NCBI GenBank assembly: GCA_018971195.1
Contig: JAGXBK010000008.1
Span: 1 to 39,857, forward strand
From: Betaproteobacteria bacterium
Lineage (GTDB): Bacteria > Pseudomonadota > Gammaproteobacteria > Burkholderiales > Casimicrobiaceae
Length of the DNA: 39,857 bases
Direction of reading: 5' to 3'
Below, piece by piece: positions 1 through 39,857 of this stretch; position 1 is the stretch's first letter; every line of letters begins with the position of its first letter. The notes under the pieces were generated by a model. It was given only the letters and a program-made list of their open reading frames with translations, made no database searches and was not told the DNA's origin. The position numbers were made by a program, and so were the translations under genes.

Positions 1-16
1 CCTCCGGGAGCCCCTG

Positions 17-3000
17 ATGAGTCACTTTCTCGACCGCATCACCTTCTTCTCGCAGGCACACGAGGACTTCGCCGACGGCCACGGCCGCACGACCGGCGAA
101 GACCGCACCTGGGAGGATGCCTACCGCGGGCGCTGGCAGCACGACAAGATCGTGCGCAGCACGCACGGCACCAACTGCACCGGCTCGTGCTCGTGGAAGA
201 TCTACGTCAAGGGCGGCATCGTCACCTGGGAGACGCAGCAGACCGACTATCCGCGCACGCGTCCCGACCTGCCCAACCACGAGCCGCGAGGCTGCGCGCG
301 CGGAGCCTCGTACTCGTGGTACCTGTACAGCGCCAACCGGGTGAAGTACCCGATGGTGCGCGCGCGGTTGCTCAAGCATTGGCGCGCCGCCCTGGCCGTC
401 GCGAAGTCCCCGGTGGACGCCTGGGCGAGCATTGTCGAGAACGAGGAGGCTCGCGGCGGATGGGTCGTACAGCGTGGCCTCGGCGGGTTCGTACGCTCGA
501 CCTGGGACGAGGTGAACGAGCTGGTCGCCAGCGCGAACGTCTACACGATCAAGAAGCACGGTCCCGACCGCGTGATCGGCTTCTCGCCGATTCCGGCGAT
601 GAGCATGGTCAGCTACGCCGCGGGCAGCCGCTACCTGAGTCTGATCGGCGGCGTGTGCATGAGCTTCTACGACTGGTACTGCGACCTGCCGCCCTCCTCC
701 CCGCAAACCTGGGGCGAGCAGACCGACGTGCCGGAGAGCGCCGACTGGTACAACAGCACGTTCCTGATCGCCTGGGGCTCGAACGTGCCCCAGACCCGTA
801 CCCCAGACGCGCACTTCTTCACCGAGGTGCGCTACAAGGGCGCGAAGATCGTCGCGGTCACGCCCGATTACGCCGAGGTCAGCAAGCTCGCCGACCTGTG
901 GATCCATCCAAAGCAGGGCACCGACGCCGCGCTCGCGATGGCGATGGGCCACGTGATCCTGAAGGAGTTCTATTTCGGCGCGAACGGCCAGCCACGCTCG
1001 CCCTACTTCGACGATTACGCGCGGCGCTACACCGACCTTCCGCTGCTGGTCGAACTGAAGGAAACCACGCTGCCCGACGGTCGGCGGGCGTGGGTCCCCG
1101 ATCGCTACGTACGCGCCAGCGACTTCGCCGACCGCCTGGGACAGGACAACAACCCCGACTGGAAGACCGTCGCTTTCGACACCACCGGCAGGGTCGCGCT
1201 GCCCAACGGCTCGATCGGCTTCCGCTGGGGCCCCGACGGGCGTCCCGACGCGGGCCGCTGGAACCTCGAGGAGAAGGACGCGCGCGGCAGCTCCGAGGCG
1301 AAGCTCAAGCTGTCGGTGCTCGAGGATGGTACGCAGGCGAACGAGACGCTCGATGTCGCCTTCCCCTATTTCGGGGGTCTCGAGGTACCGCATTTCACCG
1401 CCAATGGGCAGGGCGGCGACGTGCGCGTGTGCAGGGCGCCGGCGGTGAGACTCACGCTGGGCAAGGCGGGCAGCAGCCGCGAGAGGCGGGTGGCGACGGT
1501 GTTCGACCTTCTCGCGGCGAACTACGGCGTCGCCCGCGGACTGCCAGGCGAGGCTGCCACGAGCTACGGCGACAACGTTCCCTACACGCCGGCGTGGCAG
1601 GAGGCGATCACCGGGGTCCCGCGCACGCAGGCGATTGCGGTCGCGCGGCAGTTCGCCGAAAACGCCGACAAGACGCATGGCAAGTCGATGGTGATCATCG
1701 GCGCGGCAATGAACCACTGGTACCACAGCGACATGAATTACCGCGCGATCATCAACATGCTGATGCTCTGCGGTTGCGTGGGCCAGAGCGGCGGCGGCTG
1801 GGCGCACTACGTCGGCCAGGAGAAGCTGCGGCCGCAGACCGGGTGGACAGCGCTCGCCTTCGCGCTGGACTGGATCCGCCCGCCGCGGCAGATGAACAGC
1901 ACGAGCTTCTTCTACGCGCACAGCGACCAGTGGCGCTACGAGAAGCTGGGCGTGGCCGAGATCCTCTCTCCGCTCGCCGACAAGGCTCGCTATCCAGGCG
2001 CGATGATCGACTACAACGTCCGCGCCGAGCGCATGGGCTGGCTGCCGAGCGCGCCGCAGCTGCAGATGAATCCGCTCGACGTCGTGCGCGCCGCGCAGGC
2101 CGCCGGCCAGGATCCGAAGGACTACGCGGTCCACGGCCTGAAGAGCGGCTCGCTGAAGCTGAGTTGCGGGGACCCGGATCATCCGGACAACTGGCCCCGC
2201 AACCTGTTCGTGTGGCGCTCGAACCTGCTGGGCTCCTCGGGCAAGGGCCACGAGTATTTCCTCAAGCACCTGCTCGGAACCCGCCATGGCGTGCAGGGAC
2301 AGGATCTTGGCGCCGGCAGCGACCCCGGCAATGCGAAGCCGCAGGAGGTGGTGTGGCACGCCGAGGCGCCGAAAGGCAAGCTCGACCTCCTGGTCACCCT
2401 CGATTTCCGGATGAGCACGACCTGCCTGTACTCGGACATCGTGCTGCCCACCGCCACCTGGTACGAGAAGAACGACCTCAACACCAGCGACATGCATCCG
2501 TTCATCCATCCGCTGTCGACGGCGGTGGACCCGGCGTGGCAGGCGAGGAGCGACTGGGAGATCTACAAGGGCTTCGCCAAGGCCTTCGGCGAAGTCTGCG
2601 TCGGGCACCTGGGCGCGGAGAAGGACCTGGTGCTGACGCCGCTGATGCACGACACCCCGGCGGAGCTCGCGCAGGCGCTCGACATCGCCGATTGGAAGAA
2701 GGGCGACTGCGACCTCGTGCCGGGCCGGACCGCGCCGCAGATCACGGTCGTCGAGCGCGACTACCCGAACGTCTACAAGCGCTACACGGCGCTGGGTCCG
2801 CTGATGGCCCGAGTCGGCAACGGCGGAAAGGGCATCGCCTGGAACACCGAGGACGAGGTGCGCTCGCTCGCCGAGCTGAACGGCACGGTCATCGACGAAG
2901 GCACGACGCAGGGACTGCCCCGCATCGACACCGACATCGACGCCTGCGAGGTCGTGATGATGCTCGCGCCCGAGACCAACGGCCACGTCGCGGTCAAGGC

Positions 3001-3823
3001 CTGGAACGCGCTGTCGAAGATCACCGGCCGCGAGCACGCGCACCTCGCGCTGCATCGCGAGGACGAGAAGATCCGCTTCCGCGACATCCAGGCGCAGCCG
3101 CGCAAGATCATCAGCTCGCCGACCTGGAGCGGTCTCGAGAGCGAGAAGGTCAGCTACAACGCCGGCTACACCAACGTTCACGAGCTGATCCCCTGGCGCA
3201 CGCTGTCCGGGCGCCAGCAGTTCTACCAGGACCACCGCTGGATGCGCGATTTCGGCGAGGGATTCGTCAGCTACCGGCCGCCGGTGGACCTGAAGGCGCT
3301 GGTGGAAGTCGCGGGCCGCAAGCCCAACGGTCACCCCGAGATGCCGCTCAACTTCATCACGCCGCACCAGAAATGGGGCATCCACTCGACCTACAGCGAC
3401 AACCTGCTGATGCTGACGCTGAATCGCGGCGGTCCGGTCATCTGGCTGTCCGAGGACGACGCCGCGAAAGGCGGCATCGAGGACAACGACTGGGTGGAGC
3501 TCTTCAACGCCAACGGCGCGATCGCCGCGCGCGCGGTGGTGAGCCAGCGGGTCAAGCCGGGGATGGTGATGATGTACCACGCCCAGGAAAAGACGATCAA
3601 CACCCCGGGCTCCGAGATCACCGGCGCGCGCGGCGGCATCCACAACTCGGTGACGCGGGTCGTGCTCAAGCCCACGCACATGATCGGCGGCTACGCGCAG
3701 CTCTCCTACGGGTTCAACTATTACGGCACGATCGGCACCAATCGCGACGAGTTCGTCCTGGTGCGCAAGATGGCCAAGGTCGACTGGCTGGACGACGAAC
3801 CGGCCGTCGCAGCCGACCAATAA
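17..3823 (+). CDS. narG: Respiratory nitrate reductase alpha subunit NarG
   Basis: Catalytic molybdenum subunit of the membrane-bound quinol:nitrate reductase, which reduces nitrate to nitrite on the cytoplasmic side. The 1268-aa length is close to the E. coli protein. The FS0 iron-sulfur ligands are visible as H50, C54, C58 (HGTNCTGSC) and C93. The molybdenum ligand is D223 in YCDLPPSSPQTWGEQ. All are shifted by one from E. coli H49/C53/C57/C92/D222. There is no Tat-type signal, as expected for NarG. The ATG at 17 has a GGGAG-like site just upstream. The promoter and any narK or narXL genes lie outside the window. It is the first gene of narGHJI, 13 nt ahead of narH. Identification is secure. 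Confidence 0.98.
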   Translation: MSHFLDRITFFSQAHEDFADGHGRTTGEDRTWEDAYRGRWQHDKIVRSTHGTNCTGSCSWKIYVKGGIVTWETQQTDYPRTRPDLPNHEPRGCARGASYSWYLYSANRVKYPMVRARLLKHWRAALAVAKSPVDAWASIVENEEARGGWVVQRGLGGFVRSTWDEVNELVASANVYTIKKHGPDRVIGFSPIPAMSMVSYAAGSRYLSLIGGVCMSFYDWYCDLPPSSPQTWGEQTDVPESADWYNSTFLIAWGSNVPQTRTPDAHFFTEVRYKGAKIVAVTPDYAEVSKLADLWIHPKQGTDAALAMAMGHVILKEFYFGANGQPRSPYFDDYARRYTDLPLLVELKETTLPDGRRAWVPDRYVRASDFADRLGQDNNPDWKTVAFDTTGRVALPNGSIGFRWGPDGRPDAGRWNLEEKDARGSSEAKLKLSVLEDGTQANETLDVAFPYFGGLEVPHFTANGQGGDVRVCRAPAVRLTLGKAGSSRERRVATVFDLLAANYGVARGLPGEAATSYGDNVPYTPAWQEAITGVPRTQAIAVARQFAENADKTHGKSMVIIGAAMNHWYHSDMNYRAIINMLMLCGCVGQSGGGWAHYVGQEKLRPQTGWTALAFALDWIRPPRQMNSTSFFYAHSDQWRYEKLGVAEILSPLADKARYPGAMIDYNVRAERMGWLPSAPQLQMNPLDVVRAAQAAGQDPKDYAVHGLKSGSLKLSCGDPDHPDNWPRNLFVWRSNLLGSSGKGHEYFLKHLLGTRHGVQGQDLGAGSDPGNAKPQEVVWHAEAPKGKLDLLVTLDFRMSTTCLYSDIVLPTATWYEKNDLNTSDMHPFIHPLSTAVDPAWQARSDWEIYKGFAKAFGEVCVGHLGAEKDLVLTPLMHDTPAELAQALDIADWKKGDCDLVPGRTAPQITVVERDYPNVYKRYTALGPLMARVGNGGKGIAWNTEDEVRSLAELNGTVIDEGTTQGLPRIDTDIDACEVVMMLAPETNGHVAVKAWNALSKITGREHAHLALHREDEKIRFRDIQAQPRKIISSPTWSGLESEKVSYNAGYTNVHELIPWRTLSGRQQFYQDHRWMRDFGEGFVSYRPPVDLKALVEVAGRKPNGHPEMPLNFITPHQKWGIHSTYSDNLLMLTLNRGGPVIWLSEDDAAKGGIEDNDWVELFNANGAIAARAVVSQRVKPGMVMMYHAQEKTINTPGSEITGARGGIHNSVTRVVLKPTHMIGGYAQLSYGFNYYGTIGTNRDEFVLVRKMAKVDWLDDEPAVAADQ

Positions 3824-3836
3824 CGGGAGATCGGCG

Positions 3837-5360
3837 ATGAAGATTCGTGCGCAGATCGGCATGGTGCTGAATCTCGACAAGTGCATCGGCTGCCATACCT
3901 GCTCGGTGACCTGCAAGAACGTCTGGACCAACCGGCCGGGGATGGAGTACGCGTGGTTCAACAACGTCGAGACCAAGCCCGGCATCGGCTACCCGAAGCA
4001 GTGGGAGAGCCAGGACAGGTGGAACGGCGGCTGGGTGCGCAACCCCGACGGCTCGATCGTTCCCAGGCAGGGCGGCAAGTGGAAGGTCCTGATGCGGATC
4101 TTCGCCAATCCCAACCTGCCGCAGATCGACGACTACTACGAGCCTTTCACTTTCGATTACGAGCACCTGCAGTCGGCGCCCGAGATGAAGGACGCGCCGA
4201 CGGCGCGCCCGCGCAGCCTGATCACCGGCGAGCGGATGGACAAGATCGTCTGGGGTCCGAACTGGGAGGAGATCCTCGGCGGAGAGTTCGCGAAGCGCAG
4301 CCGCGACGCGAACTTCGAGGAGGTGCAGAAGGACATTTACGGACAGTACGAGAACACCTTCATGATGTACCTGCCGCGCCTGTGCGAGCATTGCCTCAAC
4401 CCGACCTGCGTCGCGAGCTGCCCGTCGGGATCGATCTACAAGCGCGAGGAGGACGGGATCGTCCTGATCGACCAGGACAAGTGCCGCGGCTGGCGGATGT
4501 GCGTCTCGGGCTGCCCGTACAAGAAGATCTACTACAACTGGCAGAGCGGCAAGGCCGAGAAGTGCATCTTCTGCTATCCGCGGATCGAGGCCGGCCAGCC
4601 CACCGTGTGCTCGGAGACCTGCGTCGGGCGCATCCGCTACCTCGGCGTCCTGCTCTACGACGCCGATCGCATCGAGCAGGCGGCAAGCGTCGAGCGCGAC
4701 CGCGACCTTTACGAGGCCCAGCTCGGGGTATTCCTCGATCCCCACGATCCGAAGGTCATCGAGCAGGCGCTTCGCGACGGCGTGCCCGCCGCCTGGCTGG
4801 AAGCGGCGAAGGTCAGTCCGGTCTACAGGATGGCCGTCGAATGGAAGGTCGCACTGCCGCTGCATCCCGAGTACCGGACGCTGCCGATGGTCTGGTACGT
4901 GCCGCCGCTCTCTCCGATCACCTCCGCCGCCAATGCCGGGCAGATCGGCGCCAACGGCGAGATTCCCGAAGTCAGGCAGCTGCGCATCCCCGTGCAGTAC
5001 CTCGCCAATCTGCTGACCGCCGGCGACACGCTGCCGGTACTTCGCGCGCTCGAACGCATGCTGGCGATGCGCGCCTACCAGCGCGACAAGCATGTCGAGG
5101 GGCGCCAGAACCTCGAGGTGCTGGCCCAGGTCGGCCTGACCGCGGCCGAGGTCGAGGACATGTACAAGGTGATGGCGATCGCGAACTACGAGGATCGCTT
5201 CGTGATCCCGACCACGCATCGCGAGTACGCGGAGAACGCCTACGACCTGCGCGGCGGATGCGGATTCTCGTTCGGCAACGGCTGCTCGGACGGCGCGACG
5301 GAGACCAGCCTGTTCGGGGGAACGAAGAAGCGGACGATCCCGATCAAGGCGGCCGTATGA
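3837..5360 (+). CDS. narH: Respiratory nitrate reductase beta subunit NarH
   Basis: Electron-transfer subunit with four Fe-S clusters that carries electrons from NarI haems to NarG. The 507-aa protein has the expected four cysteine groups: CIGCHTCSVTC near the N-terminus, CEHCLNPTCVASC, CRGWRMCVSGC and CIFC. The Trp in CRGW replaces a cysteine and marks the [3Fe-4S] cluster typical of NarH. The start at 3837 follows a GGGAGA site. Its stop overlaps the narJ start (ATGA), so translation is probably coupled. No unusual residues were seen. Confidence 0.98.
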   Translation: MKIRAQIGMVLNLDKCIGCHTCSVTCKNVWTNRPGMEYAWFNNVETKPGIGYPKQWESQDRWNGGWVRNPDGSIVPRQGGKWKVLMRIFANPNLPQIDDYYEPFTFDYEHLQSAPEMKDAPTARPRSLITGERMDKIVWGPNWEEILGGEFAKRSRDANFEEVQKDIYGQYENTFMMYLPRLCEHCLNPTCVASCPSGSIYKREEDGIVLIDQDKCRGWRMCVSGCPYKKIYYNWQSGKAEKCIFCYPRIEAGQPTVCSETCVGRIRYLGVLLYDADRIEQAASVERDRDLYEAQLGVFLDPHDPKVIEQALRDGVPAAWLEAAKVSPVYRMAVEWKVALPLHPEYRTLPMVWYVPPLSPITSAANAGQIGANGEIPEVRQLRIPVQYLANLLTAGDTLPVLRALERMLAMRAYQRDKHVEGRQNLEVLAQVGLTAAEVEDMYKVMAIANYEDRFVIPTTHREYAENAYDLRGGCGFSFGNGCSDGATETSLFGGTKKRTIPIKAAV

Positions 5361-6082
5361 GCGGCGCAACGAAAGGAGCCGGCTTGGACCGTGACCATCG
5401 TCACCGCAGGATGCTGCGCGCGCTGTCGGCGCTGCTCCAGTATCCGGATGCGCGGCTGCGCTCGGCCCTGCCCGAGATCGCCGCAGCCCTCGACGGCGAG
5501 CGCGCGCTGCCGCGTTCGCGCAGCGCCGAGCTGGTCGCGCTCGCGCAGCGAATTGCCGCGGCGGATCCCTACGATGCCGAGGCCGACTACGTCGATACCT
5601 TCGACCGCGGCCGCGCGACGTCGCTGCAGGTGTTCGAGCACGTGCACGGCGATTCGCGCGAGCGCGGCGCGGCACTGGTCGACCTGCGAACGACGTACGA
5701 GCGGGCGGGACTGAGGCTCGCGCCGGACGAGATGCCCGATCACTTGCCGGTGATCCTGCAGTTCGCGTCGACCCAGCCCGAGCGCACGGCGCGCGAGTTC
5801 CTGGGCGAGCTCCTGCACGTGCTGCGCTCGATCTTCAGCGCGCTGGTCGCGAGGCAAAGTCCCTACGCATCGGTGCTCGCCGCGACGATCGAGGCCGCTG
5901 GCGGCAGCGCGGAGGCGGCGCCCGTCGCGGCGGAACCCGCGCTCGACGATGCCTGGGCCGAGCCGCCGGCTTTCGACGGCTGCAGCGTGCAGGGCCAGGC
6001 GCGGACGCGGGGGCTGACTCGCGAGCCGCAGCCGATCCAGTTCGTCCGCAAGCCGTCGCTTTCGGAAGGAGTCAAGGCATGA
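5357..6082 (+). CDS. narJ: Nitrate reductase molybdenum cofactor assembly chaperone NarJ
   Basis: System-specific chaperone (TorD/NarJ family) needed for cofactor insertion and maturation of NarGH before membrane attachment; not part of the final enzyme. The predicted protein is 241 aa and largely helical. It carries family features such as LLQYPDARLR near the N-terminus, YVDTFDR and a central EHVHGDSRERG segment. The ATG at 5357 overlaps the narH stop and is preferred to in-frame upstream sequence, which lies inside narH. The last 50 or so residues are rich in Ala, Pro and Glu and look poorly ordered. The 3' end overlaps narI by ATGA. Confidence 0.95.
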   Translation: MSGATKGAGLDRDHRHRRMLRALSALLQYPDARLRSALPEIAAALDGERALPRSRSAELVALAQRIAAADPYDAEADYVDTFDRGRATSLQVFEHVHGDSRERGAALVDLRTTYERAGLRLAPDEMPDHLPVILQFASTQPERTAREFLGELLHVLRSIFSALVARQSPYASVLAATIEAAGGSAEAAPVAAEPALDDAWAEPPAFDGCSVQGQARTRGLTREPQPIQFVRKPSLSEGVKA

Positions 6083-6798
6083 CCGGCTGGCTCGACACCC
6101 TGCTCTTCGGCTACTACCCGTACCTCTGCCTGACGGTATTCCTGCTCGGGAGCCTGATCCGCTTCGACCGCGACCAGTACACCTGGAAGAGCGATTCCTC
6201 GCAACTGTTGCGTCGCGGGCAGCTGCAATGGGGCAGCAACCTGTTCCACGCCGGGGTGCTGTTCCTGTTCTTCGGGCACGCCTTCGGCATGCTCACGCCG
6301 CACGCGGTCTACGAGCCTTTCATCGGGGCAGGCTCGAAGCAGCTCCTGGCGATGGTGTCGGGCGGCATCGCCGGCATCCTCGCGTTCATCGGCGCCACCC
6401 TGCTGATCCACCGACGACTGTTCGATCCGCGGATCCGCAAGACCTCGAAGACCAGCGACATCGTGATCCTCGAGCTCATTTGGCTGCAGCTCGCCCTCGG
6501 GCTCGCGACGATCCCGCTGTCCGGCCAGCACCTCGACGGCTCGATGATGCTGCTGCTGGCCGGCTGGGCGCAGCGCATCGTCACCTTCCGTTCCGGCGCG
6601 GTGGAGCTGATCGCGGGCGCGAGCTGGGTGTTCAAGGCGCACATGTTCCTCGGGATGACGATCTTCCTGGTGTTTCCGTTCACGCGGCTGGTCCACGTGT
6701 GGAGCGGCTTCGGGACGCTGGCCTACGTGCTGCGACCTTACCAGCTGGTGCGCAGCCGGCGTGTCGGAATGCCGCGCAGCCGGAGCGCCGCGCCGTGA
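6079..6798 (+). CDS. narI: Respiratory nitrate reductase gamma subunit NarI (cytochrome b)
   Basis: Membrane di-haem cytochrome b that oxidises quinol and anchors NarGH. The 239-aa protein has about five hydrophobic segments. The haem ligands can be placed at H57, H67, H188 and H206, each one residue on from E. coli H56, H66, H187 and H205, with the spacing fully kept. The start overlaps the narJ stop (ATGA). It ends the operon, and the next gene (6884) is convergent. Identification is secure. Confidence 0.97.
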   Translation: MTGWLDTLLFGYYPYLCLTVFLLGSLIRFDRDQYTWKSDSSQLLRRGQLQWGSNLFHAGVLFLFFGHAFGMLTPHAVYEPFIGAGSKQLLAMVSGGIAGILAFIGATLLIHRRLFDPRIRKTSKTSDIVILELIWLQLALGLATIPLSGQHLDGSMMLLLAGWAQRIVTFRSGAVELIAGASWVFKAHMFLGMTIFLVFPFTRLVHVWSGFGTLAYVLRPYQLVRSRRVGMPRSRSAAP

Positions 6799-6883
6799 TC
6801 AACTGCGATCGTATCGGCAATCGGGCGTTCGTCACCGCACTGCGGCAGTACCTTCAGCGGCTGGCAGACGCCGCGGTGTCCCC

Positions 6884-8620
6884 TCACGGCGGTCCCTGGG
6901 CCCTGAGCCGCGCCACTTGCAGCGCTGGTCGCTGCACGTAGAGCACCAGCGTTCCGAACGTCCGCGTCGCCGTGTATCGCGATCCCAGGACCGGATCCGC
7001 AGCGGAGAGGTCGCGGACGTCGACGAAGATCGCGGGCGGGCCTCCCCGCAACTCGATGTCAGCCGCCTGCCGCAGCCAGGGCGAGCGTGCGTGCTGCATG
7101 CGCGCGAACGCAAGGTCGGCGGAACGGTGGTCGTAGAGCACCAGTCGCTTTCCCAGGTAATACGCAAGCGCCGAATGATCGCTGAAGCGCTGGAACAGCC
7201 CGACCGGTCTGCCCGGATAGTGCAGATCGACGTAACGGACGGCGTCGCGCGCGCTCAGGCCGGGCTGATCGTGGACGATCGCCCAGGCCGCGCCGGCGAC
7301 GAGAGGAGCCGACATCAGCGCAAAGCCGCCGATGATCAGCGCCTCGCTCCTCGTCGCGAACCCGGCCGTCGCGATCACCGCGAGTCCGGCGGCGACGAGG
7401 CAAGCGATCTGCATTGGACGCCACGCATCCGGTACGGGTCCGATCCCCGGCTCGGCGCGATGCAGGTACCAGGCCGCAGCGGCCAGCGCGATGGCCGTGG
7501 CTGCGCCGGCCACGACGGCGAGCCCCCTGCGCCGCTCGTTCGCGCGTTCCCACAGCAGCGGCAGACGCAGCGCGATCAGCGTAGCCGCGGCGGGCAGCGC
7601 CTGGACGACGTAGTAGTTCGCCTTTGCCCGCGACAGCGTGTAGAAGCCGACGACGACCAGCACCCAGACGACGCAGAAGCGGGCGAACGTTTCGTCCCGC
7701 GGCAACGATGACCGCTCGCCGCCGGTCGCGACGGAGCATTGCCTCGCGACGAGCAGCGGCGCGACGACGATCCAGGGGAAGGCCATCGCCCAGAACCGCG
7801 GCAAGTAGTACCACCAGGCACCGGCGTAGTAGTCATCGGGTTGCCTCAACCCCAGGAAGCGCAGCAGCTGCTCGTTCACGATGTAGAACCACGCGAAACC
7901 GGGCTGCTCCAGCGCGGCCACCGCGTGCCAGGGCACGGCGATCACCGCGAACAGCGCGATGCCCCACGCATCCACGCCCAGGCGCAGTGGCTCGCCGCGG
8001 CGGCGCTCCCACAGCGCGAAGGCGCCGACGATCAGTCCCGCGAGCACCAGCGCGACCAGGCCCTTGGCAAGCACGGCGAGCGCGAGCGCCGCATAGCCGA
8101 GACGCAGCCATCGCCGGCTCGCGCCGGACCGCCAGGCCTGCCAGGCGAGCAAGGCAACCGCAAGGCACAGCGTGAACAGCATGTCGAAGACCAGCGTACG
8201 GCCGATGACGACCACACCCGCCGAGGTTCCCAGCACGACTGCCGCCCGCAGTCCGGCGTCGCGCCCGGCCGCCCGCGCCGTCGCCAGCCCCGTCACCAGC
8301 ACCGTCGCCAGCCCGGCAAGCGCAGGAACGAGCCGGACCGCCCATTCACCGTTGCCGAAGGCGCGCAGCGACAACGCGACCAGCCAGTACAGGAGCGGCG
8401 GCTTGTCGGGGTACGGCAGACCTGCAACCTGCGGAACGATCCAGCCTCCGCCCTGCGCCATCGCCGAAGCGATGGCCGCGTAGAGGCCCTCGTTGTTGTC
8501 GAGCAGGCCATAGCTGCCCAACCCCGCCAGCATGTACGCGGTGCACAACGCCGCGGCTGCCGCAACGCCATAAATAGTGCATCCGCCGCCACGCGGGTGA
8601 ACCGTCCTGGACGACGACAT
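6884..8620 (-). CDS. ArnT/PMT-like membrane glycosyltransferase (GT83-type)
   Basis: Predicted polytopic membrane glycosyltransferase that uses a polyprenyl-phosphate-linked sugar. The ATG at 8620 gives 578 aa. The N-terminal signature is typical of the ArnT/PMT (GT-C) group: [10 protein letters not shown] followed by [12 protein letters not shown] in the first periplasmic loop. Many hydrophobic helices follow, with a soluble C-terminal domain. The sequence upstream of 8620 in this frame is Arg-rich and lacks family similarity, so I did not extend it. It stands alone between two + strand operons. The acceptor (lipid A, another glycan or protein) cannot be told from the sequence. No strong Shine-Dalgarno site precedes the ATG, so the start is less certain than the family. 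Confidence 0.82.
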
Positions 8621-8649
8621 GTCGAAGCCGATCCGATGGTAAGCTTCGC

Positions 8650-8681
8650 ATTTTATCTTGCCGACCGCGGCGCAGCCGCGG
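8650..8681 (-). promoter_or_regulatory. Possible promoter region of the glycosyltransferase gene
   Basis: Read on the - strand, TAAAAT at 8655-8650 is an isolated AT-rich hexamer that could serve as a -10 box about 30 nt before the ATG. Just upstream (8665-8681) lies a perfect inverted repeat with 7-bp arms (CCGCGGC/GCCGCGG) and a 3-nt loop. No good -35 box is seen. This is a weak prediction. Confidence 0.3.
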
Positions 8682-8718
8682 CGGCGCGCGTAACCGTCGG
8701 TGGCATGGAGACGACCGG

Positions 8719-8732
8719 GGTTGCGCACAACC
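8719..8732. repeat. 14-nt palindrome next to the binding-protein start
   Basis: GGTTG-CGCA-CAACC is a perfect inverted repeat 13 nt ahead of the ATG at 8746, overlapping the likely ribosome-binding region. It could be a small operator or a weak RNA hairpin. The spacing fits a TTG-N4-CAA half-site pair, but nothing else supports a specific regulator. Confidence 0.3.
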
Positions 8733-8745
8733 TTTGGGGGCTCCC

Positions 8746-9960
8746 ATGAATCGCTACCTGTCCAGACTGTCCCTCGCTGCCGCGCTCGCTTTTGCGTGCG
8801 CCGCACTTACGTTCGCGGCCCCGGCGGGCGCCGCGATCACCCTCGGTGCGTCGGTCCAGCTCTCGGGCGGGCTCGCCAACACCGGCCGCTATTACCGCGA
8901 CGGCTACGAGTTCGCGATCGACCAGATCAACAAGGCGGGCGGAGTCAAGGTCGGCGGCAAGCAGGAACAGCTGGCGCTGAAGATCCTCGACAACCAGTCC
9001 GACAACAACCTCGCGGTCCGCCAGTACACGCAACTGATCACCGCCGACAAGATCGGCCTGCTGCTCGGGCCCTTCGCGAGCGACGCGGTGCTCGCGACCT
9101 CTTCGGTGGCCGAGAAGTACGAAGTGCCGATGATCCAGGGTGGCGGCGCGTCGGACCAGATCTTCAGCCGCGGCTACAAGTACATCTTCGGCACGCTGCC
9201 GGTGGCGAGCAAGTATTTCGAGAGCACGATCGATGCAATGGGCAAGCTCACGCCCGCGCCTAAGACTGCGGCGCTCCTGTTCGCCGACGACGCCTTCGAC
9301 GTCGCGGTCGCCGACGGCACGCGCAAGCTGCTGCAGAAGGCCGGCCTCAAGATCGTCCTCGACGAGCGCTACAGCAGCAATGCATCGGACTTCTCGTCGC
9401 TGCTGTCGCGAATCAAGTCGGACCAGCCCGACGCCGTGCTGGTCTCGGGCCACGAGACCGAGGTCCTGAACTTCATCCGCCAGGCCAAGAGCCTCGGCGT
9501 CAGTCCGCACTTCTACAGCTTCACCGTCGGCGTTCCCAGCGCGGACTTCCGCAAGGCGCTGGGCAAGGACGCCGACTACGCTTTCGGAATGACGTCGTGG
9601 CTGCCGTCCGCAGCGGAGAAGGATGCGTGGTTCGGCGATGCCGACAAGTTCGCCGCCGCCTGGCATCAGCGCTTCGGCTACGAGCCCGACTATCATGCGG
9701 CCTCCGCGGTCGCCGACGTCGAGGCCTACGCCAAGGCCATCGAGGCCGCGGGATCGACCGACCCGAAGAAGCTGCGCGACGCGATCGCGCACCTCGACTT
9801 CCCGTCGCTCTACGGCCGCATCCGCTTCGACGCAGTGGGCCAGATCAGCCTGCCGCAGACGGTGATCCAGGTGCAGAACGGCAAGGTGGTGCCGATCTAC
9901 GGTGCCACCGGATTCATCGGCAAGGCGCTCTACCCGATGCCGGCGTGGAGCAAGCGCTGA
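8746..9960 (+). CDS. Periplasmic branched-chain amino acid/amide-type binding protein (LivK-like)
   Basis: Type I periplasmic substrate-binding protein of a Liv/HAAT ABC transporter. The ATG at 8746 gives 404 aa with a clear Sec signal peptide, a hydrophobic core ending in AAPAGA before [13 protein letters not shown], the usual first strand of this family. A G-rich stretch (TTTGGGGG) precedes the start, so the ATG 12 nt upstream was not chosen. The fold is followed by [13 protein letters not shown] and [18 protein letters not shown], typical of amide/urea/aromatic-acid binders as well as amino-acid binders. The ligand is unknown. It leads a five-gene transporter operon. A strong hairpin after it may raise its yield relative to the permeases. 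Confidence 0.9.
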
Positions 9961-10006
9961 AGCCTCCCGTCGAGCCGCAGGGCCGGACGCCTCGGCCGGC
10001 CCGCAG

Positions 10007-10037
10007 CGATGCGCCCCGCCCCCTGCGGGGTGCATCG
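10007..10037 (+). repeat. Strong intercistronic hairpin between livK-like and livH-like genes
   Basis: A 13-bp stem (10007-10019 with 10025-10037, one G-U pair) with a 5-nt loop lies in the 125-nt gap after the binding-protein gene. No T-run follows, so it is unlikely to be a full intrinsic terminator. In many ABC operons such hairpins stabilise the binding-protein mRNA against 3' exonucleases and reduce downstream expression; that role is inferred here. Confidence 0.65.
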
Positions 10038-10085
10038 ACAGGCGTGATCGCCCGGCTCCCGCGCGGCTGAGCGCAGCACCACCCC

Positions 10086-10949
10086 ATGGATCTCCTCTGG
10101 CAGGGTCTCGTCAACGGCATCCTGCTCGGTGGGCTTTATTCGTTGATGGCGCTCGGGCTCGCCCTGGTGTGGGGCGTCCTGAACATCGTCAACCTCGCGC
10201 ATGGCGCGTTCATCATGCTCGGGGGCTATGCCTGCTACTACATGTTCAGCGGGTTGGGGATCGATCCGTTCGTCGCCCTGCCGGCGACCATGGCCGCACT
10301 GTTCGTGTTCGGCTACCTGCTCCAACGCCACCTGATCAACCTGGTCATCCGCGCGCCGATGTTCAACACGCTGCTGCTGACTTTCGGCATCGACGTCGTG
10401 CTGACCTACTCGGCGCAGATCGCATTCTCGGCGGATTTCCGCACGATCAATCCGTCCTACGCCGGCGCCCACTTCACCTGGCTGGGCGCGACCATTCCGC
10501 TGGTGCGCCTGATCGCATGCGCGATCGCGATCGCGCTCACGCTGCTGCTGTGGCTGTTCCTCGCGCGGACGAGGCTCGGTCGCGCGATCCGCGCGACCGC
10601 CCAGAACCTCGTCGCGGCGCGCCTCTACGGTGTCGAGCCGCGCAGCATCTACGCACTGACGTTCGGCATCGGCGCAGCGCTCGCAGGCGGCGCGGGCGCG
10701 CTCTACGGCGTCGTGTCCCAGCTCAATCCCTACATCGGCGTGAGCCTGACCGCCAAGTCCTTCGTGATCGCGATCATCGGCGGCCTCGAAAGCCCGCTGG
10801 GCGTGATCGCGGGCGGGCTGATCCTCGGCCTCGTCGAGTCGATGACGTCGCTGTACGTGGGCGCAACCTACACCGATGTCGCGAGCTTCGGCATCCTGGT
10901 GCTGGTACTGGTCGTGCGCCCAACCGGTCTGTTCGGGAGGACCACGTGA
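10086..10949 (+). CDS. livH: ABC transporter permease, LivH family
   Basis: Inner-membrane permease of the branched-chain amino acid/amide (HAAT) family, 287 aa with about eight hydrophobic segments. Family features include an N-terminal segment with NGILLGGLYSLMALGLAL, WGVLNIVNLAHGAFIM, and IIGGLESPLGVIAGG near the C-terminus. It would form the translocation channel with the next gene product. The ATG at 10086 follows the hairpin-containing gap. The 3' end overlaps the GTG of livM (GTGA), so coupling is likely. Confidence 0.93.
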   Translation: MDLLWQGLVNGILLGGLYSLMALGLALVWGVLNIVNLAHGAFIMLGGYACYYMFSGLGIDPFVALPATMAALFVFGYLLQRHLINLVIRAPMFNTLLLTFGIDVVLTYSAQIAFSADFRTINPSYAGAHFTWLGATIPLVRLIACAIAIALTLLLWLFLARTRLGRAIRATAQNLVAARLYGVEPRSIYALTFGIGAALAGGAGALYGVVSQLNPYIGVSLTAKSFVIAIIGGLESPLGVIAGGLILGLVESMTSLYVGATYTDVASFGILVLVLVVRPTGLFGRTT

Positions 10950-11896
10950 AGCGTCCCCTCGCCCGCGCCGGGCTCGCCGCGGCGCTGGTGGTGCTGGCAG
11001 GCGTTCCCTGGATCGCGTCGCCCAGCATCGTGCAGTTCGGCATCAACATGCTGCTGCTCGCCGCGCTGGCCCAGGGCTGGAACATCATCGGCGGCTACAC
11101 CGGCTACGCGTCGTTCGGCAACTCGGTGTTCTACGGCCTCGGCAGCTACGGCACCGCCATCGCGATGCTGCGCTGGCACCTTCCCTTCGGCATCGGACTC
11201 GCGCTCGGCACGGTCGTCGCAGTCGTCTTCGCCGCGCTGTTCGGACGCGCGATCCTGCGCCTGCGCGGCCACTACTTCGCGATCTGCACGCTGGGACTGG
11301 CCGAGGTGATGACGGCGATCGTCTCGAACCTCGAGATCACCGGGCGCAATACGGGGCTGGTGCTGCCGCTGCTGCGCGGCGACGTACTGTTCTACGAGCT
11401 TTCACTGGCGCTGGTCGTCGTCGCCACCCTGATCGTCGCCTGGATCGCGCACAGCCGCTTCGGCTACGGCCTGATCGCGATCCGCGAGAACGAGGAGGCC
11501 GCCGCGGCGATGGGTGTGGACACGACACGCTACAAGGTCCTTGCGTTCTCCCTGTCGGCGGCGATCAGCGCCCTGGCCGGCGGCATCCACGCCTACTGGA
11601 TCACCTTCATCGACCCGGTCAGCGCCTTCGACATCGGTCTCAACGTCAAGATGATCATCGTCACCGTGTTCGGCGGCCCCGGCTCGATCCTCGGGCCGGT
11701 GCTGGGTGCCTTCGTCCTGTCGGGGATCTCCGAGGTGCTGTCGACGGAGATCTCGACCGTGGCCGGCCTGTTCTTCGGCGCGGTGATCGTCGTCGCCGTC
11801 GTGTTCATGCCGCGCGGCGTCGCCGACCTGATCCGGCGCTTCGACAAATACCGCTGGCGTTACTTCGCCGAGAACGTCCGCGCGAACCGCTTGTAG
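10946..11896 (+). CDS. livM: ABC transporter permease, LivM family
   Basis: Second HAAT permease, 316 aa from a GTG at 10946 that overlaps the livH stop and has a good GGGAGG site 5 nt upstream. Typical LivM segments are present: GYTGYASFGNSVFYGLGSY, RLRGHYFAICTLGLAEV, AIRENEEAAAAMGVDTTRYK and VFGGPGSILGPVLGAF. It acts with LivH in the inner membrane. The in-frame sequence upstream is inside livH and reads as arginine-rich noise, so I rejected it. Confidence 0.93.
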   Translation: MKRPLARAGLAAALVVLAGVPWIASPSIVQFGINMLLLAALAQGWNIIGGYTGYASFGNSVFYGLGSYGTAIAMLRWHLPFGIGLALGTVVAVVFAALFGRAILRLRGHYFAICTLGLAEVMTAIVSNLEITGRNTGLVLPLLRGDVLFYELSLALVVVATLIVAWIAHSRFGYGLIAIRENEEAAAAMGVDTTRYKVLAFSLSAAISALAGGIHAYWITFIDPVSAFDIGLNVKMIIVTVFGGPGSILGPVLGAFVLSGISEVLSTEISTVAGLFFGAVIVVAVVFMPRGVADLIRRFDKYRWRYFAENVRANRL

Positions 11897-11900
11897 CACC

Positions 11901-12656
11901 ATGGACCCGGTCCTCAGCGTTCGTCATCTGACCAAGCGCTTCGCGGGGCTCACCGCGCTGTCCGACGTGAGCTTCGATCTCGGCAGGGGCGAGATCCTCG
12001 GCTTGATCGGCCCGAACGGGGCGGGCAAGACGACGCTGGTCAACCTGATCAGCGGCGCGTTCCGGGCGAGCGAAGGCGTCCTGCTGTTCGAGGGTGCGCC
12101 GATCGGAGCGCTGGCCTCGCATCGCCGCGCCAAGCTCGGCATCGGCCGCACGTTCCAGATCATGCGGCCTTTCCCCGGCCTCTCGGTCCTGGACAACGTG
12201 GCGGTCGGCGCACTGTTCGGCACCGGCGGTGGTCACCGGCAGCTCGCGATCGCCCGCGAGCTCGCGCACCAGAAGCTCGCGTTCGTCGGCCTCGCCCATC
12301 GCGCCGACCGTCCCGCGGAGGCGCTGGGCGGTCCCGACCGCAAGCGCCTCGAGCTCGCCAAGGCACTGGCCATGAACCCGCGGCTGCTGCTGCTCGACGA
12401 GGTCATGGCCGGATTGAATCTCGCCGAGCTCGAAGCGGTGTTCACGATCATCCGCAAGGTCCGCGACGAAGGCGTCAGCGTGCTGGTGATCGAGCACGTG
12501 ATGAAGGCGATCCGCAGCCTGTCCGACCGCCTGCTGGTCCTGCACCACGGCGAGAAGATCGCCGAAGGCGAGCCGCAGCAGGTGCTCTCCGACCCGACGG
12601 TCGTCGAAGCCTACCTGGGCCGCAGGCGCGCGCCGCACGAGGGCGCCGGAACATGA
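11901..12656 (+). CDS. livG: ABC transporter ATP-binding protein, LivG family
   Basis: Cytoplasmic ATPase of the transporter, 251 aa. Walker A is GPNGAGKT near residue 37. RTFQIMRPFPGLSVLDNV is the usual LivG Q-loop region, and the Walker B region is LLLLDEVMAGLN. The signature region reads ALGGPDRKRLELAKAL, a changed form of the usual LSGGQ-like LPYGxQR stretch, which may be worth noting. It starts 4 nt after livM and ends in an ATGA overlap with livF. Confidence 0.94.
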   Translation: MDPVLSVRHLTKRFAGLTALSDVSFDLGRGEILGLIGPNGAGKTTLVNLISGAFRASEGVLLFEGAPIGALASHRRAKLGIGRTFQIMRPFPGLSVLDNVAVGALFGTGGGHRQLAIARELAHQKLAFVGLAHRADRPAEALGGPDRKRLELAKALAMNPRLLLLDEVMAGLNLAELEAVFTIIRKVRDEGVSVLVIEHVMKAIRSLSDRLLVLHHGEKIAEGEPQQVLSDPTVVEAYLGRRRAPHEGAGT

Positions 12657-13366
12657 GCGAGCCCCTGCTCGCCGTCCGCGATCTCGGGGCCGGTTATGGC
12701 GAAATGCCGGTGCTGCGCGGCATCGACTTCGAGATCCGCGAGCGCGAGATCGTCGCGCTGGTCGGAAGCAACGCCGCCGGCAAGACGACGCTGCTGCGCG
12801 CGCTGTCGGGCGTCCTGCCGCACACCGGGCAGATCCGGTTCGCGGGCGAGGACGTCGGCGGCCTGCCCTCGGACCGGATCTTCGCGCTGGGTCTGGTCCA
12901 GGTGCCCGAAGGACGCCAGCTGTTCGGCCAGATGACCGTACAGGACAACCTGCTGATGGGGGCGTATCGACGCAGCGGACGCCTCGATCTCGCCCAGGAT
13001 CTCGAGCGCGTCTACACGCTGTTCCCGGTGCTCAAGGAGCGGCGGCGCCAGTTCGCCGGGAGCATGTCGGGCGGCGAGCAGCAGATGTGCGCGATGGCGC
13101 GCGCGCTGGTCGCGAGCCCCAGGCTGCTGATGATCGACGAGATGAGCCTGGGCCTCGCGCCCGCGGTCGTCGACCAGCTCCTCGACGTGCTGGTCGAGAT
13201 CCGCGGCCAGGGCGTGACCGTCCTCCTCGTCGAGCAGGACGTGTTCTCCGCGTTGCGCGTCGCCGACCGCGGCTACGTGCTCGAATCGGGGGCCATCGTG
13301 CGCGAGGGATCTGCCCGGGACCTCGGCGACGACCCCGAAGTGCAGCGCGCCTATCTCGGCGTGTAG
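12653..13366 (+). CDS. livF: ABC transporter ATP-binding protein, LivF family
   Basis: Second cytoplasmic ATPase, 237 aa. Walker A reads GSNAAGKTT, with Ala where most LivF proteins have Gly but with the GxxxxGK pattern intact. The LivF signature is MSGGEQQMCAMARAL and Walker B is LLMIDEMSLGLAP. VPEGRQLFGQMTVQDNL is the typical Q-loop region. It ends the transporter operon. Its last 16 nt overlap the 3' end of the convergent cupin gene, so no room is left for a conventional terminator. Confidence 0.94.
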   Translation: MSEPLLAVRDLGAGYGEMPVLRGIDFEIREREIVALVGSNAAGKTTLLRALSGVLPHTGQIRFAGEDVGGLPSDRIFALGLVQVPEGRQLFGQMTVQDNLLMGAYRRSGRLDLAQDLERVYTLFPVLKERRRQFAGSMSGGEQQMCAMARALVASPRLLMIDEMSLGLAPAVVDQLLDVLVEIRGQGVTVLLVEQDVFSALRVADRGYVLESGAIVREGSARDLGDDPEVQRAYLGV

Positions 13367-13824
13367 CTCCCCGCCAGGAACGCGGCGACGGCCGGGATGG
13401 CCCGCAGCCGCGCGATCTCGTCCGCGTCGGGCGGCTGCGGCCGATCGCGTTGCGCATCGACCATGCACAGGAATCCCAGCGGCGCATCGGCCGCCGCCCG
13501 GAATTGATGCCAGGTCAGCGGCGGCACGCTGACGAGGTCGAGCGCCTTGACTGGGTGCACCTGCTCCCCCACCAGCACCTCGCCCCGGCCCCGCAGGATC
13601 ATCACCGCGTGTGCATGGACGTGGCGCTCGAGCGTCGAGTGCCCGGCGGCGGCGACCTCGAAATAGCGCAGCTCGCCATGCATGTCGGCACGCGCGAAGA
13701 GCGTCTGGCGCGTGACGTCGCGAAACGGCGCAGCGCCCTCCTCCTTGTACGCCCGCAACTCGACGCCGCTCCAGCGGAAGGCGTCGTCCTGCTGCTGGAA
13801 GGCTCGTACCGTGCTCTCGCTCAT
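13351..13824 (-). CDS. Small single-domain cupin protein coupled to the RuBisCO-like gene
   Basis: Cytoplasmic cupin of 157 aa. The first cupin motif is visible as ERHVHAHAVMILRGRGEVLVG (His68, His70, His72), and the second as PPLTWHQF (His106), giving a plausible metal site. The ATG at 13824 overlaps the stop of the upstream RuBisCO-like gene (ATGA), so the two are almost certainly co-translated and work on the same compound. In Rhodospirillum rubrum a cupin acts right after the RuBisCO-like isomerase and releases methanethiol from 1-methylthioxylulose 5-phosphate. Whether this cupin does that is inference. Isomerase or lyase roles on another sugar phosphate are equally open. Confidence 0.8.
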   Translation of the reverse strand: MSESTVRAFQQQDDAFRWSGVELRAYKEEGAAPFRDVTRQTLFARADMHGELRYFEVAAAGHSTLERHVHAHAVMILRGRGEVLVGEQVHPVKALDLVSVPPLTWHQFRAAADAPLGFLCMVDAQRDRPQPPDADEIARLRAIPAVAAFLAGSYTPR

Positions 13825-14999
13825 CGTGCTTCTCCGTGGACGGCCGTGACGAAATCCCGGCAACGCTCGGCGAGCCGCTCGCGGGCCGCGAGCAAGCTGC
13901 CGCCGACCAGCAGCATCGTGTCGGCGCCGAACTGCGCGCAGATCTCGGGGACGCGCTCGACGCTCATGCCGCCGGCCGGCACCGGCAGCGTCGAGGCGAG
14001 GCCGTGCCAGGGCTCGCGCGCCGCAGCGGCGATCGCATTGCACACGTCGCCGGAATAGCCGAAGCGCCCGCCGGCATGGGGAAAGATCGTCGCATCCGCC
14101 CCGAACATGCGGAACAGCCTGCCCAGCAGCAGCGGCGGCGCGATGCGCGCCGCCCCGGCGAGCGCCGGATGCGCGATGATCGGCGCGTTCGCTTCGCGCG
14201 CGAGCGCCGCCAGCGCCGCGACGCCGGCGATCATCGGCGCGACGAGGAACATGCGCACGCCGCAGTCTTCCGCGATCGCCACCTGCTCGCGCATGCGCGC
14301 GTAATGCCCGCTGAGGCAGGCTGCGTAGACCGAATGGCCGCCAGTCGCCCGGTTCGCCTCGTCGACCGCCCGCTGCACCTCGCGAACGCGCTGGCCGAAT
14401 GGCGCCACTGCCTGGTCGGCGAGCCCATGGTCGTCCTTGATCACGTCGATGCCGGCGAGCGCGAACGTGCGCGCGATCTTCGCGAGCTCCTGTGAAGGCA
14501 GCCCCTGGGGTTTCAGCGCCGAGCAGGTCAGCGGCCGCCCCGCCGCCCCGGTCAGCGCGCGGATTCCGGCGATGCCGAAAGCGGGCCCGCCGAAACCCTG
14601 GGCAAATTCCGCGGGGAACACGGCGTCGACCAGCGTCACGTCGTCGTGCAGCGAGGTGTTGCCGAACAGCATGTTCAGAAGCTGCCCGGCTTCGAACCCG
14701 GTGGTCTCGACCGCGATGCGTATCGTCACGTCGAAATCGCGCGCTCCCGCGGGCGCGATGTCGCCGACCTGCGCGACCACTTCGCGCAGCACGCGCTCGT
14801 CGCGCACTGCCGCCAGCGGCGCCTCGATGCTCTGCTCGAGCGCGATCGCCTGCGCGCGCGCTCCGATCCCGGCTGCAGCCGCGCGGACCCGATAGACGGC
14901 GTCGATCCAGTGCCCGGCCACGGCGCCGGCCCCCGCGTCCCCGCCCGCCCCGGCGTGGGTCCTCGGGTCCGCGAACGATCCTGGCGCGCCGGTCGACAT
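13821..14999 (-). CDS. RuBisCO-like protein (form IV-type)
   Basis: Member of the RuBisCO large-subunit superfamily, 392 aa against about 460-480 for true RuBisCO. It keeps the lysine of the TxxKP region (ALKPQGL, K163) and the KDD core (IKDDH, K188-D190). However, it has Gln at the second active-site lysine, His191 where RuBisCO has the metal-binding Glu, Pro after the usual catalytic His (IIAHPAL), and FPHAGGRFGYS with no clear loop-6 lysine. It therefore should not fix CO2. Family members with known roles are enolases or isomerases of methylthioribulose phosphate and the 3-oxo-isoapionate-4-phosphate decarboxylase of apiose breakdown. The KDDHGLAD segment feels closest to the latter, by memory only. 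It is coupled to the cupin and divergent from the kinase fusion. Confidence 0.88.
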   Translation of the reverse strand: MSTGAPGSFADPRTHAGAGGDAGAGAVAGHWIDAVYRVRAAAAGIGARAQAIALEQSIEAPLAAVRDERVLREVVAQVGDIAPAGARDFDVTIRIAVETTGFEAGQLLNMLFGNTSLHDDVTLVDAVFPAEFAQGFGGPAFGIAGIRALTGAAGRPLTCSALKPQGLPSQELAKIARTFALAGIDVIKDDHGLADQAVAPFGQRVREVQRAVDEANRATGGHSVYAACLSGHYARMREQVAIAEDCGVRMFLVAPMIAGVAALAALAREANAPIIAHPALAGAARIAPPLLLGRLFRMFGADATIFPHAGGRFGYSGDVCNAIAAAAREPWHGLASTLPVPAGGMSVERVPEICAQFGADTMLLVGGSLLAARERLAERCRDFVTAVHGEAR

Positions 15000-15005
15000 G
15001 GCGCG

Positions 15006-15011
15006 ATTCTA
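15006..15011 (-). promoter_or_regulatory. Possible -10 box of the RuBisCO-like gene
   Basis: TAGAAT read on the - strand lies 6 nt before the ATG at 14999. No Shine-Dalgarno sequence is visible between them, so if this box is used the mRNA would be nearly leaderless. The FNR-type palindrome at 15028-15041 lies 16 nt upstream. The prediction rests on one hexamer. Confidence 0.35.
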
Positions 15012-15027
15012 GATGACCTGCACGGGC

Positions 15028-15068
15028 TTGACTCGCGTCAAGCCGGAGGCAGGGTTCGGCGCTATGAT
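15028..15068 (+). promoter_or_regulatory. FNR/CRP-type class II promoter of the kinase fusion gene
   Basis: A perfect palindrome TTGAC-TCGC-GTCAA spans 15028-15041. A TATGAT -10 box follows at 15063-15068, 21 nt after the palindrome. A start about 7 nt beyond the -10 would place the palindrome centre near -41, the classic class II FNR position. The ATG at 15077 is only 8 nt after the -10 box. The same arrangement recurs at 32870-32910. Confidence 0.8.
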
Positions 15069-15076
15069 CGTCCGCA

Positions 15077-17821
15077 ATGGACGTACCGCCACCGGACGGG
15101 GCAGCGACGCTGCAGCAGCGGCTCGCGGCGGCGCTGCGCGATCCGGCAAGCTTCGGCCCCGCATGCGCGTCGGTGCGCGTCATCGAGACGCACATCTCCT
15201 GGGTCTACCTGACGGGCGCCTACGCCTGGAAGGTCAAGAAAGCGGTCGACCTCGGGTTCCTCGACTTCACGAGCCTCGAGTCCCGGCACCGCTACTGCGA
15301 GGAGGAGTTGCGCCTCAACCGGCGCACCGCGCCGCGGCTCTATCTGGATGTCGTTCCGATCGTCGGCAGCGTCGAGCGGCCGGTCGTCGGGGGTGCAGGT
15401 CCGGTGCTCGAATGGGCGCTGAAGATGCGCGAGTTTTCGCAGGACGCGCTGCTTTCGGCACTGCTCGCGCGCGGGGCGCTCGCGCCGGCGCACGTCGACG
15501 CGCTGGCCGCGGTCGTCGCGCGCTTCCACGGGGACGCGGCGCGCGCTCCCGCCGACCAGCCCTGGGGCAGCGCCGGGGAGGTGCTCGACGTCGCGCTGGC
15601 CAACTTCGTTGAGCTGCGCCCGAAAATCGACGACCCGGCCAGTCTCGCCGATCTCGAAGCCCTCGAGGGCTGGACGCGGCGCGAGCATGCCGCCCGCGAC
15701 GCCACCTGGACGTCGCGGCGCGCGGCCGGGCTCGTGCGCGAATGCCACGGCGACCTGCACCTCGGGAACATTGCGCTCGTCGACGACGAGGTCACGCTGT
15801 TCGACTGCATCGAGTTCAACGAGCGCATGCGCTGGATCGATGTCGTCAGCGATATCGCGTTCACGGTGATGGACCTGCAGCATCGTCGTCGGCGCGATCT
15901 CGCGCAACGCTTCCTCAACGCGTACCTCGAGCACACCGGTGACTATTCCGGACTCGCCGTGCTGCCCTACTATCTCGCGTACCGCGCGATGGTCCGGGCC
16001 AAGGTGGCCGGCATGCGGGCAGCGCAGATGGCTCCCGGGGAAGCCCGGTCCGCGGCACTTGCCGATTGCCGCACCCATGTCCAGCTTGCGAAGAAGGAGA
16101 CTTTGCAAGGCCCGTCCGCGATCGTCATCACCCACGGCCTGTCGGGCTCGGGAAAGACGACGCTCTCCCAGTCCCTGCTCGAGCGCATCGGCGCGCTGCG
16201 CGTGCGCAGCGACGTCGAGCGCAAGCGCCTGCTGGGCCTCCCGGCCGATGCGCGCACCGGCGCGAACCTCGACGCCGGCATCTACGCCGCGGACGCGAGC
16301 CGCGCGACCTACGCCCGGCTGCTGGCGCTGGCACGCGCGATCGTCGAGGCAGGCAGGATCGCGCTCGTCGACGCGGCATTCCTGTCGCGCTGGCAGCGCG
16401 ACGCATTCCGCACGCTCGCGAACGAGCTCGACGTGCCGCTGGTCATCGTCGAATTCGCTGCCTCCGAGGCGACGCTGCGCCGCAGGATCGTCGAGCGCGG
16501 CGCGGCGGGCAACGATGCATCGGACGCGGACCTGTCGGTGCTCGCGCAGCAGCTGCGCCGCCATGAACCCCTCGACGACGACGAACGGGCCCTCGCCGTC
16601 ACCTGGGATGCCGAGCAGCCGCTGGCGCGGGCGCAGGCCGTCGACGCGTGGCGCGGTGTCGCGCAGCGGCTGGGGGTCGATGACCCGCCGGACGACCTCG
16701 CGTCGTCGACCCACGACGGCGCCTCGACGCCAATGGACCCGGGCCTCGACGCCAAGCTCGCGTTCCTGTTACGGCCGCAAACCTATCCCGAGACGACAAC
16801 CCGCGTCGAGCGGGCGCAGACGCACCTGTCGTGGGTGTTCCTGACCGACGCCCATGCCTACAAGCTGAAGAAGCCGATACGCAGCGATTTCGTCGACCTG
16901 CGCACCACCGCGGATCGACGCCGCAATTGCCGCGCCGAGGTTCGCCTGAACCGGCGACTCGCTCCCGACGTCTATCTTTGCGCCGTTCCGATCACCTGCG
17001 ACGCCGCGGGCCGGCTCGCCATCAACGGTGAGGGCGATGTCGTCGACTGGCTGGTCAGGATGCGCCGCCTGCCGCAAGAGCGAATGCTCGACCGGATCAT
17101 CGCCTCGGGGCTCGCCTCGACGATCGACGTCGACGCGATCGTGCAGCCGCTTTGCGTCCTGTATCGCGCGGCGCCACCGGTAGCGATGTCGGCGGCGACC
17201 TACCTGGAAGCGCTCGCCGCCGAGATCGATGCGACCCGGCGCGCGCTGCGCGAGCCCGACTACGCGCTTCCTGCTGACACGCTCGACCGCATCGCGTCCC
17301 TGCAGTCCCACGTCCTCGAGCGCGACCGCGGGTCGATCGGCGCGCGGGCCTCCGCGGGCCGCATCGTCGAGGGTCACGGGGACCTGCGCCCCGAGCATGT
17401 GTGCATGCTGTCGCCGCCGCGGATCATCGACTGCCTGGAATTCTCGCGCGAGTTGCGAACCCTCGACCCGGTCGACGAGCTCGCCTACCTGGCGCTCGAA
17501 TGCGAGCGGCTCGGGGCGCCGGAGCTTCGCGAGCGGATCTTCACCGCCTACCGCCGCCTGTCGGGCGATGCCGCAACCGAGGCGCTGATCGATTTCTACC
17601 AGAGCTATCGTGCGTTCATCCGCGCCAAGATCGCGATCTGGCACTGGCGGGATACGGCCCTGCGGGGCGTCCCGGAATGGCGCATGCAGGCACTCGATTA
17701 CTTGCGCCACGCGCTGGCGCACGCCGAGCGCAGCGCGCAGGCGGACACCCGTGGCGGGCAGGCCGGCGCAGCAGCGGCAAATCAGCCCGCGCCGAGCTCG
17801 ACGAGCGATCCTCCGCGATGA
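15077..17821 (+). CDS. Tandem fusion: APH-like kinase, P-loop kinase, second APH-like domain
   Basis: A 914-aa cytoplasmic protein of three parts. Residues 1 to about 340 are an aminoglycoside-phosphotransferase-fold domain with ECHGDLHLGN (about 222-231) and DCIEF. Residues about 348-540 are a P-loop domain with GLSGSGKTT at 354, like the AAA_33/zeta-type kinases. Residues about 553-890 are a second APH-fold domain with HGDLRPEH (about 767) and DCLEF. The two APH domains share the start RAQTHLSWVFLT/IETHISWVYLT and the RLNRR segments, so they look like an internal duplication. Common relatives have one APH domain plus the P-loop part, about 500 aa. In the second copy the Asn of HxDxxxxN is His. 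Substrate unknown; not evidence of antibiotic resistance. The start fits the FNR-type promoter. Confidence 0.85.
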   Translation: MDVPPPDGAATLQQRLAAALRDPASFGPACASVRVIETHISWVYLTGAYAWKVKKAVDLGFLDFTSLESRHRYCEEELRLNRRTAPRLYLDVVPIVGSVERPVVGGAGPVLEWALKMREFSQDALLSALLARGALAPAHVDALAAVVARFHGDAARAPADQPWGSAGEVLDVALANFVELRPKIDDPASLADLEALEGWTRREHAARDATWTSRRAAGLVRECHGDLHLGNIALVDDEVTLFDCIEFNERMRWIDVVSDIAFTVMDLQHRRRRDLAQRFLNAYLEHTGDYSGLAVLPYYLAYRAMVRAKVAGMRAAQMAPGEARSAALADCRTHVQLAKKETLQGPSAIVITHGLSGSGKTTLSQSLLERIGALRVRSDVERKRLLGLPADARTGANLDAGIYAADASRATYARLLALARAIVEAGRIALVDAAFLSRWQRDAFRTLANELDVPLVIVEFAASEATLRRRIVERGAAGNDASDADLSVLAQQLRRHEPLDDDERALAVTWDAEQPLARAQAVDAWRGVAQRLGVDDPPDDLASSTHDGASTPMDPGLDAKLAFLLRPQTYPETTTRVERAQTHLSWVFLTDAHAYKLKKPIRSDFVDLRTTADRRRNCRAEVRLNRRLAPDVYLCAVPITCDAAGRLAINGEGDVVDWLVRMRRLPQERMLDRIIASGLASTIDVDAIVQPLCVLYRAAPPVAMSAATYLEALAAEIDATRRALREPDYALPADTLDRIASLQSHVLERDRGSIGARASAGRIVEGHGDLRPEHVCMLSPPRIIDCLEFSRELRTLDPVDELAYLALECERLGAPELRERIFTAYRRLSGDAATEALIDFYQSYRAFIRAKIAIWHWRDTALRGVPEWRMQALDYLRHALAHAERSAQADTRGGQAGAAAANQPAPSSTSDPPR

Positions 17822-18768
17822 AGCCTCGCGATCGCCTCGGCAAACAGCGGCGCTGCGCTGACCCAGGTGATCTTGCGCCGCAGCTCGGCGTCGGTGACAC
17901 GTGCTGCGGACACGGTGTCGGTGACGACGATGTCGTCGATGGCATCCTGCACGAGCATCGTGCCTGCACCTGCCGCGAACAATCCGTGGGATGCCGCAAC
18001 GTGCACACTCCTGGCACCCCGCACACGGCAGGATTGCGCAGCCCGCGCGGCCGTCGTCCCGCCACTGATCAGGTCGTCGACGATGATTGCGACGCGGCCC
18101 GAAACGTCGCCGACCAGCGCCTCGCCGGAGACAATGCCGCTGCTGCGGTGCTTTTCGGCGAACGCCATCGGGACCGGCCGGCCGAGGGCCGTGGCAAGCC
18201 TGCGCCGGAAATCCTCCGCCCGCTTGATGCCCCCTGCATCCGGCGCGACCACCACCGCGTCCGCGCCGGCGAGCCGGCCCGCGAAGTGCGCGACGAACAG
18301 CCGATTCGCCTCCAGGTTCTCGCAGCGGCAGCGAAACGCGTTCTGGAATGCCGCCAGGTTGTGCACGTCGAGCGTGACGATGCAATCGACGCCGACCGCC
18401 TCGAACAACTGGGCGACGTAGCGCGTGGAGACCGGGTCCCGCGTCTTGGACTTGCGATCCTTCCGCGCGTACGCGAGGTAAGGCACGATCGCGGTGACGC
18501 GCGCGGCCGATGCGTCCTTCAGCGCCCCGATGAACAGCAGCAGCCGCACGAGCTTGTCGTTGACGCTCTGCCGCGGATCGGCATGGAGCGACTGCAGCAC
18601 GTAGACGTCACGGTCGCGCACGCTGGTGAGCGGCCGGGCCTTGTGCTCGCCGTCCTCGAACTCGCGCTCCTCGTGCGCCTCCAGCTCGACTCCGATCCGG
18701 TGCGCCACCGCGGCGCCGAAATCGCGGCTGGCATCGAGTGCGAACACCGCCAGATCGCCATGCATCAT
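17782..18768 (-). CDS. Ribose-phosphate pyrophosphokinase (PRPP synthetase) paralogue
   Basis: Probable PRPP synthetase, making 5-phosphoribosyl diphosphate from ribose 5-phosphate and ATP. It is 328 aa (E. coli Prs 315). Family features are FEDGEHKA near the N-terminus, PYLAYARKDRK (residues 97-107), TLDVHN (132-137), APDAGGIKRAEDF (175-187) and the PRPP-binding loop VDDLISGGTT (230-239). The loop differs from the usual VDDMIDTGGT, and the flexible region reads FAEKHRSSG, so it is a divergent copy rather than the housekeeping prs. The ATG at 18768 has AAAGGG 8 nt upstream. The longer ORF start at 18789 lacks such a site. It converges on and overlaps the kinase fusion by 40 nt, and diverges from the DHH gene. 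Confidence 0.87.
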   Translation of the reverse strand: MMHGDLAVFALDASRDFGAAVAHRIGVELEAHEEREFEDGEHKARPLTSVRDRDVYVLQSLHADPRQSVNDKLVRLLLFIGALKDASAARVTAIVPYLAYARKDRKSKTRDPVSTRYVAQLFEAVGVDCIVTLDVHNLAAFQNAFRCRCENLEANRLFVAHFAGRLAGADAVVVAPDAGGIKRAEDFRRRLATALGRPVPMAFAEKHRSSGIVSGEALVGDVSGRVAIIVDDLISGGTTAARAAQSCRVRGARSVHVAASHGLFAAGAGTMLVQDAIDDIVVTDTVSAARVTDAELRRKITWVSAAPLFAEAIARLHRGGSLVELGAG

Positions 18769-18841
18769 ACTGGACCCTTTCGAAACCACGCCCGGGCCGG
18801 AACCCCGTACCCGCGGTTCTCGCCACGGCCGCCATCAGGCG

Positions 18842-19825
18842 ATGAGTCACTTCGACGTATTCAACGGTGACGCAGACGGCATCTGCGCACTGCAGCAGCT
18901 GCGCCTCGAATCGCCGATGGATGCCACGCTCGTCACCGGCGTGAAGCGCGACACCGCTCTGCTGCAGCGCGTCGCAGCGCAGGTGCGCGCCGACGACACC
19001 ATCACCGTGCTCGACGTGTCCCTCGACAGCAACCGGGCAGCGCTCGTCGAGCTGCTCGAGCGCGGCGTTCGCATCGAATATTTCGATCATCATTATGCAG
19101 GCGAGATCCCCGCGGGCCCGGGACTGCACGCGCTGATCGACCCGGCCCCCGACGTATGCACCGGCATCCTCGTCGATCGCCACCTGGGCGGCCGCCAGCG
19201 CATCTGGGCAATCGTCGCCGCGTTCGGCGACAACCTGCCCGATGCCGCGCTTGCGCTCGCCCGCATGCTACCCCCCGGGCTTGCCTCGTCTGCCGGGCAG
19301 CTTCAGGAGCTGCGGGATCTCGGAGACGCGCTGGCCTACAACGCGTATGGCGACACCGAGGCCGACCTCATCGTCCATCCGGCAACGCTGTACCGGACCC
19401 TCAGCCGCTATGCCGATCCGTTCGCATTCATGCGCGCCGAGCGCGTCTACCAGAAGATCGACCGCAGCCGGCGCGAGGACCTCGCACTCGCGCACGCCGC
19501 GCTTCCACACGTCCGCTTTCCGGGCGCGACGGTGTACGTGCTTCCGGACGCTGCCTGGAGCCGTCGCGTGCGCGGCGCATTCGGCAACGAGCTCGCGAGC
19601 CGCTCCCCCGACCGTGCCCACGCGATTCTCACGCCGGACGCCCGCGGTGGTTACGTCGTCAGCCTGCGCGCACCGCTCGCCCGGCCCACGGGCGCTGACG
19701 CGCTGTGCCGGCGCTTCGCGACCGGCGGCGGCCGCCGCTCGGCGGCCGGCATCAATCACCTTCCACAGGGGGCGTTGCCGCAGTTTCTGCGCGAGCTCGA
19801 GCGCGCCTGGCCGGCTCACGGCTGA
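18842..19825 (+). CDS. DHH-family phosphoesterase
   Basis: Predicted cytoplasmic DHH/DHHA1 phosphoesterase of 327 aa. The N-terminal DHH domain has FNGDADG (residues 7-13), VLDVS (57-61) and FDHH (81-84), which supply the metal-binding Asp and His residues. The C-terminus has GGGRRSAAGI, the glycine-rich DHHA1 substrate-binding motif. Families with this layout cleave short oligonucleotides, pAp or cyclic dinucleotides. The specific substrate cannot be called. The ATG at 18842 begins the conserved segment; the upstream in-frame sequence overlaps the divergent PRPP-synthetase gene on the other strand. Its 3' end overlaps the convergent phosphoribosyltransferase by 10 nt. Confidence 0.85.
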   Translation: MSHFDVFNGDADGICALQQLRLESPMDATLVTGVKRDTALLQRVAAQVRADDTITVLDVSLDSNRAALVELLERGVRIEYFDHHYAGEIPAGPGLHALIDPAPDVCTGILVDRHLGGRQRIWAIVAAFGDNLPDAALALARMLPPGLASSAGQLQELRDLGDALAYNAYGDTEADLIVHPATLYRTLSRYADPFAFMRAERVYQKIDRSRREDLALAHAALPHVRFPGATVYVLPDAAWSRRVRGAFGNELASRSPDRAHAILTPDARGGYVVSLRAPLARPTGADALCRRFATGGGRRSAAGINHLPQGALPQFLRELERAWPAHG

Positions 19826-20484
19826 TCTTTCGCGGCGTGGCCCGGTGCGCTCCCAGCCGTCGCAGCGCGCAGCACCTCGATCACCTCGCTGTCGTCGACC
19901 TGGCGGAAGGTCAGGTAGAACTGTCCGACGGCGAGGAAGACTTCGGGCGTCTGCAACGCGACGACCTCGTCGGCATGGCGTCCGACCTCCTCGACCGCGT
20001 CGCGCGACGCGACGGGCACGGCGCAGATCAGGCGCGCGGGCTTGCGCTCGCGCAGCGCGTGCAGGGCTGCAATCATCGTCGCCCCGGTTGCGAGCCCATC
20101 GTCGACGACGATGACGATCCGCCCGGCGGGATCGATCGGCGGGCGGTTCGGCGTGTACAGTGCGCGACGCCTCCTGATCGTCGCCAGCTCCCCGACGGTC
20201 TGCGCCTGCAGGTACGCGGACGAGGCCCCCGCCTGCTCGGCATGATCGGCGACGTAGACCCAGCCGGTCTCGTCGACGGCGCCGATGGCGAACTCGGGAT
20301 TGCCCGGCGCATGCAGCTTGCGCGTCAGCACGACGTCGAGGTCGCCGTCGAGGCGCTGGGCGATGACCCTGCCCATCGGCACCGCGCCGCGCGGGATGGC
20401 CGCGACCAGGGGTCGATGCCCGCGCCACTTGATGAGCGCGTCGGCGAGCTGCCCCGCCGCATCGATGCGATCCCGGAAATACAT
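19816..20484 (-). CDS. Phosphoribosyltransferase-fold protein
   Basis: A 222-aa type I phosphoribosyltransferase-fold protein. The PRPP-binding loop is VIVVDDGLATGAT (residues 125-136), followed by MIAALHALRER. The N-terminus AIPRGAVPMG and the DVVLTRKLHAPGNPEFAIGAV segment match a stand-alone family often found beside universal stress proteins and metallo-beta-lactamase-fold proteins. The acceptor base or other substrate is unknown for this group. The start at 20484 has GGAGG about 9 nt upstream. An FNR-type palindrome lies 62 nt upstream. With the PRPP synthetase paralogue nearby, it suggests a PRPP-linked salvage or stress function. Confidence 0.85.
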   Translation of the reverse strand: MYFRDRIDAAGQLADALIKWRGHRPLVAAIPRGAVPMGRVIAQRLDGDLDVVLTRKLHAPGNPEFAIGAVDETGWVYVADHAEQAGASSAYLQAQTVGELATIRRRRALYTPNRPPIDPAGRIVIVVDDGLATGATMIAALHALRERKPARLICAVPVASRDAVEEVGRHADEVVALQTPEVFLAVGQFYLTFRQVDDSEVIEVLRAATAGSAPGHAAKDQP

Positions 20485-20545
20485 GGCGATGCCTCCACGT
20501 GTCGCGCCCCGGGGTCAATGCTCGCGGGTCGGGGCACTCGTCGTT

Positions 20546-20559
20546 TTGACCGCCGTCAA
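20546..20559 (-). promoter_or_regulatory. FNR/CRP-type palindrome upstream of the phosphoribosyltransferase gene
   Basis: Perfect TTGAC-CGCC-GTCAA palindrome overlapping the stop codon of the upstream QuiC-like gene. Placing its centre at -41.5 would put transcription start near 20511, giving a leader of about 27 nt with a GGAGG site. The -10 region is poor, unlike the other two sites. Confidence 0.6.
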
Positions 20560-21464
20560 TCTCCGGTCGTATCCGGCGCGCCTCGGCCCGGCCGAAGTCG
20601 TTCCATGTCGGGAACCGGAAGCGCGCGTCGCAGCACCGCTTCCGCGAGCCATTCGGCTGCGCGTCGCGCCCGCGCCGTCACCTTCTCCGGCGGCATTTGC
20701 TGGTAATCGTCATTGTAGACATCGAAGCTGTATCCGCCGCGGTAATCGATCTCGTCGAGCTTGCGCACCACGATGGCAAGATCGTCGCTGTGCGCCCCGT
20801 CCCCCGGAAAGACGCGAAGATGGCTCGCGGTGACGGCCCGCTCCTCGGCTGAGTCGATCTCCTGCCAGACGAAATCGGAGAGCTGTACGAGGAAGATCTG
20901 CTCCGGATCGAGTGCCTCGAGTTCGACGAGCGGCACGCGTGCTGCAATGACGTCGAATGCATCGATTGCGAGTCCCAGGTTATGGCAGTTGGCGCGGAAC
21001 ACGAACTCGCTTGCAGCACAGAAGTCCTTCGCAATCCGGCTGCGCGCAACCCCCTTGTACGCAATGCGTATGCCGAGCGGGACCGCGAGCATGGCAAGCA
21101 TGCGCAGGTCGCGCACGATCGCCTCGTCGTCGGGGTTGGCGTGCCTCGACGTCGACGCTTCGACGATCAGCATGTTCCCGCCAAGATTGAAGCAGACGTC
21201 GAGCATCGATTTCGCGACGTCCACCTTGTACGCGTGCGAGTTCCCGGAGAGCCCTTCGAAGTCGCGCAAGGCCTCGAGACCCGTGACGCAAAGTCCGCTC
21301 TCGCGCACCACGCGCACGCCCGCCGCCGCCCCCTGCGGGTGACCGACCACATCGCCGGCAGCGATCATCACCTGGGCGAAGCCGGCATCGCGGATCGCGG
21401 CAAGCTTGGATTCGAGCGTGCCCGCGAGCGATGCGGTATCCATTCCGATGTCACCGTAGATCAT
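20556..21464 (-). CDS. TIM-barrel protein like the N-terminal half of QuiC (3-dehydroshikimate dehydratase-like)
   Basis: A 302-aa xylose-isomerase-like TIM barrel. By layout (LGLAIDAFD, FLVQLSDF, RVFPGDG) it resembles the 3-dehydroshikimate dehydratase domain of QuiC. In Pseudomonas QuiC the metal is held by E134, D165, Q191 and E239. Here the matching positions read K137 (IAYKGVA, normally AYEALAWG), D168, Q194 and D248 (SFDVYND, normally Glu). Two of four ligands are thus changed, and activity on 3-dehydroshikimate is doubtful. The ATG at 21464 overlaps the stop of the HPPD-like gene (ATGA), so the two halves that are fused in QuiC are separate but coupled. Its 3' end touches the FNR-type box at 20546. 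Confidence 0.72.
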   Translation of the reverse strand: MIYGDIGMDTASLAGTLESKLAAIRDAGFAQVMIAAGDVVGHPQGAAAGVRVVRESGLCVTGLEALRDFEGLSGNSHAYKVDVAKSMLDVCFNLGGNMLIVEASTSRHANPDDEAIVRDLRMLAMLAVPLGIRIAYKGVARSRIAKDFCAASEFVFRANCHNLGLAIDAFDVIAARVPLVELEALDPEQIFLVQLSDFVWQEIDSAEERAVTASHLRVFPGDGAHSDDLAIVVRKLDEIDYRGGYSFDVYNDDYQQMPPEKVTARARRAAEWLAEAVLRRALPVPDMERLRPGRGAPDTTGD

Positions 21465-22360
21465 TGCTTCGCGTCGTGGTAGGCAGGCTCGTCGTGCACC
21501 AGCTCGAACATGACGCCGCCAAGCTGTGGTTTCGTAAGCGCGCCTCGTTCGCTCGACTTGACTTTCTCGGAGACGAGAAACTGGACCCCCCTCGATTCTA
21601 GGGCCGCGACGGTGGCCATGACATCGGGAGTGCCGAGGCCGATGCGCTGCAGATGCTCGTCGCCGAAGGCGTAGCGCGCGTTGTCGACGGGCTCGATCAG
21701 CTGCAGGAAGAACTTGCGGCATGGACTTTGAAGGAGCAATCCCTCGGGCATGATTCCGAAGCGAACGCGGTCGGGAAGCGCGATGAATCCGAAGATCCGC
21801 GAATAGAATTCGACCCAGTCCGCCGTGCGGTCCGAACCGATGTACTGGACGATCCCGAAGAAATGCATGCCGCTGATGGCCGGCGGATGCGGATCGACGC
21901 TGGGAATCGGCCGAAAGTCGATGTCGTAGATCGAGAAGTCGTCATAGCGATCGACGAAATAGATGAGACTCTCGCCGGCACCGTGGATGGCGGGGATATT
22001 GAGCTCCATTGCGTGGGCTCGCACAGGGATGTCCCACGCGCCGAGCTGGAGCGCCCGGTGAAAGGCGGCTTCCGCATCACGCACGCGTAGCGCAAACGCG
22101 CTCAGGATGGGGTGTTCGGAAGGCTGAACCGTTCTCGGCACATCGATCGACTGCGAATTGACGACGATGTTCATCGAGCCCTGCCGCCAAAGCTCCACTT
22201 CGCGCGAGCGGTGTCGTGCAACCGGGCGGAACCCCATTGTCTCGAGCACGGCCCCCAGGGCCTGCGGCTTCGAGGTCGCGAATTCGATGAATTCGATGCC
22301 ATCGATGCCGAGAGGGTTCAGAGGTTCGGAGACAGCCTCGCGGCCGAGAACGTTGGTCAT
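21461..22360 (-). CDS. HPPD/VOC-like protein, like the C-terminal half of QuiC
   Basis: A 299-aa protein with two vicinal-oxygen-chelate modules, similar to 4-hydroxyphenylpyruvate dioxygenase and to the C-terminal domain of QuiC. HPPD binds iron through His, His and Glu. H166 (SGMHFFGI) and E286 (VMFELVHD) can be aligned, but the second His position reads Arg (HLQRIGLGT, R239, normally QHIAL). H236 lies three residues earlier and may or may not substitute. The protein may bind metal differently or act as a partner of the TIM-barrel protein. The ATG at 22360 has AGGGG at good spacing; an ATG 6 nt upstream is too close to that site. It follows the IclR gene by 23 nt. Confidence 0.75.
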   Translation of the reverse strand: MTNVLGREAVSEPLNPLGIDGIEFIEFATSKPQALGAVLETMGFRPVARHRSREVELWRQGSMNIVVNSQSIDVPRTVQPSEHPILSAFALRVRDAEAAFHRALQLGAWDIPVRAHAMELNIPAIHGAGESLIYFVDRYDDFSIYDIDFRPIPSVDPHPPAISGMHFFGIVQYIGSDRTADWVEFYSRIFGFIALPDRVRFGIMPEGLLLQSPCRKFFLQLIEPVDNARYAFGDEHLQRIGLGTPDVMATVAALESRGVQFLVSEKVKSSERGALTKPQLGGVMFELVHDEPAYHDAKQ

Positions 22361-22383
22361 CGGCATCCCCTGTCGTATCCCGA

Positions 22384-23271
22384 TCACGGCAGCAGCAATG
22401 CGCCGAGTTCCATTGCAGCTTCGTGCAGCGGTTGAAAATAGCGCTCGGCCATTTCGCTTCGACCCACCAGGCGGCCCTGGAGAATGACATTGATCGCTCC
22501 GACATGGGCTCCGCCGGCGTTCCGGACCGGGACCGCGAGCGTGCACAAGCGCGCCTCCATCTGCTGGCTCGCAAACGCAAAACCGGACTCACGCACGGCC
22601 TCGAGAAGGGCCAGGAGCCTTTCAGGCGAATTCGGGGTGTGCTCGGTATACGGATGGAACCGGGCACGCGCCAGGTACGCATCCAGCTCGTCCGGGGGCA
22701 GCTGCGCGAGCATCACATGTCCGGCAGACGTGCAGTATGCAGGCAGGCGCCGGCCGACATTCAGGGCCGGCGACATGATGCGGGACGATCTGGAGCGCGC
22801 GAGATAGACGATTTCGTCGCCATCGAGAGCGGCGAGCGAGCAGGCCTCGCGCAGCGTTTCGCCGAGGCGGTCGAGGATCGGCTGCGCCAGCACCGCCATC
22901 GAGGACGCCGAAAGATAGGCGTGGCTGAACGACAGCACGCGCGGGCGGAGGAAGAACCGGCGCGCGTCGTCGACGTCGGCGAAGCCAAGCTTGACCAGCG
23001 TGTGCAGGCTTCGCCGCGTGGCGGCACGTGGGATTCCCGTCCGATGGCTTACCTGGGAGATCGATGCGTGGCGGCGCTTGTCGGACAGCGCAAGCAGCAC
23101 GGCGAGGCCGCGCGCGAGCGCCGTCACGAAGTCGGGATCCCCCGAGTAGCGCTCGATCGTGGCGGCAGGCACTGCATCGGGATCGGTGAACGACGGCGCC
23201 ATCCCGTCCGGTGGACGCCTGGCGGGGTCGTCGACACTTTCGTTCCTTGAGGTGGCTGCCCGCGCTGCCAT
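22384..23271 (-). CDS. IclR-family transcriptional regulator (PcaR/PobR-like)
   Basis: A 295-aa IclR regulator. Residues about 45-110 form the winged helix (FVTALARGLAVLLALSD, SISQVSHRTGIPRAATRRSLHTLVKLGF). The effector domain includes GDEIVYLAR, RLPAYCTSAGHVMLA and the C-terminal SEMAERYFQPLHEAAMEL. The GIPRAATRR recognition helix is typical of the PcaR/PcaU/PobR branch, which controls aromatic-acid and quinate breakdown. It lies upstream of the two QuiC-like genes on the same strand and is divergent from the acylating dehydrogenase operon. It is the likely local regulator of both; the palindrome at 23412-23428 is the obvious operator candidate. Confidence 0.9.
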   Translation of the reverse strand: MAARAATSRNESVDDPARRPPDGMAPSFTDPDAVPAATIERYSGDPDFVTALARGLAVLLALSDKRRHASISQVSHRTGIPRAATRRSLHTLVKLGFADVDDARRFFLRPRVLSFSHAYLSASSMAVLAQPILDRLGETLREACSLAALDGDEIVYLARSRSSRIMSPALNVGRRLPAYCTSAGHVMLAQLPPDELDAYLARARFHPYTEHTPNSPERLLALLEAVRESGFAFASQQMEARLCTLAVPVRNAGGAHVGAINVILQGRLVGRSEMAERYFQPLHEAAMELGALLLP

Positions 23272-23671
23272 GCCCGTCCCTTCGCAGCAATCCCGTGGGG
23301 CGGAAGAGCCCCGGTCGGGTGGTGTCCATTGTGCGATACACGCCCGCCGCTACCGCCTGCCGGACAATTTGCCAGAAGCATCATCCGGCCTGCAACGGTT
23401 TTGGCAATTTGTGTGCGCCAGGCGCACAATTCTTGCGGATGGCGATTGTTCGGAGATCGCCTCCGCCCTATCGTCGGGCGATATTGAACCGGTGCGGCAG
23501 AACGGTACGTTCCTCGCGCGTCGGGCGGGAATCCGGGGGGTCGAGCACGGCGATGGCGGTTGCGCCATGGCCTCGCGAATTCGCGGTTTGGCTGCCGGTT
23601 TGGCTGCCGTCTCCCCGCGGCCCCGGCAGCGCCGCGCTGCGGCTCTGTTACGAACACGAAAGGGATTGCCA
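23272..23671. promoter_or_regulatory. 400-nt divergent control region, IclR gene / acylating dehydrogenase operon
   Basis: This is the only gene-free stretch over 300 nt. It is visibly richer in A and T around 23360-23490 than its neighbours. It holds the perfect palindrome TGTGCGCC-A-GGCGCACA (23412-23428), a related partial site TTGTGCGA near 23329, and two similar AATT-centred elements (GACAATTTGCC near 23372 and GGCAATTTGTG near 23403). GATATTGAA near 23480 could hold a -10 box. A 12-nt unit GGTTTGGCTGCC is repeated in tandem at 23585-23608. The + strand reading frame here continues into the dehydrogenase, but its sequence does not look like protein and I do not call it coding. Confidence 0.6.
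23412..23428. promoter_or_regulatory. Palindromic operator candidate (IclR-type)
   Basis: TGTGCGCC-A-GGCGCACA is a perfect inverted repeat with 8-bp arms about a single centre base. Its position between divergent regulator and catabolic operon, and its length, fit an IclR-family binding site. Binding is inferred. Confidence 0.55.
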
Positions 23672-25117
23672 ATGGTTGCCCCTGAAATCAAGAAAGGCAT
23701 CACCGAGGAACAGCAGCAGGAGCTCGATGCGGTGTTCGAGCGCGCGCACAAGGCGCTCGCGATCATTGAAACCTACGATCAGGCGCGCGTCGACCGCCTG
23801 TGCCAGGCGGTTGCATGGGCGGTCGCGAACAAGCAGACGTTCACCCGCCTCGTGGACATGGGCATCGCCGAAAGCGGGCTTGGCGATCCGGTGAGCCGGA
23901 TGGGCAAGCGGATGAAGATCCGCGGGGTATTGCGCGACGCCCTCCGGCAGAAGAGCGTCGGCCTCATCGAGGAGATTCCGGAGAAGGGCATAGCCAAGTA
24001 CGGCAAGCCTGCAGGCATCATCGCCTGCATCGTCCCGACGACCAATCCCGACCTCACCCCGGCCGGCAACGCGATCTATGGAATCAAGGCGCGTGACGTC
24101 GTGATCTTCTCGCCGCACCCGCGCTCCAAGAAGACGTCGTTCGAGACCGTTCGCCTGATGCGCGACGCGCTCGAGCGCGAGGGCGCGCCGGCCGACATCC
24201 TGCAATGCCTGACGAAGGTCAACATTCCAATGTCGCAGGCGCTGATGGCACGCGCCGATCTCATCGTCGCGACCGGCGGCCAGCCGATGGTGCGCGCTGC
24301 CTACAGCTCCGGCACGCCTGCCTACGGCGTGGGCGCGGGCAACTCGACAATGATCATCGACGAGACCGCAGACATCGAGGAGGCCGCGCGCAACACGCGT
24401 CTGTCCAAGACCTCCGATTTCGGCTCGGGGTGCTCCGCCGACGGGAATCTGGTCATCGAGCAGTCGATATTCGACAGGCTGCTCGCGCAGCTCCAGGTCG
24501 AAGGCGGCTATCTCGCGAACGAGCAGGAAAAAGCCGCGCTTCGAAAGGTGATGTGGGACGACGAAGGGCACCGCCTGCCCGATACGGTCGCGATCGCGCC
24601 GCAACAGCTCGCCAGGGCCGCAGGATTCAACGTTCCAGCCAGCTGCAAGTTCATCATCGTCCACGGCGACGGCATAGGCAAGGACCACCCGTACTCGGGC
24701 GAAAAGCTCACGACCCTGCTCGCCGTCTACAAATACAAGGGCTTCGAGCAGGCACTCGAGATGATGCACGCGATCTACGCGGTGGGCGGCAAGGGCCACT
24801 CCTGCGGAATCTACTCGTTCGATCAGGACCATATCCGCCGGCTCGCGCTTGCCGCACCGGTCTCGAGGATCATGGTCCGCCAGCCGCAATCGAAAGCAAA
24901 TGCGGGCGCGTTCAACAACGGAATGCCGATGACGTCGAGCCTGGGCTGCGGCACCTGGGGCGGCAACATCGTCTCCGAGAACGTGCACCTGAAGCACTAC
25001 ATGAACACGACATGGGTGTCGGTGCCGATCAAGGAGGACAAGCCCTCCGACGAGGAGCTGTTCGGCTCGTTCTACGATCCGGCGCTCGAAGCCGAGATCG
25101 AGACGATTACGACATGA
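23672..25117 (+). CDS. CoA-acylating aldehyde dehydrogenase (SauS/EutE/PduP-like)
   Basis: Soluble NAD(P)-dependent dehydrogenase that should turn an aldehyde into its acyl-CoA. It is 481 aa. The catalytic cysteine is C254 in DFGSGCSADGN. VPTTNPDLTPAGNAIYG (121-137) and ATGGQPMVRAAYSSGTPA (200-217) are typical of the acylating branch. Overall it recalls the acylating sulfoacetaldehyde dehydrogenase SauS, but the substrate cannot be read from the sequence, and no sulfonate genes are nearby. The ATG at 23672 follows AAAGGGA by 7 nt. It is first of the + strand operon running to about 30557 and is followed by the citrate-synthase-like gene after a 48-nt gap. Confidence 0.85.
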   Translation: MVAPEIKKGITEEQQQELDAVFERAHKALAIIETYDQARVDRLCQAVAWAVANKQTFTRLVDMGIAESGLGDPVSRMGKRMKIRGVLRDALRQKSVGLIEEIPEKGIAKYGKPAGIIACIVPTTNPDLTPAGNAIYGIKARDVVIFSPHPRSKKTSFETVRLMRDALEREGAPADILQCLTKVNIPMSQALMARADLIVATGGQPMVRAAYSSGTPAYGVGAGNSTMIIDETADIEEAARNTRLSKTSDFGSGCSADGNLVIEQSIFDRLLAQLQVEGGYLANEQEKAALRKVMWDDEGHRLPDTVAIAPQQLARAAGFNVPASCKFIIVHGDGIGKDHPYSGEKLTTLLAVYKYKGFEQALEMMHAIYAVGGKGHSCGIYSFDQDHIRRLALAAPVSRIMVRQPQSKANAGAFNNGMPMTSSLGCGTWGGNIVSENVHLKHYMNTTWVSVPIKEDKPSDEELFGSFYDPALEAEIETITT

Positions 25118-25165
25118 ATACCGGCAAGGGGTGCATCGCGACGGTCTCTCACTGCGAACGGGAAC

Positions 25166-26029
25166 ATGACGACCAAACGGCCTGAGGAGCTTCTCGCCGA
25201 TGCGTCCGCGTGGTGGGATACCGCCATCATCGACGTTCATCCGGGGGAGATCGCGATCCGGGGCTATCCGATCGAGGACTTGATCGGGCGCACGCGGTTC
25301 ACGGAAATGATCTGGCTGATGCTGCGCGGCGAGCTGCCATCGACGGCACAGGCCGATCTGCTCGAGGCTGCGCTCGTCCCGGGGGTCGACCACGGTCCGC
25401 ACGCGCCATCGATCGCAATCGCGCGCATGGCGGTCACCTGCGGCCTGCCGGTCAACGGCGCAATGGCGTCCGCGATCAATGTTCTCGACGACATTCACGG
25501 CGGCGCAGGCCAGCAGTGCATGGAGCTGTACCGCGAGATCGACGCGGAGGCGGGTCCGCACGGCAACCTCGCGCAGGCCGCGACCCGGGTAATCGAACGT
25601 CGCCACGAGGCCGGCGAGAAGATCGTTCCGGGGTTTGGTCACCGTTTCCACCCGGTGGATCCGCGCACCGCGCCACTGTTCGAACTGGTCGCAAGGGCCG
25701 AAGCGGCCGGGACGGTGTCGGGGCGCTACGCGCGGATCGGGCGCGCGGTCGAGCAGGCGCTCGAAGCGCTGAAGAATCGCCTTATCCCGATGAACATCGA
25801 CGGCATTACCGCGGTGATCTTCTGCGAGCTGGGCTTCGAGCCGGAGCTGGGGCGCGGGCTCTTCATCCTCTCGCGCGCCGTGGGCATTCTCGCCCACGCG
25901 TGGGAACAGAAGCAGCGCGGCCGCCGCATCATGGGGCCGATGCCCCGCGAGATTCCATATCGCTACAGCGGACCGGCGCGTCGCGCCGTTCCTCCGACCT
26001 TCGGCGCGAAACGGCGCGCCAGTGACTGA
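25166..26029 (+). CDS. Short citrate synthase/citryl-CoA lyase-like protein
   Basis: A 287-aa citrate-synthase-superfamily protein, much shorter than true citrate synthase (about 430 aa). The catalytic triad can be aligned: H111 (DDIHGGAG), H159 (PGFGHRFHPVDPR) and D212 (MNIDGITA), matching H274, H320 and D375 of the pig enzyme. RRIMGP near the C-terminus may supply the substrate-binding Arg. Short members are usually annotated citryl-CoA lyase and could cleave or form a 3-hydroxyacyl-CoA. Beside an acylating aldehyde dehydrogenase, it may condense or split the acyl-CoA made by that enzyme. The exact reaction is unknown. The start at 25166 has CGGGAA upstream. Confidence 0.78.
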   Translation: MTTKRPEELLADASAWWDTAIIDVHPGEIAIRGYPIEDLIGRTRFTEMIWLMLRGELPSTAQADLLEAALVPGVDHGPHAPSIAIARMAVTCGLPVNGAMASAINVLDDIHGGAGQQCMELYREIDAEAGPHGNLAQAATRVIERRHEAGEKIVPGFGHRFHPVDPRTAPLFELVARAEAAGTVSGRYARIGRAVEQALEALKNRLIPMNIDGITAVIFCELGFEPELGRGLFILSRAVGILAHAWEQKQRGRRIMGPMPREIPYRYSGPARRAVPPTFGAKRRASD

Positions 26030-26082
26030 GCCAGGGTGTTCGCCGGGATTCCGCCGCGGACACGGGCCCCAAGGAGCCATGC

Positions 26083-27864
26083 ATGAAGGATCTGATCTCG
26101 AACCAGCTCGTCAGGTATCTCGAAGCGCGTGGCATCGAGCACGTCTTCGGCCTCTGCGGGCACACCAACATCGCGGTGCTGGCGGCGCTTTCGAAGAGCA
26201 GGAAGATCAAGTTCATCAACACCCGGCACGAGCAGATTGCCGCGCACGCAGCCGACGGCTATGCACGCGCCAGGAAGGAGACCGCGGTGGTGCTGTCGCA
26301 CCTCGGACCGGGCCTCACGAACGCCGCGACGGGTGTTGCCAACGCCGCACTCGACTCGGTGCCGATGGTCGTCATCGCCGGCGACGTTCCCAGCCATTAC
26401 TTCGGCAAGCACCCCCACCAGGAGGTGAACATGCACGCGGACGGCGCGCAGTACGAGATCTACCGGCCGTTCGTCAAGCGAGCCTGGCGCGTGGATTCCC
26501 CGCATCTGTTTCCCGAGATCATCGAAAAGGCGTTCGCTCTCGCCGAAAGCGGGCGCCCCGGCCCGGTGCTGGTCGATGTTCCGATGGACATCTTCTCCAG
26601 CGAAGTCGAGGTCAGGCTCTTTGATCGACTGCGGCTCAACACGAAGAAATTGGCCAGGCCCTCGCTCGACGAGGACACCGCCACCGAGATCGTCAAGAGG
26701 CTCGCTGCGGCCGGGAAGCCCGTCCTCTACGTTGGTGGCGGCATCATGCTCGCCGACGCGACCGCGGAGTTGCGCGAGTTCGTCGACCATCTGCAGATTC
26801 CCGTGGCGCACACCATCATGGGCAAGGGGGCGCTGCCGGACGACCATCCCCTCATGCTCGGGATGACCGGCTTCTGGGGCACCCAATTCATCAACGAGCA
26901 GTGCCGCGGCGCGGACTGGATCCTCGGCCTGGGCACGCGCTTTTCCGAAGCGGACTGCAGCTCCTGGGAGCCTGAATTCACCTTCAGCTTCCCGCCGACG
27001 AAGCTGATTCATATCGACATCGACCCGGCGGAGATCGGCCGCAACTATCCGGTGGAGATCGGTGCGGTCGCGGACATCAGGCAAGCGCTGAAGGTCCTGA
27101 ATCGGGTCGCCCGCAAGCTCGTGCCCGCGGGCGTCAAGCGCCCGGCACTGGCGGAGCGGATCGCGACGGCGCGCACGGCATTCATTGCCGGAAACCGCGT
27201 TCATGCAACCAGCGATGCGTATCCGATGCGTCCCGAGCGGATCCTCGCCGATGTGCGCGAAGCGCTTCCACGAGACGCACTCATCACGACCGACGTTGGC
27301 TGGAACAAGAACGGCGTCGGCCAGCAGTTCCCGATCCTCGAGCCGGGCACGATCTTCACGCCGGGCGGTTACGCGACGATGGGCTTCGGTGCGCCGGCGG
27401 CACTGGGGGCCAAGATTGCGCGCCCGGACCGCGTCGTCGTCGCACTGGTCGGCGACGGCGGCTTCGGCCAGAACCCGGCAATGCTCGCAACCGCGGCCGA
27501 GCAGAACGTCGCCGTCGTGTGGGTGATCATGAACAACGGCGCGTACGGCACGATCGCGGGCCTGGAAAAGGCGCACTACGACACGACTTTCGGAACCGTC
27601 TTCGAAAGGGATGGCAAGCCGTACTCTGTGGACTACGCTGCAATCGCGAAAGCGTACGGCATCGACGGCGTGAAGATCGGCGCGGCCGCCGAGTTCAAGC
27701 CGGCGCTCGCGAAGGCGATCAAGGCGGCAAAGCCGTTCGTCATCGACGTCATGATGCAGAACGAGCCGGTACCGACGGCGGGCCACTGGAACATCATGGA
27801 CATCTACTCGCCGGGCAAGAAGGTGCACCACGTCAGTGTCGGGGCCACTGCCCACGCCGATTGA
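26083..27864 (+). CDS. Thiamine-diphosphate-dependent enzyme (acetolactate-synthase-like)
   Basis: A 593-aa ThDP enzyme of the acetolactate synthase/benzoylformate decarboxylase superfamily. Its three domains are: an N-terminal Pyr domain with the catalytic glutamate E50 (NTRHEQIAAHAADGYAR), a central domain, and a C-terminal PP domain with the ThDP/Mg motif GDGGF (457-461) ending in NN (484-485). E50 rules out a glyoxylate carboligase, which has Val there. No second small subunit gene is present, so a true biosynthetic acetolactate synthase is unlikely. Possible roles are a 2-oxo-acid decarboxylase, a lyase, or a ring-opening hydrolase like IolD. The ATG at 26083 has AAGGAG 6 nt upstream. 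Confidence 0.82.
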   Translation: MKDLISNQLVRYLEARGIEHVFGLCGHTNIAVLAALSKSRKIKFINTRHEQIAAHAADGYARARKETAVVLSHLGPGLTNAATGVANAALDSVPMVVIAGDVPSHYFGKHPHQEVNMHADGAQYEIYRPFVKRAWRVDSPHLFPEIIEKAFALAESGRPGPVLVDVPMDIFSSEVEVRLFDRLRLNTKKLARPSLDEDTATEIVKRLAAAGKPVLYVGGGIMLADATAELREFVDHLQIPVAHTIMGKGALPDDHPLMLGMTGFWGTQFINEQCRGADWILGLGTRFSEADCSSWEPEFTFSFPPTKLIHIDIDPAEIGRNYPVEIGAVADIRQALKVLNRVARKLVPAGVKRPALAERIATARTAFIAGNRVHATSDAYPMRPERILADVREALPRDALITTDVGWNKNGVGQQFPILEPGTIFTPGGYATMGFGAPAALGAKIARPDRVVVALVGDGGFGQNPAMLATAAEQNVAVVWVIMNNGAYGTIAGLEKAHYDTTFGTVFERDGKPYSVDYAAIAKAYGIDGVKIGAAAEFKPALAKAIKAAKPFVIDVMMQNEPVPTAGHWNIMDIYSPGKKVHHVSVGATAHAD

Positions 27865-27904
27865 TCGAGCGTCTATCGCAAGCCGGATGGGAGAGGCGAC
27901 CACC

Positions 27905-28777
27905 ATGAAGCATGAATATTCGCTGGCGCACCTGACGGTGCTCTCGCTGACGCCGCCGCAACTGGTCGACGTCGCCGCGCGAACGGGATACGACTACGTG
28001 GGTGTGCGGATAACGCGCGTTACACCGAACGAAGTCCTGTATGACCTTGCACGGGATCGCGCGATGATGAAGGAGACGAAGGCGAGGCTCGACGACACCG
28101 GGATCGGTGTGCACGACGTCGAGCTCTTCCGCATGGATCCATCGCTCGATGCCGAGAGTTTCCTGCCGCAACTCGAGGCGACCGCGGAGCTAGGCTCGCG
28201 CAACATCATTGCCCAGTTGCCGGATCCCGATCGCGGGCGCGCTACCGAGCGCTTCGCCCGGATCTGCGATCTCGCGAGGCCGCTCGGAATATTCGTGAGC
28301 CTGGAGTTTCCGCATTGGACCGAAACCGGTAACCTTCGCGAGGCGGCCCGCGTTGTGCGCGCGGTCAATCGGTCGAACGCAGGGATTCTCGTCGACATGC
28401 TCCATTTCGGCCGTTCCGACTCGAGTCTCGACGAGCTTGCCAGGCTCCCGCGCGAGTGGTTTCGCTTCGCGCACGTCTGCGACGCTGCGAAGGAGGTGCC
28501 CCCGACGATGGCCGGCATCATCCGAACGGCGCGCGACGAGCGACAGTTTCCGGGCGAGGGCGGGATCGAAGTGTGCGAGATTCTGGCACGGCTGCCCCAG
28601 GACATCCCGTATGCGCTCGAGATTCCGAGGAATGCGCTGACGCGGGCCGTCGGCGCGGAGGAAGTCGCCCGCCTTGCTCTTGTCGCCGCAAAAAGTTATC
28701 TCGACGGGCCCGGCGTCCGTAGCGCCAGCGCGAGCGTCGCAAGACCCGGGACGCCTGCCGCGGTGCCCGGACGGTAG
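27905..28777 (+). CDS. Sugar-phosphate isomerase/epimerase-type TIM-barrel protein
   Basis: A 290-aa xylose-isomerase-like TIM barrel. The family's four metal ligands can be placed at E134 (SLEFPHW), D164 (ILVDMLHF), H190 (FRFAHVCD) and E239 (YALEIPRN). This metal site is thus intact, unlike that of the QuiC-like barrel at 20556. Relatives include hydroxypyruvate isomerase, IolE-type keto-inositol dehydratase and 3-dehydroshikimate dehydratases. I cannot decide between them. The ATG at 27905 has GGGAGAGG upstream; the longer in-frame start at 27836 lies inside the ThDP gene. The last 20 or so residues are Ala/Pro-rich and probably disordered. Confidence 0.8.
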   Translation: MKHEYSLAHLTVLSLTPPQLVDVAARTGYDYVGVRITRVTPNEVLYDLARDRAMMKETKARLDDTGIGVHDVELFRMDPSLDAESFLPQLEATAELGSRNIIAQLPDPDRGRATERFARICDLARPLGIFVSLEFPHWTETGNLREAARVVRAVNRSNAGILVDMLHFGRSDSSLDELARLPREWFRFAHVCDAAKEVPPTMAGIIRTARDERQFPGEGGIEVCEILARLPQDIPYALEIPRNALTRAVGAEEVARLALVAAKSYLDGPGVRSASASVARPGTPAAVPGR

Positions 28778-28833
28778 CGCAAAGGAGGCGTAGCCGCGGC
28801 ATTCCGATCATCGAAGAAGCAACGGAATCCCTT

Positions 28834-29613
28834 ATGAAGTCATCCAAGGTCGTCGATATTCGCGGGCGTGTGCTCGGCGGCGAGACACCGCTCATTTGCA
28901 CGCCGCTCGTCGGCAGGACGCGCGAGCGCGTCCTTGCCGAAGCTGCGGCTGTCGTCGCGAAGAAGCCCGAGGTCATCGAATGGCGGGTCGACTACTTCGA
29001 ATCGATCGGCGATGCGAAGGTCGTGCTCGAAACGGCGCGGCTGTTGCGCGCCGTCGTCGGCGACATGCCGATCATTTTCACGCGCCGGTCGATCAAGGAG
29101 GGCGGCGAGCCGATTGCCCTCGACGACGAAGGCGTAGTTCGGCTCTACGCCGAGGTGAGTGCAAGCGGTCTCGTCGACTTTCTGGATTTCGAGATGGGAA
29201 ACGACGCCGAACATCTGCGGCGCGTTCGCGAGAACGCGCGCGAGCGCGGGACGCGGCTCATCCTCTCGTACCACAACTTCGGCTATACACCCGGACGGGA
29301 ATTCCTCGAGCAGCGGTTTCTCGACGCCGAGCGCCTGGGCGCAGATGTCGCCAAGGTCGCCGTGATGCCTCGCGTCCGGATGGACGTGCTGACTCTTCTC
29401 GTTGCGACGGCGCAAGCCGAAGCCAAGGCGCGCATCCCGCTCATCAGCATGTCGATGGGGCCGCTGGGATCCGTGACCCGCATGATCGGTGGCGTTTTCG
29501 GCTCGTCGCTGAGCTTCGCGGTCGGTGAATCCAGTTCAGCGCCAGGACAGATACCGATTGCCGATCTGCATGCGGTCTACGCCGTGATTCGCCGTGCGCG
29601 TGGAATGACCTGA
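28834..29613 (+). CDS. aroD: Type I 3-dehydroquinate dehydratase
   Basis: Class I Schiff-base dehydroquinase, 259 aa, converting 3-dehydroquinate to 3-dehydroshikimate. All the hallmark residues are present: E49 (VIEWRVDYFE), H147 (LSYHNF), the Schiff-base lysine K174 (AKVAVMP), R216 (VTRMIGG) and the SAPGQI loop (235-240). In many betaproteobacteria biosynthesis uses the unrelated type II enzyme (AroQ) and type I copies sit in catabolic clusters; here the context is clearly catabolic. The ATG at 28834 lacks a close Shine-Dalgarno site. An AAAGGAGG sequence lies about 46 nt upstream without a start codon at proper spacing. Confidence 0.93.
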   Translation: MKSSKVVDIRGRVLGGETPLICTPLVGRTRERVLAEAAAVVAKKPEVIEWRVDYFESIGDAKVVLETARLLRAVVGDMPIIFTRRSIKEGGEPIALDDEGVVRLYAEVSASGLVDFLDFEMGNDAEHLRRVRENARERGTRLILSYHNFGYTPGREFLEQRFLDAERLGADVAKVAVMPRVRMDVLTLLVATAQAEAKARIPLISMSMGPLGSVTRMIGGVFGSSLSFAVGESSSAPGQIPIADLHAVYAVIRRARGMT

Positions 29614-29669
29614 GGTCGCGCGTTCCGGATCGCGCGCTGCAGCTTGAACCGGAACGAACTGGAGGCCGC

Positions 29670-30557
29670 ATGAATGACACGACGCAGACTGACTTGCCGC
29701 TACCACTGCAACGGTACCTCGAGGCCTGGAACAGCCACGACGGCCCCGGCATCGCGTCGACCTTCGCCCCCGGCGGCTTCTACTCGGATCCTGCATCATC
29801 CGGGCGGCTGACCGGCGCTGCGATCGCACGCCATGCGGAAGCTCTGTGGCAGTCGTTCCCTGACCTTCATTTTTCCGTCGACGGACCGGTCGTCGCAGAC
29901 ACGAAGACAGCCTACATGCCGTGGAAAATGAATGGCACCAACACGGGCTCGTTCCATGGGTTGCCGCCAACCGGCAAGACAGTGGCGCTCGCAGGCGTGG
30001 ACCTCGTTCGACTGTCTTTCGAAGGAATCGAGTCTGTGACCGGCTTCTTCGACTCCCGCGAGCTGCCTGCACAGCTCGGCTTGCAAGTGATCGTGCAACC
30101 CCACATGATCGGCCCGTTTTCACTTGGAACCAGTACGCGCGTGGTCTCCGGGCGCGGTGGGAGCCCCGGAGCATTCACGGTGACGTCCCTCGAGGGTCGC
30201 ACGCCGGCGGAAACCGAGGAAATCGGCAAGCTTGGCCGCGAAACACTCATGGAAATGATTGGAATGGACGGCTTCATCGCGGCCACCGTCGTGACTTGTG
30301 GCAACCGGCAGATGACTTTCTCGGCCTGGGAGCGCCAGGATGATGTTGCGCGGATGCGAAACTCGGAAAGTCACGCTGACGCAGTCGGGCGCTTCTATGG
30401 CAAGGACCTGGCGCGGGGCGGCGTCATAGGCTCCTTTGAAACGACACATGTCATGGCGATGGAGCGTTGCAGAAAATGCGGAAAGATGGTGAACATCGAG
30501 CGCAGCAACGGCCGCTGCAGCTGTGGCCAGGAAGTTGCGCCGGCAAGTTACTGGTGA
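29670..30557 (+). CDS. SnoaL-like protein with a C-terminal zinc ribbon, function unknown
   Basis: A 295-aa protein of three parts. Residues about 8-130 look like a SnoaL/NTF2-like fold (YLEAWNSHDGPGIASTFAPGGFYSDP, FPDLHFSVDG, GLPPTGKTV). Residues about 165-260 may be a ferredoxin-like (ABM-type) domain. The C-terminus carries CRKCG and CSCG, a compact four-cysteine zinc ribbon. SnoaL folds can bind small molecules or act as cyclases or isomerases. I know no described family with this combination. It is the last gene on the + strand of the catabolic block, 56 nt after aroD, with GGAGG 5 nt before the ATG. Confidence 0.7.
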   Translation: MNDTTQTDLPLPLQRYLEAWNSHDGPGIASTFAPGGFYSDPASSGRLTGAAIARHAEALWQSFPDLHFSVDGPVVADTKTAYMPWKMNGTNTGSFHGLPPTGKTVALAGVDLVRLSFEGIESVTGFFDSRELPAQLGLQVIVQPHMIGPFSLGTSTRVVSGRGGSPGAFTVTSLEGRTPAETEEIGKLGRETLMEMIGMDGFIAATVVTCGNRQMTFSAWERQDDVARMRNSESHADAVGRFYGKDLARGGVIGSFETTHVMAMERCRKCGKMVNIERSNGRCSCGQEVAPASYW

Positions 30558-30579
30558 CCAGGTGCCGCCGCCCGGCCCG

Positions 30580-31395
30580 TCAGCGGCCGCGCGCTGCGGC
30601 CGCGAGCAGATAATCGACCATCAGCGCAGACACCCCTTCGAACATGCCGGCCCCCATCTGCGTACCGCAGCCGATGCGGCGTGCCGCGTCGATCAGCGGT
30701 GTCACCGCCGGTCGGGTGATGATGTCCGCGACAAACATCGCCCGCTCGAGCCTCGCGGCCTCCACCGGGAACGGATCGCCCGCGCGCATCCCCGCGGGGG
30801 TGGCGTTGACGATCAGCGTGAAGCCCGCGGGATCGGCCGAGCCTGCGGCGACCTTCCCGGGATAGCGATCACCGAGCCGCCGAAGCAGCGCATCGCGGCG
30901 TGCGGCGTCGCCGTCGTGGATCGCGAGTAGCGCAACGCCAGCCTCGAGCAGCGCAAGCCCGATGGCCGAGCCTGCGCCGCCCGCACCCGCCAGCAGCGCC
31001 CGCTGCCCTTCGGGGCGGCAGCCGGCAGCACGCAGGCCGGCGACGAATCCTTCTCCGTCGAGCTGGTCGCCATGCCAGCTTCCGTCCGGATTGCGGCGCA
31101 ACGTGTTGACCGCCCCGAGGAAGTGCGCGCGCACCGTCGCCGTCGCGCATTGCCGGTAGACCGCGAACTTGTGCGGCACGGTGACGATGATGCCGTCGAA
31201 GTTCTTCGCGAGGCTCACGCCGCGGATGAACGCGTCGACGTCCGCGGGTGCGACGTGGATCGGCACGACGACGGCGTTGCGGCCTCTCGCATTGAGGGCG
31301 CGCGTGACGCCGGCGGGCGATGCCACCTGCGCGATCGGATCCCCGATGATCGCGATGACGCGCGTTTCGCCATTCAGTTTCGAGTAGTCGTTCAT
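30580..31395 (-). CDS. Shikimate/quinate dehydrogenase-like protein (AroE family)
   Basis: A 271-aa NAD(P)-dependent AroE-family dehydrogenase. The catalytic pair K76 (TVPHKF) and D113 (LDGEGF), and N97 (GAVNT), match K65, D102 and N86 of E. coli AroE, and the nucleotide loop is GAGGAGSAI. Of the two serines that grip the shikimate carboxylate (HSKSP), only the second is kept: the motif reads QVASP, with Val24 for the first. It is therefore likely a paralogue acting on quinate or a related compound rather than the biosynthetic enzyme. The ATG at 31395 was chosen over a TTG one codon earlier. It converges on the SnoaL gene with a 22-nt gap. Confidence 0.85.
   Translation of the reverse strand: MNDYSKLNGETRVIAIIGDPIAQVASPAGVTRALNARGRNAVVVPIHVAPADVDAFIRGVSLAKNFDGIIVTVPHKFAVYRQCATATVRAHFLGAVNTLRRNPDGSWHGDQLDGEGFVAGLRAAGCRPEGQRALLAGAGGAGSAIGLALLEAGVALLAIHDGDAARRDALLRRLGDRYPGKVAAGSADPAGFTLIVNATPAGMRAGDPFPVEAARLERAMFVADIITRPAVTPLIDAARRIGCGTQMGAGMFEGVSALMVDYLLAAAARGR
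30583..30603. terminator. Hairpin at the junction of convergent genes
   Basis: GCGGCCGC-GCGCT-GCGGCCGC forms an 8-bp stem with a 5-nt loop, within the last codons of the AroE-like gene and just after the SnoaL gene. No T-run follows on either strand, so termination is only possible. Confidence 0.3.
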
Positions 31396-31474
31396 CAATG
31401 CAGGTCGTTGGTCGAGGGCATCTGCGCGCGGATCGGCCCGCGCTTCGACGGCGTGCTGCCCGCCTGCCGGGCGC

Positions 31475-32848
31475 CTACCGGCCTGCGACCTGCAGCTCGA
31501 CGCGCTCGAGATACTCGGGGACCGTGCAGCGCCATTTCAGAGACTCCCCGATGTGCAGGCGCATCGCATCGGCGGCAACCGGCTCGCCGTGGGTGACGAA
31601 GGTCATCGCAGGCGCCTTGGGAATGCCGCGCATCCAGTCGACCAGCTCCGCGGAGTCGGCATGCGCAGACAGCGAATCGAGCATCGCGATCTCCGCGCGC
31701 ACCGGCACGTACTCGCCGAATATCTTGATCTCCTTCGCGCCGTCGACCATCGCCCGTCCCCGGGTGCCCGCCGCCTGGTAGCCCGAGAACAGGACGGTGT
31801 TCCGCGCGTCGGACGCGAGCGCGCGCAGGTGATGCAGGACCCGGCCGCCCGTCGCCATCCCGCTCGCCGCGATGATGACGCGCGGCCACGAGCCTTCGTT
31901 GAGAGCCTTGGACTCCTCGACGCTGTTCACGAACTTCGCCGCGTTGCACATTGCCTGCGTCTGCTCGCGCGTCAACCGGAGCTCGCTGCGGTACTGCTGG
32001 TACAACCCGGTGACGTCGGTGGCCATCGGGCTGTTCAGATAGACGGGGAGGTTCCCGGCAATCCGGCCGTCGGCCTTGAGCCTGTGCACGAGATACAGCA
32101 GCGCCTGCGCGCGCCCGACGGCAAACGACGGCACCACGACGGTGCCCCCGCGCGCGACCGTGCGGCGGATCACGTCGGCAAGCTCCTCGCCGGCGTCGGC
32201 AGCCGCGTGGCGCCGGTCGCCATACGTCGACTCGACGACCAGCCAGTCGACCGCGGGCGGGGCCGCGGGGGCCCGCATGACCAGATCGTGCCGTCGCCCG
32301 ACGTCGCCGCTGAACAGCACGCTGCGTCCTTCGGCGGTGACAACCGCCATCGCCGCGCCCAGGATATGGCCGGCGGGGAGCAGCCTTGCACAGACGCCCT
32401 GTGCCGGCTCGAAATCGTGCTCGAACGGCACCGATACGAGCTGCCGCAGCGCCTGGTCGGCGTCCTCGCGCGTGTACAGCGGGAGTGCAGGCCGGTGCTT
32501 CGAGTAGCCGTGCCGGTTCGCGTGCTCGGCCTGCTCTTCCTGCAGCCAAGCGCTGTCGGGGAGCAGAATCTCGCACAGCGCCTGCGTGGCCGGGGTGCAG
32601 TGGATCCTGCCCCTGAAGCCGCTCTTGACGAGCAGCGGCAGGCGGCCGCTGTGATCGAGATGGGCGTGCGTCAGCACCACCGCATCGATCGACGCCGGAT
32701 CGACGGCAAACGGCGCCCAGTTCCGCAGGCGCAGCTGCTTAAGTCCCTGGAACAGGCCGCAGTCGACGAGCACGCGCTTGCCGGCCGCCTGCAGCAGGTA
32801 CATGGAGCCGGTGACGGTGCCGGTCGCACCGAAGAATCCGATCTGCAT
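31475..32848 (-). CDS. MBL-fold/beta-CASP RNA-processing exonuclease-like protein
   Basis: A 457-aa metallo-beta-lactamase-fold protein with a beta-CASP insertion, like CPSF/RNase J-type nucleases. Zinc motif 2 is LTHAHLDHSGRLP, the GHILGAA and FSGDVGR segments follow, and the beta-CASP motifs VVPSFAVGRAQ, ASGMATGGR, LSAHADSAEL and FVTHGEP are present. Predicted action is cytoplasmic RNA cleavage. The ATG at 32848 (MQIGFFGATGTVTGS) is where the fold begins; the longer reading frame to 32932 crosses the FNR-type palindrome and was rejected. Proteins of this type often sit in low-oxygen or universal-stress gene sets. It is divergent from the cytochrome c gene. Confidence 0.88.
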   Translation of the reverse strand: MQIGFFGATGTVTGSMYLLQAAGKRVLVDCGLFQGLKQLRLRNWAPFAVDPASIDAVVLTHAHLDHSGRLPLLVKSGFRGRIHCTPATQALCEILLPDSAWLQEEQAEHANRHGYSKHRPALPLYTREDADQALRQLVSVPFEHDFEPAQGVCARLLPAGHILGAAMAVVTAEGRSVLFSGDVGRRHDLVMRAPAAPPAVDWLVVESTYGDRRHAAADAGEELADVIRRTVARGGTVVVPSFAVGRAQALLYLVHRLKADGRIAGNLPVYLNSPMATDVTGLYQQYRSELRLTREQTQAMCNAAKFVNSVEESKALNEGSWPRVIIAASGMATGGRVLHHLRALASDARNTVLFSGYQAAGTRGRAMVDGAKEIKIFGEYVPVRAEIAMLDSLSAHADSAELVDWMRGIPKAPAMTFVTHGEPVAADAMRLHIGESLKWRCTVPEYLERVELQVAGR

Positions 32849-32869
32849 TGCCTGGTCCCGATTTGCGCG

Positions 32870-32910
32870 TTGACCCACGTCAAGCCGCCCCTGCATGCCC
32901 GACGTATGAT
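32870..32910 (+). promoter_or_regulatory. FNR/CRP-type class II promoter of the cytochrome c/ATPase/Usp set
   Basis: A perfect palindrome TTGAC-CCAC-GTCAA spans 32870-32883. TATGAT at 32905-32910 follows after exactly 21 nt, the same spacing as at 15028-15068. The ATG at 32917 is only 6 nt after the -10 box, with no Shine-Dalgarno site. The palindrome is also 22 nt upstream of the divergent MBL gene and could affect it. Confidence 0.8.
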
Positions 32911-32916
32911 TTGACG

Positions 32917-33297
32917 ATGGACAGGGAATCATCGCACTTCGCGCGTAGCGTCGCGGCTAATCGCAGGTATGCGATCGGACTCTCGTGGGCAGGCATGGCG
33001 TTGCTTGCAGGTCTGGTCGGCACCGACCCGGCGCATGCGCACGACGAGCGTGCCGTCGCGCTGTTGCACCAGTATAGATGCTACGTATGCCACGCCAACA
33101 ACGAGCCCAAGGCCGGGCCGGCCTATGCCGACGTCGCGACCTACTACAAGGGCAAGGCAGGCGCCCAGTCGCGCGTGGCAGCGGTGATCAGGAGCGGCGC
33201 GCACGGTGCAGGGCCCTGGCACATGCCGCCACACCCGGAAGTCTCCAAGGCCGATGCGAGAACGATGGCGCGCTACATCCTGTCGCTGCGGCGCTAG
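32917..33297 (+). CDS. Small secreted c-type cytochrome
   Basis: A 126-aa protein with an N-terminal signal (twin Arg at residues 16-17, then a hydrophobic core ending PAHAHD) and one haem c site, CYVCH. WHMPPHPEV further on can supply the distal methionine. It is expected in the periplasm as a low-mass electron carrier. Its place behind an FNR-type promoter near nitrate and nitric oxide genes suggests a role in microaerobic or anaerobic electron flow. The ATG at 32917 lies 6 nt after the -10 box; an internal ATG at 32995 would cut the signal peptide too short. It probably leads an operon with the ATPase and Usp genes. Confidence 0.83.
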   Translation: MDRESSHFARSVAANRRYAIGLSWAGMALLAGLVGTDPAHAHDERAVALLHQYRCYVCHANNEPKAGPAYADVATYYKGKAGAQSRVAAVIRSGAHGAGPWHMPPHPEVSKADARTMARYILSLRR

Positions 33298-33307
33298 GCT
33301 GCGGCGC

Positions 33308-33351
33308 ATGACGGCGCTCTGCCGCGGACGCCGCCCAGGCGCGGTGCGCGC

Positions 33352-33355
<4 letters not shown>
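33308..33355 (+). CDS. Possible 15-codon leader ORF overlapping the ATPase start
   Basis: A short frame from ATG 33308 ends in TGA at 33353-33355, overlapping the ATPase GTG at 33352 (GTGA). The ATPase start has a poor ribosome site, so coupling through this frame could explain its translation. The peptide is Arg/Ala-rich and has no known similarity; it may be chance. Confidence 0.25.
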
Positions 33356-35943
<2,588 letters not shown>

Positions 35944-35949
35944 AGAAGA

Positions 35950-36381
35950 ATGATCAAGGTACTGCTCCCCGTCGACGGATCGGCCAGCGCGACGCGCGCG
36001 ACCCGGACGCTGCTCGCCACGCTCGACTGGTACCGGGATCGCCCCGAAATCGACCTGATCGCCGTTCACCTGCCGGTGCCGCAGCTGCCGCACATGGGCG
36101 TCGTCGTCTCCAAGGACATGCTCGCGCGCTACTACGACGAGGAATGCGACAAGATGCTGGCGCCGGCACGGCAGCTGCTCGACGCCGCCGGCGTTTCCTA
36201 CCGCGTGCACAAGCTGACGGGGCCCATCGCCGAAACCATCGTCGCCGAGGCCAAAGCATCGGACAGCGACATGATCTACATGGGCACGCGCGGAATGACG
36301 GCAATCGCCAACATGGCGCTGGGCTCGGTGGCCACGCGCGTGCTGCACCTTGCGCAGACCCCGGTGGTCCTGGTGCATTGA
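35950..36381 (+). CDS. Universal stress protein, ATP-binding UspA type
   Basis: A single-domain 143-aa Usp. It starts MIKVLLPVDGS and carries the ATP-binding pattern G-x2-G-x9-G-S (GTRGMTAIANMALGS), then TPVVLVH at the C-terminus. Usp proteins of this kind are often induced by low oxygen or energy stress. The start at 35950 has AGAGAAG just upstream. It follows the ATPase by 6 nt and should share its transcript. Confidence 0.92.
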   Translation: MIKVLLPVDGSASATRATRTLLATLDWYRDRPEIDLIAVHLPVPQLPHMGVVVSKDMLARYYDEECDKMLAPARQLLDAAGVSYRVHKLTGPIAETIVAEAKASDSDMIYMGTRGMTAIANMALGSVATRVLHLAQTPVVLVH

Positions 36382-36387
36382 TCCGCC

Positions 36388-36409
36388 TGCGCGCCGGGGC
36401 CGGCGCGCA
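36388..36409. terminator. Bidirectional hairpin between convergent genes
   Basis: TGCGCGCCGG-GG-CCGGCGCGCA is a perfect inverted repeat with 10-bp arms in the 45-nt gap between the Usp and response regulator genes, which point toward each other. It has no T-run, as is common in high-GC genomes, but its place makes a shared terminator likely. Confidence 0.55.
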
Positions 36410-36426
36410 ATGCGGCGGGCGGCCCC

Positions 36427-37062
36427 TCAGGCGCCGGTGTCGGGCACCAGCCCGAGCTCGATCGCGATGCGGATCAGCTCCGGCATCCGCTCGACCTGGA
36501 GCTTGTCCATGATGCGCGCCTTGTGCACCTCGACCGTGCGCGGGCTGATGCCGAACTCGAGGGCGATCTCGCGGTTGTGCTGACCGCGGACGACGCGGTC
36601 CAGCACCTCGCGCTCCCTCGGCGTCAGGCGCTCGAGCTGTCGCCGCAGCACCTCGCGGCGCCCGGCCAGCGCGCGCTCCTGCGCATCCCGGGCCAGCGCA
36701 GCCTCGATCGTCTTGCCCAACAGCGCGTCGTCGACGGGCTTCTCCAGAAACTCGAAAGCCCCTGCCTTCAGAGCGGCGCGCGCGCTGGCAGCGTCCCCGT
36801 GCGCGGTCAGGACGATGATCGGCATGCCGATCCCCCGGGTCGCGAGCGCGGACTGGACGGCGAGCCCTTCGACACCCGGCATGCGCAGATCGAGCAGGAT
36901 GCAGCCGGACGCGGACGCATCGATCTCGGCGAGGAAAGCGTCGCCACTGGCGAAGGTCCTGGTCGCATAGCCGCGCAAGCCGAGCAGCAGCGATAGCGAG
37001 TCGCGGACCGCGTTGTCGTCGTCGACGACGTGGACGACCTGGCGCAGCGAGGCGACGCTCAT
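36427..37062 (-). CDS. FixJ-family response regulator
   Basis: A 211-aa response regulator with a receiver domain (acidic pair in VVDDD, phosphorylation site D58 in LLDLRMPG, FLEKP switch lysine) and a C-terminal LuxR-type helix-turn-helix (LTPREREVLDRVVRGQHNREIALEFGISPRTVEVHKARIMDKL). This is the FixJ/NarL layout. The ATG at 37062 overlaps the stop of the upstream sensor kinase (ATGA), so the two form a pair. Upstream in-frame ATG candidates lie inside the kinase gene. Targets are unknown; the nnrS neighbour suggests oxygen, redox or nitrogen-oxide control. Confidence 0.92.
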   Translation of the reverse strand: MSVASLRQVVHVVDDDNAVRDSLSLLLGLRGYATRTFASGDAFLAEIDASASGCILLDLRMPGVEGLAVQSALATRGIGMPIIVLTAHGDAASARAALKAGAFEFLEKPVDDALLGKTIEAALARDAQERALAGRREVLRRQLERLTPREREVLDRVVRGQHNREIALEFGISPRTVEVHKARIMDKLQVERMPELIRIAIELGLVPDTGA

Positions 37063-38669
37063 GCTGCGCTCGGGGCGATCGGCAGCGTGAAGCTGAACCT
37101 GCTTCCGCGTGCGGCCGCCTCCTGCCACAGGCGGCCACCGCCGGCCTCGACCAGCGATCGGCTGATCGCAAGCCCCAGCCCCATGCCGTGCGGCTTGCTC
37201 GTCGCGAACGGCTCGAACAGTTGCCCGCGCATGTCCGGCGCCACGCCGGGTCCGTTGTCGGCAACGCTGATCCTCACGAATTGCGCGCCATCGAGCGATG
37301 CGGAAATGGTCACGTTGCGCTCTCCCGCCGTCATCGTAGCCAACGCCTCGATCGCGTTGGAGACCAGATTATGCAGCACGATCTCGGCGTGGATCCGGTC
37401 GGCTTGCACGGCGGGCAGAGATGGCGGGCAATCGATGCGGCAATGCACGCCATGGCGCTCGGCGCGCTGCGCCGCCGTCGCGACGGCGGCCTGGAGGAGC
37501 CGGGTGACCTGGACGCGGTCCGGCCGCCCCGACCCGGTCCTGAAGAAATCCCTCAGGCGGTGCACGACGTCGCCCGCGCGCGCCACTTCGCGCGTGACCT
37601 TCTCGATGGTCTCTCGCAGCCTCGCCGGAGCACCGTCGCCTTCCGCCAGCATCACCTGGCAGGCTCGCGCATAGCTGCCGATCGCCGCCAGCGGCTGGTT
37701 GAGCTCGTGGGCCAGCGCCGACGCCATCTCGCTCGCGCCTGCAAGCCGCAGGCTGCGGTCGAGCTCGAGTTCCCGGTCGCGCAGCTGCCGGGCGATCGCC
37801 CGCCGCTCGGAAACCGTCATGCCGAGGAACAGGCCCGTCAGCGCCAGCGCGACCAGCAGGACCTGGAACTCGAGCACATCGCCGGTCGCATAGCCGCCCG
37901 CCCGCAGCGCGGCGATCAGCCCGACCTGGACGATTGCCGTCGCGACCACCGCGCCCTCGATGCCGTGACGCATCGCGACCCAGATCAGCGGCAGGAACAG
38001 CACATAGAAGAGCTTGAGCTCGTCCGCCCAGCCCGACTCGAACACGATCCACAGCGCGGCGAGGATCGCGGCAAGCTGCGCGGCCAGCTCCGGGACCGAC
38101 GCCCGGCTGCGCGGCCGCGGACGCCGCGTCAGCACGAGCAGCAGCGGTGCAGTCACCAGGATCCCGATCAGGTCACCGATCCAGAAATGGGCTGCAGCCT
38201 GCCAGAATTCCTCGACTGGCAGCTCCCCGCCCGCGCAGAACAGGCCGACGAAAGCGAGCGCCAGCGCCCCGGTGGCGACCGTCGTCACGGCCACGAGCAA
38301 AATGGCGTCGTGCAGCGAGGCGAAATCGGTGTCGAAGCGCAATGCGCCGCGCAACGCCGCCGCGCACGCGGTGTAGATCATGGCCGGCAGGGCCGCCGCG
38401 ACCAGAAGCAGCGGCCAGTGGGCGTGCGGGCCGCGAACCAGCAGGTCGGCGAGCAATGCCGCCGCGAACAGCCACGGGCCGTTGCGCGGGCCGAAGCGCA
38501 GCAGCAGGGCGATGCTCAACCCGGGCGGCGGGTTCCAGGGTGTGATCGCCAGCGGGGGCGCCACCGGGTAGATGTAGCTCGCCCAGTCGAGCCCGACGTA
38601 GCCCGCCAGATAGCCCGCAATCAGGCTGCCGTAGCGCCACCCCGAAATCCGGGCCCCCGTCCCCGCCAC
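37059..38669 (-). CDS. MASE1-domain sensor histidine kinase
   Basis: A 536-aa membrane histidine kinase. Residues 1 to about 300 hold eight or so hydrophobic helices with MASE1 features (YPVAPPLAITPWNPPPGLSI, FWIGDLIGILVTAPLLL). Then come the phospho-acceptor H321 (ALAHELNQPLAAI) and the ATPase boxes HNLVSNAIEA, DNGPGV and GMGLGLAI. There is no PAS domain, so any haem or flavin sensing as in FixL is not evident and the signal must come through the membrane part. The HELNQPLA box is typical of FixL/RoxS-type kinases. No ATG lies at the right place; GTG at 38669, 6 nt after the nnrS stop, is my choice, with moderate confidence. Confidence 0.85.
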   Translation of the reverse strand: MAGTGARISGWRYGSLIAGYLAGYVGLDWASYIYPVAPPLAITPWNPPPGLSIALLLRFGPRNGPWLFAAALLADLLVRGPHAHWPLLLVAAALPAMIYTACAAALRGALRFDTDFASLHDAILLVAVTTVATGALALAFVGLFCAGGELPVEEFWQAAAHFWIGDLIGILVTAPLLLVLTRRPRPRSRASVPELAAQLAAILAALWIVFESGWADELKLFYVLFLPLIWVAMRHGIEGAVVATAIVQVGLIAALRAGGYATGDVLEFQVLLVALALTGLFLGMTVSERRAIARQLRDRELELDRSLRLAGASEMASALAHELNQPLAAIGSYARACQVMLAEGDGAPARLRETIEKVTREVARAGDVVHRLRDFFRTGSGRPDRVQVTRLLQAAVATAAQRAERHGVHCRIDCPPSLPAVQADRIHAEIVLHNLVSNAIEALATMTAGERNVTISASLDGAQFVRISVADNGPGVAPDMRGQLFEPFATSKPHGMGLGLAISRSLVEAGGGRLWQEAAARGSRFSFTLPIAPSAA

Positions 38670-38674
38670 GCCGG

Positions 38675-39857
38675 TCAGCCCGGTTTGCCGTCGATGCGCG
38701 GCCGGGTCAGGATCGGCCAGTAGTGGACCGCATAGATTGCATAGGCCGCGGACCACATGCAGGCCGACGCGATCACCGCTTCGCGATACAGCGACATCGC
38801 GACGAGCGGCACGACGACGCGCGTGAACGCGGCGATCCCGACCAGCGCGTAGGCGGCGACCTCGTGGCGATCGGCGGCCAGCGGGCGTCCGCTGTGCCCG
38901 CGCGCGGTCCGGGTCATCATCCCGATGGTCAGCATGCCGATGGCGCCGACCGTCAGCGCGTGGATCGCGATCGGCATCGGAAGCGCACCCGCCTCTGCCA
39001 GCGCGCGCAGTGCGAGGTACACCGGGATCCACAGGTATCCGGCGTGCAGCACCCACACCAGCGGAACGCGGAGCGTCTGCCAGGGCCGCCACAACCATAC
39101 GCGCAGCCCCTGCACCAGCGCGCCCAGTGCCAGGACGGCGATCAGCGCCCAGGACGGCGCCTGCAGGAGATCGGCGACGAGCAGCGCGACGGCACTCGAC
39201 GGTGCGAGACGCTCGATCATTGGGTTGCGACGCGGCGCAGAGCCGCGCACGCCATTCGACGTGAACATCGGGATCACGCGGCCGCCCATCACCGTCATGA
39301 TCACCAGCACGATGTCGAGCGCGCCCTGCACGGCGTAGCGCTCAGGCAGGGCGACGACGCCGAGCCTCGACAGGTGTTCGGTCAGGTCGAGCGCGGCCAT
39401 CGCCAGCAGCAGTCCGATGAACAGATAGTTGCGCCGGTTGCCGCTGCGCAGCAGCGGCACGCCGATGCCCAGCGCCACGGCGACCGGGAACAGCGTGTCG
39501 ACGGCGGCCGCCGCAACCGGGTAGGGCGTCAACAGCAGCACCCGGCCCGCGATCCACAGGCCGACCAATGCGATCAAGGGCGCGCCGGAGGGGGTCGGCC
39601 GGCCCGTCCAGTTGCGCACGGCGGTGAGCAGGAAGCCCGCGATGACCGCCAGCGCAAAGCCGAAGATCATCTCGTGCGCGTGCCACATCGGGCCGTCGAG
39701 ATACGGATGCCTCAGCCATCCTGCGTACTGGGCAGCCCACAGGGCGATCGACAGCGAGGCGAAAGCGCTGGCGACGAGGTAGAACGGCCGCAGGCCCAGG
39801 CGCCACAGCGCGAACGCGTCGGGTGCCCCGGGCGGCGCCGCAGGCGCCTCGATGTCC
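38675..39857 (-). CDS. nnrS: NnrS family protein, 5' end cut by the window
   Basis: Partial multi-helix membrane protein of the NnrS family, linked to nitric oxide stress and denitrification and reported to bind haem and copper. The frame stays open to the window end; the reading begins DIEAPAAPPGAPDAF, then LGLRPFYLVAS and MWHAHEMIFGFALAVIAGFLLTAV, the family hallmark. GRVIPMFTSNG and an C-terminal AIHALTVGAIGMLTIGMMTRTARGHSGR, also typical, follow. The ATG at 39688 is not the real start, since conserved sequence precedes it. It is upstream of the kinase/regulator pair on the same strand and likely in the same operon. Confidence 0.92.
   Translation of the reverse strand, partial: DIEAPAAPPGAPDAFALWRLGLRPFYLVASAFASLSIALWAAQYAGWLRHPYLDGPMWHAHEMIFGFALAVIAGFLLTAVRNWTGRPTPSGAPLIALVGLWIAGRVLLLTPYPVAAAAVDTLFPVAVALGIGVPLLRSGNRRNYLFIGLLLAMAALDLTEHLSRLGVVALPERYAVQGALDIVLVIMTVMGGRVIPMFTSNGVRGSAPRRNPMIERLAPSSAVALLVADLLQAPSWALIAVLALGALVQGLRVWLWRPWQTLRVPLVWVLHAGYLWIPVYLALRALAEAGALPMPIAIHALTVGAIGMLTIGMMTRTARGHSGRPLAADRHEVAAYALVGIAAFTRVVVPLVAMSLYREAVIASACMWSAAYAIYAVHYWPILTRPRIDGKPG

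Follow-up and report, generated by a model that had tools for sequence, protein, structure and literature searches.

We report a gene cluster in a betaproteobacterial genome which probably encodes the degradation of quinate and shikimate by a route that neither aromatises the ring nor needs oxygen. We infer its reactions, substrate and order from what was observed directly: which genes are present, how far they are conserved, which enzymes replace one another, the residues of the active sites and the position in trees. We also lean, a little less firmly, towards the more specific view that this is an undescribed and widespread route leading from quinate or shikimate through 1-hydroxy-3,4-dioxocyclohexane-1-carboxylate and homocitryl-CoA to acetyl-CoA and 2-oxoglutarate, with neither oxygen nor an aromatic intermediate, in which interchangeable unrelated enzymes would serve at four steps. 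Both acids are abundant in plants; their established degradation in bacteria passes through protocatechuate, which needs oxygen to be opened, and anaerobes that ferment hydroaromatic acids are known from older physiology. If the proposal is true, direct opening of the saturated ring would explain how anaerobes could use these acids, homocitryl-CoA would be gained as a catabolic intermediate, and a function would be found for genes which database records name thiamine pyrophosphate-binding protein, citryl-CoA lyase or sugar phosphate isomerase/epimerase. No account of the route turned up in a search of open-licence papers, a scope which makes this absence weak.

Gene content of the cluster

The window, namely the whole stretch of 39,857 nucleotides that was analysed, is contig C4 of a draft genome of 3.17 Mb in 288 contigs (97.89% complete). 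A preliminary description had six genes running in one direction with short gaps, divergent from an IclR regulator, and the ORF coordinates bear this out, with six plus-strand ORFs in series separated by 40 to 56 bases. Its family names hold as well: a SauS-like acylating aldehyde dehydrogenase, a protein of the citrate-synthase/citryl-CoA-lyase kind, a ThDP enzyme, a TIM barrel of the AP_endonuc_2 family, a type I dehydroquinase and a SnoaL protein. The features are as follows.

20556..21464, minus strand: TIM barrel similar to QuiC's N-terminal half (111.7 bits on the QuiC model, cut-off 1200)
21461..22360, minus strand: HPPD-N/VOC protein (PF14696 151.6 bits)
22384..23271, minus strand: IclR regulator near the PcaR/PcaU/PobR type, divergent (TIGR02431 264.4 bits, under the cut-off of 284.75)
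23272..23671, no strand: intergenic region of 400 bases between the divergent starts, with presumed promoters and operator
23672..25117, plus strand: acylating (CoA-forming) aldehyde dehydrogenase (NCBIfam SauS model NF047625 469.3 bits, under the cut-off of 600)
25166..26029, plus strand: citryl-CoA-lyase-like enzyme of the citrate-synthase family (NF004864 425.5 bits, cut-off 261)
26083..27864, plus strand: ThDP enzyme (three TPP domains)
27905..28777, plus strand: TIM barrel of the metal-dependent xylose-isomerase-like type (AP_endonuc_2)
28834..29613, plus strand: type I 3-dehydroquinate dehydratase, AroD (TIGR01093 195.4 bits, cut-off 139.3)
29670..30557, plus strand: SnoaL-domain protein with cysteine-rich C-terminal tail (PF07366)
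30580..31398, minus strand: AroE-like dehydrogenase, convergent to the cluster (PF08501 58.6 bits, over the Pfam N-domain cut-off of 27)

The ATG codons of genes 1 and 4 were chosen from the preliminary description and relatives, the longest ORFs beginning at 23159 and 27836; the start of the HPPD-N/VOC gene at 22360 was set by comparison with relatives, and its family search began at 22345.

Conservation and alternative enzymes

Neighbourhoods of the ThDP gene were compared across 86 loci, namely the window and 85 others (the ThDP frame of L071 being absent from the ORF clustering); 58 of the 86, the window counted, are at least 19.7 kb long. Cultivated environmental carriers include Aromatoleum diolicum 22Lin, Brevibacillus panacihumi and Anaerobacillus arseniciselenatis. 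Some loci repeat one another: L017 and L029 belong to one genome, L044 and L046 to one species, and L048 and L051 to one strain. Whole-genome scans covered 50 genomes, namely our own and those of 49 of the other loci; the genome of L016 lies outside the scans for intradiol dioxygenase, LigB, QuiC and relatives of the citryl-CoA lyase (CCL) and HMG-CoA lyase (HMGL).

Among the 58 long loci, a dehydroquinase or AroE-type gene occurs in 48, with a dehydroquinase of one of two unrelated families, AroD or AroQ, in 36; AroD, AroQ and AroE genes are all absent in ten, but eight of these ten possess a gene of the alcohol-dehydrogenase or shikimate-kinase-like kind. Complete CoA activation, by either an acylating aldehyde dehydrogenase or an ordinary one with a CoA-transferase, is encoded in 48 and not in the other ten (acylating enzyme in 31, ordinary enzyme in 22, CoA-transferase in 22). 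A CCL-like or HMGL-like gene is present in 40 (22 and 19 respectively, both together in one locus), and neither in 18. A cupin appears in 6/86 loci, all of them without the TIM barrel, and 8/58 long loci lack the cupin and both TIM barrel types.

The alternatives avoid each other in the long loci: the acylating aldehyde dehydrogenase and the CoA-transferase meet in only two (Fisher p 8e-8), the CCL-like and HMGL-like genes likewise tend to exclude one another (p 4e-4), and the ordinary aldehyde dehydrogenase co-occurs with the CoA-transferase (p 8e-8). Kinship-corrected sign tests on independent pairs of the tree, run without L017, were not significant with so few pairs (median p 1 for activation and 0.125 for the lyase), and the mutual exclusion is thus partly inherited. 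Genome-wide, a CCL relative was found in 19/50 genomes and lies at the ThDP locus in 17 of the 19 (16 intact, one fragment). Together with the counts of dehydroquinase or AroE-type genes and of lyase genes in the long loci, this suggests an association beyond chance. Five Rhodoferax genomes whose locus has no lyase encode an HMGL-like protein elsewhere that shares 81-84% identity with one from a cluster in another genome, with a stop codon inside three of the five alignments; in the other searched genomes of this kind the only HMGL relatives are more distant (39-58% identity) and may belong to other pathways.

The gene set is common in part to many unrelated bacteria, oxygen-avoiding ones included. 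As to conservation of the whole set, the core genes occur together in distant phyla, but their combination is not constant. At four steps unrelated enzymes replace one another: a dehydroquinase of type I or of type II, the TIM barrel or a cupin, an acylating aldehyde dehydrogenase or an ordinary one plus CoA-transferase, and a CCL-like or HMGL-like lyase. This suggests that dehydroquinate is dehydrated, opened to an aldehyde, activated as an acyl-CoA and split by retro-Claisen cleavage. The SnoaL/zinc-ribbon protein, counted as a member of the set in the preliminary description, has no homologue at E <= 1e-5 in the 85 other loci, so that we reject it as a core step and place its gene probably outside the core route.

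Enzymes of the putative ring-opening and cleavage steps

The ThDP enzymes form a well supported family found in Proteobacteria, Bacilli and Clostridia. His27, present in 86/86 family sequences, aligns with His28 of cyclohexane-1,2-dione hydrolase (CDH) and with the IolD histidine; the equivalent residue occurs in the Shinella/Aminobacter enzymes (3), CDH (1 sequence) and IolD (2), and is absent from the references for acetolactate synthase (ALS, 2), AlsS, glyoxylate carboligase (GCL), POX, AruI and OXC, each represented by one or two sequences. According to PMC12247030, a CDH H28A/N484A variant, in which H28 is one of two replaced residues, couples pyruvate with ketones. The window enzyme scores 424.5 bits on the acetolactate synthase model TIGR00118, under the cut-off of 538.35, and no IolD model is among the 25 listed of its 56 matching models. 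The tree took 25 of the 86 family sequences and six of 15 paralogues, leaving out three that were wrong-frame or truncated and six others, including the glyoxylate-carboligase-like L107. In the preliminary description, a firm position within ordinary acetolactate synthases, combined with a lack of co-expression, would have counted against the proposal. The enzyme takes no such firm position: grouping the family with ALS only is rejected (p-AU 0.013), whereas a group that also takes in GCL is not (p-AU 0.106). The family stands beside CDH and IolD on one side of a branch with weak support (78/91) and long branches. We propose that the enzyme opens the ring of a cyclohexane-1,2-dione carboxylate by hydrolysis.

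The predicted structure of the plus-strand TIM barrel (pLDDT 94) is nearest to IolI, Lmo2234 and the TIM/HPPD fusion 5hmq, and a PDB search with its profile picks out IolI, 5hmq and AsbF along with sugar epimerases. E134, D164 and E239 are found in 40/40 aligned sequences and position 190 is His in 30 and Gln in 10; in line with alignments to IolI and 5hmq, we take these four residues to be the metal ligands of IolI/QuiC-type barrels. The fold is that of QuiC, with 20 bits on the QuiC model NF042435, whose cut-off of 1200 is set for a two-domain protein. We propose it as a putative 3-dehydroquinate dehydratase yielding the 3,4-dione. AroD would interconvert 3-dehydroshikimate and 3-dehydroquinate. 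No other dehydroquinase was found in this draft genome; its reading as an additional catabolic copy is thus not upheld, and here it may be biosynthetic. The AroE-like gene, one of three in the genome and proposed as a quinate or shikimate dehydrogenase, is under the cut-offs of all 17 NCBIfam models matched (TIGR00507 129.4 bits, cut-off 200.2).

The citryl-CoA-lyase-like protein scores over the NF004864 cut-off and aligns with the solved citryl-CoA lyase 6hxp (E 3.8e-35); both have HGGA, GxGHR and NxDG, the citrate-synthase catalytic motifs. As its putative substrate we put forward homocitryl-CoA rather than citryl-CoA, and the acylating dehydrogenase is proposed to turn homocitrate semialdehyde into this thioester.

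On the divergent side, the HPPD-N/VOC protein, whose gene is in 15 loci with the window counted, resembles part of the C-terminal half of QuiC. A reading of it and the adjoining QuiC-like TIM barrel as a split working QuiC is not upheld: in the TIM barrel of the window Lys replaces a conserved Glu, Asp stands in place of the His that follows the Asp motif, and the genome has a separate, near-full-length QuiC.

Proposed route and alternative explanations

The route would run in six steps. An AroE-like or alcohol dehydrogenase would oxidise quinate to 3-dehydroquinate, or shikimate to 3-dehydroshikimate, and the dehydroquinase would interconvert the two products. The TIM barrel would then strip the C5 hydroxyl of 3-dehydroquinate to give 1-hydroxy-3,4-dioxocyclohexane-1-carboxylate, a dione which would not be aromatic because the C1 hydroxyl is kept. 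As in CDH and IolD, the ThDP enzyme would attack C3 and hydrolyse the C3-C4 bond, yielding homocitrate semialdehyde; the regiochemistry of these third and fourth steps is inferred. The acylating dehydrogenase would form homocitryl-CoA, and the lyase would release acetyl-CoA and 2-oxoglutarate, so that carbon would balance (7 = 2 + 5) and oxygen would not be needed. Acetyl-CoA would derive from C2 and C3 of the ring, and 2-oxoglutarate from C1, C4, C5, C6 and the carboxyl carbon. The earlier logic of oxidation, dehydration, ThDP opening, acyl-CoA formation and splitting fits the comparative data, its reactions still being putative; a candidate substrate and order can now be added to it.

It is unlikely, though worth keeping in mind, that the ring-opening logic holds for another quinate-related carbocycle, such as a deoxy or epimeric cyclitol acid, with a relative of homocitryl-CoA as the acyl-CoA. 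The ten long loci without AroD, AroQ or AroE, the low AroE scores of the window's gene, and the QuiC-like TIM barrel with altered active site and VOC gene adjoining the cluster would suit it; the recurrence of two unrelated dehydroquinase families, however, would be difficult to account for if neither dehydroquinate nor dehydroshikimate were an intermediate.

Aromatic-route genes in the carrier genomes bear on two further explanations. Intradiol dioxygenase is present in 16/50 genomes and absent in 34; a LigB-family match occurs in 41 (at least 200 bits in 15, our own included, and only below 200 bits in 26) and is absent in nine, and both are absent in eight. A near-full-length QuiC match is found in six and absent in 44, one of which, G342, has pieces. 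Our own genome has it together with genes read as pcaIJFHGBDC on contig C12, and by this gene content also has a separate classical QuiC/pca route.

Improbable on this evidence is a decarboxylase route, in which the ThDP enzyme turns 4-carboxy-4-hydroxy-2-oxoadipate from protocatechuate 4,5-cleavage into citrate semialdehyde, from which the acylating dehydrogenase, followed by a true citryl-CoA lyase, yields acetyl-CoA and oxaloacetate. It is chemically balanced, the lyase exceeds the citryl-CoA lyase cut-off, a PcaR-like regulator adjoins and LigB-family matches are frequent; yet their absence from nine genomes with the ThDP family and their low scores in 26 led us to reject it as a general reading, it leaves TIM barrel, cupin, dehydroquinases and AroE without a role, and His27 is shared with ring hydrolases. 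Still less probable is a cluster accessory to the classical aromatising route, with dehydroquinase, AroE and TIM barrel feeding protocatechuate and the ThDP enzyme, dehydrogenase and lyase unrelated: the QuiC and pca genes of our own genome and the adjoining QuiC-like genes favour it, but only six and 16 of the 50 genomes have near-full-length QuiC and intradiol dioxygenase respectively, at least 35 of the 62 listed copies of the TIM barrel lie no more than 700 bases from the ThDP gene (a lower bound, overlapping frames having spoiled some distances), and the plus-strand TIM type coexists with the QuiC-like one in 18/86 loci.

Comparison with known systems

In myo-inositol catabolism, the TIM-barrel dehydratase IolE gives a 1,2-dione and the ThDP hydrolase IolD opens the ring. 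The proposed quinate/shikimate route is alike in its TIM-barrel dehydration followed by ThDP ring opening, with a GH histidine in both ThDP enzymes; it differs in its dehydroquinase and AroE-type genes, and in an acyl-CoA and retro-Claisen lyase where the inositol route uses isomerase, kinase and aldolase. The likeness to IolE is one of proposed role; the structural neighbours of the cluster TIM barrel are IolI, Lmo2234 and 5hmq. With CDH the ThDP enzyme would share the hydrolysis of a cyclohexane-1,2-dione, and it has the counterpart of His28, but the two are 29% identical and CDH, as aligned, lacks the family residues H112, H118, W407, N408 and K409. The 22Lin genome has both CDH (L110) and a family member of the cluster type (L062).

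Classical degradation of quinate and shikimate proceeds by QuiC and the beta-ketoadipate pathway. The inputs, a dehydroquinase, an AroE-type dehydrogenase and a PcaR-like IclR regulator are common to both, whereas the cluster route as proposed would have no aromatic intermediate, oxygen requirement or CO2 loss, and would give acetyl-CoA and 2-oxoglutarate in place of acetyl-CoA and succinyl-CoA. Finally, the HMG-CoA lyase/homocitrate synthase superfamily and citryl-CoA lyase likewise cleave a tertiary hydroxyacyl-CoA to acetyl-CoA or do the reverse, and the HMGL-like alternative also matches homocitrate synthase models, under cut-off; unlike these, the cluster lyase is proposed to be degradative and to act on homocitryl-CoA.

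Gene arrangement in the window

The preliminary description of six same-direction genes with short gaps, divergent from an IclR regulator, holds: the intergenic gaps are 40-56 bases, and the AroE-like gene is confirmed downstream in convergent orientation. Family models place the regulator near the PcaR/PcaU/PobR type.

11901-13363 (+), two ABC ATPase genes about 10 kb upstream, one of branched-chain-amino-acid type
Beyond the IclR regulator (-), HPPD-N/VOC gene and TIM-barrel gene, resembling parts of two QuiC halves
23672-30557 (+), the cluster: acylating aldehyde dehydrogenase (ALDH), citryl-CoA lyase (CCL)-like, ThDP enzyme, TIM barrel, AroD, SnoaL-domain protein

In the QuiC-like TIM barrel (20556-21464, minus strand) a conserved Glu is replaced by Lys, the His that follows the Asp motif by Asp and the last Glu by Asp. 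The first of these sites is likewise Lys in four loci (L019, L026, L059, L066); L017/L029 have Val there and L076 and L085 have Arg, while Glu is kept in 10 of 21 copies. The window's protein may have a different activity. Relatives of the ABC ATPase genes (cluster c30) are found close to the ThDP gene at six further mapped loci.

Position and distribution of the ThDP enzyme

A tree built from 25 of the 86 family members plus 19 other sequences recovers the ThDP family as a single clade (support 100/100). A weak branch (78/91) places the family on one side with cyclohexane-1,2-dione hydrolase (CDH), IolD and the Shinella and Aminobacter enzymes, and on the opposite side acetolactate synthase (ALS), glyoxylate carboligase, AlsS, POX, AruI, OXC and paralogues. 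The CDH of locus L110 was assigned through its match to 2pgn. Position 27 is His in 86/86 family sequences, aligned with CDH H28 and the IolD His; His73, also in 86/86, may by eye correspond to CDH H76, where MAFFT puts a gap. An H28A/N484A variant of CDH is described as joining pyruvate to ketones (PMC12247030). A plain sequence search puts BbmA and acetolactate synthases, rather than CDH, nearest among solved chains. Related GH-type ThDP genes stand with a TIM barrel and a Gfo/Idh dehydrogenase in Aminobacter sp. MSH1 pUSP3 (L014:4493-11728, additionally with ALDH and cupin) and Shinella (L121), perhaps representing another ring-opening pathway.

At E <= 1e-130 the family occurs in 3 of 300 genomes of the same order, own genome counted. 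Family peptide patterns, scanned over one genome per species (84,980 species), gave at least 597 stretches, with a relative encoded at E <= 1e-3 in at least 577, the best 80 of which (70-86% identity) were retained. Record titles of these 80 cover Beta-, Gamma-, Alpha- and Deltaproteobacteria, Bacilli, Clostridia, one Phycisphaerales and one Gemmatimonadetes bin; Formimonas, Anaerospora and Anaerobacillus live anaerobically. A plasmid collection supplied three more records (Azoarcus KH32C, 73%; Streptomyces and Nonomuraea, 53%), and with two larger stretches the total comes to 85 other loci, L017 and L029 being from one genome.

Alternative enzymes at the loci

ORFs from all 86 loci (the window plus 85 others) were grouped into clusters and classed by profile and tblastn, the alternatives' family names resting on one representative each. 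The HMG-CoA lyase (HMGL)-like representative scores 326 bits against a cut-off of 246, the AroQ-type one exceeds the cut-off for type II dehydroquinase, the AroE one exceeds one cut-off, the CoA-transferase belongs to the formyl-CoA-transferase group, and the ordinary ALDH is of succinate-semialdehyde type, under cut-offs.

Gene content of the 58 long loci (19.7 kb or more, window included)
Acylating ALDH 31; ordinary ALDH 22; CoA-transferase 22
ALDH with CoA-transferase, no acylating ALDH 17; ALDH alone 4; CoA-transferase alone 3; none of the three 3
CCL-like lyase 22; HMGL-like 19; both 1; either 40; neither 18
At least one AroD/AroQ/AroE-type gene 48
TIM barrel, either type 46

By Fisher tests, all of which ignore kinship, acylating ALDH avoids CoA-transferase and ordinary ALDH is associated with it (p 8e-8 each), CCL avoids HMGL (p 4e-4) and TIM barrel avoids cupin (p 3e-4, 86 loci), with p 0.04 for AroD versus AroQ. 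The ThDP tree requires at minimum 7 switches for activation, 8 for lyase, 4 for TIM/cupin and 10 for AroD/AroQ; independent-pair sign tests on it were significant for neither activation nor lyase. The alternative enzymes would occupy the same slots of the route. A small cupin adjoins the ThDP gene in six loci (L036, at 11812-12222, L043, L058, L067, L089 and L096), none with the TIM barrel, and is a possible unrelated replacement dehydratase.

Two further genes recur. Cluster c22 (L036:4945-6297; about 450 residues, hydrophobic-looking) occurs in 15 loci, including 11 of the 58 long ones; one copy searched against Pfam and NCBIfam gave no match, and the protein is a possible new transporter. 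A shikimate-kinase-like gene is found in 14/58 long loci, recurrently in Bacillota (e.g. L097:5281-5838).

The nearest solved relative of the cluster lyase is citryl-CoA lyase 6hxp. Among 50 genomes scanned whole (own included), 19 have a CCL relative, which in 17 sits at the ThDP locus; in Noviherbaspirillum denitrificans (L053) the CCL-like matches fall into two widely separated pieces, one at the ThDP locus. In five Rhodoferax genomes whose locus has no lyase, an HMGL-like gene shows 81-84% identity to the copy borne by the L031 cluster; in G301 this gene shares a contig with the ThDP gene; the remaining searched no-lyase genomes have HMGL relatives of 39-58% identity only. On Methylobacterium, Azospirillum and Roseibium plasmids (L011, L012, L013) a CCL-like gene lies with or near a CoA-transferase but has no gene of this ThDP family annotated close by, which suggests that this lyase family acts on other acids too.

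TIM barrel and aromatic route

The cluster TIM barrel, modelled confidently from alignment A4 (40 sequences; pLDDT 94, pTM 0.89), keeps its metal-site residues. In Foldseek the top hits are IolI, Lmo2234 and 5hmq, the QuiC TIM/HPPD fusion; sugar epimerases come next and AsbF is 43rd, and the sequence profile recovers the same groups. The cluster TIM barrel co-occurs with the QuiC-like TIM in 18/86 loci, which makes it probable that their functions differ.

Intradiol dioxygenase is present in 16 of the 50 genomes, the LigB family in 41 and neither in 8. Counting QuiC model matches, 6/50 have a near-full-length one (at least 590 bits), and none of the 50 exceeds the model cut-off of 1200. Contig C12 of the own genome holds QuiC plus genes read as pcaIJFHGBDC, so this genome is probably capable of both the aromatic and the proposed ring-opening route.

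Proposed pathway

Chemically, 3-dehydroquinate carries two beta-hydroxyl groups: removing the one at C1 is the AroD reaction, whereas removing the one at C5 would give a 3,4-dione analogous to what IolE makes. Hydrolysis by the ThDP enzyme, adding at C3, would then yield OHC-CH2-C(OH)(COOH)-CH2CH2-COOH, which acylating oxidation would convert directly into homocitryl-CoA, and ALDH plus CoA-transferase by way of homocitrate; with addition at C4 instead, homocitryl-CoA would still be reached by the latter variant only. Retro-Claisen cleavage would release acetyl-CoA and 2-oxoglutarate.

There is a strong comparative case that the cluster would share the ring-opening mode proposed here with the inositol and CDH systems, and would differ from them in joining it to a citrate-type retro-Claisen ending.
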